Of a stretch of 64,000 bases of DNA, positions 1 to 64,000 are shown one piece after another (within the stretch, counting starts at the first letter, position 1; every line of letters begins with the position of its first letter). The position numbers were made by a program, and so were the translations under genes. This stretch comes from Huiozyma naganishii CBS 8797 (lineage: Eukaryota; Ascomycota; Saccharomycetes; Saccharomycetales; Saccharomycetaceae): the NCBI RefSeq assembly GCF_000348985.1, contig NC_035923.1, positions 62,001 to 126,000 of the forward strand. The letters run 5' to 3'. The notes under the pieces were generated by a model. It was not told where the DNA came from. It did no database searches and worked only from the letters and a program-made list of their open reading frames with translations.

Positions 1-432
1 CCCAGCCTGTTCCCCTCCTTAGATTTCAACGGGGAAAACACTGGCCTTTCTGCAAGTGTTGGGAACACACCAGTGACGCCATCCACTCCGACATTCAGCG
101 GGTCTGTGGACGACGGTGCCAGCACAGTCCGTGAAAACAAGATCAGATCTCTAGAGGAGACGTTTACAGAACTGAACCAGTGTATTGCACTCCTAACGAC
201 GGATAACTGGGACGAATACTTGGACTCAGATGTAAGAATGAAGAAATACTCGCGCATCAAGCGCGATGAGGCGCTTCTGCTGATCGAGAAAGTAAGGACA
301 CACAACTACAGCGCGGCCTCAGCCAATGGCGACGTCGCCCCTCAAAATGACAGCAGGAGCGGTACAGAGTCGGGAGCCGACACGGGACTGGAGTCAAGTA
401 CCAACCGACTGGCCAATTCTTCACTCCGCTGA
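1..432 (+). CDS. SEC15: Exocyst subunit Sec15, C-terminal 143 residues (5' truncated by window edge)
   Basis: The frame is open from base 1 and stops at 432, so this is the 3' end of a gene starting outside the window. Sec15 is an exocyst subunit that tethers secretory vesicles at the plasma membrane and binds the Rab Sec4. The visible tail has the pattern of the last helix of the Sec15/EXOC6 family: a W-[DS]-x-Y-L core (NWDEYLDSD), then a basic residue run and A-LLLIEK. It is followed by a low-complexity Ser/Asn tail. Position agrees: TAN1 follows on the same strand, as in S. cerevisiae (YGL233W then YGL232W). No ATG in the visible part should be taken as a start. Identity rests on a short match plus gene order. 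Confidence 0.8.
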   Translation, partial: PSLFPSLDFNGENTGLSASVGNTPVTPSTPTFSGSVDDGASTVRENKIRSLEETFTELNQCIALLTTDNWDEYLDSDVRMKKYSRIKRDEALLLIEKVRTHNYSAASANGDVAPQNDSRSGTESGADTGLESSTNRLANSSLR

Positions 433-480
433 TCGTGTGTCGCTTTGTAATCTGTCTAGTAATGTTTCTAATTTTTTTTT

Positions 481-510
481 TCTGTGACGCTTTTTTCTGT
501 GACGCTTTTT
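481..510. repeat. 15-bp exact tandem duplication in the TAN1 promoter
   Basis: The unit TCTGTGACGCTTTTT occurs twice head to tail, about 90 bp before the TAN1 ATG. It follows a run of T. No function is assigned; replication slippage is the simplest origin. Confidence 0.8.
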
Positions 511-600
511 TCTCTGTTTGAATTGATCTCGAAGACGTCTCTTCGTCTGAAGAGTTACTCTGCGAGTTGTAAGGTGCTGTTTGTTGCTATAAGAAGACAA

Positions 601-1473
601 ATGAGCAAACGTACCAATCAGGGCGGTCATGCCTCTGGCGCTCAAGCAAGGAAAAAATTCAAAGTGTCTAGCGGATTCTTGGATCCCGGGACAGCTGGGA
701 TTTATGCCACCTGCATAAGAAGGAAAGAGAAGCAGGCTACCCAGGAGCTGAAGTTGTTGCTGGAAGAGAAACTACAGGAGTATTATGGCGATGAATTGAA
801 TGCGACTAACGATGACCCGAAGGAACACACGGAGGGCGAAACAGTGGACGAAGAGGAGGAGCTCTCCGTGGAGGATCAATTGAAGAAAGAACTGGAGGAG
901 ATGAAAAAACAGGACAAACCTGCTACAAAGGAGGAGAAGAAGAAAACCATTCTACAGTTCATTGACCTGAGTTGCGAGTGTGTCGTTTTTTGTAAGATAA
1001 GGAAACCGGTCGAGCCGGAAAAATTTGTCGAAAGGATCATCGGAGAATTGGCCGACCCGGAGAACAAGGTCAAACGGACAAGATACGTTCAAAAGTTGAC
1101 CCCAATCACATACTCTTGCAGTGCATCAAGGGACCAGTTGACCAAACTGATCGGCCAAGTGATTGCCCCGCACTTTCACGATCCAAAGGGTAAGAAGGAC
1201 TATAAATTTGCGGTCGAAGTTTCGAGAAGAAATTTTAATACGATACCGCGAATGGACATAATTGACGGAATAGTGTCTCAAGTGACTAAGCAGGGTGCTT
1301 ACGGGCACAAAGTCGATCTCAAGAACTACGATAAATTGATTCTCGTGGAGTGTTTCAAGAATAACATTGGAATGTCCGTTGTGAACGGGTCTTACACCTC
1401 AAAGTACAGGAAGTATAATATCCAAAAGATATTTGAGGATAAGTTCCCAAACGAGGACAAGAAAGATCCTTAA
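601..1473 (+). CDS. TAN1: tRNA acetylation factor Tan1 (THUMP domain)
   Basis: A 290-residue protein, against about 289 in S. cerevisiae. Tan1 is needed with Kre33 for N4-acetylcytidine at position 12 of tRNA-Ser and tRNA-Leu. The N-terminus is basic (SKRTNQGGHASGAQARKKFK), followed by a family-typical GFLDPGTAGIYATC block. A charged acidic linker lies at about residues 60-110, and a THUMP RNA-binding domain covers roughly 130-265, including the FAVEVSRRNFNTIPR and LILVECFKNNIGMSVV segments. The frame is open upstream to a GTG at 484, but the ATG at 601 gives the expected N-terminus. EMC4 follows convergently, as in S. cerevisiae. Confidence 0.96.
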   Translation: MSKRTNQGGHASGAQARKKFKVSSGFLDPGTAGIYATCIRRKEKQATQELKLLLEEKLQEYYGDELNATNDDPKEHTEGETVDEEEELSVEDQLKKELEEMKKQDKPATKEEKKKTILQFIDLSCECVVFCKIRKPVEPEKFVERIIGELADPENKVKRTRYVQKLTPITYSCSASRDQLTKLIGQVIAPHFHDPKGKKDYKFAVEVSRRNFNTIPRMDIIDGIVSQVTKQGAYGHKVDLKNYDKLILVECFKNNIGMSVVNGSYTSKYRKYNIQKIFEDKFPNEDKKDP

Positions 1474-1539
1474 TGATATATGAATCTGCAACACTATATA
1501 TATAACATATACAGGATGCCTCCCCTCTCTCTCTCTTTA

Positions 1540-2106
1540 CTAAACAACGAAAGATTTCACGTATTGTTGATAATCAGTTATTGTCTCCCACACCAACCAG
1601 TCGCTCTTCGTGTTGGGAACCAACCCCATCTGGTTCAGCTTCCTCAAACCGATATACATGAGCACACCTTGTCCCAAAACGTAAACTATCATAGCCGCAT
1701 AGACCTGCTCCGCAGTAGCCTTGTTGCCCATCACAGGTTTAAATGCAGCCTTAATACTGAATAGTGCTTGTATTGGTCCCGTTATTAGCATCAATGCAGT
1801 CATGATGGGGATGATTTGAAGACTAGTACCAGACATGTACGACATGAAAAAGTTCATCGGAGCAGATTTGGCTGGCTGCAGCGCGATCTGCCACGCCTTC
1901 TGCACTTGCAATTCGTTAATCTGCGTAGAATTCACTGCCGTGGCAGCACTGTTCTTCTTTTTACCCTTCGTTGTTGACGTTTGTGAATTCGTCTCTACGT
2001 AGCCTGGAGGGGAGGGAAACTTTTTGGTTATCTTTACTTTGGAAGATGCATTGGCGCGTGTGTTCACCAGGTCTACTGCCCACTGGTATGGTTCTGCTTC
2101 ATTCAT
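1540..2106 (-). CDS. EMC4: ER membrane protein complex subunit 4
   Basis: 188 residues, near the 190 of S. cerevisiae Emc4. Emc4 belongs to the EMC insertase, which inserts weakly hydrophobic and tail-anchored membrane proteins into the ER. The start is the ATG at 2106, giving MNEAEPYQWA, which aligns with the yeast MSEQEPYEWA start; the upstream open frame begins only at a TTG. The soluble N-terminal third carries a PSPPGY motif. The conserved core starts at VQKAWQIALQPAKS, then MNFFMSYMSGTSLQIIPIM, and continues through hydrophobic membrane segments to the C-terminus. Convergent with TAN1. Confidence 0.96.
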   Translation of the reverse strand: MNEAEPYQWAVDLVNTRANASSKVKITKKFPSPPGYVETNSQTSTTKGKKKNSAATAVNSTQINELQVQKAWQIALQPAKSAPMNFFMSYMSGTSLQIIPIMTALMLITGPIQALFSIKAAFKPVMGNKATAEQVYAAMIVYVLGQGVLMYIGLRKLNQMGLVPNTKSDWLVWETITDYQQYVKSFVV

Positions 2107-2311
2107 ACCCAAATAAAGCAAATCAGACAGGCTTCGTTGGCAACTTCACAAGCCACCTTCCAATGTATTCAATTGCGTCTCCAGGGAATAAATTCACTTT
2201 TGTAAGTTTTTTCAGTGCAAAATGGACTTTCATACCAAAGAGACGACTACAAGATACACACATACACTAAATATACCGTACACATACCGTCCCACACGCA
2301 TGCTGTATCAT

Positions 2312-5173
2312 CTATAATTGCTGCTGGTCGTTCTTCCACAATATCTTGAGTTTGTTGTGCAGATCTGCCGTGCTTAACATTTTGAGGGCGTCTTCAGTTG
2401 GCGTCACTGGGTCCAGAAGCGTAGTTTGCGCCGTAACCTGCGTTGCTTTAATGTCTGCTGCATCCTGTTTCCCGGTGGTTTCGACCTCTGTACGGGGCAC
2501 CTCATAATCGTTGCTGTTGGCGTGATCCTCGCCATCATTTGTAGCCACTGGATCGCTGCTGATCGGAATCTGTGGGATAAGGTTACCGTTCCCGTCGTCA
2601 ACGTACCCGCCGCCTCCGAGGATCTGTCCGTACATGAGCCTTGTGTCGTTTAGGATCTCCGTTGAAATGTATTGCCACTTCGTATCGTCCTTCAGTATGG
2701 TGAAGATGTCCGGGGATATCAGCTGGATTTTGTAGAGCTTTGAAAACTTCATGATTTCTTCCGTGATCAGCACCAAGTGGCCCATGTACCCGTAATTCAT
2801 GTGGTTGTCCTCGTAGAAGTTATACGTCAATTCGTACCCGTGAACAATTAGGTCTTGCGTGATGCGGAAATCTTTCAACCCGGGGTTTGCGCTCCGTGGG
2901 TTTTCATCGAGGTTGTCGATGTCAATTCCAGGTATGAATCTTCTTGAGTTTCTGAGCGTAAATAACTGGTACACCAAAAACGAATTGTACGAGAAGTCCA
3001 TCCTACCACTAAAGATCTGTTGCAGTATGTCGAACACTACGTTATGCCAAAAGTTATTCCAGGGATGGAGCAGGAATATTTCTATAAATTTGGGTATCGT
3101 CTCTGTGTCGAACAACTCAATTTTGAACGAGTCCCCGACTGTGCGGGTGTCTCGTATCTTTTTGTCCTGTTTCAGGTTCACGTACGGTATTTCAAAGGAG
3201 TCGTCCACTTCGTCAACGGTTGTCTCCAAAGCCGGTAAATTCCCCTCAATATCAGACAATCTGAACTCTTCGTAGTTGACGTAGTAATCCTCGTTTACCG
3301 TTTCAATCCGTTCTGCTTCGATCTGATTCCGGTAAACATCACGCTCCTTCGCGATGTGTTTACACCTAATGGAGTTTAAAGTGCCCATATTAGAACAATG
3401 TAGCAGCTCGGCAACCAATTCGATAATCTTGACTCTCACAATACCCAACGGTCGATACCTTTCGCCAATCTGATTTACCATGGTGTCCTTCTGGACCGTG
3501 CATTCACCTGAGAGTAATTTAGTCAGTACCGGCAATTTCTTTGTAAACGCTGTTAGGAGATAGCCCAGATATATCGGGTCTCTTGGCGTCGGAGGATTTT
3601 CCCTCAATGTTAGCGTTGCCAAGTTCAGGTGGTCGTAGTCCGAATTGTTTTTCCGTATGAGCTCAATGATCACGGTGACCAGGTTGCATAGAGCGACGTC
3701 TTGTTCTTCCAGCATAATTTTCAAGATAAGGTCCATATTTTCTGGCGAACTTATCTGTCTCGTCAATTTGTTTGGGCCGATAGACATATCGTCCAGTGCG
3801 ACGTTTGCGGACACCTCGATCAACGCCTTCAAGAAATCTGTGATACAAGCCTGGATATGCGGTGGATGCTTATCGTTGTTAAAGAACTGCAGGCATTTCG
3901 GGATCAAGTCCTGGTTGTAAACATGGTCTACTATGCCCGTTGGGTAATTGATTTTGTCCGTTGCGATCAGTTTCAGCAAGAATTCAAAAAGGATAGGGAT
4001 GTTGCTGTGATCCAGTATATCGTCGACCAACGTTGGCAAGTTCCGGATAAAATTGAGGTACTGCTCTTGTCTAGCTATGAGCAAACTTTCGTTTATTTTC
4101 AAAAACAGTGCGAGTTGCGGCGATCTTTCGCAATTGAGCCTTGGGTGATTAATTATCGACCACAATTTTGCGATTCTGCTTGGTGTTTTCAGCAGCATCT
4201 CGCTGATAAGCCATATATTTTCCTGTGAGAAGATCTCTGCAATTACTGTAGCCTCCTTCAACGGGTTGTATTGTTTTTGGGAATCGCATCCCTCTATGCT
4301 TCGACTCACGCCTTCCTCATCGTCGTCGTCATCATCATCATCATCGTCATCATCATCATCATTATCACCATCACTACCGTCACCAATATTGCGCTGTCGC
4401 GACTTTACTTTCGCAATATCATGGAGTTCCAATGTAACACCCTCGTTCCCGCCGTCTATTTCTACCGTTCGTTTCGGCGTGATGATGTCTTCGTCATCGT
4501 CATGGTTTGGGTGACCCGTCATCCCACCAATGGAACTGGACGTCTCGTCTATACGATCCATGCAGTACAGTAACCTGTCTATGAGAAAGTCTATGTGCTG
4601 GACTCGTGTGTACCTGTTACTCCTGGCCGTGTTGTTGCTAATGCGATCAGCGTCGTCCGAGTCCGCATCCTCGTAGAAGTACCCAAGACAGATGAAGTCG
4701 AGAAGCGTGTTATTCGGGAGCATCAACTCGTCGATCAGGTCGTCCTCCCTCAGGATCCTCTCTATATACGAGGAGTTGAGCGAGCACTTCTGTCGTGCGG
4801 AGAGAACGGACATAGTATCCCCCCTGTTACCGGCAACTCCACTGCCCCCCCCATGTGAATCATTACTGAGAAACAGCATTGACGAGACACTCGATCGCGT
4901 CGAGTTCTGCAAGGGTCGCTGCAGCAGCTGCTGCTGTTGCGCCAACCCGCCCACTCTCAACGACTCAATCTTGGCAAGATCGTAACTATAATCGTCGACA
5001 TCCGAGTTGTTCGCCTGAATCATCGCATCGATGTGATCCTCGCTGTCCACGGTCGCAACGCCACCAGTGGCATGCACCTCCCCAGCAACCCTGTGCAGAC
5101 ACCCGAGATACTCTTTGACCACTTTGTTAATGTTGGACTTGTTACTGCTCGCTCCAAACGGCCAAAACGACAT
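2312..5173 (-). CDS. SAP4: Sit4-phosphatase-associated protein (SAP4/SAP155 type)
   Basis: 953 residues, SAPS family (PF04499). These proteins bind the PP2A-like phosphatase Sit4 and direct it in G1 progression, TORC1 signalling and Elongator control. The start at 5173 gives MSFWPFG, the family signature N-terminus; the longer frame starts at TTG. The SAPS core begins at about residue 160 (LLDFICLGYFYEDADSDD) and runs to about residue 800. A pure Asp tract lies at about residues 268-287, encoded by an imperfect GAT/GAC repeat. By position (between EMC4 and SHE10) it matches YGL229C SAP4, but the N-terminus also resembles SAP155, so it may be the only copy of that pair. The symbol is positional. 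Confidence 0.92.
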   Translation of the reverse strand: MSFWPFGASSNKSNINKVVKEYLGCLHRVAGEVHATGGVATVDSEDHIDAMIQANNSDVDDYSYDLAKIESLRVGGLAQQQQLLQRPLQNSTRSSVSSMLFLSNDSHGGGSGVAGNRGDTMSVLSARQKCSLNSSYIERILREDDLIDELMLPNNTLLDFICLGYFYEDADSDDADRISNNTARSNRYTRVQHIDFLIDRLLYCMDRIDETSSSIGGMTGHPNHDDDEDIITPKRTVEIDGGNEGVTLELHDIAKVKSRQRNIGDGSDGDNDDDDDDDDDDDDDDEEGVSRSIEGCDSQKQYNPLKEATVIAEIFSQENIWLISEMLLKTPSRIAKLWSIINHPRLNCERSPQLALFLKINESLLIARQEQYLNFIRNLPTLVDDILDHSNIPILFEFLLKLIATDKINYPTGIVDHVYNQDLIPKCLQFFNNDKHPPHIQACITDFLKALIEVSANVALDDMSIGPNKLTRQISSPENMDLILKIMLEEQDVALCNLVTVIIELIRKNNSDYDHLNLATLTLRENPPTPRDPIYLGYLLTAFTKKLPVLTKLLSGECTVQKDTMVNQIGERYRPLGIVRVKIIELVAELLHCSNMGTLNSIRCKHIAKERDVYRNQIEAERIETVNEDYYVNYEEFRLSDIEGNLPALETTVDEVDDSFEIPYVNLKQDKKIRDTRTVGDSFKIELFDTETIPKFIEIFLLHPWNNFWHNVVFDILQQIFSGRMDFSYNSFLVYQLFTLRNSRRFIPGIDIDNLDENPRSANPGLKDFRITQDLIVHGYELTYNFYEDNHMNYGYMGHLVLITEEIMKFSKLYKIQLISPDIFTILKDDTKWQYISTEILNDTRLMYGQILGGGGYVDDGNGNLIPQIPISSDPVATNDGEDHANSNDYEVPRTEVETTGKQDAADIKATQVTAQTTLLDPVTPTEDALKMLSTADLHNKLKILWKNDQQQL
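4316..4372. repeat. Trinucleotide (ATC/GTC) tract encoding a poly-Asp run
   Basis: A near-continuous ATC/GTC triplet array on the plus strand lies inside the SAP gene. Read on the minus strand it codes about 16 consecutive Asp. Mixed GAT and GAC codons interrupt the pure repeat, which should limit slippage. Confidence 0.85.
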
Positions 5174-5580
5174 ATTCCACCTCTCTCTTTTCTCAAATTC
5201 TCTCGCTCTCGCTCTCCCACTATCTATTTTACCCAACTCTCTCGTTTCTTAAACCTCCCACCTCAATCTCAGTCAACTCTGTGTCCCCTTTCCTCTAGAT
5301 CCAGCGTGTTTTCACTCCCAGAACAAATCAACCGCGCACAAGCGCGACGCACAGACACACACTCCACTGAACACCAAGCAACCCAATGCCAATGCCACCC
5401 AGTACAGCTCACCGCAGCTCCTGTAGACACACTTCCGTCGCTGGCACCCGCTGCGATGTGCGTCTCGACACCAAAATTATATAATTTTAGTTCTTTTGAA
5501 GATCTCGAAGAACTTCGACTCGAGGCTGTTGATGGCTGTTGTTGGACGCTTAATCAGTGGTAAACAGCGTGCTGTGAGTG
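5174..5580. other. Divergent SAP4-SHE10 intergenic region
   Basis: 407 bp between two outward-facing genes. It is C/T-rich next to the SAP gene and carries CA-rich stretches around 5335-5400. I see no RNA gene, repeat or strong known binding site beyond an AT patch at 5472-5490. Confidence 0.6.
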
Positions 5581-7248
5581 ATGAGGGCGTGTCTACGAGT
5601 GCTACTGGTGTCTACTTTGGCGGTGTTTGCGCTGCAGCGGTGGTGCGGTGACCGGGCCGGTTTAGGTGGCCCAGGTGGCCCAGGTGGTGGTGCCCCCTGT
5701 GAGAGCGTTTGCGATTACGTGCGGTTGGCTACGTGGGACGAGAGACTGCAGCAGTGGTCTCCGGAGGTTTACGGCGGGAGGGTCGCCCCTGCGGTTGCGG
5801 AGTGGTACCGTGGGTGGTACGTCCCCCGTAGGGGCAAGTACGTGGAGCCCGTGTGCAGCTACGTGCACGAGCAATGGGAGCGGAGTGGTGTCGCTGCGCG
5901 GTACGAGGCCCTGAAAGAGAAAGTTCAGTTCTACTACGGGGCTGTTGTGCGTCCCCGGGTCGCCGCGTTCTGTCGCGATTACGAGCTGGACCAGGCCTGG
6001 GAGGAACAGTCCACGGCGATGGTGATTTGGTTCAACGAGATTCGTACGAAATTGCACCGTGCTCCCAAGCTAGAGAAACTAACAACGAGCACTGTATTTG
6101 AGAGCAGCAGCAGCAGCAGCGGGACCAGTGGTAGCGGCAGTGATGTCTCGTTAGATGCAGGGACTGAGACTCACACCATACACAAAAAGGTTACTGTCCA
6201 CGAAACTGCCACTGCGACTTCTCAATCCTCCCTGCCTGACGAATTGCAGAAGAGGGAGGCCTCCAGCCACCACGGCCAAGAGGACATGAACGATGAAGTT
6301 GTCCTGGACGAAAGGGAGCAACTGCAAGAGGAAATCAACAGCTGGTCGCAGTCCATTGCGAGCAAGATCGACTCGATCCAAAGAATGTTTGGCAGAGAGG
6401 TTGCTCGGTTCTTGAAGAAGACCACACAGGACCGCGAGTTGCGCGTCAAGCCGGCGCTGCAGGACTACTCCCAGTCGATGCAGCTGGCGTTCGCAGAGAT
6501 CAACAAGGCGATCCAGGACATCGAATGCAAAGTCGAGGTCGACTCGCGGTCCAACGAGAAGATTTATTTCGACAAGACGGGGACCAGGCAACTGAACAAG
6601 TTTATCTCCCGGGAGTCCGTGCGCGAGATGTTCGACGAGGTGAAGGCCCTAGATGCGAATATCACCTCGTTTGTCGAGTCGGAACTGAACGCCACCATGC
6701 ACGACGTCAACAAGACAGTGGAAAACATGCGCGAGGACTATAGCTACATCTTCGAGGAGTGGTCCAACGTCATGGTCAACGAGTGGACCAGAAGACTCGT
6801 GTACGCGGACATTGTCGGTGTGTCCCTTGAGGACACAGACGCGGAGACGGACCCAGAATTACTGGACGTAGAAACGCAGACGGAGAAGAACTGGAAGGGA
6901 TTCCTCGGGGTCAAACGGAGCGTAGTCGAAAAGCGCGACGAGCTGGTTAACCATGCAGTGGAGATGAAACCCGTACAGAGTTTTATCAAAAAGGTGGAAA
7001 ACACTTTGCAGTTGCTTCTAAGAGAGAACGGTGAGTACGCCTACATCCTGAGAGCAAAGGCGAACTTGGCTTTCCAAGAACGTGAGAAGCAGGAAAGACT
7101 CGCTAAGGAGAAGGAACAGCAGGAGCAAGAACGGAAGCTCGAAGCGGAACGCGAACTGGAGAGGACGAGTGCCGAGACTGAAGTGGAGCCCGAGGCTGAG
7201 ACCGAGGTACAACAGAACACGGCCCACGGTTCTACAACCGCCAATTGA
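5581..7248 (+). CDS. SHE10: She10-like secretory-pathway protein with C-terminal coiled coil
   Basis: 555 residues (S. cerevisiae She10 about 577). The frame is preceded by an in-frame GTG; the ATG at 5581 gives MRACLRVLLVSTLAVFALQR, a hydrophobic signal or anchor sequence. She10 and its paralogue Osw7 act in outer spore wall assembly; the biochemical role is unknown. Visible are a Gly/Pro-rich stretch just after the signal, a globular region rich in Trp and Tyr to about residue 160, a Ser/Gly run encoded by CAG-type repeats near 6100, a central helical domain, and a Glu/Arg/Lys coiled coil from about 495 to 540. Position between the SAP gene and VID30 equals YGL228W. Confidence 0.88.
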   Translation: MRACLRVLLVSTLAVFALQRWCGDRAGLGGPGGPGGGAPCESVCDYVRLATWDERLQQWSPEVYGGRVAPAVAEWYRGWYVPRRGKYVEPVCSYVHEQWERSGVAARYEALKEKVQFYYGAVVRPRVAAFCRDYELDQAWEEQSTAMVIWFNEIRTKLHRAPKLEKLTTSTVFESSSSSSGTSGSGSDVSLDAGTETHTIHKKVTVHETATATSQSSLPDELQKREASSHHGQEDMNDEVVLDEREQLQEEINSWSQSIASKIDSIQRMFGREVARFLKKTTQDRELRVKPALQDYSQSMQLAFAEINKAIQDIECKVEVDSRSNEKIYFDKTGTRQLNKFISRESVREMFDEVKALDANITSFVESELNATMHDVNKTVENMREDYSYIFEEWSNVMVNEWTRRLVYADIVGVSLEDTDAETDPELLDVETQTEKNWKGFLGVKRSVVEKRDELVNHAVEMKPVQSFIKKVENTLQLLLRENGEYAYILRAKANLAFQEREKQERLAKEKEQQEQERKLEAERELERTSAETEVEPEAETEVQQNTAHGSTTAN

Positions 7249-7474
7249 ACAGTCCGTGCGTCTCCGGGTCCCATATATACGTCTTTATGTAGTGCGCAGT
7301 TTATCTGAACTTTCGGACGTTTTAAAGCTTCAAATTTGAGTTTGAAGGGAAGGATTCTTCGATAGGTTGAGACAACTTCGCTGGAGAGTGACGAGTGCGT
7401 GGTTTTGAGTCCCTGGGAACTGGCACTTGAACAAACGGGGCATATTCAAGCAAAGGTATACGTGTGTAGCGAAA

Positions 7475-9790
7475 ATGGATCCGATAGACAGGCAGTTTTT
7501 GAGTGTCTTGTTCCCGCAGTACCTGATGAAGCAGCCGATAGGTTCTGAGCTTGTTGGGCTTTACAACAGCCACAAGTGGCTACTGCAGAAGCTGTGTGGG
7601 AAGCAGGACGACTGTGTGTCACGAGGGGTAATACCGCAAGGTACTCCCCTGCCCGTGGCAACAAAGAAGGAAATGTGGAAGGGGTTGATGAGGTTGGGCG
7701 TTTTGGGAACGCTGCCCTACGATTCCGCCGACGACTCGTACCTTGTGCAATTGTACCAGTACTTCTACCCGTTTAATTCCCTGCTAGAACAGTTCCATAT
7801 AAACTACGACGATACTCGCGGGGGCTTGCTAGTTGACACTGATCAGATGGAAGTGGATAAAACGGAAGAACCAAACGGGCGGGAAACTGCTGCTACGGAG
7901 AAGTTGGTAGGGATGGATATATACGATACCATTGGGTACAGGCTCCCCACGAGATGGGAGAAGCCTGATAACGACCGACTGAACCTGTCGATCAAGAACC
8001 TCAGAGTTTCCCTCAATAAGAACTGGGTGGAGTTACCGAAGTTGGAGAGCAAGCCAAGAACTCTATCCGCGTCTTCTGCAGGTAGTAATGGAAACGTCAT
8101 CGGCACGATCAATCAGCTGAATGGCCTGAGAAATGATAACAGCGCCATCAGCAGTGGCAGTACCAGCAACAACAACAACAGTAGTAATAGCAAAACAGAT
8201 TACGCTTTCCTTTCCGCAAACGAGTCGATTCCGTATCGCGACCTCGGCGTATTTTACTACGAAGTCACAGTAGAATCAAACGCTGACACCAACGACCCGA
8301 TATCCAGTGCCATCGATGTTTTGCTCGGGTTTAAGTACTCCTCTAGTGCTGTGCTGGATCTTGGAATAGCGTCGAATCAACCTCGACGGAACACTGCAGC
8401 AACGGTAAGCCCCATGGATCGTGAACTGGACGATGATGAAGAGGAAGACAACGACCTTGAAAACGACGTGGACTATCCTGACTCAGTGATGTCTGGGGAC
8501 TACACATCGCGCACATATTTCAAGAACAAGGCCTCGACAGTGTATGGTTCGGCATACCGCGGGTTTTTCGGTTATTGTAGTTTGGACGGTAAAGTATACT
8601 CCGGGAGGCATTCCAGCGAGTATTCGTCTAAGTTAAAAGTGAACGATACCATTGGATGTGGATTTGACTTCATCAACTCGAGCATTTTTTTCACCAAGAA
8701 TGGGAACTACCTTGGTGAGGCGTTCGTAGGGCTCCCTGAATCCGCCTTTGTCCCGTCAATCGCATTGAAATCTAGCAACGGGAATTACAAGAACGATTTT
8801 ACCCTAAAGACTAACTTTGGTCTGTTAGAGGAGTTCACTTTTAACATCGTCGGATATTGCGACCAACGCAAGGGTGAATGTTACGCGAATGTGGTGGATA
8901 TCCATTCGCGGAAGACTGCGGAACCCTACCCAATGGATGACACCACTTTCGCCAAAGTCACGAAACCCCTGCTGAAATGGGACAGAAGGTGGTACGACTA
9001 TTCAGGTGGTGGTGATCCGATGAACACTTTGAGTGAAAGAGACGCCTCGTTACAGGACTCGCTAAATTATTTGATAAACGACTATTTGGTACTTGAAGGT
9101 ATGGTGGACGTCGCGAAGAGTTTTCTACAGGACTTGCGCGAGGATTGCCCTGAGCAGGATAACTCAGAAGAGTCAAAAGTGATCTCGCGCATTGAGAGCC
9201 GGATTTGTGATCAAGAGAAACTCGTTCTTCTCAGACAGAAACTTCGGAAGTACGTCAATGACGGAGCGCTGGACAAGTGTGTTGCGTATTTGAACAGTGA
9301 GATCCCCGGGTTGCTGGAGTCCAACGCAGAAGTGTCCTTTGAGATTGATCTGGCGCGGTTCATACTGGGAATCATGAGCGGGGAACCCGTTGCGAGGAGT
9401 ATCGAGACGGGCCAGGATCTATCGCTTAAATGTAGCACGAACAGTGCGATCTCCGAGGAGACGCGGACGTGGTTCCAAGCGCGACTCGGAAACGTATCCT
9501 CTCTGTTGGCATACGAGGATCCTATGACGCAAGCTCCCAAGGAACTTATGGTGTACATGACTCCGGAGTACCTTCAGGAGCGGTTATTCCAGGAGATCAA
9601 CGCGAGCATATTGTCTTTCAATAACGAGTCCCAGGAGTCCCTGCTGGAACAAGTCATTGGGTCGACAAGGTCAATGCTCGGTATTCTACAGGAGAACAGC
9701 AGTGATTTGTATCCTTTGGACGGGCCCGCGCTAGTGAATTCCGCCTATTACCGGGGGATGAACTTGGACGAGGATATTTTGAAGTTATAA
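7475..9790 (+). CDS. VID30: GID E3 ligase scaffold Vid30/Gid1 (SPRY-LisH-CTLH-CRA)
   Basis: 771 residues, shorter than the 958 of S. cerevisiae. Vid30/Gid1 is a core of the GID/CTLH ubiquitin ligase, which destroys gluconeogenic enzymes (Fbp1, Mdh2, Pck1) when glucose returns, and it docks the substrate receptor. The ATG at 7475 gives MDPIDRQFLSVLFPQYL; upstream the frame opens at TTG. An Asn/Ser linker lies at about residues 220-245. The SPRY domain covers roughly 255-460, with YRDLGVFYYEVTVES at its start and GFDFINSSIFFTKNG later. LisH and CTLH begin near 525 (LNYLINDYLVLEGMVDVAKS) and the CRA region reaches the C-terminus. An acidic loop (DDDEEEDNDLENDVD) interrupts the SPRY domain. Confidence 0.95.
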   Translation: MDPIDRQFLSVLFPQYLMKQPIGSELVGLYNSHKWLLQKLCGKQDDCVSRGVIPQGTPLPVATKKEMWKGLMRLGVLGTLPYDSADDSYLVQLYQYFYPFNSLLEQFHINYDDTRGGLLVDTDQMEVDKTEEPNGRETAATEKLVGMDIYDTIGYRLPTRWEKPDNDRLNLSIKNLRVSLNKNWVELPKLESKPRTLSASSAGSNGNVIGTINQLNGLRNDNSAISSGSTSNNNNSSNSKTDYAFLSANESIPYRDLGVFYYEVTVESNADTNDPISSAIDVLLGFKYSSSAVLDLGIASNQPRRNTAATVSPMDRELDDDEEEDNDLENDVDYPDSVMSGDYTSRTYFKNKASTVYGSAYRGFFGYCSLDGKVYSGRHSSEYSSKLKVNDTIGCGFDFINSSIFFTKNGNYLGEAFVGLPESAFVPSIALKSSNGNYKNDFTLKTNFGLLEEFTFNIVGYCDQRKGECYANVVDIHSRKTAEPYPMDDTTFAKVTKPLLKWDRRWYDYSGGGDPMNTLSERDASLQDSLNYLINDYLVLEGMVDVAKSFLQDLREDCPEQDNSEESKVISRIESRICDQEKLVLLRQKLRKYVNDGALDKCVAYLNSEIPGLLESNAEVSFEIDLARFILGIMSGEPVARSIETGQDLSLKCSTNSAISEETRTWFQARLGNVSSLLAYEDPMTQAPKELMVYMTPEYLQERLFQEINASILSFNNESQESLLEQVIGSTRSMLGILQENSSDLYPLDGPALVNSAYYRGMNLDEDILKL

Positions 9791-9886
9791 TGTGAGAGCT
9801 GTACCTACAGCCACCGTTCTTTAGAACGCTTATTTGGTACATACGATATACATAATTGTACGCCTTGTACAGTGGTGGAAACATGT

Positions 9887-10259
9887 TCAGACGTAGACAC
9901 CAAAAGAGTTCGAAGTGAATATCGTCGCAAGAGCAAAGAACACGCTCGCTAGTCCACTCAACAGAGTGTACTTCGAGATCTTCGACAGGGATAATTTGTT
10001 GCCCTCGTTGGAGTAGAGCACCACGAGCGCGAACGACCCGAGCAGCAGTGTAACGATTGCGGCAACCATTGCATACCTCGGCTGTAAGTCCAGAGCTATA
10101 ATTGGGCCTACCGTGGCAGTGGACTGCAAATCTTTCTGCGAATGAATGTGTCGAGAGAAGCCAATCGAGCAAATGTGTTAGTAATTAGTCAAGGGGGGGA
10201 GCGGAAGAGAATGCCGTATAACGAACAAACACACATACAAATAGTTCCTCGTATGCCAT
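9887..10259 (-). CDS. OST5: Oligosaccharyltransferase subunit Ost5, two exons
   Basis: Ost5 is a small subunit of the oligosaccharyltransferase that N-glycosylates proteins in the ER lumen. Exon 1 is 10239-10259 (ATG, codes MAYEELF). Exon 2 is 9887-10135 and starts KDLQSTATVG. Joined they give 89 residues (S. cerevisiae 86) with the expected N-terminus (yeast MTYEQLYKEF) and the C-terminus TSNSFGVYV, almost the same as the yeast ending. Two hydrophobic membrane segments lie in exon 2. The S. cerevisiae gene (YGL226C-A) also has an intron near its start. Convergent with VID30 and divergent from MTC3. Confidence 0.96.
10136..10238 (-). other. Spliceosomal intron of OST5 (103 nt)
   Basis: Phase-0 intron on the minus strand. 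The 5' splice site is GTATGT at 10238-10233. A perfect branch-point TACTAAC lies at 10183-10177. The 3' splice site is CAG ending at 10136, about 41 nt after the branch motif. Splicing restores a continuous Ost5 frame, which an ATG within exon 2 alone would not. Confidence 0.95.
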
Positions 10260-10429
10260 TGTGATTGCGGTTGATCCAGGTGTTATGTTCACTGCTCGAC
10301 TGACGAATCAAACACAGTGGACGGTGACAGTGAGAGAGTGTTTTGTATTTAAAATTAAATGCTGCTAAGACGAAGAGAAGGGCGGAGCGGGAGGTGCACA
10401 GAACCGTGGTTACAGAGAGTGTAGAGACG

Positions 10430-10909
10430 ATGCTACGTGTTTCCAAAGTGCGTGCATTTGTGATCCCAATGCAGCAACCTCTAACTCGAATGTTGGGATT
10501 CCGCCGGCCATTCTCCTACAAATCCACCTGCCTGCAGAGAGAAGTACACCAGACCCGTTGCGATAACACCACCAGCACAACTGAATACACTCCACCGGAT
10601 GCTATCAACAGGGCACCGGAGGAGTGGGACCGTCTATTGCCCGCTGTACAGGAGGAGATCAAGGAGTACATTGACTGGACAATGACCGGTGACTGGCGCG
10701 ACATGCCCGCGCGCGACACGAGATACGCTTACTATTTGTCCTACGGGTCCTGGGGCCCCCGTTCACCACATGGCACTGCCCGCACGGCCTCCGGAGCGTA
10801 CATCGCCTCCCGAATGCTGTTCAACGCTACGCTGTTCGCCGCCGTGTGCGTCTCGCTGATCAATTGGCGCCGCGACCGCCGTCACCTCGTCGAGGAATCG
10901 ACCGTGTAG
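10430..10909 (+). CDS. MTC3: Mtc3-like mitochondrial protein
   Basis: 159 residues from the first ATG; the frame upstream is open only to a TTG. The N-terminus (MLRVSKVRAFVIPMQQPLTR) is basic and amphipathic like a mitochondrial presequence. The middle has WDRLLPAVQEEIKEYIDWTM then TGDWRDM and YAYYLSYGSWGPR, a compact motif typical of a small fungal mitochondrial family. A hydrophobic stretch near residues 130-145 could be one membrane span. Identity rests mainly on position between OST5 and VRG4 (YGL226W in S. cerevisiae). The function of Mtc3 is poorly known. Confidence 0.65.
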   Translation: MLRVSKVRAFVIPMQQPLTRMLGFRRPFSYKSTCLQREVHQTRCDNTTSTTEYTPPDAINRAPEEWDRLLPAVQEEIKEYIDWTMTGDWRDMPARDTRYAYYLSYGSWGPRSPHGTARTASGAYIASRMLFNATLFAAVCVSLINWRRDRRHLVEESTV

Positions 10910-10999
10910 CACCAAGTGTTGCAGCCTCATCGACCCAGAGGACCCATCTACTCTGCCGTGTTGCTGCCCCATGGGTCTGGTACTCACCTAAAACCCGAA

Positions 11000-11010
11000 T
11001 GGTAGCGCCG
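11000..11010. promoter_or_regulatory. Snt2-type motif (or Ty primer-binding-site look-alike) before VRG4
   Basis: TGGTAGCGCCG is the reverse complement of CGGCGCTACCA, which fits the published Snt2 consensus YGGCGCTAYCA. The 17-bp context GAATGGTAGCGCCGTCT is also found upstream of POX1 at 46763. The same 10-mer TGGTAGCGCC is also the Ty1 primer-binding site, so a retroelement relic cannot be excluded. Confidence 0.55.
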
Positions 11011-11196
11011 TCTTACCGCTCCAAAATTTACCCGGTTTTTGGTATTTTGAAAAGAAAAATTCTTCAAATTCAAAATTTTGAACTTCGTGGCTTTTTTGCT
11101 GTTGCTGCTGCTGTTGTTGACTGTTGATGGTTGTTGTTGATGGTTGATTGTTGGTTCGCTCGGTCTGTGCACCGATAATAAACTACTCCAGTGAGA

Positions 11197-12207
11197 ATGT
11201 CTGAACTGAAAGCTAATCCAGGGCACAATCCGTGGGCGTCCGTCGCCAATTCCGGGCCGATCTCGATTCTTTCGTACTGTGGGTCGTCGATTCTGATGAC
11301 CGTGACGAACAAGTTCGTTGTGAACCTGGAGAACTTCAATATGAACTTTGTGATGCTGTTTGTGCAGTCGCTTGTGTGCACCCTATTGCTTGTCGTTTTG
11401 CGGTTGCTTGGGTACGCGAAGTTCAGGTCTTTGAACAAAACTGACGCGAAGAATTGGTTTCCTATCTCCGTGTTGCTCGTGCTGATGATTTATACTTCTT
11501 CGAAGGCGTTGCAGTTCTTGGCTGTGCCCATTTACACCATCTTCAAGAACTTGACCATTATTTTGATCGCATACGGTGAAGTGCTGTACTTTGGTGGCAG
11601 TGTCACGTCGATGGAATTGTCATCCTTCTTGCTGATGGTTCTGTCCTCCGTGGTGGCCACTTGGGGGGACCAACAGGCCATAGCGTCCAAGGCTGCTAGT
11701 TCTGCCGTCGGTTCTACTGCTGGGGAATCCATGCTCAACCCAGGGTACTTCTGGATGTTTACCAACTGTATATCCTCCGCCATGTTCGTGCTTATCATGA
11801 GGAAGAGAATTAAGTTGACAAACTTCAAGGATTTCGACACCATGTTCTACAATAACGTGCTTGCCTTACCTATTTTGCTTGTGGCCTCATTCTGCGTCGA
11901 GGACTGGTCCTCCGCTAACTTGGCCACAAACCTCGCAAAGGACTCCGTTACAGCGATGGTTATCTCCGGTATGGCCTCCGTCGGGATCTCGTACTGTTCA
12001 GGGTGGTGTGTCCGTGTCACCTCCTCGACCACGTACTCAATGGTCGGCGCTTTGAACAAGCTACCGATCGCTCTGTCGGGGCTTGTCTTCTTCGACGCAC
12101 CAAGAAACTTCCTGTCCATCTTCTCCATCTTCCTCGGGTTCCTCTCGGGACTCATCTACGCCGTCGCCAAACAAAAGAAGCAACAGGCGCAAGCGGGGCG
12201 CAAGTGA
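11197..12207 (+). CDS. VRG4: Golgi GDP-mannose transporter Vrg4
   Basis: 336 residues, against 337 in S. cerevisiae, and highly conserved. It exchanges cytosolic GDP-mannose for GMP across the Golgi membrane and supplies all Golgi mannosyltransferases; it is essential in yeast. The start at 11197 gives [20 protein letters not shown]; the preceding in-frame GTG at 11191 is not used. About ten hydrophobic segments are visible. The substrate-binding motif GALNK lies at about residues 284-288, and the cytosolic N-terminus precedes the first span at [15 protein letters not shown]. Convergent with SDT1. Confidence 0.98.
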
Positions 12208-12297
12208 GCATGCCTCTTCATCTCTCTATAGATTTTATACGCGTATGTTTATAAATGTACCAACTTATATGCCAATTCTAGTCTCTATGACGGTGTG

Positions 12298-13161
<864 letters not shown>

Positions 13162-13220
13162 CTAGTTGCTGGCGATGTGGAAGTGTGCGCTGAGTGTGGC
13201 TTCCAAGTCTCTTGTTCATC

Positions 13221-14375
13221 TTACATACTCGTTACAAACCGTATTTTATCGTCGATGAGCTCTTCGAAGTTGGACTCATGGTAGCGGGCCATGACCGCCT
13301 GCAGTTGCGCCGTTGCCGTCGCAGTGGACGTTTCCAGTAGCGTGGTGGAGTCGTCGTGGTGCTGTTGCTGCGCCCGCTGCAAAACAGCGGTCAATTTGGC
13401 CTTCACTTGCGCAAACGATTCCCCTCCGTCGTACTTCGCCAACTTCGCGACTGCGTCGAGGGTGACCAAGAGCAGCTTGTAGAACCGGACGCGGCCGTCC
13501 GTGACGAGCCCGCTCGCCGTGTACTCCGCTGCCTCGATCCCCTCGGGCAACTGCAGGGACAGTGCACTTTGTACTTGCACGTCGCACTTCTCCAGTTGTT
13601 CGATGGACTCATAGATACTCCTCTGGAGTTGCGCAGCGGCCTCTGCCCGGAACCCTTCGTTGGTGTGTAGGAACTCTTCCAGTGGTGCTGCCTCGTTCTG
13701 CTGTTGTTCTTGTCCCAGGAGCAGAGTGACGACATGGTCCCTGAACTTCGCCGCAAGGGACTCGTCGTAGTGCAGTGGACGGTCGTTCACTGGGGGGGAG
13801 TACAGCACGTACAACCGCACTAGTTGTTCTGCGGGCAAGTCCAGCCGCGGCGCGTGCTCACAAGGTGTCGGAGCAGCAAGTTGTTGTGTTCAGTGACCGT
13901 TTCAGTGTACTGTTCAGGGAGTGTTCCGTTGTGCCAGGGCACTGTGTCGATGGCTTGTTGCAATGCTGCTGTGTGTCCCAACTCGACGAACTGCTTCACG
14001 GCGATGCCCCATTTTGCCACGGCAATGAGAGTGGGGGTAGACCTGGGGGTGGATACACCTGCTGGGGGTGTAGCCCCCGCAGGTGTCAGTGGTGGTGCCA
14101 GCGGGCGTAACTCCGGCAGCTTGTCCAGCAGGAAAGTCTCATCATCGAAGCACAACTTCTAAAGACTCGTCGACCCCGGCCATCGCAGCGTAAACCCCAC
14201 GGACCTGCTCCGTGACGGCAAGGACATCGCCGTAGTGCCACTGCAGCGCCTGCGCGAGCTCCCCGTCACACCGAGCCAACTGGTCCCTCGTATCCCTCAG
14301 CACGTCGCGCACCCCGGCGACATGCCTCTCCTCGAACAACCGCACCAGACGGTCCTCCAACGTTCCTGAAGCCAT
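13221..14375 (-). CDS. COG1: Conserved oligomeric Golgi subunit Cog1, coding frame broken twice
   Basis: Three minus-strand segments together make a protein of about 384 residues (S. cerevisiae Cog1 about 417): 14375-14142 (frame A, starts MASGTLEDRLVRLFEERHV), about 14158-13862 (frame B, with LCFDDETFLLDKLPEL) and about 13861-13221 (frame A again, with LPAEQLVRLYVLYSPP). Cog1 is a lobe A subunit of the COG tether for intra-Golgi retrograde traffic. Frame A hits TGA at 14144-14142, and frame B has a stop (TAG) at 14161-14159, so the first +1 change must lie in those 20 bases. The second change lies between 13892 and 13822, most simply as one missing base near 13862. Neither site is in a homopolymer. 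It could be sequencing or assembly error, recent loss, or recoding. Position between SDT1 and EDC1 supports COG1. Confidence 0.75.
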
Positions 14376-14536
14376 TCCGCGCGCGGGAAAAGACTCAATT
14401 GACAGCTCGCAACACGTACAGACCCACTGGGCGAACCCAGCCAACCCTCAGCCCTCGCCATCAACGGTCCAGAGGGTCCTCTTCGTCATCGTCCGCTCGT
14501 CATCGTCAGAGATTGTGAAATATCACCAGCGACGAT

Positions 14537-14570
14537 TGTGAAAAAAAATTTTTCACTTTTTGCGATGACC
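14537..14570 (+). promoter_or_regulatory. RRPE and PAC elements of ARB1
   Basis: An A-run/T-run palindrome (GTGAAAAAAAATTTTTCAC, 14538-14556) matches the ribosomal RNA processing element core. GCGATGACC follows at 14562-14570 and matches PAC (GCGATGAG) in seven of eight positions. The RRPE+PAC pair is typical of ribosome-biogenesis genes in yeasts and fits ARB1. The ATG inside the PAC-like site (14565) is in frame with ARB1 but is probably promoter sequence, not the start codon. Confidence 0.75.
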
Positions 14571-14687
14571 TCCCAAAAATTTGATATAAAGCGACTGCTG
14601 CCGTTGACGGAGGGATTGCCGGGGATAGTGGGTATTGGGGGGGTTGTTGGGCCAGTGGGATACAGTACGGACACACCAAGCACCGAT

Positions 14688-16547
14688 ATGCCACCAGTTT
14701 CTGCATCGAAAGCGAAGAGAGAAGCGAAGAAGGCCGAGAAGGAGGCCGCTAAGGCCGCGAAGGGCACCGCGGATGCCGATGGGAAAAAGACTTCGCGGTT
14801 TGCGTCGAAGAAAAACGGCCCCAAGGCTGTTGAGCAGCTGACTGATGAGGAGATTGCCGCGAGGGAGATTGCCAATTTGAAGTTGCAGCAGGATAAGGAG
14901 GGGCTTTCCGACAGAGTGACCACTGGTGTGCTTGCGTCGTTAGAGACTTCGCGGGACGTTAAGTTGACCTCTGTGTCGCTGCTGTTCCATGGTAAAGTGC
15001 TTATCCAGGACTCGACGCTCGAGCTGAACTACGGGAGACGTTACGGTTTACTCGGGGAGAACGGGTGTGGGAAGTCCACTTTCTTGAAGGCGCTTGCCAC
15101 GAGGGAGTACCCGATTCCAGAGCACATCGATATTTACCTGTTGGATGAGCCAGCTGAGCCATCAGAGTGGTCCGCGTTGGAGTACGTTGTGCGTGAGGCG
15201 CAGGCAGAATTGAAGAGGCTAGAGGACCTTGTTGAAAAGTACATCATTGAGGAGGGACCCGAATGCCCACTTCTAGATCCAATCTATGAGCGGATGGACT
15301 CGCTGGACCCGGACACGTTCGAGTCCCGTGCAGCGGTCATCTTGATCGGTCTTGGGTTCAACAGTAAAACCATTTTGAAGAAGACTAAGGACATGTCCGG
15401 TGGGTGGAAGATGCGTGTCGCTTTGGCAAAGGCTCTTTTCGTCAAGCCAACTCTGCTGTTGTTGGATGACCCAACTGCACATTTGGATTTGGAGGCCTGT
15501 GTCTGGCTGGAGGAGTACTTGAAGCGGTTCGACAGGACGCTGGTCCTCGTGTCGCACTCGCAGGATTTCTTGAACGGGGTCTGTTCCAACATGATCGACA
15601 TGCGTGAGCAGAGACTCTTGGCCTACGGTGGTAACTACGATTCGTACGTCAAGACGAGATCGGAACAGGAAACCAACCAGATGAAGCAGTACGCTAAGCA
15701 ACAGGAGGAAATCGCACATATCAAGAAGTTCATCGCCTCTGCAGGTACGTACGCGAACTTGGTCAGACAGGCCAAGTCACGTCAAAAGATTCTGGATAAG
15801 ATGGAAGCGGATGGGCTCATCAAGCCAGTCGCCCACGAACGTGTGTTTACCTTCAGATTCCCAGAGGTCGAGAGATTGCCACCTCCAGTGCTTGCCTTCG
15901 ACAACATATCGTTTGCATACGACGGGAAGAAAGAACACAACCTGTACGAAAATTTGGACTTCGGTGTTGACATGGACTCCAGAATCGCCCTTGTCGGGCC
16001 TAACGGTGTTGGGAAATCCACGCTACTGAAGATTATGACCGGGGAATTGATGGCACAGACTGGGCGTGTCTCCAGACACACTCACGTCAAGCTTGGTGTC
16101 TACTCGCAACATTCTCAGGATCAACTGGACTTGACGAAATCCGCTCTGGAGTTCGTTAGAGACAAGTACTCAAACATCTCGCAGGACTTCCAGTACTGGA
16201 GAGGCCAACTGGGTCGTTTCGGGTTGACCGGTGAGGGTCAGACAGTGCAGATGGGTACGCTATCCGAGGGCCAACGGTCGCGTGTTGTGTTTGCCCTGCT
16301 GGCACTAGAACAACCAAACGTGCTACTGCTGGATGAACCTACCAACGGTCTAGATATCCCCACGATCGACTCGCTTGCGGACGCTATCAACGCGTTCAAC
16401 GGTGGTGTTGTCGTTGTCTCGCACGATTTCAGACTACTGGACAAGATCGCAAAGGATATCTACGTCGTCGAGCACAAGACTGCCACGAGATGGAACGGGT
16501 CTATCCTCGAGTACAAGAACAAACTGGCAAAGAATGTCGTGTTGTGA
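14688..16547 (+). CDS. ARB1: ABC-F ATPase Arb1, ribosome biogenesis
   Basis: 619 residues (S. cerevisiae 610). Arb1 is an essential soluble twin-ABC protein needed for 40S and 60S maturation and implicated in ribosome-associated quality control. The start at 14688 gives MPPVSASKAKREAKKAEKEA, matching the yeast start; an in-frame ATG at 14565 would add 41 unrelated residues. The first ABC domain has GENGCGKST, SGGWKMRVALAKAL and LLLDDPTAHLD. The second has GPNGVGKST, LSEGQRSRVV and LLLDEPTNGLD. In S. cerevisiae it is YER036C on chromosome V, convergent with EDC2. Here it is convergent with EDC1, which preserves the ancestral pair on this track. Confidence 0.98.
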   Translation: MPPVSASKAKREAKKAEKEAAKAAKGTADADGKKTSRFASKKNGPKAVEQLTDEEIAAREIANLKLQQDKEGLSDRVTTGVLASLETSRDVKLTSVSLLFHGKVLIQDSTLELNYGRRYGLLGENGCGKSTFLKALATREYPIPEHIDIYLLDEPAEPSEWSALEYVVREAQAELKRLEDLVEKYIIEEGPECPLLDPIYERMDSLDPDTFESRAAVILIGLGFNSKTILKKTKDMSGGWKMRVALAKALFVKPTLLLLDDPTAHLDLEACVWLEEYLKRFDRTLVLVSHSQDFLNGVCSNMIDMREQRLLAYGGNYDSYVKTRSEQETNQMKQYAKQQEEIAHIKKFIASAGTYANLVRQAKSRQKILDKMEADGLIKPVAHERVFTFRFPEVERLPPPVLAFDNISFAYDGKKEHNLYENLDFGVDMDSRIALVGPNGVGKSTLLKIMTGELMAQTGRVSRHTHVKLGVYSQHSQDQLDLTKSALEFVRDKYSNISQDFQYWRGQLGRFGLTGEGQTVQMGTLSEGQRSRVVFALLALEQPNVLLLDEPTNGLDIPTIDSLADAINAFNGGVVVVSHDFRLLDKIAKDIYVVEHKTATRWNGSILEYKNKLAKNVVL

Positions 16548-16713
16548 TTTGGGGGGAAGATCCTCGCGCCAATGTACATTAACTCTTGTCTTTCTCTACA
16601 TACACATAACCTATACACCTTTTCTTACAACCAAAACTTATTTAATAGATCATCATATCAGGGTCGGTATCCTCTTGAGCATGGGCGTCGTTCTCGTTCT
16701 CGAGTACAATGTT

Positions 16714-17823
16714 TTACAGGAAGCTTGGCTTGGGTAAGTTTGATTCCTGAGGCACATTTGTAGCGAAGGACGCCCCCGCGAAGGAGTGCGGTTGCCCCGC
16801 ACGCTTCCTCTTGTCTGTGCGTTGTCCTCTCTGTCGTTTTGCAGCGTCTTCCGGCCGTGCCATGACTGCAGTGGTCTTCCCCACTGAGCTCTGGCTCGAC
16901 GGTCTTGTTGTAGCGGGACTTGAAGTGGGCAAAGTTGGTGGTAAAGTTACAGGAGCCGATATCAGATTGTAGTTGTTGCCGTTGCCGTTGCCATTCGGTT
17001 GCATTGCTGGAAGGTACGGGTACCCTGGCAACTGGTACGGATGTGGCTGCATGAATTGTTGCGGTGCTTGGGGCAACCCCAAGAACGGCTGACCCGGTGG
17101 CAGCCCCGGTGGGAGTCCCTGGGGCAACCCTTGCGGTAGTGGCAGCCCCTGCATTGGTGGACCACCTCTGGGCATGCCGTTCGGTGACACGGGCATTGGA
17201 CCCATGTACGGTTGGACGCCATGCGGAGACGTTACAGGGTATGCCTGTTGCTGCTGTTGCGGTGGTGGACCGGGGCGAGGACTGACCTGTTTAGAATTCC
17301 ATATGGCGTTCCCGTGTAGCAACATGGCAGGATTGTTGATGCTGCTGCTGTTGTTGTTGTTTGTAAGTTGCGTTGGTATCGTTCCCGGGGTCGTTATGGG
17401 CGAAACCATGTAAGTAGCTAGCGGCGCGTCGTTGGAAGCGGCGGTGGCCTCGCCATCGAGCACAAGTCTCTTGAGCGACGCCGACGCCGACTGTGCTGGC
17501 GATCCAACTGCTCTTTCTCGACGTCCATCGTGGCTTGCTCCGTGCCCAAAATCTGGTCTCTCCCCGTTGGGCAGCGACTGCTCCCTGAGGTAACGATCAC
17601 GACCTCGACCACCGCTAGCATTGCCAGAAGTACTACCATCTGTGGCACTACTGTTCTTCTTGCCCTGTCGCTTCTTCCTCTTATCCCTTGCACCTGCTGC
17701 AGCCAAGGCGGGCGACGCACTGCGCGAGCCCCGCCCGACCCCAGGGGCCGCTGGAGCCGACGTGTTCTTCCCGTGTGCCGGGAGCAGCCGCGACCTGTTG
17801 AAGTACCTCGTATCTGAGGACAT
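16714..17823 (-). CDS. EDC1: Enhancer of mRNA decapping Edc1/Edc2, enlarged
   Basis: 369 residues, roughly twice S. cerevisiae Edc1 (175) or Edc2 (145). Edc1/2 are proline-rich RNA-binding activators of the Dcp1-Dcp2 decapping enzyme. The N-terminus MSSDTRYFNRSRLLP and a SLPNGERPDFGHG segment at about residue 85 match the family, as does the C-terminus SFAGASFATN then NLPKPSFL. Between them lies a lineage-specific insert rich in Pro, Gln, Gly and Asn, with a QQQQQ run and repeated GLP units at about residues 215-250. Position between COG1/ARB1 and NIF3 equals YGL222C. Confidence 0.93.
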   Translation of the reverse strand: MSSDTRYFNRSRLLPAHGKNTSAPAAPGVGRGSRSASPALAAAGARDKRKKRQGKKNSSATDGSTSGNASGGRGRDRYLREQSLPNGERPDFGHGASHDGRRERAVGSPAQSASASLKRLVLDGEATAASNDAPLATYMVSPITTPGTIPTQLTNNNNSSSINNPAMLLHGNAIWNSKQVSPRPGPPPQQQQQAYPVTSPHGVQPYMGPMPVSPNGMPRGGPPMQGLPLPQGLPQGLPPGLPPGQPFLGLPQAPQQFMQPHPYQLPGYPYLPAMQPNGNGNGNNYNLISAPVTLPPTLPTSSPATTRPSSQSSVGKTTAVMARPEDAAKRQRGQRTDKRKRAGQPHSFAGASFATNVPQESNLPKPSFL

Positions 17824-17934
17824 GTGCTCTGTTATGTTGCCTTGTATCCTTGTAGTTGGTGTTTTAGCACTACACAGTGTAGTTGTTAATTACTTACAGC
17901 TTTATGTAACGCAGTAGTGCTAGACCAACGACGG

Positions 17935-18822
17935 TCATGCGAGCACCAGCGGGTCCCTGTCACGTTCGCTGACGATGCAATCGATGCCCTCGCTTTGTAG
18001 TTTGCCCAGGAGCACTTCGCGGAGGTACCGTCTTTCCGTGTTGGAGTGGTTACACACGATGGCGACCTTTCCGGACTCTTTGATCCTGAGCAACTCGTGG
18101 TGGGAGAGTTCCCCGGTGAGGTACACGTCTACCTTGTTTGGGTCTGGGATGTTCTTGAACACGGAGGAGCCGCTGCCAGCGCACAGCGCCACTGTGGACA
18201 CTGGTGGAGCAGCTGACGTGTCACTGACGCTGTCTGGCAGTGCAACCTGGACGTGTGCCACGCCCAGCGTGCACTTGACGTTCTGTATCAGTAGGGACAG
18301 TGGGGTAGGATCCCTGAAGGAGACAAGCCGACCGTAGCCTACTTTCCCGGCGTCTTCAGCGTCCCTGTGAGCCACGGATTCAATGGGCGTCATGCTGACG
18401 ATCTTGTCCCGGTCGTCTGCTGCGACACAACCGAGTGCAAGCCAGTCGTTGATCCCACCGCTAGCAGCGTCCATCGCCGTGTGTGGGGAGTACACGGACA
18501 CCCCCTGCTGGATCAGCTGGATGGCACTGGCGTGCTGTGGGTTCCGGTCGCCGTCGATGAACCGCCAACTGGGGAACACGAACGGGTGGTACGCAATGAC
18601 CAAGTTGCAGCGTTGGTCGACAGCCTCCTGTGCAACGGCCCGCGTGAGGTCCACGGTCAGCAGAACCCGGGCAGCAGTGCTGCCAGTGCTGCCAGTGCCG
18701 CCCGTGGCACAGTTTAGTAACAGACCAGTGTTATCCCATGCCGAGTCCGCGTACGACTCCGGGAACCACTTCTGGAACACCCGCAGAACCTCTTGCAGCG
18801 TCTTCTTACTCAATGCTGGCAT
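17935..18822 (-). CDS. NIF3: NIF3-like protein (DUF34 metal-binding family)
   Basis: 295 residues (S. cerevisiae 288). Members bind two metal ions; the physiological reaction is not settled. Visible metal-site motifs are YHPFVF and HTAMDAASGGIN in the first half, then TGELSHHE and NHSNTERRYL in the second, in family order. The N-terminus LSKKTLQEVLRVFQKWFPES then AWDNTGLLL is typical. A Gly/Ser/Thr repeat (TGGTGSTGST) near residue 40 is a local insertion. The ATG at 18822 is the first available. Divergent from COQ6 with a 133-bp shared promoter. Confidence 0.95.
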   Translation of the reverse strand: MPALSKKTLQEVLRVFQKWFPESYADSAWDNTGLLLNCATGGTGSTGSTAARVLLTVDLTRAVAQEAVDQRCNLVIAYHPFVFPSWRFIDGDRNPQHASAIQLIQQGVSVYSPHTAMDAASGGINDWLALGCVAADDRDKIVSMTPIESVAHRDAEDAGKVGYGRLVSFRDPTPLSLLIQNVKCTLGVAHVQVALPDSVSDTSAAPPVSTVALCAGSGSSVFKNIPDPNKVDVYLTGELSHHELLRIKESGKVAIVCNHSNTERRYLREVLLGKLQSEGIDCIVSERDRDPLVLA

Positions 18823-18955
18823 TGCAACTGGAGTCTTGCAGGTGAGGGAGGTTGTTGTCGAAGGTCGTTGTTGTTGCTTCGTTTATAATTAAGAAGTAAG
18901 GAACAACACTACCACTACTACAAGTACCACTACACCACCACAAGACACTTAATTG

Positions 18956-20454
18956 ATGCTGCGTTCACGGTTGGGATGGTGCAGGCAGGTGGCGCGGTTT
19001 GCCACGCAGCGTGGGGCAGTGAAGGCGAAGACGAAGACGACGGACGTGTTGATCGTGGGAGGGGCCCCGCTGGGTTGACTTTGGCAACGGCGATCAAGCA
19101 GAACCCGGTGCTGGCGCACTACGACACGACCCTCGTCGACGGGGCGCCGTTATCCGAGACATTGACTCGGTTCAGGAGGGACCCACCCATTGAGTACACG
19201 AACAGGGTTGTGTCTGTGACGCCGCAGACGTTGCAGTTCCTCGAGGGGACGCTTGGCGTGCAATTGGATCACGCCCGTATGCAGCCCTACGATGGGGTTT
19301 ACGTCTCCGATGGGGTGTCCAACGTCGCGCTGGACCTCGCGCGCGAGGAGATGCTGTACATGGTCGAGATTCTGAACGTGCAGAGCTCGCTGTGGGCGAA
19401 ACTGGCAGAGACGGAGTCCTCAGCGGGGGCCAATGGGCTTCACCTTGTTGACCAGTGCAAAGTTGAATCCATTGAGAGCTCGTCACCGGATGGGGACCCG
19501 ACCGCGTGGCCCCTGGTGAAGTTGAGTAACGGGGACTCGTACAAGACCCGTTTGCTCGTCGGCGCAGATGGGTTCAATTCTCCAGTGCGCCGGTTCGCGA
19601 AGCTGAACTCTCGCGGATGGGCCTACGACACCTTTGGGCTTGTCGCGACACTGAAGCTGGACACGGCACACCGTGGGCCCGTGCACAAGCTGCGCGGGTG
19701 GCAGCGGTTCCTCAAGACGGGACCCATCGCTCACTTGCCCCTGCCGGGGGACAACGCCACGCTCGTGTGGAGCACCAGTGGTGGGGAACTCTCGCAACTG
19801 TTGATGGATATGGACCCGGAACTGTTCCCGCACATGATCAACGCTGCGTTCGTGCTAGACCAGGCAGACATGGATTACTACTTTGACCAATTGGCCCAGG
19901 CGAAAGCGCAACAGCAAGAACAGTCAACCCGTCGTGGTAACACAACGGCCATGCTCATCGAGGATATCCGCGCTCGGATCAACGACAAGTGGGATAACCT
20001 CAGGGACGAATCCGAGATTGACGAGAACTTCCCGCCGCAGGTGCGTGCCGTGGTCCCCAACACAAGGGCCCGGTTCCCTTTGAAGTTGTCCCACGCGGAC
20101 AAATACGTTACAGACCGCGTGGCACTCGTCGGTGACGCTGCGCACACTACTCACCCGCTGGCCGGACAGGGGCTCAACATGGGCCAACACGACGTCGAGC
20201 AACTTTCGCGGGCGCTTGAGCGTGCGACTCTACGCGGGCTCGACATCGGGTCCCTGCTTGCGCTGGAGCCCTTCTGGGCACACAGCTACCCGTTCAATGA
20301 CGAGCGGTTGAACCTCGCAGACCGGGTGCACAAGATCTACCATACGGACGCACTGCCCGTCGTCGCGATGCGGAGCGCGGGCCTTTCGCTGATCAGCCAC
20401 CTCGACCCGGTCAAGAACATGATATTGGGCACGCTGACGGGTGGGGCCAAGTAA
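18956..20454 (+). CDS. COQ6: Ubiquinone biosynthesis monooxygenase Coq6, one-base frameshift near N-terminus
   Basis: Coq6 is the mitochondrial FAD monooxygenase that hydroxylates C5 of the coenzyme Q ring. From the ATG at 18956 the first frame reads a good presequence (MLRSRLGWCRQVARFATQRG) then TDVLIVGG, and it stops at a TGA a few codons on. The rest continues from PAGLTLA in the next frame to 20454. The break is at GGAGGGGCCCC (19058-19068): one extra G would give the FAD motif GGGPAG and a 499-residue protein (S. cerevisiae 479). Later motifs are intact: GADGFNSPVRR and GDAAHTTHPLAGQGLNMG. A miscalled homopolymer is likely; a true mutation would destroy the protein. In S. cerevisiae COQ6 is YGR255C, not in this block. 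Confidence 0.9.
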
Positions 20455-20604
20455 TGCCCCCTCTGCTACTCTACCTTATTCTACTATATACTCTGTACCT
20501 AACACATACGGCTCTTGATGATTAATTGATGCAGTTTAAGAAGTTGAACAGTTGAAGAGTACCAGACAGGACTCAGGACAGTGAGAAAACGGAACACGGG
20601 CAGC

Positions 20605-20859
20605 ATGTTCACTGAGGCAGACTTGCGCACAAAGATCGAGCAGACGGTGCCCCGGGTGTACAACGTAATCGTGACGGACCTGTCGTACGGTTGCGGGCAG
20701 TCCTTCGATGTCGTGGTGGTGAGCGATGAGTTCGCGCAGAAGAACAAGATTCAGCGCAGCAGGATTGTCAATGCCGCGCTTAAGGAGGAGCTTAAGAGCA
20801 TCCACGCGTTCAGTTGTAAGTGCTACACGGAGGAAGAGTGGTCTAAGATCGTCGTGTAG
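20605..20859 (+). CDS. BOL2: BolA-like iron regulator Bol2/Fra2
   Basis: 84 residues; the start at 20605 (MFTEADLRTKIEQTVP) fits the conserved BolA domain, and the longer frame begins at GTG. Bol2/Fra2 works with Fra1 and the monothiol glutaredoxins Grx3/4 to signal mitochondrial Fe-S status to Aft1. The BolA core has VIVTDLSYGCGQSFDVVVVS. The C-terminal HAFSCKCYTEEEWSKIVV holds the invariant His and the Cys used for Fe-S binding with glutaredoxin. Position upstream of MDM34 equals YGL220W. Confidence 0.96.
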   Translation: MFTEADLRTKIEQTVPRVYNVIVTDLSYGCGQSFDVVVVSDEFAQKNKIQRSRIVNAALKEELKSIHAFSCKCYTEEEWSKIVV

Positions 20860-21027
20860 CCTTCTACTGCTAGGGTGAAGAACGTCTTACAAGAACAGCA
20901 TCGCGGTATTGTCAGATACATATGTGTACGTAACTCCGTGTGTGACATCTAATATCAGTAACTATAGGATGTGAAGGCTCTGCCATGTAATTAGCTACTA
21001 CGTATCTATGTACAGTGTGTCGCGAGC

Positions 21028-22557
21028 TCAATGGGCAACGGTGTATGGGGGCGGCGACACCGTGGGCGAGACCGTCTGCTTGTGAGGTTGATAATGCTGG
21101 CTCCCCCACTTGTGGCCCGTGCTATTGCTTATCCCAACGTAGTATATCGAGTTTGTCACTGACGGGCTGCTGATCCGCCTTGGTGGGGTTATCTTCTCCT
21201 TTGCCTTTGGGATTATGAGTTCCTCGAGAGGTAGGTCGCCGTACAGTGGCCGTGTCAACTCAGGCGTACAGCTCTTCGGGAAGTGTCCCTGCACGGCCTC
21301 GGGAGACGAGTACCTGCTCGTCAACGGCGTGGTCGGTATCTTCATGAGCGCCGTAGGTGCTGGCGTGCGCTGCATCGTTTGTTTTACGGTATCATCATTT
21401 TGACGTTTCTTCTTCCCCAGCTTGATGACTCTTCTGCGCGGGGTCTTGACACTGTCCTTCGAGTCATCCGTGTAGCTTCTCTCGTAGAGCTTATTTTGAA
21501 TATCTATTATCGTGGTCAAGTCGTACTTCCTCTCTCGCAGGACGACCTCTGGGAGCAAGTTGTCCTTGTTCCCCGTTTGCGAATAGTTTATCCTTGAGAG
21601 ACGATAGTATGGCATGTAGTAGTTTGTCAGCGACGGCATCCTGGAGATGAACCTGTACAGATTCTGTTTCTCGAGACACCCTGTTATGTTGGCCATCTTA
21701 TGCAACTCGGACGTTCCATGCAGGGACAGCGTGTGTCTCGAGGAAACGATCGTCGAAAGCCGCAGCATGTTTTTCGGAGACAACTCGGCGAAGTCCGTCT
21801 CGTCGAAGGTCACGCAAGGTGCGGTCTGTTCCGTGAGTCCCTGTACCGTCTTGGCCAAGTTCTCCGCAGGAGAATTGGCCGCGTTGTTGTGGAACCAGTT
21901 CTGCGAGGTGTTGAAGATAACCGAGGGGAGCACCTCCTTGAACAGCGTGTGCATGGACTCCTTGAGCCGCTTCTCTATGGTTGTCTGCAAGATCTTTATC
22001 GAGCAGTCGAAGTCAAAGTCGAGACTGACGTCGTTGAAGGAAATGCTGACGCCGTAGTTCCTCATGAAGATGTTCGTAATCGCCTCGAGTCGTACGTTTG
22101 AGAAAGTCATCGTGATGGGTACTTTAAAGGAGGAGTTTTCGACGAGCTGCGGCGTGACAAACTCGGGCGAATCCCCCAACACAACCATCATCAAATTAGC
22201 CTCGATGACGGTCTCCAGCTGTATCTTCGCGTCCCTGCAGGACAGCTTGCATATGCCCTTGACGAGCGACCGCGGTTGCGTCGTAATATCCAAGTCCAGG
22301 ATCTCCACTTGTGGCACCGTCGGGAAGTCCACCATGTTGATCTTCACGTCGCTCTTCAGTATATCCGATGGCTTCATGGCCCCCGCCCTGTGGGCCCTGT
22401 CGTCACCAACACAGGACCCGCGTACACTCTGCGCAGAGGGAACACCCGCGGCAGCGCTTGTGCCCAACGCCTTGCTCAACACCGCAGTCAGCTTGCTGCG
22501 CACTTTGTAATTGAACGACGGGTCTCGGAACAACTGCTCATTAAATCTAAACGACAT
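21028..22557 (-). CDS. MDM34: ERMES subunit Mdm34
   Basis: 509 residues (S. cerevisiae 459). Mdm34 is the outer mitochondrial membrane part of the ER-mitochondria encounter structure, which moves phospholipids. The N-terminal SMP lipid-binding domain (about 1-240) starts MSFRFNEQLFRDPSFN and includes VDFPTVPQVEILDLDI and SFNDVSLDFDFDCS. An extra basic/Ala insert at about residues 28-65 separates the first helix from the rest. The disordered C-terminal half has a KTPRRRVIKLGKKKR cluster. It ends SPPPYTVAH, a PPxY motif expected to bind the ubiquitin ligase Rsp5, as in yeast. Confidence 0.96.
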   Translation of the reverse strand: MSFRFNEQLFRDPSFNYKVRSKLTAVLSKALGTSAAAGVPSAQSVRGSCVGDDRAHRAGAMKPSDILKSDVKINMVDFPTVPQVEILDLDITTQPRSLVKGICKLSCRDAKIQLETVIEANLMMVVLGDSPEFVTPQLVENSSFKVPITMTFSNVRLEAITNIFMRNYGVSISFNDVSLDFDFDCSIKILQTTIEKRLKESMHTLFKEVLPSVIFNTSQNWFHNNAANSPAENLAKTVQGLTEQTAPCVTFDETDFAELSPKNMLRLSTIVSSRHTLSLHGTSELHKMANITGCLEKQNLYRFISRMPSLTNYYMPYYRLSRINYSQTGNKDNLLPEVVLRERKYDLTTIIDIQNKLYERSYTDDSKDSVKTPRRRVIKLGKKKRQNDDTVKQTMQRTPAPTALMKIPTTPLTSRYSSPEAVQGHFPKSCTPELTRPLYGDLPLEELIIPKAKEKITPPRRISSPSVTNSIYYVGISNSTGHKWGSQHYQPHKQTVSPTVSPPPYTVAH

Positions 22558-22993
22558 GGTGTGTGTGTGCTTATACCTCCGTGGATGGTCTACCGTCCTC
22601 GCAACTGTCTGTCCCCTGTGAAGTCTGTGACCTCTGCGATATCGTTGTTTTGTTGCTTATTTAATTATTTCAAGATGAGGCGGCCAATAGCAGCGATGTA
22701 AAAGCCTGTTCGTGCAGTGGTGGTCCCCCGAGCACAGTCACTGCAGACCCTGTCGTGTGTACACCCCTACAGATTGTACAGCACAGTCACACGCAGAGAG
22801 AGCGTTCCCAATTCCTGCCGTCGCAAGTTGTAAACTACTCTGCACTTCGTTAAGAATATTGAAGTGTAAACAAAGGATCATCTCAGCGACAACAACGACG
22901 ACAAGAGGCTCAGAGACGCCCCCGCCACGGTCGTGTGCTCGAGAGTAAGAGTAAGCTGGAGGTTTACTCTTTAAATTTGGCAGTTGGTGTTTG
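22558..22993. other. Divergent MDM34-KIP3 intergenic region
   Basis: 436 bp of shared promoter. It contains GATGAGGCGGCCAAT near 22674 and AT-rich patches near 22655 and 22955. No RNA gene or repeat is seen. Confidence 0.55.
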
Positions 22994-25216
22994 ATGACGA
23001 CGTTTCTGGATACAGGAGGGGAGAAGTCCGTTCGGGAGCGGGCGATGCCGCCCGTGCGAGAGGTGCCAACGCAGCCACTGAGACAGTCGTCGATCGTGGT
23101 TGCTGTGCGGGTGCGGCCCTTCACTGCAGAGGAGATCTTGCAGTTGTTGCCAGGGGAGCTCGCGGAGGGCAGGCGTGTTACGATTGGTGAACGGCGGTTG
23201 TCGCTGGCTTCGTCTAGTGGGGAAGATGGACAAGTAGCTACCACTACGGGGAAGTTCCGGCAAGGTGGAATCTGGAAGTTGGTGGATTGTGTGGACGATA
23301 AGATGATTGTGTTTGACCCTGTGGGGAGGAATCCACTCAATAGGCTCAGCGAGACAGCATTAAACTCGATGGCATGGAGAAAGCAAAATGGTTCTGGTGG
23401 TGGTGGTGCGGGGAGTACGCTCCGCAGGAGGAGGAACAGGCGGTCTACTGGTAGTGCGGACGAGACCAAGTTCGTATTTGACAAGCTGTTCGATACAGAC
23501 GTCTCGCAGGAGGACGTTTACAGGGGCACGACGAGCACACTGCTGGACTCTGTGCTCGATGGGTTCAACGGGACCGTCTTCGCGTACGGTGCCACCGGGT
23601 GTGGGAAGACGTACACGGTGAGCGGGACTCGCGAGAACCCAGGGATAATATTCAGGACCATGGAGGAGCTCTTTGTCAAGATGGATGCCCTTGCGGGCAC
23701 CAAGGACTTCGAGCTCACGGTTTCGTTTCTAGAGATATACAACGAGACGATCCACGACCTGCTGAGCCCGGATACACCGCCGCAGAAGCTCGTTATTCGC
23801 GAGGACAGCAACGAGAAGATATCCGTGTCGAACTTGTCGTACCACTCGCCGCGTAGCGTCCAGGACGTCTTGGACCTTGTGATTCGCGGGAACGACAACA
23901 GGACGACTTCGCCGACGGAGGCCAATTCCGTGTCCTCCAGGTCGCACGCCGTCTTGCAGATACACATCATGCAGCGGAACAAGCTCGTGGACTTGAAGGA
24001 GCACCAAACGTTCGGCACGTTGTCGATCATAGATCTTGCCGGGAGCGAGCGTGCCGCGGCGACGAAGAACAGGGGCCGGCGGCTCCACGAGGGCGCAAAC
24101 ATCAACCGGTCGCTTCTAGCGCTCGGGAATTGCATTAACGCTCTGTGTAGCAACGACGGCTCCCATCGGAACCAGCATGTGCCTTACAGGGACTCCAAAC
24201 TGACACGGCTTTTGAAGTTCTCCCTTGGTGGGAATTGCAAGACGGTGATGATCGTTTGCATATCGCCGAGCAGTGCGCACTACGATGAGACGCTGAACAC
24301 GCTGAAGTACGCGAACCGGGCGAAGGAGATCAAGACGAAGGTCATTCGGAACCACCAGACTCTAAACCGACATGTCGCTTCGTATTTGAAGATGATCACT
24401 GAACAGAAGCGAACGATCGATGAGCTGGAGGCCCGACAGGCGCAGATGGTGCAAGTGGGCATCACGAATTACAAGTTAGCGATTGAGAAGATAGAGAGAA
24501 GCATAGAGGAGGTTGTCGGGAACGTGTGCAAGCAGCTTTCCAGCAAGTCGTTCCAAAACATCAAGCTTTTGAAGGCGCTGACGTTGACGAAGCGCACGTT
24601 ACTGCAACTGATCGTGATAGAGGTCGAGAACGTACTTGCGATTGTCTCAGAGTGGACGGACCAACGGATCATAGAAACTTGCGAGCGGGTTATCCGACAG
24701 ATGCAAGAGCAAGTGAAGCTTCTGGAGGACCGGTTCGACACTGCCACGGAGTTGAACCTTGTGGTCGAGCACAGTCGGGAGATCGACCTGAAACGACTAC
24801 GAGAGATGGAACACTGGGACGACACGGTGCACCTGCGCAGTTTCGAGGCGCGGCTGGACCTGGTCTACGAGAGTCTGCAGAAGAGCATCCTTATCGAATC
24901 GAGCAACATGACCGAGGAACTGATGAACGACCCGGCATTACGGGCCCGGTTCAACTTCCTGTCCAAAGTGCTTGTCAGTGAGGACCAAGATATCGTCGCA
25001 GCACTCGAGGAAATTTCAAGTGCGGTCGACGCAGACTTCGAGCGGTTTGTCGCACCGTACAAACGAGAACGTCAGGACGGCCTCGGCCTCCTCCGCACTG
25101 TCGGTACGAGAACCGCCTACACCACCAAAGAGGTCCCGATGGGGGCCACCTGGCCGAGAACCCCCGAGAGGAGACGACACCCCGGGGGAGGATCCGCCGC
25201 GCGCCGTGGTGGCTGA
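22994..25216 (+). CDS. KIP3: Kinesin-8 motor Kip3
   Basis: 740 residues as read (S. cerevisiae 805). Kip3 is a plus-end-directed kinesin-8 that depolymerises microtubules and sets spindle and astral microtubule length. The ATG at 22994 follows an in-frame TTG. The motor domain (about 35-470) has VVAVRVRPF, the P-loop GATGCGKTYT near residue 200, switch I NSVSSRSH, switch II DLAGSER and the neck-region YANRAKEIKTKV. A coiled coil follows. The last 50 residues of this frame are Arg/Gly/Pro-rich and unconvincing. The +1 frame continues to 25352 with a more natural tail, so a frame change near 25060-25080 is possible (see findings). Confidence 0.93.
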   Translation: MTTFLDTGGEKSVRERAMPPVREVPTQPLRQSSIVVAVRVRPFTAEEILQLLPGELAEGRRVTIGERRLSLASSSGEDGQVATTTGKFRQGGIWKLVDCVDDKMIVFDPVGRNPLNRLSETALNSMAWRKQNGSGGGGAGSTLRRRRNRRSTGSADETKFVFDKLFDTDVSQEDVYRGTTSTLLDSVLDGFNGTVFAYGATGCGKTYTVSGTRENPGIIFRTMEELFVKMDALAGTKDFELTVSFLEIYNETIHDLLSPDTPPQKLVIREDSNEKISVSNLSYHSPRSVQDVLDLVIRGNDNRTTSPTEANSVSSRSHAVLQIHIMQRNKLVDLKEHQTFGTLSIIDLAGSERAAATKNRGRRLHEGANINRSLLALGNCINALCSNDGSHRNQHVPYRDSKLTRLLKFSLGGNCKTVMIVCISPSSAHYDETLNTLKYANRAKEIKTKVIRNHQTLNRHVASYLKMITEQKRTIDELEARQAQMVQVGITNYKLAIEKIERSIEEVVGNVCKQLSSKSFQNIKLLKALTLTKRTLLQLIVIEVENVLAIVSEWTDQRIIETCERVIRQMQEQVKLLEDRFDTATELNLVVEHSREIDLKRLREMEHWDDTVHLRSFEARLDLVYESLQKSILIESSNMTEELMNDPALRARFNFLSKVLVSEDQDIVAALEEISSAVDADFERFVAPYKRERQDGLGLLRTVGTRTAYTTKEVPMGATWPRTPERRRHPGGGSAARRGG

Positions 25217-25352
25217 CCAGCCGGGAAACTACAGCGTCATGGACGTCGACCCGGAGCACACGTGTGTCCCGAGGGAACCCACGGCCGCGCCTCTACTCCC
25301 TCGGACTCGACGCCAGCCACTCACAAGCTTCAAGATAGCTCCGAAGGGCTAG

Positions 25353-26351
25353 CCACTGCTACTACCACCACTACTAATAATAGTACTACTGTGCGAAAAC
25401 GCATCACTCTGCACGGCGCTCTCTTTTATTTCCTCTTTGGGCGATGTCCGAAAAAGGAAAAAAAAAGAAAAGCGACAAAAAAAAGAAATTAAAAACAAAA
25501 AAGAAAATTTTTTATAAAAAAAAACGACGAAATGTTGAGAGTTTTGACGCTTTCACGGCTCCTCGAGCTGTTTTTGGAGGGTTGCAGGAGGCCAGGTAAG
25601 CCCTCTCTGTGTTACTCAGTCACCCAACCTCACACAAATTCACCACTTCCTCCACCACCACCACATCCCCCTTCCCCCGTTTTCAGACACTTCCTCTGTT
25701 TGAAAATACAAGCGTTTACCACCAAGGGAAAAGAAAAAGAAGAAAGCAGGATAATAGAGAAGAACAGGACATAAGAAGGAGAGTCTAAACACGCTTTTCT
25801 TTTTTCTATTTGCTTTTCACACTTTTAAAGAACCTACGAGCGGTTTTCAAACTCTTTGCGGTTTTCCATTCTGCTAATATCATCTTTGTGATCCCCTCGA
25901 ACGAACAAACACAAAGGAGAAATAAAATATAGTACACTGTATTATAATCTCTTTCCACTACTATAAGCTAATCTGGGCGGTGAATACAAAGGATATAGCC
26001 ACGGTTTGTAACGAGAAAGCAAAGTAAGTCATCTTTCTATCTCATTATCGAATTTCCACTTCTTTCTCTTTTTGGCGGTTCACAAAGGCTGGTTTCATTT
26101 ACTCTTCAACACATTAATTGTTGAATCAAATCCCGCTGTTAGTTTTTCATTTTCTATAGAGGAATAGAGAAGGGATTGATATTACAGCTTTCGGTCAGTG
26201 GTTTTTGTTCATTCTTATCGCTACTATAAGGAAAAGGATAGTTATTAAGTTAATTTGTCCGGTAAGAAGGAATAAATCACTACAACAGCATCGTCATTCA
26301 TAGGTATTGACTGCTTCGCTTCGGCTAGTCTCTTCCGGTACACAGATAACG
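25353..26351. other. Long CLG1 upstream region
   Basis: About 1 kb without a convincing gene. It opens with an A-rich run (25456-25530) and then alternates C/T-rich and A-rich tracts. A few short frames (for example an ATG at 25531) have no recognisable product and low-complexity translations. It is probably promoter plus a long 5' leader of CLG1. Confidence 0.6.
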
Positions 26352-27857
26352 ATGACCGGTTACTACGCTATGGAGGACTTGGGGTATGGGATACCCCACT
26401 TCCAGTCACAGTTTGCAGACGGTTACGGTTACCCACCTCAGCAACAACAACAACACGGTATGATACAGCATGTTGGGACCGGGATCCCACCTGTGCTACA
26501 CGAATACTACCCACACAATGTACAGGCGCAACACCAATATTCCGACCCAGCACACGTGCTACCTCTCCCCAAACCACAGTATTACAACCGCTGTGTCAAC
26601 AACGCTTCGTACCAACATCCAGGGTCCTACCACAGCACTGCTGTGCCACATCAGCAACCAACAATATTACCCCCACCGGGAATGTCGTACACGGGCCAGA
26701 TGGGTCTGCCCGTACAGTTGCCACTACCAAGACAGCAATCGCCTCTGGCGTTCTCACAACCAGTCGCAGCAGCGGCAGCAGCAGGTGCACCACCAACCGT
26801 GTTGGTGCAAGTACCAACGACAACAATGCCAGCTACATTCCCGAATGAAAAAGTCAATGGAGGTGTCTCGCAAGTGCTCGACTACAATATCGATATCATG
26901 TCCGAGTACGTCGTCAAGAGTGCATACATCGCGTTCGGTCAAAAGTTCGACTTGGAGGGACCGCAGAGAGCCACGGATCTGCTTTTCGTCAAGAGTATCA
27001 AGTCCGTGCTGAACGCAACGAGGCTCCCCTCTGTTTCAATATTCTTAAGTCTGGACTTCCTGTTCAAGTATCTACAGAAGGATCCAGAGGCGTTTAGACA
27101 CGGCGACGACCTGGACACAATCATGCAGGGCGCGTACCAGAATGTCATTCTCGGGTTCGTTCTTGCGAACAAATTCAACGACGACAAAACGTTCACGAAC
27201 AGCTCCTGGTCGCAAGCGTCCAGCTTGGAACTGAGCGTCATCAACCAACTGGAGAGACACTGGCTCGAAGTGTTTGAGTGGGACCTCTACGATGATAGGT
27301 TCCAGTACTACGAGGATTTTGCACACTCCTTCGACGTGTTCGTCCTAGAGAAGCAGCAGCAGCAACAGCAACAACAAAAGCAACAACAATCTGCTTCACA
27401 GAGCTCAACACCAATGCTCTCGGGGGCACCTTCCGAAAACATACAGTTTTGTTCGTCGCCAATAACACCAGTTTTCTCATCGACTTTTGATGAAACGTTC
27501 AACGTCGAATGCAACAATAACTACAGCCTTATCAACATCGTGGACTACCCTTATTACAACGTGTCGTCTCCAGTCATGGCTACAATGAAGGACAACGACT
27601 TTAGCAACGTGAACGGGTTCAACTACGACTTCTACAATTTTAGTTCTGCGTACGCCGCACCGGCGCCGGCACCTCCACTCCCAAGGGTCATTCCAGCTCC
27701 GATGCAACACCAGCATGCCGCCCCGGCCCAGGCACCGGTATCCGTACCGACGCTCCACTTCAACTACAACAACAATCCTACATGGAACAATACAGACCTA
27801 ACCAATTTCCACGTCAGTTCAATGAGAAACAACACTTCATACTCTGCTGTTTGTTAA
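26352..27857 (+). CDS. CLG1: Cyclin-like protein Clg1 (Pho85 partner)
   Basis: 501 residues (S. cerevisiae 452). Clg1 is a Pcl-type cyclin that binds the kinase Pho85. The ATG at 26352 gives MTGYYAMEDLGYGIPHFQSQ; upstream is TTG. The N-terminal 180 residues are Gln/Pro/His-rich with an Ala run. The cyclin box (about 200-335) has KSAYIAFGQKF, SVSIFLSLDFLFKYL, the conserved ILGFVLANKFNDDKTFTN and LSVINQLERHWLEVFEWDLY. A Gln tract at 27352-27390 follows. The C-terminus is Asn/Tyr/Pro-rich. Position before SKI8 equals YGL215W. Confidence 0.94.
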   Translation: MTGYYAMEDLGYGIPHFQSQFADGYGYPPQQQQQHGMIQHVGTGIPPVLHEYYPHNVQAQHQYSDPAHVLPLPKPQYYNRCVNNASYQHPGSYHSTAVPHQQPTILPPPGMSYTGQMGLPVQLPLPRQQSPLAFSQPVAAAAAAGAPPTVLVQVPTTTMPATFPNEKVNGGVSQVLDYNIDIMSEYVVKSAYIAFGQKFDLEGPQRATDLLFVKSIKSVLNATRLPSVSIFLSLDFLFKYLQKDPEAFRHGDDLDTIMQGAYQNVILGFVLANKFNDDKTFTNSSWSQASSLELSVINQLERHWLEVFEWDLYDDRFQYYEDFAHSFDVFVLEKQQQQQQQQKQQQSASQSSTPMLSGAPSENIQFCSSPITPVFSSTFDETFNVECNNNYSLINIVDYPYYNVSSPVMATMKDNDFSNVNGFNYDFYNFSSAYAAPAPAPPLPRVIPAPMQHQHAAPAQAPVSVPTLHFNYNNNPTWNNTDLTNFHVSSMRNNTSYSAVC

Positions 27858-28326
27858 TCCGTTTTTTCGACAACTCAACTAACCATAAAATAAAACAAAA
27901 TAAAACAAAAGACGTGGAACACTTTGACGAAGGTTGCTTCCAGTTCCCGACTTCAACTTATCAATACACAAAATCAATAGTAACGGTACCGAGTCGTGCT
28001 GTTGGGAGAAACAAACTAGTTTATTTGTTCTTCATTTTCCAAATAACAAAAGACCAAAAAAACATCGTACAGTTTAAGTTTCTTGGAAGTTTCTTCAAGA
28101 TATTGCGATAGTTCTTTGAATCAATAGTATAACTTTTTTCCCCCTTTCCCCCTTACATTTTATTTATTCTTTTTACTTCCTCTTTTAATTCAATACTTTA
28201 TACATACGTCTACTTTCTTTTGAACGCTCGTTGTGAAGGATCTCAGGACTTCGTTTCTTTCAGTTTCTACTACTGCTATTACTATATGCGTACGTTGTGT
28301 ATATGCAAGTGGGAAATGGCCTTGTC
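27858..28326. other. Convergent CLG1-SKI8 intergenic region
   Basis: 469 bp between two stop codons. It is AT-rich with a duplicated ATAAAACAAA unit near 27887-27908 and T-rich tracts at 28130-28200, consistent with overlapping 3' untranslated regions and terminators. No gene is seen. Confidence 0.6.
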
Positions 28327-29514
28327 TCAGTTGCCTCCGGCCTCTCTATACCATCTTATACTCCTGTCCATACAGACACAACAGATCCCCTCGTTTGTTT
28401 CGTTGCCCATCCCAGAACGGACGCCCTTTCCGAAGTATTGGACGTCGAAGATGGGCGGGTACTTCAACGAGTCACCGTTTTCGTCCTCCAAGAGGATCTC
28501 GTCTTCTTGCTCTATATCACCCGCTGTTATGTTCAAAGTACAGACTCTGTCACGTTCTTTGACGTCCCACACACGTAGTTTACTGTCGTACCCGCAGGTG
28601 ACCAAGTACTCCCCAGAAGAATTGAAGCACAGGCCAAAAACCCACCCGTTATGCGCAAATGTGCCCACGCTGCTACCGCTGGTATTCTGCCTCGCGGCCA
28701 GGTTCGTGCTCGTCGGGACACTCAAGTTACCGATGCGTTCGCCGAACTCGGTTTCGTAAAGAGTAACGCATCCAAAGGACCCAAGATCGTTTCCGACCGC
28801 GAGGAGTGTCCCCTTTGGCGAAAACTCCAAACAACGCACAGAATTGCTGTTCTGCTCCGTGCCGTGCATCCCGAAACTCTCGAATGTGTATATCGGCCTC
28901 AATGTGCTCAATTGGAAGACTACAACAGTCCCGTTGGCAAACCCGGTGGCCAGAAGCCCCATAGCGGACGAGACGGCGACACAGGTGCCAAGGGTTGGGG
29001 TACCCACGCATGGTATCTGGCCCTGGGATTCCAAGTTGAACGTTGCGTCCTCTGAGACCGTGAGCCGCCAGACGTATGTGGTCCCCTTGACGTCTACCGC
29101 GGCGAGTCTGTGTAAGACGGCCAGATCATCAGATTTGACCCACTTGACAGCCCAATACGACTTCTTATTCTCTTGAGCGGTTAGCAGCCCTGTGAAAGGC
29201 TGGAATGCGTCGTTAACGATCCTGTAGAAGAATATGTCACCGGAGAAGGACACAGCAGCGACGATCAGCACGGTCCCGAAACTCTCCGCTGAGTAAAACG
29301 CGTCCACATGGTGCAGCCCGGATACATGCACATGCTGAGTCGCTACTGGTGTCAGCTTCGCCAGAGCGTCATCCTCACTCAGCTTGTTAGACCACAATTT
29401 AATGTATCCGTCCCCGCTGCACGTTATAGTGTACGGATTTGTCACGCAGACGGCGTAAATGTCCGCATCGTGCGCCTTACCGACATTGGCCGTGGGTATA
29501 AACAGTTTCGACAT
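28327..29514 (-). CDS. SKI8: WD40 protein Ski8
   Basis: 395 residues (S. cerevisiae 397). Ski8 is the WD40 subunit of the Ski2-Ski3-Ski8 complex that feeds mRNA to the cytoplasmic exosome, and in meiosis it supports Spo11. The open frame extends to 29790, but the ATG at 29514 gives MSKLFIPTANVGKAHDADIY, matching yeast MSKVFIATANAGKAHDADIF. WD repeats are visible through CSGDGYIKLW, YDSKLRVWDVKER and the C-terminal CVCMDRSIRWYREAGGN. VTLYETEFGERIGNLSVPT is nearly invariant with yeast. Confidence 0.97.
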   Translation of the reverse strand: MSKLFIPTANVGKAHDADIYAVCVTNPYTITCSGDGYIKLWSNKLSEDDALAKLTPVATQHVHVSGLHHVDAFYSAESFGTVLIVAAVSFSGDIFFYRIVNDAFQPFTGLLTAQENKKSYWAVKWVKSDDLAVLHRLAAVDVKGTTYVWRLTVSEDATFNLESQGQIPCVGTPTLGTCVAVSSAMGLLATGFANGTVVVFQLSTLRPIYTFESFGMHGTEQNSNSVRCLEFSPKGTLLAVGNDLGSFGCVTLYETEFGERIGNLSVPTSTNLAARQNTSGSSVGTFAHNGWVFGLCFNSSGEYLVTCGYDSKLRVWDVKERDRVCTLNITAGDIEQEDEILLEDENGDSLKYPPIFDVQYFGKGVRSGMGNETNEGICCVCMDRSIRWYREAGGN

Positions 29515-30055
29515 TTCCTGGATATGTTCTAATTGCGAGGGATACCAATGTGCTGAGCTCCTTACTGCAAGCTGTTCATCTTGGTGATATACTATTGAAT
29601 ACTTTGAATCTTTTAACAAAATTGGCACCTTCCAACAAGACACGACATGGTACCGCATGGTGTCTTCTGTAGGTCTTCGAAACGTTCTGTGCCGCGTTTG
29701 GAATAGGTGGACACAGTGCTGTGGGAGTGGATGGGCATGGAATCGCCCCTCCCGTCGCAGAACACCCGTACTGATCTTGATAAGTAGCAATAGTAGAATC
29801 TGTTTCGGACACTATAAAAGATGCCTTACTGAGTTACCGCTGTGTACACTCTACAAACGACTTCCCCCTTTTTGGATACACACGGTGTGATACGACGTAA
29901 TCTGACTTCGAAGAGACCGACCGCCTTGGAAGTTCATTTGAATATCAGTCAGTTAACGCCTTCAACATCAACTAAAAACTGTATCATCACTTCACTTCAA
30001 GAGGGAAGGACCTCAACACCTCCCTGTGTACACTCTAGTTGAAGTCAGTGGAGTA
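29515..30055. other. Divergent SKI8-VAM7 intergenic region
   Basis: 541 bp of shared promoter. The SKI8-side frame stays open to 29790 but has no conserved protein and starts only at TTG. A CACTATAAAAG TATA-like box lies at 29810-29820, oriented toward VAM7. No RNA gene or repeat is seen. Confidence 0.55.
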
Positions 30056-31105
30056 ATGGGCAGCAACAGTATACGCAGGATGCATGTGCAGGTGGTAATA
30101 GAGAGAGCTGAGCTTGTGCAGCGGTCGTACATGGAGTACTCTGTCTGTATCAGAATCATCGATAACGGGCTGGTCCTCTGGAATGCCCTGTTGAAGAAAC
30201 GGTTCTCGGACTTTGTGACGTTGGTCAAGCAATTACTGCGGGAGACCGGATCCGACACGGTCCCCTACGAACTACCGGAGAGACGCTTTAGTCTGTGGAC
30301 TGGCAGGCGAAGCGTTATCTCAGAAGCCGTAGTGCAAGAGCGGAAGGTCAAACTGGCGAAGTTTCTCTACGATATGTTGAACGACTCGTTTGATGTCAAG
30401 TGGAAGAGTTGTAAGGCGCTGGTACCGTTTCTAGGGATCCCTGCTCCGTGGCCAGAATTCGTCGCGAATCTGGTGAGCAGCAGCAGGGGAGGCCATCAGG
30501 CGACAATGAGCTGGCTTGAGCAATTCAGAAACTGCAAGACGTCGCTGGAGCAGTTGAGGCATTCTGTAGACTCGAAACCTGCTGCGCAGATGCAGTTACG
30601 GTTGCAGATTGCTGCGCTGGAAAAGTCGCTGAAGTCGGATGAGTCGATTGAGCGGGGCGAGAGGGACAGGCGCCATAACCTGCTGAGCACGCTGAGACAG
30701 GACATAAACGACGTCTCATTAAAACCGCAACTACATGTTCACTCGTCCTCGCAGTCGGAGTCGCAGTCACAATCCGAGAGATTATTCCCAGACACCCCCG
30801 CGGCGGACTCCATCTCGCAGAGACCCGCGGTCGGCAGACGTCGTCTTGGGGAGACTGCTGAGACGGAGACTTTGAATAACCAGGGGCTTCTCCAGTTAAA
30901 CACCACGAAGATGCAAGCTCAGGACGTAGAGATTCTACAGTTGAGGGACGCCGTGCGGAGGCAGAAGCAGCTGTCGCTCGCGATGAACGAGGAGCTGGAG
31001 CAACAAAACGAGCTGCTGGACTCCTTCAATTCCGAGGTCGACCACACGGCGGCTAAGATGGCACGGGCCCATCGGGATGCCAAGCGGTTCAACGAGCGTG
31101 TATAG
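30056..31105 (+). CDS. VAM7: Vacuolar SNARE Vam7 (PX + Qc-SNARE)
   Basis: 349 residues (S. cerevisiae 316). Vam7 is the soluble Qc-SNARE of vacuole fusion, held on the membrane by PI3P and HOPS. The ATG at 30056 gives MGSNSIRRMHVQVVIERAEL; the earlier in-frame GTG is not a start. The PX domain covers about 8-125, with KKRFSDFVTLVKQLLRE and the basic-aromatic VPYELPERRF motif. A long helical linker and an Ser/Gln-rich stretch follow. The SNARE motif occupies the last 65 residues (MQAQDVEILQLRDAVRRQKQ and onward to KRFNERV), with no membrane anchor, as in yeast. Confidence 0.95.
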   Translation: MGSNSIRRMHVQVVIERAELVQRSYMEYSVCIRIIDNGLVLWNALLKKRFSDFVTLVKQLLRETGSDTVPYELPERRFSLWTGRRSVISEAVVQERKVKLAKFLYDMLNDSFDVKWKSCKALVPFLGIPAPWPEFVANLVSSSRGGHQATMSWLEQFRNCKTSLEQLRHSVDSKPAAQMQLRLQIAALEKSLKSDESIERGERDRRHNLLSTLRQDINDVSLKPQLHVHSSSQSESQSQSERLFPDTPAADSISQRPAVGRRRLGETAETETLNNQGLLQLNTTKMQAQDVEILQLRDAVRRQKQLSLAMNEELEQQNELLDSFNSEVDHTAAKMARAHRDAKRFNERV

Positions 31106-31235
31106 AGAGCTTGTTCTACCGGGTGTCATAAAGTGAAAAATTTCAGTAGAAAATTGGCGATGAGCAAACACACTGAGACGTCGTTTGGGTAAGAGGGACT
31201 TAGAGACGGGAGGCGAGACATTAAACGCACCAAAG

Positions 31236-32363
31236 ATGTCCTACACTGCCCCATCTGACCCGGTGAACAAGAAACCTGTCAAAGTTGCGCAACTATGCGA
31301 TCTGTGCCACTGCCGGAAGGCTGTGCTGAAGAGGCCCAAGAACTTGCAGAAACTGTGCAAGGAATGTTTCTTCGATGTGTTTGAGACGGAGATCCACAAC
31401 ACTATTGTCGATAACAAACTGTTTCACAGGGGGGAGAAGATAGCCGTCGGGGCTTCCGGTGGTAAAGATTCGACTGTTCTGGCGCACATGATGAAATTCT
31501 TGAACGACAAGTACGACTACGGCATACAAATATACTTGCTGAGCATCGACGAGGGGATTGTCGGGTACCGTGACGACTCGCTTGCTACTGTACAGCGGAA
31601 CCAGAAGCAGTACGGTTTGCCCCTCGAGATCTTCTCCTTCAAGGACCTGTACGGGTGGACAATGGACGAGATAGTGTCCGTCGCAGGGATTCGAAACAGT
31701 TGCACGTACTGTGGTGTACTGCGGCGACAGTCGCTAGACCGTGGAGCACAGAAGCTGGGGATCCAACATGTGGTCACGGGCCACAACGCAGACGACATGG
31801 CCGAGACCGTGCTGATGAACATCCTGCGTGGGGACGTCGCTCGGCTGGAGAAGTCGACCTCGATTCTGACTAGCAGCAAGGGCTCGCCGATCAAGCGATC
31901 CAAGCCGTTCAAGTACTGCTACCAGAAGGAGATCGTGCTGTACGCACACTACAGGAAGCTGGACTACTTTTCGACGGAGTGCACATATGCGCCGGAGGCC
32001 TTCCGGGGCACCGCAAGAGAGTTGATGAAGAACCTCGAGGTCGTCCGCCCAAGCTGCATCATTGATATCATCCACAGCGGGGAAAACCTGTTCCTGAAAC
32101 CCGCTGCTGGTGGTCGCCGCCAGGGCCGCCGCCGCGGCCCTGGCACAACCAGTGCAAACACCACCTCTACAACTACTAGTACGGGCCCTGTCGACGGCAG
32201 CCGTTGCGAGCGATGCAATTACCTGTCGCGCAACCGGATCTGCAAAGCGTGCATGCTGCTGGAGGACCTGGACAAGAACCGCGCGGCCGTCACAATTGAG
32301 ACAGACACGTCCCACGACGGTGCCGCCAAGACACTCCGGTCCCTCGAGCGCCTGGCCTTCTAG
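31236..32363 (+). CDS. NCS6: tRNA wobble-uridine thiolation enzyme Ncs6
   Basis: 375 residues (S. cerevisiae 359). Ncs6 with Ncs2 transfers sulphur from Urm1 thiocarboxylate to U34 of Lys, Glu and Gln tRNAs. The ATG at 31236 gives [20 protein letters not shown], a slightly longer N-terminus than yeast. Motifs in order: zinc CxxC pair CDLCHCRK and [16 protein letters not shown]-loop [44 protein letters not shown]-terminal zinc pair [18 protein letters not shown] Gly/Arg/Thr linker (about 300-325) is expanded. A 10-codon upstream ORF (ATG 31160, stop 31192) lies in the 130-bp gap after VAM7. Confidence 0.97.
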
Positions 32364-32796
32364 CGTCGCCGTCACCGTCGCCGTGGTCGACCGTCACCGT
32401 GTATGGCATCACCGGAATCACAGTCTGCTAGCGCCGCATGGATTTTTTTGCAGAGCGCATTACCCGCACATCGCGTTGCACGAAACCTGTTTTTTTTCTT
32501 TCGAAGAAACGAATCCGTTTCTTCGAACGACGAACAACGCGATTGTTGTGTGTATAAGTGTCGTTTCTGGGTTCTGGGGAGTGTACAGTTCTGTGCAGAA
32601 CAGAACAGTTTGGGTGTTGGAAACGAGGGAGACAGTCGGGGATCAAGTGTATTTGCGATTGTCCCTTTTTACTCTTCTATTTTTTTGTTATTATTCGTGA
32701 GCATCTCTGTGTTTTGAAATAGATCCTGTTTGATACTACAGTTATACTTGTTAGTACGGCTCAATACACACACTACTACTACTACTACTATCAACG
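32364..32796. other. NCS6-YPT31/32 intergenic region
   Basis: 433 bp. It has GTCACC/GTCGCC repeats just after NCS6, a T-run at 32490-32497 beside the perfect inverted repeat at 32500-32527, and a CTA repeat just before the YPT start. No gene is seen. Confidence 0.6.
32500..32527. repeat. Perfect 12-bp inverted repeat with 4-nt loop
   Basis: TTCGAAGAAACG, loop AATC, then CGTTTCTTCGAA. The arms pair perfectly and the sequence follows a run of T. It holds TTC and GAA units in several registers resembling heat-shock elements, but could equally fold as an RNA hairpin in the NCS6 3' end. Confidence 0.85.
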
Positions 32797-33474
32797 ATGA
32801 GCAACGAGGATTACGGTTACGACTACGACTATCTGTTCAAGATTGTGCTGATTGGGGACTCCGGGGTCGGGAAGTCGAATCTGCTGTCGCGTTTCACGAC
32901 TAACGAGTTCAACATCGAGTCGAAGTCCACGATTGGTGTTGAGTTTGCGACGCGGACGATCGAGGTTGAGGGGAAGAAGATCAAGGCCCAGATCTGGGAC
33001 ACCGCCGGACAGGAGCGGTACCGTGCGATCACCTCCGCTTACTACAGGGGTGCTGTCGGAGCGCTGATCGTGTACGACATAAGTAAGTCCTCCACGTACG
33101 AGAACTGCAACCACTGGCTCACTGAGCTGCGTGAGAACGCGGACGATAACGTTGCAGTCGGGTTGATTGGGAACAAGTCCGATCTTGCGCATTTGAGGGC
33201 TGTCCCCACAGATGAGGCGAAGAACTTCGCACAGGAGAACCAGTTGCTGTTTACGGAGACCAGTGCTCTAAACAGCGAGAACGTTGACCAGGCGTTCAGG
33301 GAACTCATCACAGCGATATACCAGATGGTCAGCAAGCACCAAGTGGACCTGGATAACAGCAACGGCCAAGGCGCGGCCGGCGCGGGCAACGGCGCCCCCA
33401 GGGGACCCACCATCAGTCTCACACCAACGCCCAACGAGAAATCCAAGAAGAACAGTTCAAGTAACTGTTGTTAA
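32797..33474 (+). CDS. YPT32: Rab11-type GTPase Ypt31/Ypt32
   Basis: 225 residues, matching the yeast pair (223 and 222). These Rabs drive exit from the trans-Golgi and recruit Sec2, linking to Sec4 and the exocyst. G-motifs: GDSGVGKSN (P-loop), the effector [20 protein letters not shown] and ETSA. The C-terminal tail is Gly/Ala/Ser-rich and ends in CC for double geranylgeranylation. In S. cerevisiae YPT32 is YGL210W at this position and YPT31 is on the chromosome V track. The symbol is positional. Confidence 0.95.
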
Positions 33475-34234
33475 GGGGAGAAGAAGAGTGAGGCACACCA
33501 GCGAACATGGAATGGTTTCGTCTCTCCTGCAGCCAGCATGTATAACAAGTATCATAGTTAACTTAAACAAAAATGGAATGAAAAGAACAAAGCAAACGCA
33601 CTACGTCTAACGCAGCGTGCGAGATACGAAAGAGAACCTCGCCCGCTGCCCTGGCCGCCAAGTGACGTGTATCCCACATACAGTTCAAAACTGCAAGAAG
33701 TTTTTCCGGGCGGCCGCAGAGTGGTTTTTCCGGCAAACGAAACTGCTTCCCTCCGTTCTTCCCCGGCGGTTTCTCTGGCATTCGTTGCCGGGTTCTGCCC
33801 GGGCGGGGGCCCCGCGGGCGCCTCCACAACCTCGCGCATTCCCGGCCGAGGTGTTCTTCCAGTTCGCCGGAAGAACCTCTCGGCCCCGCCCCGTTATTAA
33901 TCCGGTCTCCTGCGGGGAAGTTTTTCCGGCGCCCGCTTTAACAAATTTCAGGTTTTTGCGCGGTTTTACCCCGCGGATCTGTGCGTCTTTTTTCCGGGGA
34001 AGCGCAGAAACGTGCGGAGGGAGGTACGAAATGAGAGTTTTTCCGAGATCTTTTTCGAGCTCGTTTCTCTGTAGTGATACCGGCGATTTACTTGTTCCGC
34101 GGTGTAGACGAGGTGGGCGTTTTGTTTGTATAAGATTCATTTATATATACCCCTGCTCGGTATTTGAGATTGGCCTGGGCTGTTTTGCAGATGGAGGGCT
34201 GGTTTACAAATGAACCAACACTGTATGAGAATCA
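33475..34234. promoter_or_regulatory. Repeat-rich promoter of the MIG gene
   Basis: 760 bp, unusually GC-rich in the middle. The 9-mer TTTTTCCGG occurs four times in one orientation (33701, 33725, 33921, 33989) and a TTTTTCCGA variant occurs at 34038. Mig-type boxes are present: GCGGGG at 33912-33917, and CCCCGC at 33968-33973 next to an AT stretch. A TATA-like TTTATATATAC lies at 34139-34149. The arrangement suggests regulation by zinc-cluster or Mig-family factors, possibly autoregulation. No gene is seen. Confidence 0.6.
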
Positions 34235-34251
34235 ATGGTGAAAACCGCTAA
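34210..34251 (+). promoter_or_regulatory. Out-of-frame upstream ORF overlapping the MIG start
   Basis: ATG at 34210 opens 13 codons that end at TAA 34249-34251, past the MIG ATG at 34235. A second ATG at 34225 is in the same short frame. If transcripts start upstream of 34210, ribosomes would need leaky scanning to reach the repressor ORF. Confidence 0.45.
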
Positions 34252-35554
34252 CAACGTCGATTCGTTACCAGAAAATGATGAGAACAGGCCGTACAAGTGT
34301 GGGATCTGTTCGAGAGGGTTCCACAGGCTGGAGCACAAGAAGAGACATTTGAGGACGCACACGGGGGAGAAACCGCACAAGTGCGTCTTCCCAGGGTGCA
34401 CGAAGGGGTTCAGTAGAGGTGACGAATTGAAGAGACATCTTAGAACACACACGGGGATCTCGTCGAGAAATATGAAGAACCAGGCCAGAAACTTCCACCA
34501 GCAGCCGCAGATGATCAGCATATACGGGGTCGACGGCGCTGACCCTTATAACATCCCAGTGATGATAACTCCGCAGGCGATGACAATGGCGGTGCCATTT
34601 CCTGGATTCCCACAACAACCGCAACCACAACCGCAGCAGCATTTTGGGATCGGCTACGCTCAAGCGTCTATGTCCCCACCATCGGAAAACCAACAAATAA
34701 ATGGTACGCCGATAATGATGCCAATTGCAATTCCAGCGCAGCAGGTGAAACAACAGCAGCAGCACGTACAGCAACAACAAATGGGGTTCTGTCCAACGCC
34801 AGTTGGGTCGGCACCCAGTAATGCATTCTACTTGAGCACACAACCTTTCCCGCAATCTGGCAGCTCGTCGAATCTAAGTGACGCATCGTCGACTTATTCT
34901 AACGGTAGGTACCCTACGTCCACCGCGACTTCTATAAGTACGGCTCCCACGAAACCCCATTTCCCAGTCTCACCCACAAGTTTCACGGAAAGTTCTACAT
35001 TTACAGAAACCCCATCCTCAGCTACACCCCCTTACTCGTTCAGAAGAACGATCAGCAATGCTTTGCACTCGCTTCAAGGTATGACTACAAATAAGCACAG
35101 CAACTCCCCCATACCAAACACGCCCCCCAAGAGCAATAAAGTAACGAAACTGCACACGCCTCAAGAGAACCTGCCGATATCTAATGCGAGCAGCTTGCTA
35201 TCGTTAAACTCGATGCTTCTCCGTGATCAGCAACAACAGCAACAACAACTGAAACAAAGCCATCCGTCGACGATCGCGGAAGATTCCGGCAGCGACGACA
35301 CCAGCAGCGACAGAATGTTGAAACTACACGTCAGCGACCCGCCCAGGAGCACCGGGAAGGCGCAATTCCATATATCCTCCGAGAACAACTCGGACAACGA
35401 CGACGCCACGGGGGACGAAGAGCAAGACTGCGCGGTCCATCGCTCCCCAGTCGGTCCAGAAGAACAGGGCACCCGCGCCAAACGGTTCGGCGTCAAACTA
35501 CCACCCGTAAGCAACCTGCTGAAACAGATTGACGTGTTCAACAAACCGCTATGA
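34235..35554 (+). CDS. MIG2: Mig2/Mig3-type glucose repressor, two C2H2 zinc fingers
   Basis: 439 residues. Mig proteins bind GC boxes beside AT tracts and repress genes in glucose. Two fingers at about residues 20-76 ([20 protein letters not shown], then [20 protein letters not shown]) carry the Mig-family recognition helices. The C-terminal motif [18 protein letters not shown] matches the end of yeast Mig2. The rest is low-complexity, with Gln/Pro runs at about 125-190, a QQQQQQQ run near 330 and an acidic Ser-rich stretch near 390. Gene order (YPT32, MIG2, SIP2) equals YGL210W-YGL208W; the chromosome V counterpart is MIG3. Confidence 0.93.
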
Positions 35555-35909
35555 GCCAGTCGGAGCCTCCATTCACATACACATACACATACATGCATAC
35601 GTACCATTTACTGTCATCTCTTATGAACATTACATTTAACAATTACGTACAATTTTCCACCTTTTTGTTTCTCGGATTTTGTAAGCGATAAAATGAGGTT
35701 AACTCCTATTACAAGGGAGAAGCTACGCTAAAAGGGGGAGCACTAGTCCTGGAGAGGTTCACACAGGACAGGTTGGCACGCACGAGAGGGACTTGAACGA
35801 GAGCAGTTGTCCTCCAGGCAAGTTTAAAGCTTGAATTGGTCGGATTGGAGAAGAAGAAGGGACTTTAACTATTTTACAAGTCTTGGCACTTTCTCTGGAA
35901 CTAACGGAT
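35555..35909. other. MIG-SNF1 beta subunit intergenic region
   Basis: 355 bp. A CA/TA-rich microsatellite of ACATAC units lies at about 35572-35598. The remainder is ordinary promoter-like DNA. No gene is seen. Confidence 0.6.
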
Positions 35910-37079
35910 ATGTCCTCGAGGTCAGATACTAAGGCTGCACAGGAAGATTTGGACGATGCGAAATTGCTGTGTTTGGGGGTGAACAGTTTGATGGCTGTCC
36001 CGACGGATGAGGAGGAAGCCAAGGCCATTGCAACGCACGGCGCGAGCACTGGGGGAGTCCCCAAGAAACTGGTCAAGCGGAAGTCCACACTCATCTTCGA
36101 CGATGAGGGCGAGGAAGCGGGCAATCTAAGGGGTCAGGGGAAGTCGTCCGCGAGCACCGGCAGAGCAGACGGTATGTATGAAGGTGTGGAGACTATATCA
36201 TCGAGCAGCAGCGGAGATTCATTGACAAGTGTTGAGGACGATACTGATGCGAATAAAAGTGGGAAACTGTCCACTTCTACAAGCAAGAGACACCTAAGCA
36301 TTGCGGAATTGTCGAGAACGACGTCGCAGATTTCGACGAGGAAGTATGTGGATAGGATGGTCACCGTGGACGTCGTCTGGCAACAGGGCGGACACAAAGT
36401 GTACGTGACCGGGTCGTTCACCGCGTGGAAGAAGATGGTCGGGCTCGTTGACGACCCGGATAGGCCCGGTGTTAAGCATGTTCGGTTGAAGCTGCCCGTG
36501 GGGACACACAAGTTCCGGTTTGTCGTCGACAATGAACTGCGGTTCAGCGATTTCTTGCCCACGGCGACGGACCAGACCGGGAATTTCGTCAACTACATAG
36601 AGGTGAAACCCTCTGAGGAGACTCTGGAGCTCGAAAAAGACATCAAGAAGATGTCACTGCGCTCAAAGTTGGCATTGAAGATCCGGAGCGAGCCGGACAA
36701 CATTGATAACGGGTACACCCGGTACCACGACTCGACGAACTTGGCACTCGAAACCTACAAGTACATAACGAAGATCCCCGTCGTGTTCCGAGACCCGAAA
36801 ATTATGGAGCAGTACTACCAGACCGTCGAGCAAAACAAGAATAAAAGCCACATGGCGTGGCTTCTACCTCCAGAATTGCCATCGCAGTTGGAGAGATGCA
36901 TCCTAAACAACAAAAATGAGGACACAGACAATGGGCCTTGCGAACTGACCACTCCGAACTACGTCACTTTGAACCACTTGCTAACGAGCAGCATTAAAAA
37001 CAATATGCTCTGCCTTGGTTGTTCAGTTAGATACAGGCAAAAATACGTGACCCAAGTGTATTACACGCCATTAGAATAG
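35910..37079 (+). CDS. SIP2: SNF1 kinase beta subunit (SIP2/GAL83 type)
   Basis: 389 residues (Sip2 415, Gal83 417). Beta subunits bridge the Snf1 catalytic and Snf4 gamma subunits and set kinase location. The ATG at 35910 gives MSSRSDTKAA; the upstream open frame begins at TTG. There is no Gly at position 2, so the N-myristoylation of Sip2 is absent, and KRKSTLIFDDEGEE near residue 60 resembles Gal83. A CBM48 glycogen-binding domain (about 148-235) has VTVDVVWQQGGHKVYVTGSF and FRFVVDNELRFSDFLPTA. The C-terminal ASC domain (about 270-389) ends VRYRQKYVTQVYYTPLE. By position it is the SIP2 locus (YGL208W). Confidence 0.93.
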   Translation: MSSRSDTKAAQEDLDDAKLLCLGVNSLMAVPTDEEEAKAIATHGASTGGVPKKLVKRKSTLIFDDEGEEAGNLRGQGKSSASTGRADGMYEGVETISSSSSGDSLTSVEDDTDANKSGKLSTSTSKRHLSIAELSRTTSQISTRKYVDRMVTVDVVWQQGGHKVYVTGSFTAWKKMVGLVDDPDRPGVKHVRLKLPVGTHKFRFVVDNELRFSDFLPTATDQTGNFVNYIEVKPSEETLELEKDIKKMSLRSKLALKIRSEPDNIDNGYTRYHDSTNLALETYKYITKIPVVFRDPKIMEQYYQTVEQNKNKSHMAWLLPPELPSQLERCILNNKNEDTDNGPCELTTPNYVTLNHLLTSSIKNNMLCLGCSVRYRQKYVTQVYYTPLE

Positions 37080-37525
37080 CTCCTCCGGTTTTCTCTCTCG
37101 AACACTTCACATAGTACATCACAATGAAGGGTCAGGAGAGACCACTTACCAGGAATTCAAGGTCGGGTTGAAACGGAGGCCTATCAGTAGCACACAGAGT
37201 TTATATTCCCTAAAACAGACTACAGAGCTGTTCATCGGGGGCCCAGAGGCTACCGGATCAAAAGCGTCAGGGTAACAGTCGCTACTTTCTTCAACAATAA
37301 AATAAGATAAAAAAATTTGCAGTTTAAGAAGAAGTGAAGAAACGACTAGCTGACGGGAAAGTATTGCGTTTTGCTGGTAGAAATTCGACTGTGCCTGTCT
37401 TCCGTCGCTGTACCTGTCAATTAACAAGGGGTTAAGCCTATTTGTATTTTTTTCTCTTTACATCTCAGTCTCGGTCTTCTTTTTATTAGGTTCTTGACGG
37501 TGTCATTGTAGGATTGACGAACAAA
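37080..37525. other. SNF1 beta-SPT16 intergenic region
   Basis: 446 bp, AT-rich from 37300 on, with a T-run at 37447-37460 before SPT16. No RNA gene, repeat or recognised binding site. Confidence 0.55.
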
Positions 37526-40500
37526 ATGGACGACCTTAATATAGACTTTCCACTCTTCAAAGAGAGAATATTGAAGTTACACAAGAGCTTCCACGATTTT
37601 GAGAATGGTCCCGATTCGTTGCTGTTTACTTTGGGTTCCTCCAATGCGGAAAACCCGTACCAGAAAACCACCATATTCCATAACTGGATCTTGGGTTACG
37701 AATTTCCTGCTACATTGATTGCACTGGTCCCAGGTAAGATTATTTTTATCACCAGTGCTGCGAAGGCCAGACATTTGCTGAAAGCAGTGGAACTCTTCAA
37801 GAAGGAGGAGGACGGCGTCACGCTGGAGATCTGGCAGAGAAACAGTAAAGAGCCAGAACACAACAAAAAGCTGTTTGAGGATGCAGTGGAGGCAGTCGCC
37901 AGCGCTGGTAAAAACGTCGGGGTGCCGGTCAAGGATTCTTACCAGGGGAAGTTCATGCACGAGTGGAATCCGATCTGGGAGGAGGCCGTCAAGGCACGCG
38001 AGTTCAACGTCGTTGACGTTTCGCTAGGGCTGTCAAAAATATGGGAAACAAAGGACCCGAAGGAACAAGCGTTCATAGCCGTTGCTAGTTCAGGTTCTGA
38101 CAACTTCATGAACCTGATGACAGACGAGCTGGTTAAGGCTGTCGACGAGGAATTGAAGATCACCAATGCGAAACTCGCTGACAAAGTGGAAAACAAAATA
38201 GATGACGCGAAGTACTTGAAGAAAATTTCTCCGCAACTGGCAGCATTGTGTCCTGAGTCGCATAAATTCAACATCGATCTGCTGGACTGGACTTACTCCC
38301 CAATCTTGCAATCGGGACAAAAATTTGACTTAAAAGTATCTGCTAGGTCAGATAACAACCAACTATACGGTACCGGTTGTATCCTTGCGTCGTGCGGTAT
38401 TCGTTACAATAACTACTGTTCCAACGTCACTAGGACTTTCTTGATTGATCCATCAGAGGAGGTTGTCAGCAACTACGATTTTCTGCTACAGCTGCAACGG
38501 GAAATTGCCAGCAGTTTTTTGAAAGTTGGCAAGACTCCAAAGGAAGTGTACGAATCAACTGTACAGTACATTGAAAAGGAAAGACCAGATATGTCTCCAC
38601 ATTTCACCAAAAATGTCGGCTTCCTTTTGGGTCTTGAGTTTAGAGACTCGAACTTTGTGCTGAACGCAAAGAACGACTATCGTAAAGTCCAACGCGGGGA
38701 CTGCTTCAACCTTTCGTTTGGGTTCAACGACTTGAAAGACTCTAAATCGGGCAATAACTATGCATTGCAACTCGCCGATACTGTTCAGATCCCACTGGAT
38801 GAGACGCAAGACCCAGTGTTCCTGACCACATGTACCAAATCCAGAGCCCAAATATCTTTCTATTTCAACAATGACGAAGAGGATGATTCCAAGAAGAAAA
38901 AGCCTGTGCCGTCCGCCAAGCACGAACTGAATTCTAAGATTTTAAGAACAAAACTACGTGGGGAGGCTCGTAACGAATCAGAGGACGCCCAAAAGGAGCA
39001 GATTCGTAGAGAGAACCAAAGGAAATTACACGAGAAATTGCAAAAGGACGGTCTGCTGCGGTTCAGTGCAGCCGATGCGACTGGTACAGATAGTGAACCC
39101 TTACAAGTGTTCAAGAAATACGAATCTTACGTGCATGAATCTCAGATTCCAAATAACGTTCGTGATTTGAGAGTACACGTCGATTGGAAGACACAGACCG
39201 TTATCCTACCGATTTACGGTAGGCCAGTTCCGTTCCATATCAACTCTTACAAAAATGGTTCTAAGAATGAGGAAGGGGAATACACATACTTACGGTTGAA
39301 TTTCCACGCGCCGGGATCATCAGGAGGTTTTTCCAAAAGAATCACAGAATTACCCTATGACGACTCTCCAGATAATCAATTTGTTCGTTCTATAACTCTG
39401 AGATCCAAGGATGGTGATCGGATGGCGGATGCATTCAAGCAAATTGTGGATTTGAAGAAAGAATCGACAAAGAGAGAACAGGAACGGAAAGTCATGGCTG
39501 ACGTTGTTCAACAAGACAGGTTGATTGAAAACAGAAGTGGAAGAACCAAAAGACTAGACCAAATATTTGTTAGACCAAGTCCGGATGCTAAGCGTGTCCC
39601 AAGTACTGTGTTCATTCACGAGAACGGTATCAGATACCAATCTCCTTTGAGGACAGACAGTAGAATAGACATCCTATTCTCCAACATAAAAAATCTGGTC
39701 TTCCAATCCTGTAAGGGCGAACTGATTGTCGTTATCCATATACATTTGAAGAATCCAATCTTGATGGGAAAGAAAAAGATTCAAGATGTGCAATTTTACC
39801 GTGAAGCCTCCGATATTGCAGTCGATGAAACTGGTGGTGGCAGACGTGGCCAGAGCAGATTCAGAAGATATGGGGACGAAGATGAACTTGAGCAAGAACA
39901 AGAAGAAAGAAGGAAGAGGGTCGCTCTCGATAAAGAATTCAGGTACTTTGCGGACGCTATTTCTGAAGCCTCAAAGGGTCTTGTGAGTGTTGAAAGCACC
40001 TTCAGAGACCTGGGTTTCCAAGGTGTCCCTAACAGATCTGCAGTATTTTGTATGCCAACTACCGATTGTTTGGTCCAACTGATTGAACCTCCATTCTTGG
40101 TGGTCAACCTGGAAGAGATCGAAATTTGTATCTTGGAAAGAGTGCAGTTTGGTTTGAAGAATTTTGATGTTGTCTTTGTTTACAAGGATTTTAACAAACC
40201 TGTAACCCATATCAACACGGTCCCAATTGAATCTCTAGATTTCTTGAAGCAATGGTTGACTGATATGGACATTCCATACACTGTTTCGACAATTAACCTG
40301 AACTGGAGCACGATTATGAAGTCGTTGCAAGAAGATCCTCATCAATTTTTCTTAGACGGTGGCTGGAGTTTCTTAGCTACTGGTTCTGATGACGAAGCGT
40401 CCGACGAGAGTGAGGAAGAAATTAGTGAGTACGAGGCGTCTGAAGAAGACCCTAGTGATGAAAGTGCAATCTCCGAAGATGACTATTCTGACAGCGAGGC

Positions 40501-40627
40501 AGATGATGTGAGTGACGCCGATGGAGACGATTTCAGCGGTGGATCCAGTCAAGAGGAAGGTGAAGACTGGGATGAATTGGAAAAGAAAGCGGCAAAGGCT
40601 GATCGTACAAGTGCTATAAGGGATTAA
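37526..40627 (+). CDS. SPT16: FACT histone chaperone subunit Spt16
   Basis: 1033 residues (S. cerevisiae 1035). Spt16 with Pob3 and Nhp6 reorganises nucleosomes during transcription and replication. The ATG at 37526 gives MDDLNIDFPLFKERI; an in-frame TTG precedes it. The N-terminal aminopeptidase-like domain (about 1-450) has SSNAENPYQKTT, and the dimerisation and middle domains follow. The C-terminus from about 950 is a long Asp/Glu/Ser tail (DEASDESEEEISEYEASEED) that binds H2A-H2B, ending in a basic patch. Codon choice is visibly more AT-rich than in COG1 or COQ6. Confidence 0.99.
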   Translation: MDDLNIDFPLFKERILKLHKSFHDFENGPDSLLFTLGSSNAENPYQKTTIFHNWILGYEFPATLIALVPGKIIFITSAAKARHLLKAVELFKKEEDGVTLEIWQRNSKEPEHNKKLFEDAVEAVASAGKNVGVPVKDSYQGKFMHEWNPIWEEAVKAREFNVVDVSLGLSKIWETKDPKEQAFIAVASSGSDNFMNLMTDELVKAVDEELKITNAKLADKVENKIDDAKYLKKISPQLAALCPESHKFNIDLLDWTYSPILQSGQKFDLKVSARSDNNQLYGTGCILASCGIRYNNYCSNVTRTFLIDPSEEVVSNYDFLLQLQREIASSFLKVGKTPKEVYESTVQYIEKERPDMSPHFTKNVGFLLGLEFRDSNFVLNAKNDYRKVQRGDCFNLSFGFNDLKDSKSGNNYALQLADTVQIPLDETQDPVFLTTCTKSRAQISFYFNNDEEDDSKKKKPVPSAKHELNSKILRTKLRGEARNESEDAQKEQIRRENQRKLHEKLQKDGLLRFSAADATGTDSEPLQVFKKYESYVHESQIPNNVRDLRVHVDWKTQTVILPIYGRPVPFHINSYKNGSKNEEGEYTYLRLNFHAPGSSGGFSKRITELPYDDSPDNQFVRSITLRSKDGDRMADAFKQIVDLKKESTKREQERKVMADVVQQDRLIENRSGRTKRLDQIFVRPSPDAKRVPSTVFIHENGIRYQSPLRTDSRIDILFSNIKNLVFQSCKGELIVVIHIHLKNPILMGKKKIQDVQFYREASDIAVDETGGGRRGQSRFRRYGDEDELEQEQEERRKRVALDKEFRYFADAISEASKGLVSVESTFRDLGFQGVPNRSAVFCMPTTDCLVQLIEPPFLVVNLEEIEICILERVQFGLKNFDVVFVYKDFNKPVTHINTVPIESLDFLKQWLTDMDIPYTVSTINLNWSTIMKSLQEDPHQFFLDGGWSFLATGSDDEASDESEEEISEYEASEEDPSDESAISEDDYSDSEADDVSDADGDDFSGGSSQEEGEDWDELEKKAAKADRTSAIRD

Positions 40628-41362
40628 ATGGTGTAATGATGCTCAAAACTCCTGCCAATAGTCATGTTCTCCGGTATGTATGCGTGTTTGATATATGTTT
40701 CAGTAAAATGAGGCTTTTGTATCTCTGAGTCTTCCTGATGAAGAAGTTAACCTATAAGAAGCTGAAATTTGATATAGTTCATACTTAATAAAGAGTCTGT
40801 AAGAGCTAAAGCAGGTTGTGATTGTTTAAAGTGTATAAAGGATTCTGATATTGTGTAGTTACGCCGTATACGTAAAGTATGTAGTTATATCAGTTGTGCT
40901 TGCTTGTCTGAGACTAGTTCGTTGGTTGAGTCCTGGATTCAGATGCGGTCTTGAAAGATGTCGGTGCAGATACCTTGCAGCTTATATATGTTCCGGATAA
41001 CGGGCCATCCGCGTGTCTCGAGCTCGTATACTCACATGTTGGGTTTTTAATAGTTCACAGCACTGTATTTTGATAGGGTAATGGGTCATGAGTCCATTCC
41101 CAAAGAGAGTTCCCAATTTATCCTCACAAAGTCATTGATCCACCTGAAAATAGATGTAAAGAAAGGTTTGATTTAAAGGTCACCTAATATATATAAAGTT
41201 AGTATAGATTAGTGCATCCAAAGTAGCGTAGCATTTGCTTCGAGACAGGTTTGAGAAAAAAGTCTCTTATTGAAACACTCGGTGGTGGCAAGAAGATCCC
41301 TAAGCTTTCATAACCCCCTCAGATTATGTCAGCAAATCATCTTGCAGCACAACATAGGGCAT
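40628..41362. other. Convergent SPT16-CHC1 intergenic region with LTR relic
   Basis: 735 bp between two stop codons, longer than needed for terminators. The part at about 40995-41126 resembles the 3' part of the LTR-like sequence at 59288-59631 (separate entry). No coding sequence is seen. Confidence 0.6.
40995..41126 (+). mobile_element. Decayed LTR fragment (Ty1/copia-like)
   Basis: Matches the downstream end of the 59288-59631 element through several shared blocks in the same order: a GGCCATCC box, CTCACATGT, a TTTATAATA-like stretch then TTCACA, an ATTTTG box, and the end CCAATTTATCCTCACA. The similarity is patchy but collinear over about 120 bp. No target duplication or internal region remains. 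Confidence 0.5.
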
Positions 41363-44300
41363 TTAATACCCTGTCGATTGTCCGTACATTGCTCCGCTGG
41401 TTAGCATTAAAGGTTCGCCGTCGGCGTTCCCATTACCAATACTTCCATTTTCTGCAAATTTTTTAGAAAGCTCGTTGATTTTGTCGTTCTGTTCCTTTTT
41501 GATCGATATCTCGTATGGCTTTGTGTAATCAGAGAGGTTATTCAACCACGATAATTCTAATACTTGGTCGTACCTCACTAAGTTGTAAGCAATGTAGAGA
41601 AGGGCAACGTAGGCTTCCTTGTTGCCAGTGTCGACGAAATACGTCAATAGTTGCTGGACGACCTTCTCGTCTTGAGAAATGGAGGCTGTTTCAATTGCAT
41701 CCTTCCATAACTGATCTTCCTTCAAAATTGCCAAACTCTTTGTCCACTTTTTGTTTCTACGATACAATAAAGCCGCAATTTTTCTGAAGAAAATCAAAGA
41801 GTGTGTTTCCAAACGAGCAGCAAGTGCTAGCTGGTCAAATTTGTCGTAAGAGTTAATGGCATCTTCCAAAGACTTGTAGTCTTCCTCTTCAACCATGATA
41901 TCGTGATAAGCCTGGTTAACAACAGAGTTGTTTTTTGGCAACACGTTTATCAGGAAGGCTTTAATCAACGGCAAGTTATCAGATTTTGCGAAGATCTTCA
42001 CAGTTCTTGGAATATCCAATCTTGGTGTCAAAACAGAAAGAAGATCCACCAATAAAGATGGGTGCTCTTTCACATAAAAGTTGATTGCCTTGTAGTATAT
42101 TTCCAAATTCGAAATCTTAACAATAACCTCCTTGAAGTAGTCGTGGTCAAAGTCCTTGGTTGACTTTTCAATCAAAGCTAGCGCAGCATTGTCCCACTCA
42201 TCGTAATGAGCATATAGGAAAATCAGCTCCTGCCACAAGTGGGCGTCTTCCACAGCTCTAATTGCCTTTGGAATGTTTAGTCTAGACCAGAATAACTTCA
42301 AGTGTTCAAAGACCTTGGCACTGTCATATTTACAGTACAGGATAGCCAATTCGGTAAACATACCCATATGAGCTCTTTCCAAACCTAGACCAACCTCGAA
42401 CAATGATATCAACTCCTCGAAATATCCATTGGCTTCGTACTTCTCAACCAACGCGTCTAACTCTTCGGCATGTACAATCAAGTTTAAGCCACAAATCTGG
42501 GCCAATCTAAATTCTTTTTGGTCAATACAGGCGTCGTTTACCAACTTCCACACCTTGATGTTTGAAGCCTTTCTAGCTGTGTCGACTGCTGCTTGGTAAT
42601 CACCTAGGTAAACAAGGGTGGATGATAGTTTAGAGTAGTTAGATACTGCACTGAAACACAATTTAGCAGCTTGGTAGTTCTCACTCTCTAGTAATTGATC
42701 ACCGACCAGGTTCAAATTAGCGGCACTCGACCCATGCAACATATTCTCAATGTCCTGGATTCTGTCAAGTCTGGCGTAGCATAAAATCAATGACCCGTCT
42801 ATCTTAGATTCTTTTAAGGTCTTTCTGGCCATCACCAAGTAAGGAATCAACTCCTCGTACTTGCCAGCATGTTCAGCAATCTCAATAACGTTCTCGTAAT
42901 TAGATGGATCGTTGGCTTTGATGTAGGAGTCAAGGGCGTCAGGAATACGCAACCCGTCTAATTGGGACGTACCAAGTTGCGACCACAATTCCGGTGTGTT
43001 GATCTTATCAACATATGTCGCAGCTCTATCCAGAGACATAATTTCTTCAACTAGAACTGTCAAAGCCTTGCTGTGCATCTCGTGTTTGTCATAGATTTCG
43101 AATGCTTCCTCCTTCAAATCGTGTTCGATACATAATGGGGCAATTTCATCCGCGTCATAGTTGTCCAATTTTTCAATGTAAGTCGCAACCTTGGCTGGTT
43201 CGTACTTGATTGCTGACAGAAGCAGTAGGCCTTGCAGCGCAACATTGTCATTGAAAGGAGAAGGCTCCAGGATGATCTTTTCCAATAATTCGATCAGTTC
43301 TAACTTCAAACCGTTAGTCATGAACGCTTGGACAGTTAAAGAAACTGGTTCAGGGTCAGTCAATTCAGGAATACCGACGGAGATCACAGAGTCAATCAGT
43401 TGTCTTCTATGGATATTCTCAGCGTCTAGGACTTTGTTCCACAAATTCAAATCTGAACGCTTCAGTAAGTACCTTGCTTGGTATTTGTACATGTCGTTTT
43501 CGTTGGTGATTCTGATCAAGTCGTCGTCGTTGGACCCCTTATCGTAAGCGATGTAGGCAAGGTATGGGTCTCTTTTTTCACAGTAAAGACCAACGTTCAA
43601 AGTATCGTACTGGTCGTTTTCCTTCAAAAATTTCTCTGGAGAATTGTTAGAATCAATGTAGATTTTGGCAAGAGCATTGAAAATAGCTCGATCTTGAGAC
43701 CCTTGAGCTAAGCTCTTCTCAAGATATGGCAGTAGCAGCTTCAATCTGTTCTTCTTCTCCACTTCAGTGGTCAGATCGTCGATTGGGACCTGACCTAGAA
43801 CAGAATCCAGTAAGCCCTGGATAAATTTCTCATCACAGTCCATGTCGATCAAGGCGCCAACAACGTCAGGGGTCTTGGATGGGTTGACTTGCTGCACATA
43901 AGTTTCGATAAACTTCAAGTTTTGAGATTTGTACAAATGTAGGATCATCTCGTGGACAAAATCGAAACGGTCACAAACGATAACAAAAGGTAGCTGGTCT
44001 GGTAAATTGGCATCCTTCAAAAAGTTCTTGACTCTCTCTGGATCGTAGACGTTGTTACTTCTAACAATTCTTTCAATTTCGTTACTCTGACCCATTTTGG
44101 CAGCAGCCTCAATATATTTGTAAACAACATCCTTGTCCTCAGTCAAGTTAACCAAAGACGCCAAGTAATAGTACAATCCTTCGGTGGCTTTGTAATCCTC
44201 GAACAACTTAATCAACACATTGGAGCCAATCAGATCGGAAAACTTGGTTGCCACTTGGACTACAATTTGCGTATTAGCTTGGAGGTTATTGTCCATCAAC

Positions 44301-46324
44301 GCTTTCAAACAGGTCAACGATTGTTCAACGTTCAACTTACCGAAGAATCCGACAATCCAATCAACAGGTAGGGCCGAAGTATGCACAATGCATCTCTTCA
44401 AGTCTGGAAGATCCGTGTAGTTTTCCAAAGCCCTTTGGAACAACCCTGCCTTTTCAGCCAATGACGCGATAGTGGGTTTATCGTAGTGGGAAAAAATGTT
44501 GTTCCCGAGGATGGCGTCTGCGACTTGTGGGGCGTGTAGTAGGTTGACCTCCAAAACACGGGTTTGTAGATGGCCTTGGTCTGGGGTATCCGCCTTCAAA
44601 GCATCCAACAACAAGGAAGTACCTTGTTGGATGTGGTTCTGAGAGAAGAACAGGTCTGCGATCTTTTCGATATCCAAACCCGAAGCTACAGCTGGGTTCT
44701 GCAACAACGAGATTGCAAACTCGGAGGCTCTGTCTGGTGAAGTTCTAATGATGTTTGCCAGTAAGACCAAGAAGTTTGGTTGGTAGGAGACCTTTTCCGC
44801 GTAAGGGATAATCTTGTCAAATTGTTGCAATTCAGCAAGGCAGGTTATTACCTCCGCATGGGAGTTGGCCCTTAGGTAGCAAGCCAGGGCCAAAGTGGTA
44901 TCGAACGGTTTGACGATGTCACCGAGCTCCTCTGAACATTCGAGTTTGTCCTCCTTCAACCATTTTTCAAACAGTTGCTTCCTGTCCTGTTGCAGGACGG
45001 GTCTAGCCAGTTCGATGGTCTCCTCTTTGTTCAGTTTACCCGTGTCTAGCAGAGTGGAAAAGTACAGTAGGATTGGCGAGATGGCGCCTGGAGCAGCTTG
45101 AACATTTTTCAATCTGTTGATGGTGTTACTGTTTCTCAGCGACTGGGAGGACGCGGCGACTTTTGCTGCGTTTTGGTAATCCCCCTGTTGCAGCAGTGTT
45201 TCGAACTGTTTGCTGAACAAGTCGTCTGCACCTGGGAGGCCACCTCTCTTGGCTACTGTGAGTGCCAAAGTGACATTGGACAGTTTCTCCAGGATGTAGG
45301 GAACAATCTGGGAGGTGGAGATCTCCACTGCAAGGACTTGACCCTTCTTGTTGATGCATGCGATACCGTTGTTGTCGTGGTATGATGCTGCGGTGAAGAC
45401 GGATTCTGCGGTAATTCTGTTGACGAAAAGATTGGTCCCCGTTTCCAACTCGTACAGGTGGATGAACCCGTATTTGGTTAGGATGTAGATGATCCCGTAC
45501 TTCTCGGACACTTTCAACGCAATGGGGAAATCGTTGCTTGCGTCTGCTGGGAAGAAGATATCTGCAGATTTTTTTGCGTACTGTACTGGTGCAGCAGCGT
45601 TGTGGTCGATCTCGATGATTCTCAATTCACCAGCACCCGTGGCGGTGTTCCTGGTCCCCGTGACAAAGATCTGCAGCTTCTCTGACCCGTTGCCCTCCAT
45701 GAAGATTTCACTGAAGATGGCGACGTGGCCGTCGATAGCCTGGGATATGTTACGTTGTTTGGAGTACAATTGGATCTTCCCTCCAATGTGGCCGTTCTCT
45801 TGGATGATACCAACAGTGGCAAACCAGTCTAGTTTCTTGTTTGCCACGACGTTGATGATCTGGCAGTTGTTCAAGTTCTGGTGTCTCTGCGTGAGCATCT
45901 GTGGCTTGCTGTTGACGTTCCCGTCAAACACGGAGCAAGTAAGAATAGCCCTTGCTGTGACGAACACAAGCACGTCGTCACTGACCCATTTCCAGAAGAT
46001 AGCAGGTTCATCCAGCGTGAAGGATTTGAGCTTAGTTTTCGTCTCCAAGTTGAATATTTGGACGATGGTCCCATTGGCTCTGACACAGATGACTTTCTGT
46101 GTTGGGTGCATGATCGCAGAGTCCCCGCCCATGTTCTTCCTCGTGACGGCGTTGTTATCTGCAAGATCGACGATCGCGACCGAGTTGTGACCATCCTGCG
46201 ATTCTCTCACGGTGACGAAATGATCACTCTCGAACGTGGTGGACCTGAAGTCTAGGGATTGAGGGGAAATCCCTAGAGCGGTCAAGTCCACCAGTTCTGT
46301 GAATTCAATTGGCAGATCGCTCAT
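41363..46324 (-). CDS. CHC1: Clathrin heavy chain
   Basis: 1653 residues, the same length as S. cerevisiae Chc1. It forms triskelia that coat trans-Golgi and endocytic vesicles. The ATG at 46324 gives MSDLPIEFTELVDLTALGIS. The N-terminal beta-propeller (about 1-330) has HPTQKVICVRANGTIVQIFN and ends near the linker IVPYILEKLSN. Seven clathrin heavy-chain repeats of helical zigzags follow, for example ALDSYIKANDPSNYENVIEI. The C-terminal trimerisation region ends SGAMYGQSTGY. Convergent with SPT16 and divergent from POX1, as in S. cerevisiae. Confidence 0.99.
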   Translation of the reverse strand: MSDLPIEFTELVDLTALGISPQSLDFRSTTFESDHFVTVRESQDGHNSVAIVDLADNNAVTRKNMGGDSAIMHPTQKVICVRANGTIVQIFNLETKTKLKSFTLDEPAIFWKWVSDDVLVFVTARAILTCSVFDGNVNSKPQMLTQRHQNLNNCQIINVVANKKLDWFATVGIIQENGHIGGKIQLYSKQRNISQAIDGHVAIFSEIFMEGNGSEKLQIFVTGTRNTATGAGELRIIEIDHNAAAPVQYAKKSADIFFPADASNDFPIALKVSEKYGIIYILTKYGFIHLYELETGTNLFVNRITAESVFTAASYHDNNGIACINKKGQVLAVEISTSQIVPYILEKLSNVTLALTVAKRGGLPGADDLFSKQFETLLQQGDYQNAAKVAASSQSLRNSNTINRLKNVQAAPGAISPILLYFSTLLDTGKLNKEETIELARPVLQQDRKQLFEKWLKEDKLECSEELGDIVKPFDTTLALACYLRANSHAEVITCLAELQQFDKIIPYAEKVSYQPNFLVLLANIIRTSPDRASEFAISLLQNPAVASGLDIEKIADLFFSQNHIQQGTSLLLDALKADTPDQGHLQTRVLEVNLLHAPQVADAILGNNIFSHYDKPTIASLAEKAGLFQRALENYTDLPDLKRCIVHTSALPVDWIVGFFGKLNVEQSLTCLKALMDNNLQANTQIVVQVATKFSDLIGSNVLIKLFEDYKATEGLYYYLASLVNLTEDKDVVYKYIEAAAKMGQSNEIERIVRSNNVYDPERVKNFLKDANLPDQLPFVIVCDRFDFVHEMILHLYKSQNLKFIETYVQQVNPSKTPDVVGALIDMDCDEKFIQGLLDSVLGQVPIDDLTTEVEKKNRLKLLLPYLEKSLAQGSQDRAIFNALAKIYIDSNNSPEKFLKENDQYDTLNVGLYCEKRDPYLAYIAYDKGSNDDDLIRITNENDMYKYQARYLLKRSDLNLWNKVLDAENIHRRQLIDSVISVGIPELTDPEPVSLTVQAFMTNGLKLELIELLEKIILEPSPFNDNVALQGLLLLSAIKYEPAKVATYIEKLDNYDADEIAPLCIEHDLKEEAFEIYDKHEMHSKALTVLVEEIMSLDRAATYVDKINTPELWSQLGTSQLDGLRIPDALDSYIKANDPSNYENVIEIAEHAGKYEELIPYLVMARKTLKESKIDGSLILCYARLDRIQDIENMLHGSSAANLNLVGDQLLESENYQAAKLCFSAVSNYSKLSSTLVYLGDYQAAVDTARKASNIKVWKLVNDACIDQKEFRLAQICGLNLIVHAEELDALVEKYEANGYFEELISLFEVGLGLERAHMGMFTELAILYCKYDSAKVFEHLKLFWSRLNIPKAIRAVEDAHLWQELIFLYAHYDEWDNAALALIEKSTKDFDHDYFKEVIVKISNLEIYYKAINFYVKEHPSLLVDLLSVLTPRLDIPRTVKIFAKSDNLPLIKAFLINVLPKNNSVVNQAYHDIMVEEEDYKSLEDAINSYDKFDQLALAARLETHSLIFFRKIAALLYRRNKKWTKSLAILKEDQLWKDAIETASISQDEKVVQQLLTYFVDTGNKEAYVALLYIAYNLVRYDQVLELSWLNNLSDYTKPYEISIKKEQNDKINELSKKFAENGSIGNGNADGEPLMLTSGAMYGQSTGY

Positions 46325-47070
46325 GTTGTTGTTGTCGTTGTTGACGTGTGTGTGAGTGTAAAAGTGTCGCCTCTCTGTATCTCTTTATTTAGTTTGTGGT
46401 TTCCTCTTAGTTAATATCAGAAACCAAAAAAAACCTGTTCAAAAGAGGGGGGGGGAAGAAAGTCGAGGTGAAAGATACAACGCTATATTCAAACCGATTG
46501 AAAGCGGACAAGGCGATAGTAGAGTAGCAGTAAGAAAACGAGCGCTTGATGTGCTGGAGTGGTGGGGAGAGTAGTTACGGAAAACACTGTAGTATATGTG
46601 TGTGATTTGTGAACAACTGTTCTGGACTCGACAGCAGAAACAGGGCTTAACACTTGAGGTTTCCGTGAAAAGCGATGAAAAACGGGGAAAAACTGGAAAA
46701 AAACTAACAAGCGGGTAACACTTGCAAATTAGGGTTGAACTTCAACAAGTAATTAGGGCTTTGAATGGTAGCGCCGTCTACCCAATGGCGCTACCATTTT
46801 TTGGAAAAGCGGCACGGCGCTACCACACCGCAGACAGCTCGTCGGAAACTTCGCTTTTCTCCGAAAGACTTATTTTTCCCCAACGAAAAGAGGGCCGTTG
46901 GGGAAAACAGCGGTTCTGGGCGGCAAAAGGGAAAAGGGACGGTATATATATAAAGGGAAGAAGTAGATTGGATAATATTGATCTTCCCTGTTATTTGTTC
47001 TTCTCGGTTTTGTTCTTTGCAGTTGGAGTCCCGGAAACAAACACACATAGAGTTTTGACAGATATTTTAA
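46325..47070. promoter_or_regulatory. Divergent CHC1-POX1 promoter region
   Basis: 746 bp. It holds a run of nine G at 46447-46455 and three Snt2-type motifs at 46766-46825. A strong TATA box (TATATATATAAA, 46943-46954) lies about 120 bp before the POX1 ATG. I looked for oleate response elements (CGGN3TNAN9-12CCG) and found no clean match. Confidence 0.7.
46766..46825. promoter_or_regulatory. Cluster of three Snt2-type sites, two as a perfect inverted pair
   Basis: TGGTAGCGCCG at 46766-46776, TGGCGCTACCA at 46786-46796 and CGGCGCTACCA at 46815-46825 all fit YGGCGCTAYCA on one strand or the other. The first two form an inverted repeat with 12-bp perfect arms (AATGGTAGCGCC and its complement). 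Snt2 is a PHD/SANT protein of the yeast Snt2-Ecm5-Rpd3 complex. The same 10-mer also equals the Ty1 primer-binding site. Confidence 0.65.
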
Positions 47071-49323
47071 ATGACGAGAGTTTCTTCGACAGATACATCG
47101 CAGCCCGTGTTTGAGCCCGTGCGGCTTTTGCGTACGGAGCGGGAGCGGTCGCAGTTGAAGACAGATGAGATTAACACTTTCTTGGAGTCCTCTCCGGAGC
47201 AGAGACAGTTGACACATGAGCTGATCGACCAGATCGTTAATGACCCCGTTTTGAAATGTGACACTGGGTACTACGAACAGGAGAAACTGCAAGAGAGGGA
47301 AAACACGGTGAAGAAGATCGCAAGGCTCGCTTTGTACATGGAGGAAGATATCAAGACAGTGAGACAACACTTCAAGGGGACGGACCTGTTCCAGTCTTTG
47401 CAAGAGGACAGTGGCAGTCTGCCACCTTTGAGTAACAAGGACCTATCAATATTCGATAAGAGACTGTCCCTGCTGGCAAACATCGACCCGCAGTTGTCCA
47501 CCAGGGTTGGGGTCCACTTGGGGCTCTTTGGTAACTGTATCAAGGGGAACGGTACTGACGAGCAGATCAAGTACTGGCTACAGGAACGCGGGGCTGTTCT
47601 ATTGAAGGGTATCTACGGCTGCTTTGCAATGACCGAACTTGGGCACGGGTCAAACGTCGCAAACTTGCAAACACGGGCAACGTACAATCAAAACACGGAC
47701 ACATTCACCATTAACACCCCGGACCTCACAGCGACTAAATGGTGGATTGGGGGCGCCGCACACTCAGCGACACACTCCGCAGTATACGCTAGGCTTATCG
47801 TCAAGGGTAAGGACTACGGTGTGAAAACTTTCGTTGTGCCCTTACGGGACCCTGTCAACTTCCAGTTGCTTCCAGGGATCACCATCGGGGACATTGGCAA
47901 AAAAATGGGCAGAGACGGTATCGACAACGGTTGGATCCAGTTCAGAAACGTTGTGATCCCAAGAGAGTACATGCTTTCTAGGTTCGCCAAAGTGACCCCC
48001 ACTGAAGACGGTAAAGACGTGCAAGTGAACATTGAGCCGCAACTCGATCAGATCTCAGGGTATTCAGCCCTGCTGAGCGGTAGGGTGAACATGGTCATGG
48101 ACTCGTTCAGGTTCGGATCCAAGTTTGTTACCATCGCCACGAGGTACTCAGTTGGGAGGCAGCAATTCGCAAGCACAAAGGGCGCAGAGGAGTCTCAGTT
48201 GATTGACTACTCACTGCACCAGTACAGAGTGCTCCCTCAGTTGGCCATCGCGTATATGGTGTCCCCCGCGGCTTTCAATTTGATGAGCACGTACTACTCA
48301 ACACTAGACGAACTGTACTCTGTCTCCTCAAACAAAAACGACAAAGGTTTGAAGACGGTTAGCGCCAAGTTGAAGAATTTGTTCATATCGAGCGCAAGTT
48401 TAAAGGCAACAAACACCTGGCTTGTCGCCAACTTGATCGATGAGTTGAGACAGTGCTGCGGTGGACATGGGTATTCTCAGTACAACGGGTTTGGTAAGGG
48501 GTACAACGATTGGGTTGTGCAATGCACCTGGGAAGGTGACAACAACATTCTTTCCCTAACGTCCGCAAAATCCATTCTCAAGAAATTCGTGGACGCGGCC
48601 ACAAAGGGTAAGTTCGACGAGGAGCTGGACTCAGACCTTTTCGACTACTTGGACCCCAATTTCATCAGGCAGGTGTACACCCACGAAGCAGAGGCTGATT
48701 TGGTTGACGACGACTTGAGCTCGTACGTCGAGGTCTGGTCTATAGCGCTCGTGAGCCTGCTCGTCCATATCGGGAAGACGATCCAAAAGACCAAGGACTT
48801 CGAAAGAATAACAAAGCTGCTGATCCTAGTATCCAAGTTTCATGCCTTCCACACAATGTTGAAGGCTTACTACGAGAAGTTAAGCGATAACGCGTCCCCA
48901 GTTAAGGATGAGGCCACCAAGGAGGCCCTATGGGATGTCTTTAAGCTGTACTCCGTCTACTTTATCGACAAGTTTTCCGGAGAATTCCAGCAGTTCAAGA
49001 TCTTCACGCCCAGCCAGATCACCACTTTAGTCCAGCCAAAATTGTTGGAACTACTCCCCAAGATCCGGCAAAACTGTATCGCGCTGACCGATGCCTTCGA
49101 ACTGCCTGACCAAATGTTGAACGCTCCAATTGGCTATTTCGACGGGGACATATACCACAATTATTTCAACGAGGTGGTCAAGAACAACCCGACCGAGCCG
49201 GATGGGGCTGGGAAACCACCCTACCATGCGATGTTGACCACCATGTTGTCGAGAGGGTACGAGACGGACGAAAGACTGGGCGGGTCCTCCAGTACCTCGG
49301 TTTTGGAGAAACTTGGGAAGTGA
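47071..49323 (+). CDS. POX1: Peroxisomal acyl-CoA oxidase
   Basis: 750 residues (S. cerevisiae 748). It is the first, H2O2-producing enzyme of peroxisomal beta-oxidation. It starts MTRVSSTDTSQPVFEPVRLL. FAMTELGHGSNVANLQT is the FAD/substrate signature. The late CCGGHGYSQYNGFGKGYNDW block precedes TWEGDNN, which holds the catalytic Glu region. Two acyl-CoA oxidase C-terminal helical domains follow. The end (EKLGK) is not a canonical SKL-type PTS1, in line with the unusual import of yeast Pox1. Divergent from CHC1. Confidence 0.98.
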   Translation: MTRVSSTDTSQPVFEPVRLLRTERERSQLKTDEINTFLESSPEQRQLTHELIDQIVNDPVLKCDTGYYEQEKLQERENTVKKIARLALYMEEDIKTVRQHFKGTDLFQSLQEDSGSLPPLSNKDLSIFDKRLSLLANIDPQLSTRVGVHLGLFGNCIKGNGTDEQIKYWLQERGAVLLKGIYGCFAMTELGHGSNVANLQTRATYNQNTDTFTINTPDLTATKWWIGGAAHSATHSAVYARLIVKGKDYGVKTFVVPLRDPVNFQLLPGITIGDIGKKMGRDGIDNGWIQFRNVVIPREYMLSRFAKVTPTEDGKDVQVNIEPQLDQISGYSALLSGRVNMVMDSFRFGSKFVTIATRYSVGRQQFASTKGAEESQLIDYSLHQYRVLPQLAIAYMVSPAAFNLMSTYYSTLDELYSVSSNKNDKGLKTVSAKLKNLFISSASLKATNTWLVANLIDELRQCCGGHGYSQYNGFGKGYNDWVVQCTWEGDNNILSLTSAKSILKKFVDAATKGKFDEELDSDLFDYLDPNFIRQVYTHEAEADLVDDDLSSYVEVWSIALVSLLVHIGKTIQKTKDFERITKLLILVSKFHAFHTMLKAYYEKLSDNASPVKDEATKEALWDVFKLYSVYFIDKFSGEFQQFKIFTPSQITTLVQPKLLELLPKIRQNCIALTDAFELPDQMLNAPIGYFDGDIYHNYFNEVVKNNPTEPDGAGKPPYHAMLTTMLSRGYETDERLGGSSSTSVLEKLGK

Positions 49324-49692
49324 CCGTTCCCTGTGCCACCCTCCTCCCTTTTAGTTCATATTCTTTTGTGTATCTTCTTTATATTTATATATGTTACGTA
49401 TCTCTTCTATATCTTAACGTGTGATGAAACCTACTTTACAAAAAGCACATTCTACCTCTTTTTCTCTCTCTTTTTTTTCACTGACAGTTTGTTTTTTTTT
49501 TTAGTTCTACATCGAAGCCATGTGGTAAACCGTCGCTGTCAACAGGTATATAACGAACAGTTTCTCGAAATAGTTTCGCGTTTGCTTACATTGTGTCCTG
49601 GTAGGTGATACAATTTACCTTGTACTCTTCAATATTAAGTAAAACACACAGTTCACAGCTGATACGACAAACGAGGGGAATTTAAATAGAAG
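49324..49692. promoter_or_regulatory. POX1-CHO1 intergenic region with CATGTG core
   Basis: 369 bp, T-rich. GCCATGTGGTAAAC at 49518-49531 contains the CATGTG core of the inositol-sensitive element bound by Ino2-Ino4, as expected for CHO1, but the flank differs from the ideal CATGTGAAAT. Poly-T runs lie at 49466-49473 and 49492-49502. No other gene is seen. Confidence 0.5.
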
Positions 49693-50505
49693 ATGTCTAA
49701 AGTAACAAAGAGAAATAACGACAGGGCAAGCTCGAGATGCGCAAGTGACGTGGGAAGCAGCAGCGATTCTGAAAGCGACATTGATATCCCTGAGAGAAGA
49801 CTGAGACGGTCGTCGAGTCTTTTGTCATTCGATACATCTCCTCTGGCGCCACCCAACGAGACGGATATCGCCAATTTTACAAGTGATGCCCACCATTTCA
49901 GCATGATCAGAAATCTACACATGGCCGATTATATCACCATGCTGAACGGTTTCTCTGGTTTCTACTCGATCATATCTTGTCTGAGATTTACTTTGACAGG
50001 TAAACCACACTACATGCAACGTGCTTACTTCTTCATATTCCTAGGTATGTGCTTCGATTTTCTGGACGGGCGTGTGGCACGTCTAAGACATAGGTCCTCC
50101 TTGATGGGTCAAGAATTAGATTCGCTAGCTGACCTAGTCTCCTTCGGAGTGGCACCTGCAACCACCGCATTCGCAATTGGCATACAGTCGACGCTGGACG
50201 TGTTTGTGCTGTCGTTTTTCGTGCTCTGTGGGTTGGCAAGATTGGCAAGATTCAACGTAACAGTCGGGCAACTACCAAAGGATTTGACTGGTAAGTCAAA
50301 GTTTTTTGAGGGGTTTCCCATGCCAACATCCCTAGTGCTGGTGTTGTTGATGGTCTGTCTTGTTGCTAAGGGCTTGATATTCGATAAATTGCCGTTTGGC
50401 ATTGTGAGAGAAGGTCAGTATTTCGAGTTCCACCCAATCGTTCTGCTATTTTTTATCCACGGTTGCGGTATGATCTCCAAGAGTATGAAGATTCCAAAAT
50501 TATGA
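49693..50505 (+). CDS. CHO1: Phosphatidylserine synthase
   Basis: 270 residues (S. cerevisiae 276). Makes phosphatidylserine from CDP-diacylglycerol and serine in the ER membrane. The disordered, Ser-rich N-terminus ends at PLAPPNETDIANFTSDAHHF. The CDP-alcohol phosphotransferase motif DG-x2-AR-x8-G-x3-D-x3-D is visible from DFLDGRVARLRHRSSL to ELDSLAD. Several membrane spans follow and the C-terminus is GCGMISKSMKIPKL. In S. cerevisiae CHO1 is YER026C beside GAL83. Here it sits between POX1 and KEX1 on the paralogous track. Confidence 0.98.
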   Translation: MSKVTKRNNDRASSRCASDVGSSSDSESDIDIPERRLRRSSSLLSFDTSPLAPPNETDIANFTSDAHHFSMIRNLHMADYITMLNGFSGFYSIISCLRFTLTGKPHYMQRAYFFIFLGMCFDFLDGRVARLRHRSSLMGQELDSLADLVSFGVAPATTAFAIGIQSTLDVFVLSFFVLCGLARLARFNVTVGQLPKDLTGKSKFFEGFPMPTSLVLVLLMVCLVAKGLIFDKLPFGIVREGQYFEFHPIVLLFFIHGCGMISKSMKIPKL

Positions 50506-50767
50506 TACCATAGCAAAATCCCACAGCATGTCATGTCTTTGCCCACCCTTGTTTATATAACTCCCATTTGAGAATATTTTTGCGTTATAAATACATCTAT
50601 ATATATAATGGAAAACTTTCAATAGCCAAAGCATGAGATAAACACTGTTTTAGTACGGTGCTTCCCTTGATTAATGAGGTGTCATAACGTAAGATTTTGT
50701 TTCCTGATGCTGTAACTTTGGTCTTTTTTTACAAAGTTAGAACTGTATAAGTTGGCTGGTATAGGAT

Positions 50768-52882
50768 CTATAAATCTTGTAACTCTATCGAATCATCGCC
50801 AGTTCCCTTCGCCGTAGCGTCTTTAGACTCAGGCTGATATGCTTTTTTGAGATTTGAAGTGCCCGTTTTGGAGGATTCAGCAGCTGTGTTACCTTCTTCG
50901 TCGTTGATTTCAAAATCCATTTCACCAATCTCAAGGTCGTCAGCCCACGTTACTGTTTTATGTCCATTCAATCTGCTATAAGGGCGCGTGTTCATCAAAG
51001 AGATTATTTTTGGTTTTAAGATATTGCGGAATTTTATCAATAGCAAAACGGCAATGAAAGTGGCAAAGATTGCTGCAACGACGAGACCCTTGCGATTAAT
51101 CGCATCTTCTGCCTTTTCTTCACCATAATTCACGTTTTCCTCATCTTCTTGATCCTCCTCATTTTCTTCCTCATCATCTTCCTCTTCCTCTTCTTCCTTA
51201 TCCTCATCATCATCGTCTTCATCACTCACATCCTCTCCTTCGTCGTCACTCTCATCTGTATCGTCACCTTCGTCATCACTCTCATCTGTATCGTCACCTT
51301 CATCATCACTATCAAATTCCTCTTCATTCTCTTCCTCATCTGTTCCCTCTTCATCATCGAAGATGAAAGGTTCATCACCGCTAACTAATGCTGTTCTTTT
51401 CCCCAACTCCCCTAAAAGGATTTGATTCATGGATATATCCAACAGTCCTCTACTGGCCTCGCCTTTATCGTATGGGACCATATGAGAGGCATTGAAAACG
51501 TTGATGAAGGTCAAATTTCTGTCATATTTCACGTACCCAACCATTTCATCATCATTTAAGACCGGATTTCTGTAATACCAGTCGTATTCCTCTGCATCAC
51601 TTGAAAACCCCTTTGTCCCACCCCAATGCATATTATTGATGGAGTCCATGACACCGATGTGGTTACAGATGATATCTTTGTCCCCGTTGAACAAGATGAT
51701 ATCGACACCGCTTTCTAATAAAGAGGGCAGGAGTTCGATAGAAGGCTTGAGTTCTTTATTTGTCAGCTCCTTCCCAACTTTAGAGTTACATTCGCGCCAA
51801 TCTGTAATCCAAGGTTTGTTATCCAGGTGCAAAGCCTGTTTCACGGAATCCTGGTTCAAGAATTTCTTGATAAAGGGGATATCTGCGGGCCAATTCATCC
51901 CACAGGATGGATAAGTGTCGTCCAATTCATAGTTGTATACGTTAACGCAGCTCAGTTGGTTACCTTTAATAGGTGCTCTAGTCGCCTCAGTGAGTCTGTT
52001 GAACAATCTCTCACACTCTGGAAATTCAAATGACCCAGCATACTCGGCGCTGTTAATTTGGTTTTGGCATAATTCGTGTGTTCTCAGTAATATTTCGAAA
52101 ACTGGTCCATCATTTTTATCTATCACTTTATTGTCCAACGCGAAGGGTAAATATGATAACGATTGGGTAGTCGGATCGATCCAGCCGTTCCCAATCAACA
52201 GCGTCATCAAATTTATTGGCTGGATGTCCCCCTGTTTATTATACTCAAGTATACGGTTTGCGAAAAACGGGATGTATTGCCCTGCATAGCTTTCACCGGC
52301 AAGAATAATCTCTCTATCAGCGTCTTCTGGGAACACTTTCATGTAGTTGATTAAGAATTCCATAAATCTTTCGCTAACACCGTCTAAACTGTCCTCAAAA
52401 AACTGTGCATCCATGTTGGTATCATTAAGAGAAGAGAAGCCAGTACCAATTGGTTGATCGGTAAACACCAAGTCACCCCTCGAATGCCACGAGCCCTTGT
52501 TCAAGTATACGTTTCCCTTAGAATCCACACGCAACGGTCCGTTCTCAACAAGTGCACCATCCATCGACGAACACCCGGGCCCCCCGTTCAGCCAGAAGAT
52601 TAACGGTTTACCCTTTTCAATATTCTCTGGGTCCTCAAACTTCCAGAAGAAATAGCCATAGTCCTCGGGTATCATGTCAGACTCCTTCTTCAGTTGTTCA
52701 AAAACATCGATGTGACCAGCGTACATCAGGGGGAATTTCTGTGCATCTATTCCCAACTTATTGAAGCCTGGCAACGCTTTTGGATCAACAAGGTACTCAT
52801 CTTTCAAAACGGCTTTCCCAGCTGTAACTACCGCCAAACACAACAGCAGAACATGCAAAACCCCGCTATCAAAGCCAAACAT
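50768..52882 (-). CDS. KEX1: Carboxypeptidase Kex1
   Basis: 704 residues (S. cerevisiae 729). A late-Golgi serine carboxypeptidase that trims C-terminal Lys/Arg from secreted precursors. A signal peptide covers residues 1-22 (VLHVLLLCLAVVTAG). The catalytic triad is Ser198 in GESYAGQY, Asp near 399 in GDKDIIC and His near 465 in ASHMVPYD; WLNGGPGCSS (about 97-106) is the oxyanion-region signature. An acidic lumenal or linker stretch (about 510-590) contains a 10-residue tandem repeat. One membrane span (about 605-623, VAAIFATFIAVLLLIKF) and a cytosolic tail follow. Divergent from ARO8. Confidence 0.98.
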   Translation of the reverse strand: MFGFDSGVLHVLLLCLAVVTAGKAVLKDEYLVDPKALPGFNKLGIDAQKFPLMYAGHIDVFEQLKKESDMIPEDYGYFFWKFEDPENIEKGKPLIFWLNGGPGCSSMDGALVENGPLRVDSKGNVYLNKGSWHSRGDLVFTDQPIGTGFSSLNDTNMDAQFFEDSLDGVSERFMEFLINYMKVFPEDADREIILAGESYAGQYIPFFANRILEYNKQGDIQPINLMTLLIGNGWIDPTTQSLSYLPFALDNKVIDKNDGPVFEILLRTHELCQNQINSAEYAGSFEFPECERLFNRLTEATRAPIKGNQLSCVNVYNYELDDTYPSCGMNWPADIPFIKKFLNQDSVKQALHLDNKPWITDWRECNSKVGKELTNKELKPSIELLPSLLESGVDIILFNGDKDIICNHIGVMDSINNMHWGGTKGFSSDAEEYDWYYRNPVLNDDEMVGYVKYDRNLTFINVFNASHMVPYDKGEASRGLLDISMNQILLGELGKRTALVSGDEPFIFDDEEGTDEEENEEEFDSDDEGDDTDESDDEGDDTDESDDEGEDVSDEDDDDEDKEEEEEEDDEEENEEDQEDEENVNYGEEKAEDAINRKGLVVAAIFATFIAVLLLIKFRNILKPKIISLMNTRPYSRLNGHKTVTWADDLEIGEMDFEINDEEGNTAAESSKTGTSNLKKAYQPESKDATAKGTGDDSIELQDL
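51241..51313. repeat. 30-bp in-frame tandem repeat inside KEX1
   Basis: Two 30-bp copies (51241-51270 and 51271-51300) differ at one base and are followed by a partial third. They encode DDEGDDTDES units in the acidic linker of Kex1. Copy number could vary without breaking the frame. Confidence 0.9.
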
Positions 52883-53238
52883 TATGCGTAACGACCCCCA
52901 GTAACGGTCTCCTCCTGTTCAATCTTTGAACTGACTCAAAGAGAGAAGGTGATGCTTACATCCTCCGCCCACCACTTAACTTATTACGCCTCGAGAAGAG
53001 AGAGTATATTTTTTATTCCTGCATATTTCCTAATCCAGAAACTACTACCCCATCAGGAAAACCCATTTCCATATCGGGTTTAATTACCAAATATGGAAAG
53101 CAGCGTCCCAATACAGTAATTATTTCCATATTGGAACATCCGCGAATAGCCGCGAATAGCCGAACTTCCGGTGCGAAGAAAAAAAAAGATAACAAAAAGT
53201 GAAAATAGTGTGACTCAACAGAGAGAAATACCTTTACG

Positions 53239-53276
<38 letters not shown>

Positions 53277-53416
53277 AGTCTTGCAAATATAAGCTTGTAT
53301 CCCGCTTCCGCAGTTTTACTAGAACGGTCTGACTCCTGTATTGGTGACACATCTTGGCAGCATAGTGGCTAGTGTAATAATAGATTATCAATTGATCAAG
53401 AAGATACACAAAAATA
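52883..53416. promoter_or_regulatory. Divergent KEX1-ARO8 promoter with Gcn4 sites, CArG box and AT microsatellite
   Basis: 534 bp. Gcn4-type TGACTCA sites lie at 52932-52938 and 53211-53217, with TGACTC at about 53330; general amino-acid control of ARO8 would explain them. A perfect CArG box CCAAATATGG (53087-53096) fits Mcm1. A 10-bp direct duplication CGCGAATAGC occupies 53141-53160. An (AT)16 run lies at 53242-53274 and also supplies a TATA-like element for ARO8. Confidence 0.75.
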
Positions 53417-54907
53417 ATGACTTTACCAGAATCCAAAGATTTGACGCACTTCTTCTCTGAGGAGGCAAAGGCGCGTAAGCCCTCTCCCTTGAAAACCTGC
53501 ATTCACTTGTTCCAAGATCCTAACATCATCTTCTTGGGTGGTGGGTTGCCCCTCTCAGATTACTTCCCCTGGGACAACATGGTGGTCAACACCCCAAAAC
53601 CCCCATTCGCGAAAGGTATTGGAGCGCCAATCAACCCAAAGACCAACGAGCTCATTACTGCTCAATTGAAGAAGAATGAGAAAGTTCACGGTGGTGATGT
53701 TCCATTTGCAAGAGCTTTACAGTACGGGTTTTCCCAAGGTCAACCAGAGTTGATGGATTACTTGAGAGACCATACCAACATCATTCACAAGATGCAGTAC
53801 TCAGACTGGGACGTTGTCGCTACCACAGGTAACACCAACGCCTGGGAATCCACACTGAGGGTCTTCTGCGATAAGGGTGACGTCATCCTTGCTGAGGCGC
53901 ACTCTTTCTCGTCTTGTCTCGCTGCAGCGCAAGCTCAAGGTATCATTACCTTCCCAATCCCAATTGACGAGCACGGTATCATTCCTGAAAAGTTGGAACA
54001 GATTTTGGATAACTGGACGGAAGGTGCACCAAAGCCAAAACTGCTGTACACCATTCCAACGGGTCAAAACCCAACTGGTAGCTCGCTCAGCGATGATAGA
54101 AAGGAGAAAATCTACAAAGTTGCGCAAAAGCACGACTTCATTATTATTGAAGACGAGCCATACTACTTCTTGCAGATTGACGAGTACGTCAAGGACAAAG
54201 ACGAGAGAAACAAGTTGTACTCTAGACCCACTCCAACTCATGACGAATTTGTAAAATCTTTGGCCAAGACTTTCTTATCTGTGGACACCGATGGGCGTGT
54301 CGTCAGAATGGACTCCTTCTCGAAGGTGCTGGCACCAGGTACCAGATTGGGTTGGATTACTGGTTCGAAGAAATTGCTGTCGGCATACGTTGCTCTGCAT
54401 GAAATGACGATTCAGGCACCAGCAGGATTCACACAATCCATTGTGTCCACTACTCTCCACAACTGGGGTCAGTCAGGTTACCTAGACTGGTTGATTAAGC
54501 TACGTCACGAGTACAATTTGAAACGTGATTGTGCCATCGATGCCTTGAACAAGTACTTGCCTGAGAGTCCAATCTTCACTGTGAACCCACCAATCGCAGG
54601 TATGTTCTTTACTGTTAATATCGATGCGTCTGCCCACCCAGATTTTGCCACTAAGTTCGATTCCGATCCCGCTAAAGTTGAACAACATATCTATGAAACT
54701 GTTGTAAAACACGGTGTTTTGGTTGTCCCAGGTGTTTGGTTCGTCACGGAAGGTGATACCACTCCAGCACAACCAGCGTCGTCTAAGCAAAACCCTAATC
54801 CAAACATTATTTTTTTCAGAGGCACATACGCAGCTGTGAGCCCTGAAAAATTGGAGGAAGGTTTGAAGAGATTAAGTGAGACTTTGGCAAGTGAATTCGG
54901 TCTCTGA
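53417..54907 (+). CDS. ARO8: Aromatic aminotransferase I
   Basis: 496 residues (S. cerevisiae 500). A PLP-dependent transaminase of Phe/Tyr/Trp synthesis, also acting on 2-aminoadipate in the lysine pathway. It starts [40 protein letters not shown] is the family N-terminal block. [10 protein letters not shown] and EDEPYYFLQ bind cofactor and substrate. The PLP lysine is Lys303 in [15 protein letters not shown]. The C-terminal domain has [13 protein letters not shown] and [14 protein letters not shown]. Putative Gcn4 sites lie upstream. Confidence 0.99.
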
Positions 54908-55098
54908 ATGTTTCAAGTCTAGGGATAGCATAGTATATATAGTTACTTATAAAGTACACCTGCTACATATATCAACAACTACCGGTCCAATTAGAAGGTA
55001 ACGCATCTCGACGTGTAATGACAGACCGTTTATAATACAATTTATTTACTACATTTCACGAAAAGTTATAAGCTGGGCTATTAAGAATTAGCGAAGCA

Positions 55099-58654
<3,556 letters not shown>

Positions 58655-58725
58655 TGCGCAAGCCCGGAATCGAACCGGGGGCCCAACGATGGCAACGTTG
58701 GATTTTACCACTAAACCACTTGCGC
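58655..58725 (-). tRNA. tG(GCC): tRNA-Gly (anticodon GCC)
   Basis: 71-nt tRNA on the minus strand. The acceptor stem GCGCAAG pairs with CTTGCGC, and the discriminator is A. The A box is TGGTTTAGTGG and the B box is GGTTCGATTCC. The anticodon arm CCAACGTTGCCATCGTTGG places GCC in the loop. There is no intron. The sequence is almost the same as S. cerevisiae tRNA-Gly(GCC). A T-run terminator lies just beyond on the minus strand. Confidence 0.97.
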
Positions 58726-59001
58726 TTACAATTTTTAAAAAAAAATTACGGGGCCCTTACAAGACTAGTCACAAAACACAGCTTACAGTCACGAGATACA
58801 ATTCTCTTACAAGATACGCAGCCCTCTCATACCAGCTATGGTCAATTGTGTTTGTGGCGCAAGCCACATATAATTGGACATTGTTATACTAGCGTCAAGT
58901 GCCACACTAACAAGACAAGTAAGACACAAAGCTTCATCAAGCGAACGGACAAACCCAAGCAAACGAGGTCTGACCCGACATCACCAATCAATATTACTGG
59001 T

Positions 59002-59282
59002 CGCTGACGGGATTCATCATCATACTACGATAGGACTTATATGAAAACTGTATCGGCTTCTCTAAACAGAACTATGTAGTGTACACAATACTATCTAGAG
59101 ATATCTTCCAATATATTTTTCCAGTGAAAAATACTGTTGTGACAATTCTCCATTTTCACTGGAAAAATATATTGGAAGATATCTCTAGATAGTATTGTGT
59201 ACACTACATAGTTCTGTTTAGAGAAGCCGATACAGTTTTTCATATAAGTCCTATCGTAGTATGATGATGAATCCCGTCAGCG
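59002..59282. repeat. Near-perfect 281-bp palindrome (129/130-bp arms, 22-bp spacer)
   Basis: The left arm 59002-59130 and right arm 59153-59282 are reverse complements with a single difference: one extra A in the right arm copy. The spacer is 59131-59152. The outer ends read CGCTGACGGG and CCCGTCAGCG. It lies about 280-560 bp upstream of the tRNA-Gly 5' end, the zone where Ty1-like elements usually insert. I find no protein in the arms. Confidence 0.95.
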
Positions 59283-59287
59283 GCCAA

Positions 59288-59631
59288 TGTTGAGATTCTG
59301 TTGGAGAGCGGGAAAGAAATGCTAAGTTAAGGTAAGTAAAAGCGCATAATTTTGACAGTGATCCAACCAGCTGAAGACATCTTACAAAAGTAATTAATTT
59401 AATTGTCCCTACTTGAGGTTAGATTTCCAACCCGGATGGTGATGAATTTACCCAAATTAAACATCTAGGTAAACGCTTGAGTGTCTACAAGCCGGTTTTT
59501 GGATGTGGCCATCCACATGTCTGTAGTGTTTTCCTCACATGTCGCGTTTATAATATATTCACAATACTTCATTTTGCATAATAACAAGATTTGAGTTCAT
59601 AATCAGAGAAGACCCACAATTTATCCTCACA
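59288..59631 (+). mobile_element. Solo LTR-like remnant
   Basis: About 344 bp beginning TGTTGAG and ending CAATTTATCCTCACA, that is TG...CA bounded and close to the length of Ty1-type LTRs. The end resembles the CAACAATTATCTCAACA block near the end of S. cerevisiae delta elements. The 3' third is collinear with the SPT16-CHC1 relic at 40995-41126. No 5-bp target duplication is visible (GCCAA before, CTAAG after), so the boundaries are uncertain. Confidence 0.5.
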
Positions 59632-60152
59632 CTAAGCATCGTGCTGGATATAGAAAATGAATATGATAAGGGTGATAAGATATCATCATAGGCATAAACA
59701 GGACACACACTTGATAAAAGACACAAATGTTAACAAGACAAATAATGATGCCACAAGTGCGGAAGTATCCACCACAGTGAGAAAGTGAAAAGTCACACCA
59801 TTGACTCTGAGCAAATTCTCACGTATATAAAGCCTAACTACATTGAATGAATTGATCCTTCTATCTGTGACAATATAGAAGAGATCATCGAACCATATAC
59901 TTATATATTAAGTATATACCAGAAGTCATACCTGAACTAAAACATCTCTTTACTCTACTACAATGAATAGCCACGGCAAACAAGACCCTATTCAACACAT
60001 CGAAAGTTTTCTTGATAACTTCATCATTTCAAACTTTAGATTTACTATTTTGTGACATTTTCAAACTTTTGAGAAAGAACCTCACACAAATTTAGAATAA
60101 ACATGATATAAGGGATAAAGTTGTGTTAAATTCTAGGAATCCTTCTGTGGAA

Positions 60153-60202
60153 ATATCTGATGTATTAGTGACGGATACGTCACTCTACGAAGCATCAGAT
60201 AT
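60153..60202. repeat. Nested dyad symmetry
   Basis: The outer arms ATATCTGATG (60153-60162) and CATCAGATAT (60193-60202) enclose the inner arms AGTGACG (60167-60173) and CGTCACT (60178-60184) around GATA. It might be part of a decayed LTR or a binding site; no protein is known to me for it. Confidence 0.7.
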
Positions 60203-61840
60203 GCCTATTGGATTATAACAACCCAAAGGTCCCAACCGGCTGCTAATGCAAGGACCAGTATGATCCCTGCAGCCGTTACTTACAAGCTCAATTCTATTAA
60301 AAGGTACATAAAGTGTTCTGTAAAAGTACAAGAAGATTATCTCGACGACAATCTTTTATATAAAAAATTTTCTTATAGAACAGTCCGTAGGAGATGATCA
60401 TATTCCGATTCTACATCTCAACAAGTTGTGATTCAATAATCTGTGCAGGACAGTCTTATATTCTTATTGTAACAATATATACTGGTATGCTTGCTATTTT
60501 TGTTGCAGCTACCTATTTTGTGCTCACCGTCGGGATGTATGACTTTTAGGGAAGGTCTAGAAAAATGCCCATATGAATACCTTACGGCTTACATCCTTTT
60601 ATACTAATTGATATCCGCATGGCTCAAAGCTCCTCTCACCATGTCAAAGTTAAAATATTTGACAATATTTTATTTTGTATAGCAGTTGGAATTTAATTGA
60701 TTACAAAAATGTATATACAAGTTACCTTCATACTAAAAGTACTCGGATTCTACGGAAAAGAAATAACGTATAGCCTATTCATTGGTGACAATGATGGACT
60801 ACTTTACCATAGCCACATAAAAAAAGTTTACTGGGCCTATATGCTTTCTAAACGTCAAGCGAAAATTATGAAACTTTACTATATGACAGTCATGGGGACG
60901 TGACGTTGATGCTACCAATTGGTGCTTAATCCAGTTCTATGTAAATTCAAGCGTATGGGTATTCTAATTTAGAAGTATACACAATCGTGTGAAGTATATT
61001 GAACAACGGAAAGTGTTCTGAGGTTTTTTGAGAGCGTTTACAGGTCACAGAAAGTTGAACTAACCAAGAAACTTCTAAAATACCGAATAATAAGAATGAT
61101 ATTCACAAACAGCGCTCAGGTTTTAAAGACAATATCTAGAACCAAAAAGAGAGAAAGGATGGGGGGTAGTCGCAGTTGTCCTACATTAGAGTAGTAAACT
61201 GCTTGTTGTCCGTAGCGAACTGGAACTTGTCTTTTTTTCGCATGATCGTCTAAATCGAGTATCGAACTCTGTAGCACAGCAGTAACCAACCCGACTACCC
61301 CACTAACACATTGATCTGTTGGAAATAGAGATACGAACATGCACCCCGTGTGATGCAGAAGTTTCTATGTCTCTACGACGTTTCGTTACGTGGAATAGAT
61401 GCTACAATTGGTGTTTATGACACGTCAACAGTATCCACGCGTCTGTACGCAGTCATCTACGGAATGCGAAATGTGGATAAAAATAAGACGAGATAGTATT
61501 GGAATTTGTCTCCAATAAACAAATGACAAAACTATAACGCATCGTGAACTTGTGTGATATTTCTTCCAGAATGAATCATATAAATAGCCACGATATAGAC
61601 CGTCGTCTCGAAGTAATTCTCAACACAGATTATTTCCAATCTGCTTATTTTTTATATATATTTTCCTTACATCTGTGAGGGCAAGAAACCGTTTATACAA
61701 GGTTTATAGAATAATTTATCTAATACTAAGATATGTCTTGGCAAAGAGGAACAACTAACAACACGTTGAGAAGCTTCGAGAACTTCGTTCATGATCACCC
61801 TTGAAGATAGAGTTTTTTCTCAGCCAAAAGGTGTGTCATG

Positions 61841-61899
61841 TTCGGCCGAAGCTCTTTACATACGTTCGGCCGAAGTTCTCCGCGGAAGTTCTCCGCGGA
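61841..61899. promoter_or_regulatory. Two perfect PDREs plus two TTCGGCCGAA palindromes
   Basis: TCCGCGGA occurs at 61879-61886 and 61892-61899 within a 13-bp tandem unit. It is the canonical pleiotropic drug response element bound by Pdr1/Pdr3. TTCGGCCGAA occurs at 61841-61850 and 61865-61874 and also has CGG/CCG half sites typical of zinc-cluster factors. The cluster ends 208 bp before the dehydrogenase ATG. Confidence 0.85.
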
Positions 61900-62057
61900 A
61901 GCCGGAAGCCCACTTGAAAATGTTTCCCCTTTAGCGTATTTTCGACGATAAGACAAAATTCAAAATATTTTTAGAACCTTGACATGGATTTTTTCAATAT
62001 AAAAAGAATATTTTGTTTAGGGAATTACGACAACTGCGGCTTCTTATCGAAATAAAG

Positions 62058-62076
62058 ACACACACACACACACACA
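62058..62076. repeat. (AC)n microsatellite in the leader of the dehydrogenase gene
   Basis: Nineteen bases of AC dinucleotide, about 30 bp before the ATG at 62107. Probably in the 5' untranslated region. Confidence 0.8.
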
Positions 62077-62106
62077 AACCACCAAGAAACTAGCTAACCA
62101 TTTACA

Positions 62107-63126
62107 ATGTCAACTACATCTGCCCCCGCCTACAGCAAGCTGAAAATGTTGTATGAACTGTACTACGGGTTTTTTCCGAACAAGCCCACTTTCACTCCTG
62201 AGGATTACCCAGATCTAGCGGGGAAAACTGCAGTTGTTACAGGCTGCAACACTGGTATTGGCCTTCACGTTGTTGAATACTTGTATAAGAAAAATTGTAA
62301 CGTGATAGGGGTAGTCAGAACAGAATCAAAGGGTATTGCTGCGCGTGACAAAATTGTGAAGGAATGTCCTGAATCTAAGGGGTCGATCAGTATCGTTGGT
62401 GGCTGTGACTTTTGTGACTTATCATTGATCAAGGACACAGGGGTTAAAGTGAAGGAAATATTGGGCGATAAGCCATTGAGCATAATAATACATAATGCAG
62501 GGTTAATGGCCTCCAGTAATCAACTGACTTCTAAACAAGGGTATGAGTTGATGTTTCAGACCAATTGTTTAGGTCCTCAACTGTTACAACATTTTCTGGA
62601 TTCACTCTTCTTGAAGAAGGATTCCGATCTAAAAAGAATTGTCTGGGTTAGTTCCGGTGCTCATTTACTTGGGTTTAAAGATTACGGCATTAATTGGGAA
62701 GACCCCTGCTTTGAAAAGGTATCCAAAAATCAAAGAGCACATGCAGCAGTCTTATACGGACAGTCTAAGACTGGTAATATCTATCAGGCCAATGCCTGGG
62801 CTTCGAAACACAAAGAAATTGTCGAGGAGATTGGATGTGTCTCTGTCTCATGCTATCCAGGTAATCTAAAAACTGATCTGCAAAGGGATTGGAGCAGAAT
62901 TGGAAGATGGATCGGGAACCGCATATTTTGGGACGGAAATTACGGAGCGTATTCAGAACTTTATGGTGCGCTATATCCGGGCCTTTCCACAAAAGACCAA
63001 GGTGTCTATATTGTTCCATTTGGAGAAATTCACGATCCTAGAGAAGATGTCAAAGCTGGATTATCCAATGGGACTGATTTAAAGTTCTGGGATATTGTCG
63101 AAGAAAAGATATCTCCTTTCTTCTGA
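62107..63126 (+). CDS. Short-chain dehydrogenase/reductase, retinol-dehydrogenase/bli-4-like
   Basis: 339 residues, Rossmann-fold SDR. The coenzyme motif is TGCNTGIG (about residues 46-53), NAG appears in HNAGLM, the catalytic Ser is in WVSSGAH, and YGQSKTGN carries the Tyr-x3-Lys pair. The N-terminus YSKLKMLYELYYGFFPNKPT then FTPEDYPDLAGKTAVVTG resembles fungal bli-4/light-induced alcohol dehydrogenase relatives. QGYELMFQTNCLGPQLLQHF also fits that group. The substrate is unknown; an aldehyde or ketone reduction is likely. It is not part of the S. cerevisiae chromosome VII gene order. Two PDREs upstream suggest induction with drug-resistance genes. The ATG at 62107 directly follows the leader microsatellite region. 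Confidence 0.9.
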   Translation: MSTTSAPAYSKLKMLYELYYGFFPNKPTFTPEDYPDLAGKTAVVTGCNTGIGLHVVEYLYKKNCNVIGVVRTESKGIAARDKIVKECPESKGSISIVGGCDFCDLSLIKDTGVKVKEILGDKPLSIIIHNAGLMASSNQLTSKQGYELMFQTNCLGPQLLQHFLDSLFLKKDSDLKRIVWVSSGAHLLGFKDYGINWEDPCFEKVSKNQRAHAAVLYGQSKTGNIYQANAWASKHKEIVEEIGCVSVSCYPGNLKTDLQRDWSRIGRWIGNRIFWDGNYGAYSELYGALYPGLSTKDQGVYIVPFGEIHDPREDVKAGLSNGTDLKFWDIVEEKISPFF

Positions 63127-63824
63127 TTATCTTTATGTAATGTATTGATAACATTAAATTTCTGAGCAGTCGACTATTATGTGCTCGAATGCGTATTTAA
63201 ATAGGACCAACTTTTCAAACAAAACATACAAAAAAAAATTGTATACAATGAATTTCCATCAGATTGTCTTATTGAAGTTCTTACATTATCTCATTACCTA
63301 CTTTGTAACATAATTAGTATTGAATTTAGTGGTTACCAGGGCTGTGATTCCCAACCATACAACTAATTTGGGCCATGAGAACCTACGTGTCCATATACTA
63401 TGTAATATTTTCAATTTATAGACCTGTCCCTCATCATAACGCTCTGATAAACTGAAATATTGTAAAAATAATATTTCCTAATAAGAATTCACTCTTGGTA
63501 GTTAAGCGCTCTAGTTCCAAAACTTGATAATAACGTTCGTTCAGACGATACAGTGAAAAAGAAAACAAAGCTTCACATATCTACACACGGAAACCACATT
63601 CAACGTCTCAACTTTTTGAAGTTGAACTGCCGAAGATGAAAAAAGATAACACATCGTCTATGTAGTTTTGAAAGCGCCTAGTGATAAAAAATGCATCGAA
63701 AATTGTAGTCTTCTCTCTTTTATACTAAAAAATTACAAAATGATAACCTTTAAGCGGATAGTATTTAAGATATAACCTCTTCTGTATTACCGCCAATTCG
63801 CGGCGTAAATACAAACAAAAAAAT
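63127..63824. other. Region between dehydrogenase gene and second tRNA-Gly
   Basis: 698 bp of AT-rich DNA with an A-run at 63231-63238. No gene, clear LTR or regulatory cluster is seen. Confidence 0.6.
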
Positions 63825-63896
63825 TGAGCGGTACGAGAATCGAACCCGTGTCTCCACCTTGGAAGGGTGGAATGATAACCACTACACTAACCGCCC
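63825..63896 (-). tRNA. tG(UCC): tRNA-Gly (anticodon TCC)
   Basis: 72-nt tRNA on the minus strand. The 5' end is GGGCGGTTAGTGTAGTGG. The anticodon arm CCACCCTTCCAAGGTGG places TCC in the loop. The B box is GGTTCGATTCT and the 3' end GTACCGCTC is followed by discriminator A. It is nearly the same as S. cerevisiae tRNA-Gly(UCC). A run of A on the plus strand at 63817-63823 is the minus-strand T terminator. Confidence 0.96.
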
Positions 63897-64000
63897 AGAA
63901 CTGTTAGAATAAAAAAAAGCAATACTATATACATAGTTTATTGATGTGTCTAGTCTGCTCTATAATCATTGCTTAGCCTTTATTAAAAGGAAGTATAGTA

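What the first reader, a model, noticed from the sequence alone, without database searches (positions are those of the whole stretch)
59002..59282. 281-bp near-perfect palindrome upstream of a tRNA gene
Two arms of 129 and 130 bp differ by one inserted A and are separated by 22 bp. Such long palindromes are unstable in yeast, so this one is young, maintained by gene conversion, or an assembly artefact. If transcribed it would make a long hairpin RNA, of interest in yeasts that keep Dicer/Argonaute. Its place a few hundred bp upstream of a tRNA-Gly fits the Ty-insertion zone, so it may derive from two inverted element fragments.
Basis: partly seen in the sequence, partly recalled or inferred. 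Interest (0 to 1): 0.8.

Follow-up and report, generated by a model that had tools for sequence, protein, structure and literature searches.

The report
Retrotransposon end folded into a palindrome
In a relative of baker's yeast that carries genes for RNA interference, the end of an old jumping gene appears to have been copied back on itself, leaving a mirror-image stretch that could make a hairpin RNA if it is transcribed; the DNA accident is of a known type and any silencing role is untested.

Summary
The palindrome is real and as described: arms 59002-59130 and 59153-59282, 22-base spacer, one extra A; across one mismatch they reach 58998 and 59286. The window lies in Huiozyma (Kazachstania) naganishii, by inference. 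The arms are the U5-side end of a 227-bp LTR found at 29 places in the genome, this one included. In 13 of 28 LTR loci a tRNA gene was found nearby, each time with the LTR upstream of it. None of the 28 other loci is palindromic.

The hinge falls on a 7-bp inverted repeat (GTGAAAA, 22 nt, TTTTCAC) that ordinary copies also carry. This points to a DNA strand end snapping back and copying itself (foldback inversion). Two inverted insertions plus a microhomology deletion remain a rival. An assembly error could not be tested.

The genome encodes Argonaute, a Dcr1-type Dicer and a Dcr1-like protein with catalytic positions replaced. A 133-bp hairpin RNA could feed RNAi, as palindromic loci do in N. 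castellii, but I have no evidence of transcription. New member of a known kind; moderate interest.

The parts
58998..59130 (.). left arm of the palindrome (core 59002-59130)
59131..59152 (.). 22-base spacer (loop)
59153..59286 (.). right arm (core 59153-59282); inverted copy of the left arm with one extra A; ends 3-7 bases short of the LTR terminus
58995..59159 (-). LTR fragment in original order: positions 63-227 of a 227-bp LTR in sense orientation (the first 62 bp of the sense LTR are missing)
   Evidence: orientation from the primer-site-like sequence in L041
59124..59130 (.). GTGAAAA, left half of the 7-bp hinge
59153..59159 (.). TTTTCAC, right half of the 7-bp hinge; ordinary copies continue here as LTR
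58655..58725 (-). tRNA-Gly (GCC); the palindrome lies upstream of it
59642..59997 (.). solo LTR of another family, flanked by CATCG on both sides; context only, not part of the palindrome

Best explanation
A solo LTR of a Ty-type retrotransposon, sitting upstream of a tRNA-Gly gene, was rearranged by a foldback inversion. A strand whose 3' end lay at TTTTCAC snapped back onto GTGAAAA, 22 bases earlier in the same LTR, primed DNA synthesis, copied about 125 bases back almost to the LTR terminus, and was then released and joined to flanking DNA; the other 62 bp of the LTR were lost. Shown: LTR identity, hinge native to the family, near-identical arms, truncated right end. Inferred: order of steps, polymerase and joining, and that the strand was chromosomal rather than cDNA. 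Today it is most likely a passive relic. Because the genome encodes Dcr1 and Ago1, a transcript through both arms would form a 133-bp hairpin that could be cut into siRNAs against the LTR family; I give about 0.15 that this happens.
For: LTR family: 227 bp, 29 places, perfect 5-bp target duplications in 6 of 26 copies printed, primer-site-like TGGTAGCGC directly after one copy. Hinge: of 28 sibling rows (25 distinct places) 12 have GTGAAAA/TTTTCAC, 7 have CTGAAAA/TTTTCAG, 2 the latter with an extra A, 7 have mismatches; only 5 of 11,281 position pairs in the LTR (spacer 3-60) show 7 bp or more. Arms share the variants 28C, 33T, 95C and 118C, a set that none of 25 siblings has complete. Measured yeast foldbacks have comparable repeat length, loop and joining (PMC11724301 passages; PMC5677150 passages).
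Against: Three siblings (L002, L003, L008) carry three of the four shared variants, so that evidence is modest, and some separate copies are as alike as the arms (L012/L015 differ by 1, L004/L005 by 2). Most foldbacks in PMC11724301 were under 14 bp; about 125 bp is at the long end of its 2 to about 150 bp range. That the right arm stops 3-7 bases from the LTR terminus is not predicted by a chromosomal foldback.
Confidence: 0.6

Rival explanations
1. Two separate insertions of the same LTR family in opposite orientation, followed by a deletion between them at a 7-bp microhomology (TTTTCAC).
For: Gives the same junction; both outer ends are U5 ends; the site is an insertion zone; separate copies can be nearly identical (L012/L015, L004/L005).
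Against: Needs two insertions and a deletion; the right terminus lacks or has changed its last 3-7 bases; both arms share a set of variants not complete in any of 25 siblings.
Confidence: 0.18
2. The foldback happened in retrotransposon cDNA (minus strand self-priming) and the product was inserted, by integrase or at a break.
For: The strand that would fold back is the minus-strand cDNA; both outer ends lie at or near the U5 terminus; self-priming of minus-strand strong-stop DNA is described for HIV-1 (PMC4668388 passages); inversions within extrachromosomal single strands were tested in yeast (PMC11724301 passages).
Against: No perfect target duplication: AATAT on the left, AATGT on the right and only if the arm is read as ending in CC. 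Transcription start of the LTR unknown. A hairpin cDNA must still be turned into a duplex.
Confidence: 0.15
3. Assembly or library artefact (inverted chimera).
For: No reads were available to check; inverted chimeras exist (recalled).
Against: Different DNA on the two sides within a 1.41-Mb contig; the right arm has its own extra A, absent from the left arm and 25 siblings.
Confidence: 0.07

Closest known systems
Foldback inversions at breaks in S. cerevisiae (PMC11724301, passages)
   Same: Inverted microhomology with a loop (there 10 bp imperfect and 41 nt; here 7 bp and 22 nt), copied length within 2 to about 150 bp, 0-5 bp microhomology at the captured end (here up to 3 bp).
   Different: There measured in the laboratory and mostly under 14 bp; here a natural event inferred from sequence, about 125 bp, within an LTR.
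Palindromic siRNA loci of Naumovozyma castellii (PMC7528652, passages)
   Same: Inverted repeat in a yeast with Ago1 and Dcr1 genes that would give a hairpin transcript.
   Different: There 22-23-nt RNAs were sequenced (74.1% of siRNA reads from palindromic loci in the control strain); here no RNA data.
Mu killer of maize (PMC3440606, start of abstract in a search listing only)
   Same: An inverted piece of a transposon that could make a hairpin matching the rest of its family.
   Different: Mu killer silences MuDR and a hairpin of about 4 kb is proposed; here 133 bp of LTR and no activity data.
Palindrome expansion by template switching in rad27 yeast (PMC5677150, passages)
   Same: A nascent strand folds back at a short inverted repeat and copies itself, sometimes with loss of neighbouring bases.
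   Different: Seen in mutants over laboratory passages, not in an LTR of another species.

Membership tests
Ty-type LTR (the arms) | dispersed repeat with fixed ends and 5-bp target duplications | tested here: met
   29 places; 6 of 26 copies printed have perfect 5-bp duplications
Ty-type LTR (the arms) | tRNA primer site directly after the LTR | tested here: met
   TGGTAGCGC after L041, in one copy only; its identity as initiator-tRNA primer site is recalled
Ty-type LTR (the arms) | paired LTRs round a coding region of the same family | tested here: inconclusive
   the 1,500 bp after L041 occur once; an RVT_2 match lies 3.6 kb further on; no second LTR of the family seen beside it in the list
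Foldback inversion | inverted microhomology with spacer at the hinge, present before the event | tested here: met
   7 bp, 22 nt; exact in 12 of 28 sibling rows and changed on both sides in 7
Foldback inversion | short or no microhomology at the far junction | tested here: inconclusive
   arm ends in GCG or CCA next to flank; the ancestral flank is unknown
Foldback inversion | arms derived from one copy | tested here: inconclusive
   shared variants favour it, but separate copies can be as alike
Palindromic siRNA locus of a budding yeast | Argonaute and Dcr1 encoded by the host | tested here: met
Palindromic siRNA locus of a budding yeast | transcript through both arms and 22-23-nt small RNAs | not testable with these tools
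   no RNA data at hand

The most novel reading that the evidence does not exclude
The palindrome is a naturally arisen trans-silencer: a transcript through both arms forms a 133-bp LTR hairpin, Dcr1 cuts it, and Ago1 loaded with the siRNAs represses transcripts carrying this LTR. It would be a yeast counterpart of Mu killer, born in one step by foldback at a hairpin that the LTR itself carries. 20 of 25 sibling sequences share at least one perfect 23-mer with the arm and all 25 share one with at most one mismatch.
Probability: 0.15. Interest if true: 0.7.

Novelty: new member of a known kind. Interest (0 to 1): 0.4.

Why it matters
If the hairpin is expressed, it would show how a yeast with RNAi genes can gain a ready-made silencing locus against a transposon family through a single DNA accident, and it gives a small locus to test that. 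Even if silent, it is a natural foldback inversion whose hinge can be read to the base, because unrearranged siblings exist in the same genome.

Tried and rejected
Bacterial-type promoter and terminator scan: not informative for a yeast. Rfam over 58400-60600: only the tRNA. Plasmid collection: no match to the LTR. That near-identity of the arms alone proves a single origin: dropped, because some separate copies are as alike. That the 163-bp LTR of the Ty on C7 is the parent: dropped, because it is a different sequence and a copy of the palindrome's family lies inside that Ty. Literature: 10 searches. For RNAi in this species, one search gave one review (PMC5499181, passages), which lists the genome and whose RNAi passages do not name the species; one search gave none; I saw 15 of 290 listed. 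PMC4668388, PMC7528652, PMC11724301 and PMC5677150 were seen in passages; PMC7531349 in passages but not used; PMC3440606 only as the start of its abstract in a listing. The library lacks most subscription papers, so I claim no absence from print. Recalled, from no call: the initiator-tRNA primer motif and which RNase III positions are catalytic.

Full report
OBSERVATION. Across one mismatch they extend to 58998 and 59286. As RNA the stretch folds into one long hairpin of -236.5 kcal/mol; 100 shuffles average -62.3 (sd 4.6). The other inverted repeats listed in the window with arms at most 1 kb apart are 24-28 nt and 75-83% complementary. tRNA-Gly (GCC) is at 58655-58725, minus strand.

ORGANISM. 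The assembly has 10,845,821 bases in 13 contigs. The protein read from L070 on contig C3 (1,310,278 bases) is identical to one listed as KNAG_0C00210 of Huiozyma naganishii CBS 8797 on a contig of the same length. A review lists Kazachstania naganishii CBS 8797 at 10.8 Mb with 13 chromosomes (PMC5499181, passages). The window's COQ6 is nearest, among named proteins, to Monosporozyma, Arxiozyma, Maudiozyma and Kazachstania. The species name is an inference from these.

THE ARMS ARE LTR SEQUENCE. The arm gives 31 matches in the genome. The full repeat is 227 bp. A search with it gives 32 matches, which I merge into 29 places, the palindrome and one 70-bp fragment included; 21 matches cover at least 223 of 227 bases (the tool calls such counts lower bounds). 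Of 26 copies printed with flanks, 6 have perfect 5-bp target duplications (L031, L033, L035, L037, L039, L040); the other 20 do not, being truncated, decayed, in duplicated blocks or next to element sequence. In L041 the repeat is followed at once by TGGTAGCGC, which I recall as the start of the initiator-tRNA primer site; so the sense LTR reads TGTTGG...CCAGTA and in the window lies on the minus strand. The 1,500 bp after it occur once in the genome. I found no complete element of this family, but I searched only with this stretch and with RVT_2. One copy is inserted within a different Ty on C7.

THE LANDING ZONE. Of 28 loci holding LTR copies (L031-L058, the palindrome included; two overlap), 13 have a tRNA gene found by ARAGORN within about 1.5 kb, and in all 13 the LTR lies upstream of it, about 80-720 bp away. 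The other 15 have none found; a bacterial-mode scan may miss tRNA genes with introns. None of 10 other loci of this genome (L060, L061, L063, L064, L066, L068-L072) has one; these controls are few and not random. A solo LTR of another family sits at 59642-59997 with CATCG on both sides.

HOW THE PALINDROME AROSE. The window copy follows the LTR from 58995 to 59159 and then turns back. The turning point is a 7-bp inverted repeat of the ordinary LTR: GTGAAAA, 22 nt, TTTTCAC. Of 28 sibling rows (three are second records of the same place), 12 have it exactly, 7 have CTGAAAA/TTTTCAG, changed on both sides, 2 have that form with an extra A, and 7 have one or more mismatches. The changed form comes mostly from near-identical subtelomeric copies, so it may be about one event. 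Only 5 of 11,281 position pairs in the LTR with spacer 3-60 show 7 bp or more. The arms differ by the extra A, which none of 25 siblings has, and by one base near the outer edge (three duplicate rows were dropped before that count). Both arms carry 28C, 33T, 95C and 118C; none of 25 siblings has all four, but L002, L003 and L008 have the first three, so this is modest evidence for one origin. The right arm ends 3 or 7 bases before the LTR terminus and 62 bp of the LTR are missing. None of the 28 other loci shows a second, inverted copy. The left flank 58726-58994 finds only itself, although one search shows weak likeness of its last 53 bases to stretches in L016 (79%) and L020 (77%). The first 220 bp on the right also find only themselves.

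COMPARISON WITH MEASURED EVENTS. In yeast, breaks repaired by foldback used 10-bp imperfect repeats with a 41-nt loop, copied from 2 to about 150 bp, mostly under 14, with 0-5 bp microhomology at the captured end; two-piece inverted insertions from elsewhere had a median of 6 bp (2-11) between the halves (PMC11724301, passages). Palindrome expansion by a folded nascent strand is described in rad27 mutants (PMC5677150, passages). The values here (7 bp, 22 nt, 123-127 bp copied, at most 3 bp at the far end) lie within those ranges, the copied length near the upper end.

RIVALS. Two inverted insertions with a 7-bp microhomology deletion give the same junction, and identity of the arms does not exclude this: L012/L015 differ by 1 in 133 and L004/L005 by 2. 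It needs more events and a change at the right terminus. Foldback in cDNA, as in self-priming of HIV-1 strong-stop DNA (PMC4668388, passages), would explain why both outer ends lie near the U5 terminus, but no perfect target duplication is present (AATAT left; AATGT right only if the arm is read as ending in CC) and the transcription start is unknown. An assembly artefact is unlikely for the reasons given, but reads were not available.

COULD IT ACT? The genome encodes an Argonaute (open frame of 1,245 aa; 837 residues read, best match KpAGO), a Dcr1-type protein (661 aa, best match K. polysporus Dcr1 for the 381 residues submitted) and an Rnt1-like protein. In N. castellii 74.1% of 22-23-nt siRNA reads came from palindromic loci in the control strain (PMC7528652, passages). 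Of 25 sibling LTR sequences, 20 share a perfect 23-mer with the arm and all 25 one with at most one mismatch. Against a role: I have no evidence of a transcript. The nearest long reading frames run away from the locus (55099-58149 minus, 62107-63126 plus), so read-through from a gene is not obvious. The LTR pieces point outward, so a promoter inside an arm would not yield both arms. No complete target element was found. I therefore call it a relic with potential, not a shown siRNA locus.

VERDICT. Real, and best explained by a known kind of DNA accident inside an LTR. The more exciting part, silencing, is testable and untested.

Noticed in passing
L070 / P0121 (G000:C3, about 31978-32250 and around): A second Dcr1-like protein (815 aa; Dicers_N and RNase III domains) in which catalytic positions, named from recall, are replaced: LEFLGDS reads LQFVGDS and the VEAYIGA glutamate is lysine. 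Four unnamed metagenomic relatives were found (36-37% identity); the two that I aligned share the lysine. A possible conserved Dicer pseudo-enzyme.
   Followed up: partly
L027/L029/L050 (G000:C13:352095-352520): Another rearranged copy of the LTR: positions 1-79, about 190 bp with a further LTR piece in the same orientation, then 70-227.
   Followed up: partly
L073 (G000:C7:187501-197400): A Ty with LTR-like direct repeats of 163 bp (97.5% alike) whose coding region carries a nested copy of the palindrome's LTR family.
   Followed up: partly
L021-L024, L028 (ends of contigs C2, C6, C9, C12): Near-identical LTR copies in shared flanks close to contig ends, so part of a subtelomeric duplicated block; their hinge repeat is changed on both sides.
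   Followed up: partly
window 59642-59997: Solo LTR of a second, more numerous family (48 matches, with only the best candidates scored), flanked by CATCG on both sides.
   Followed up: partly
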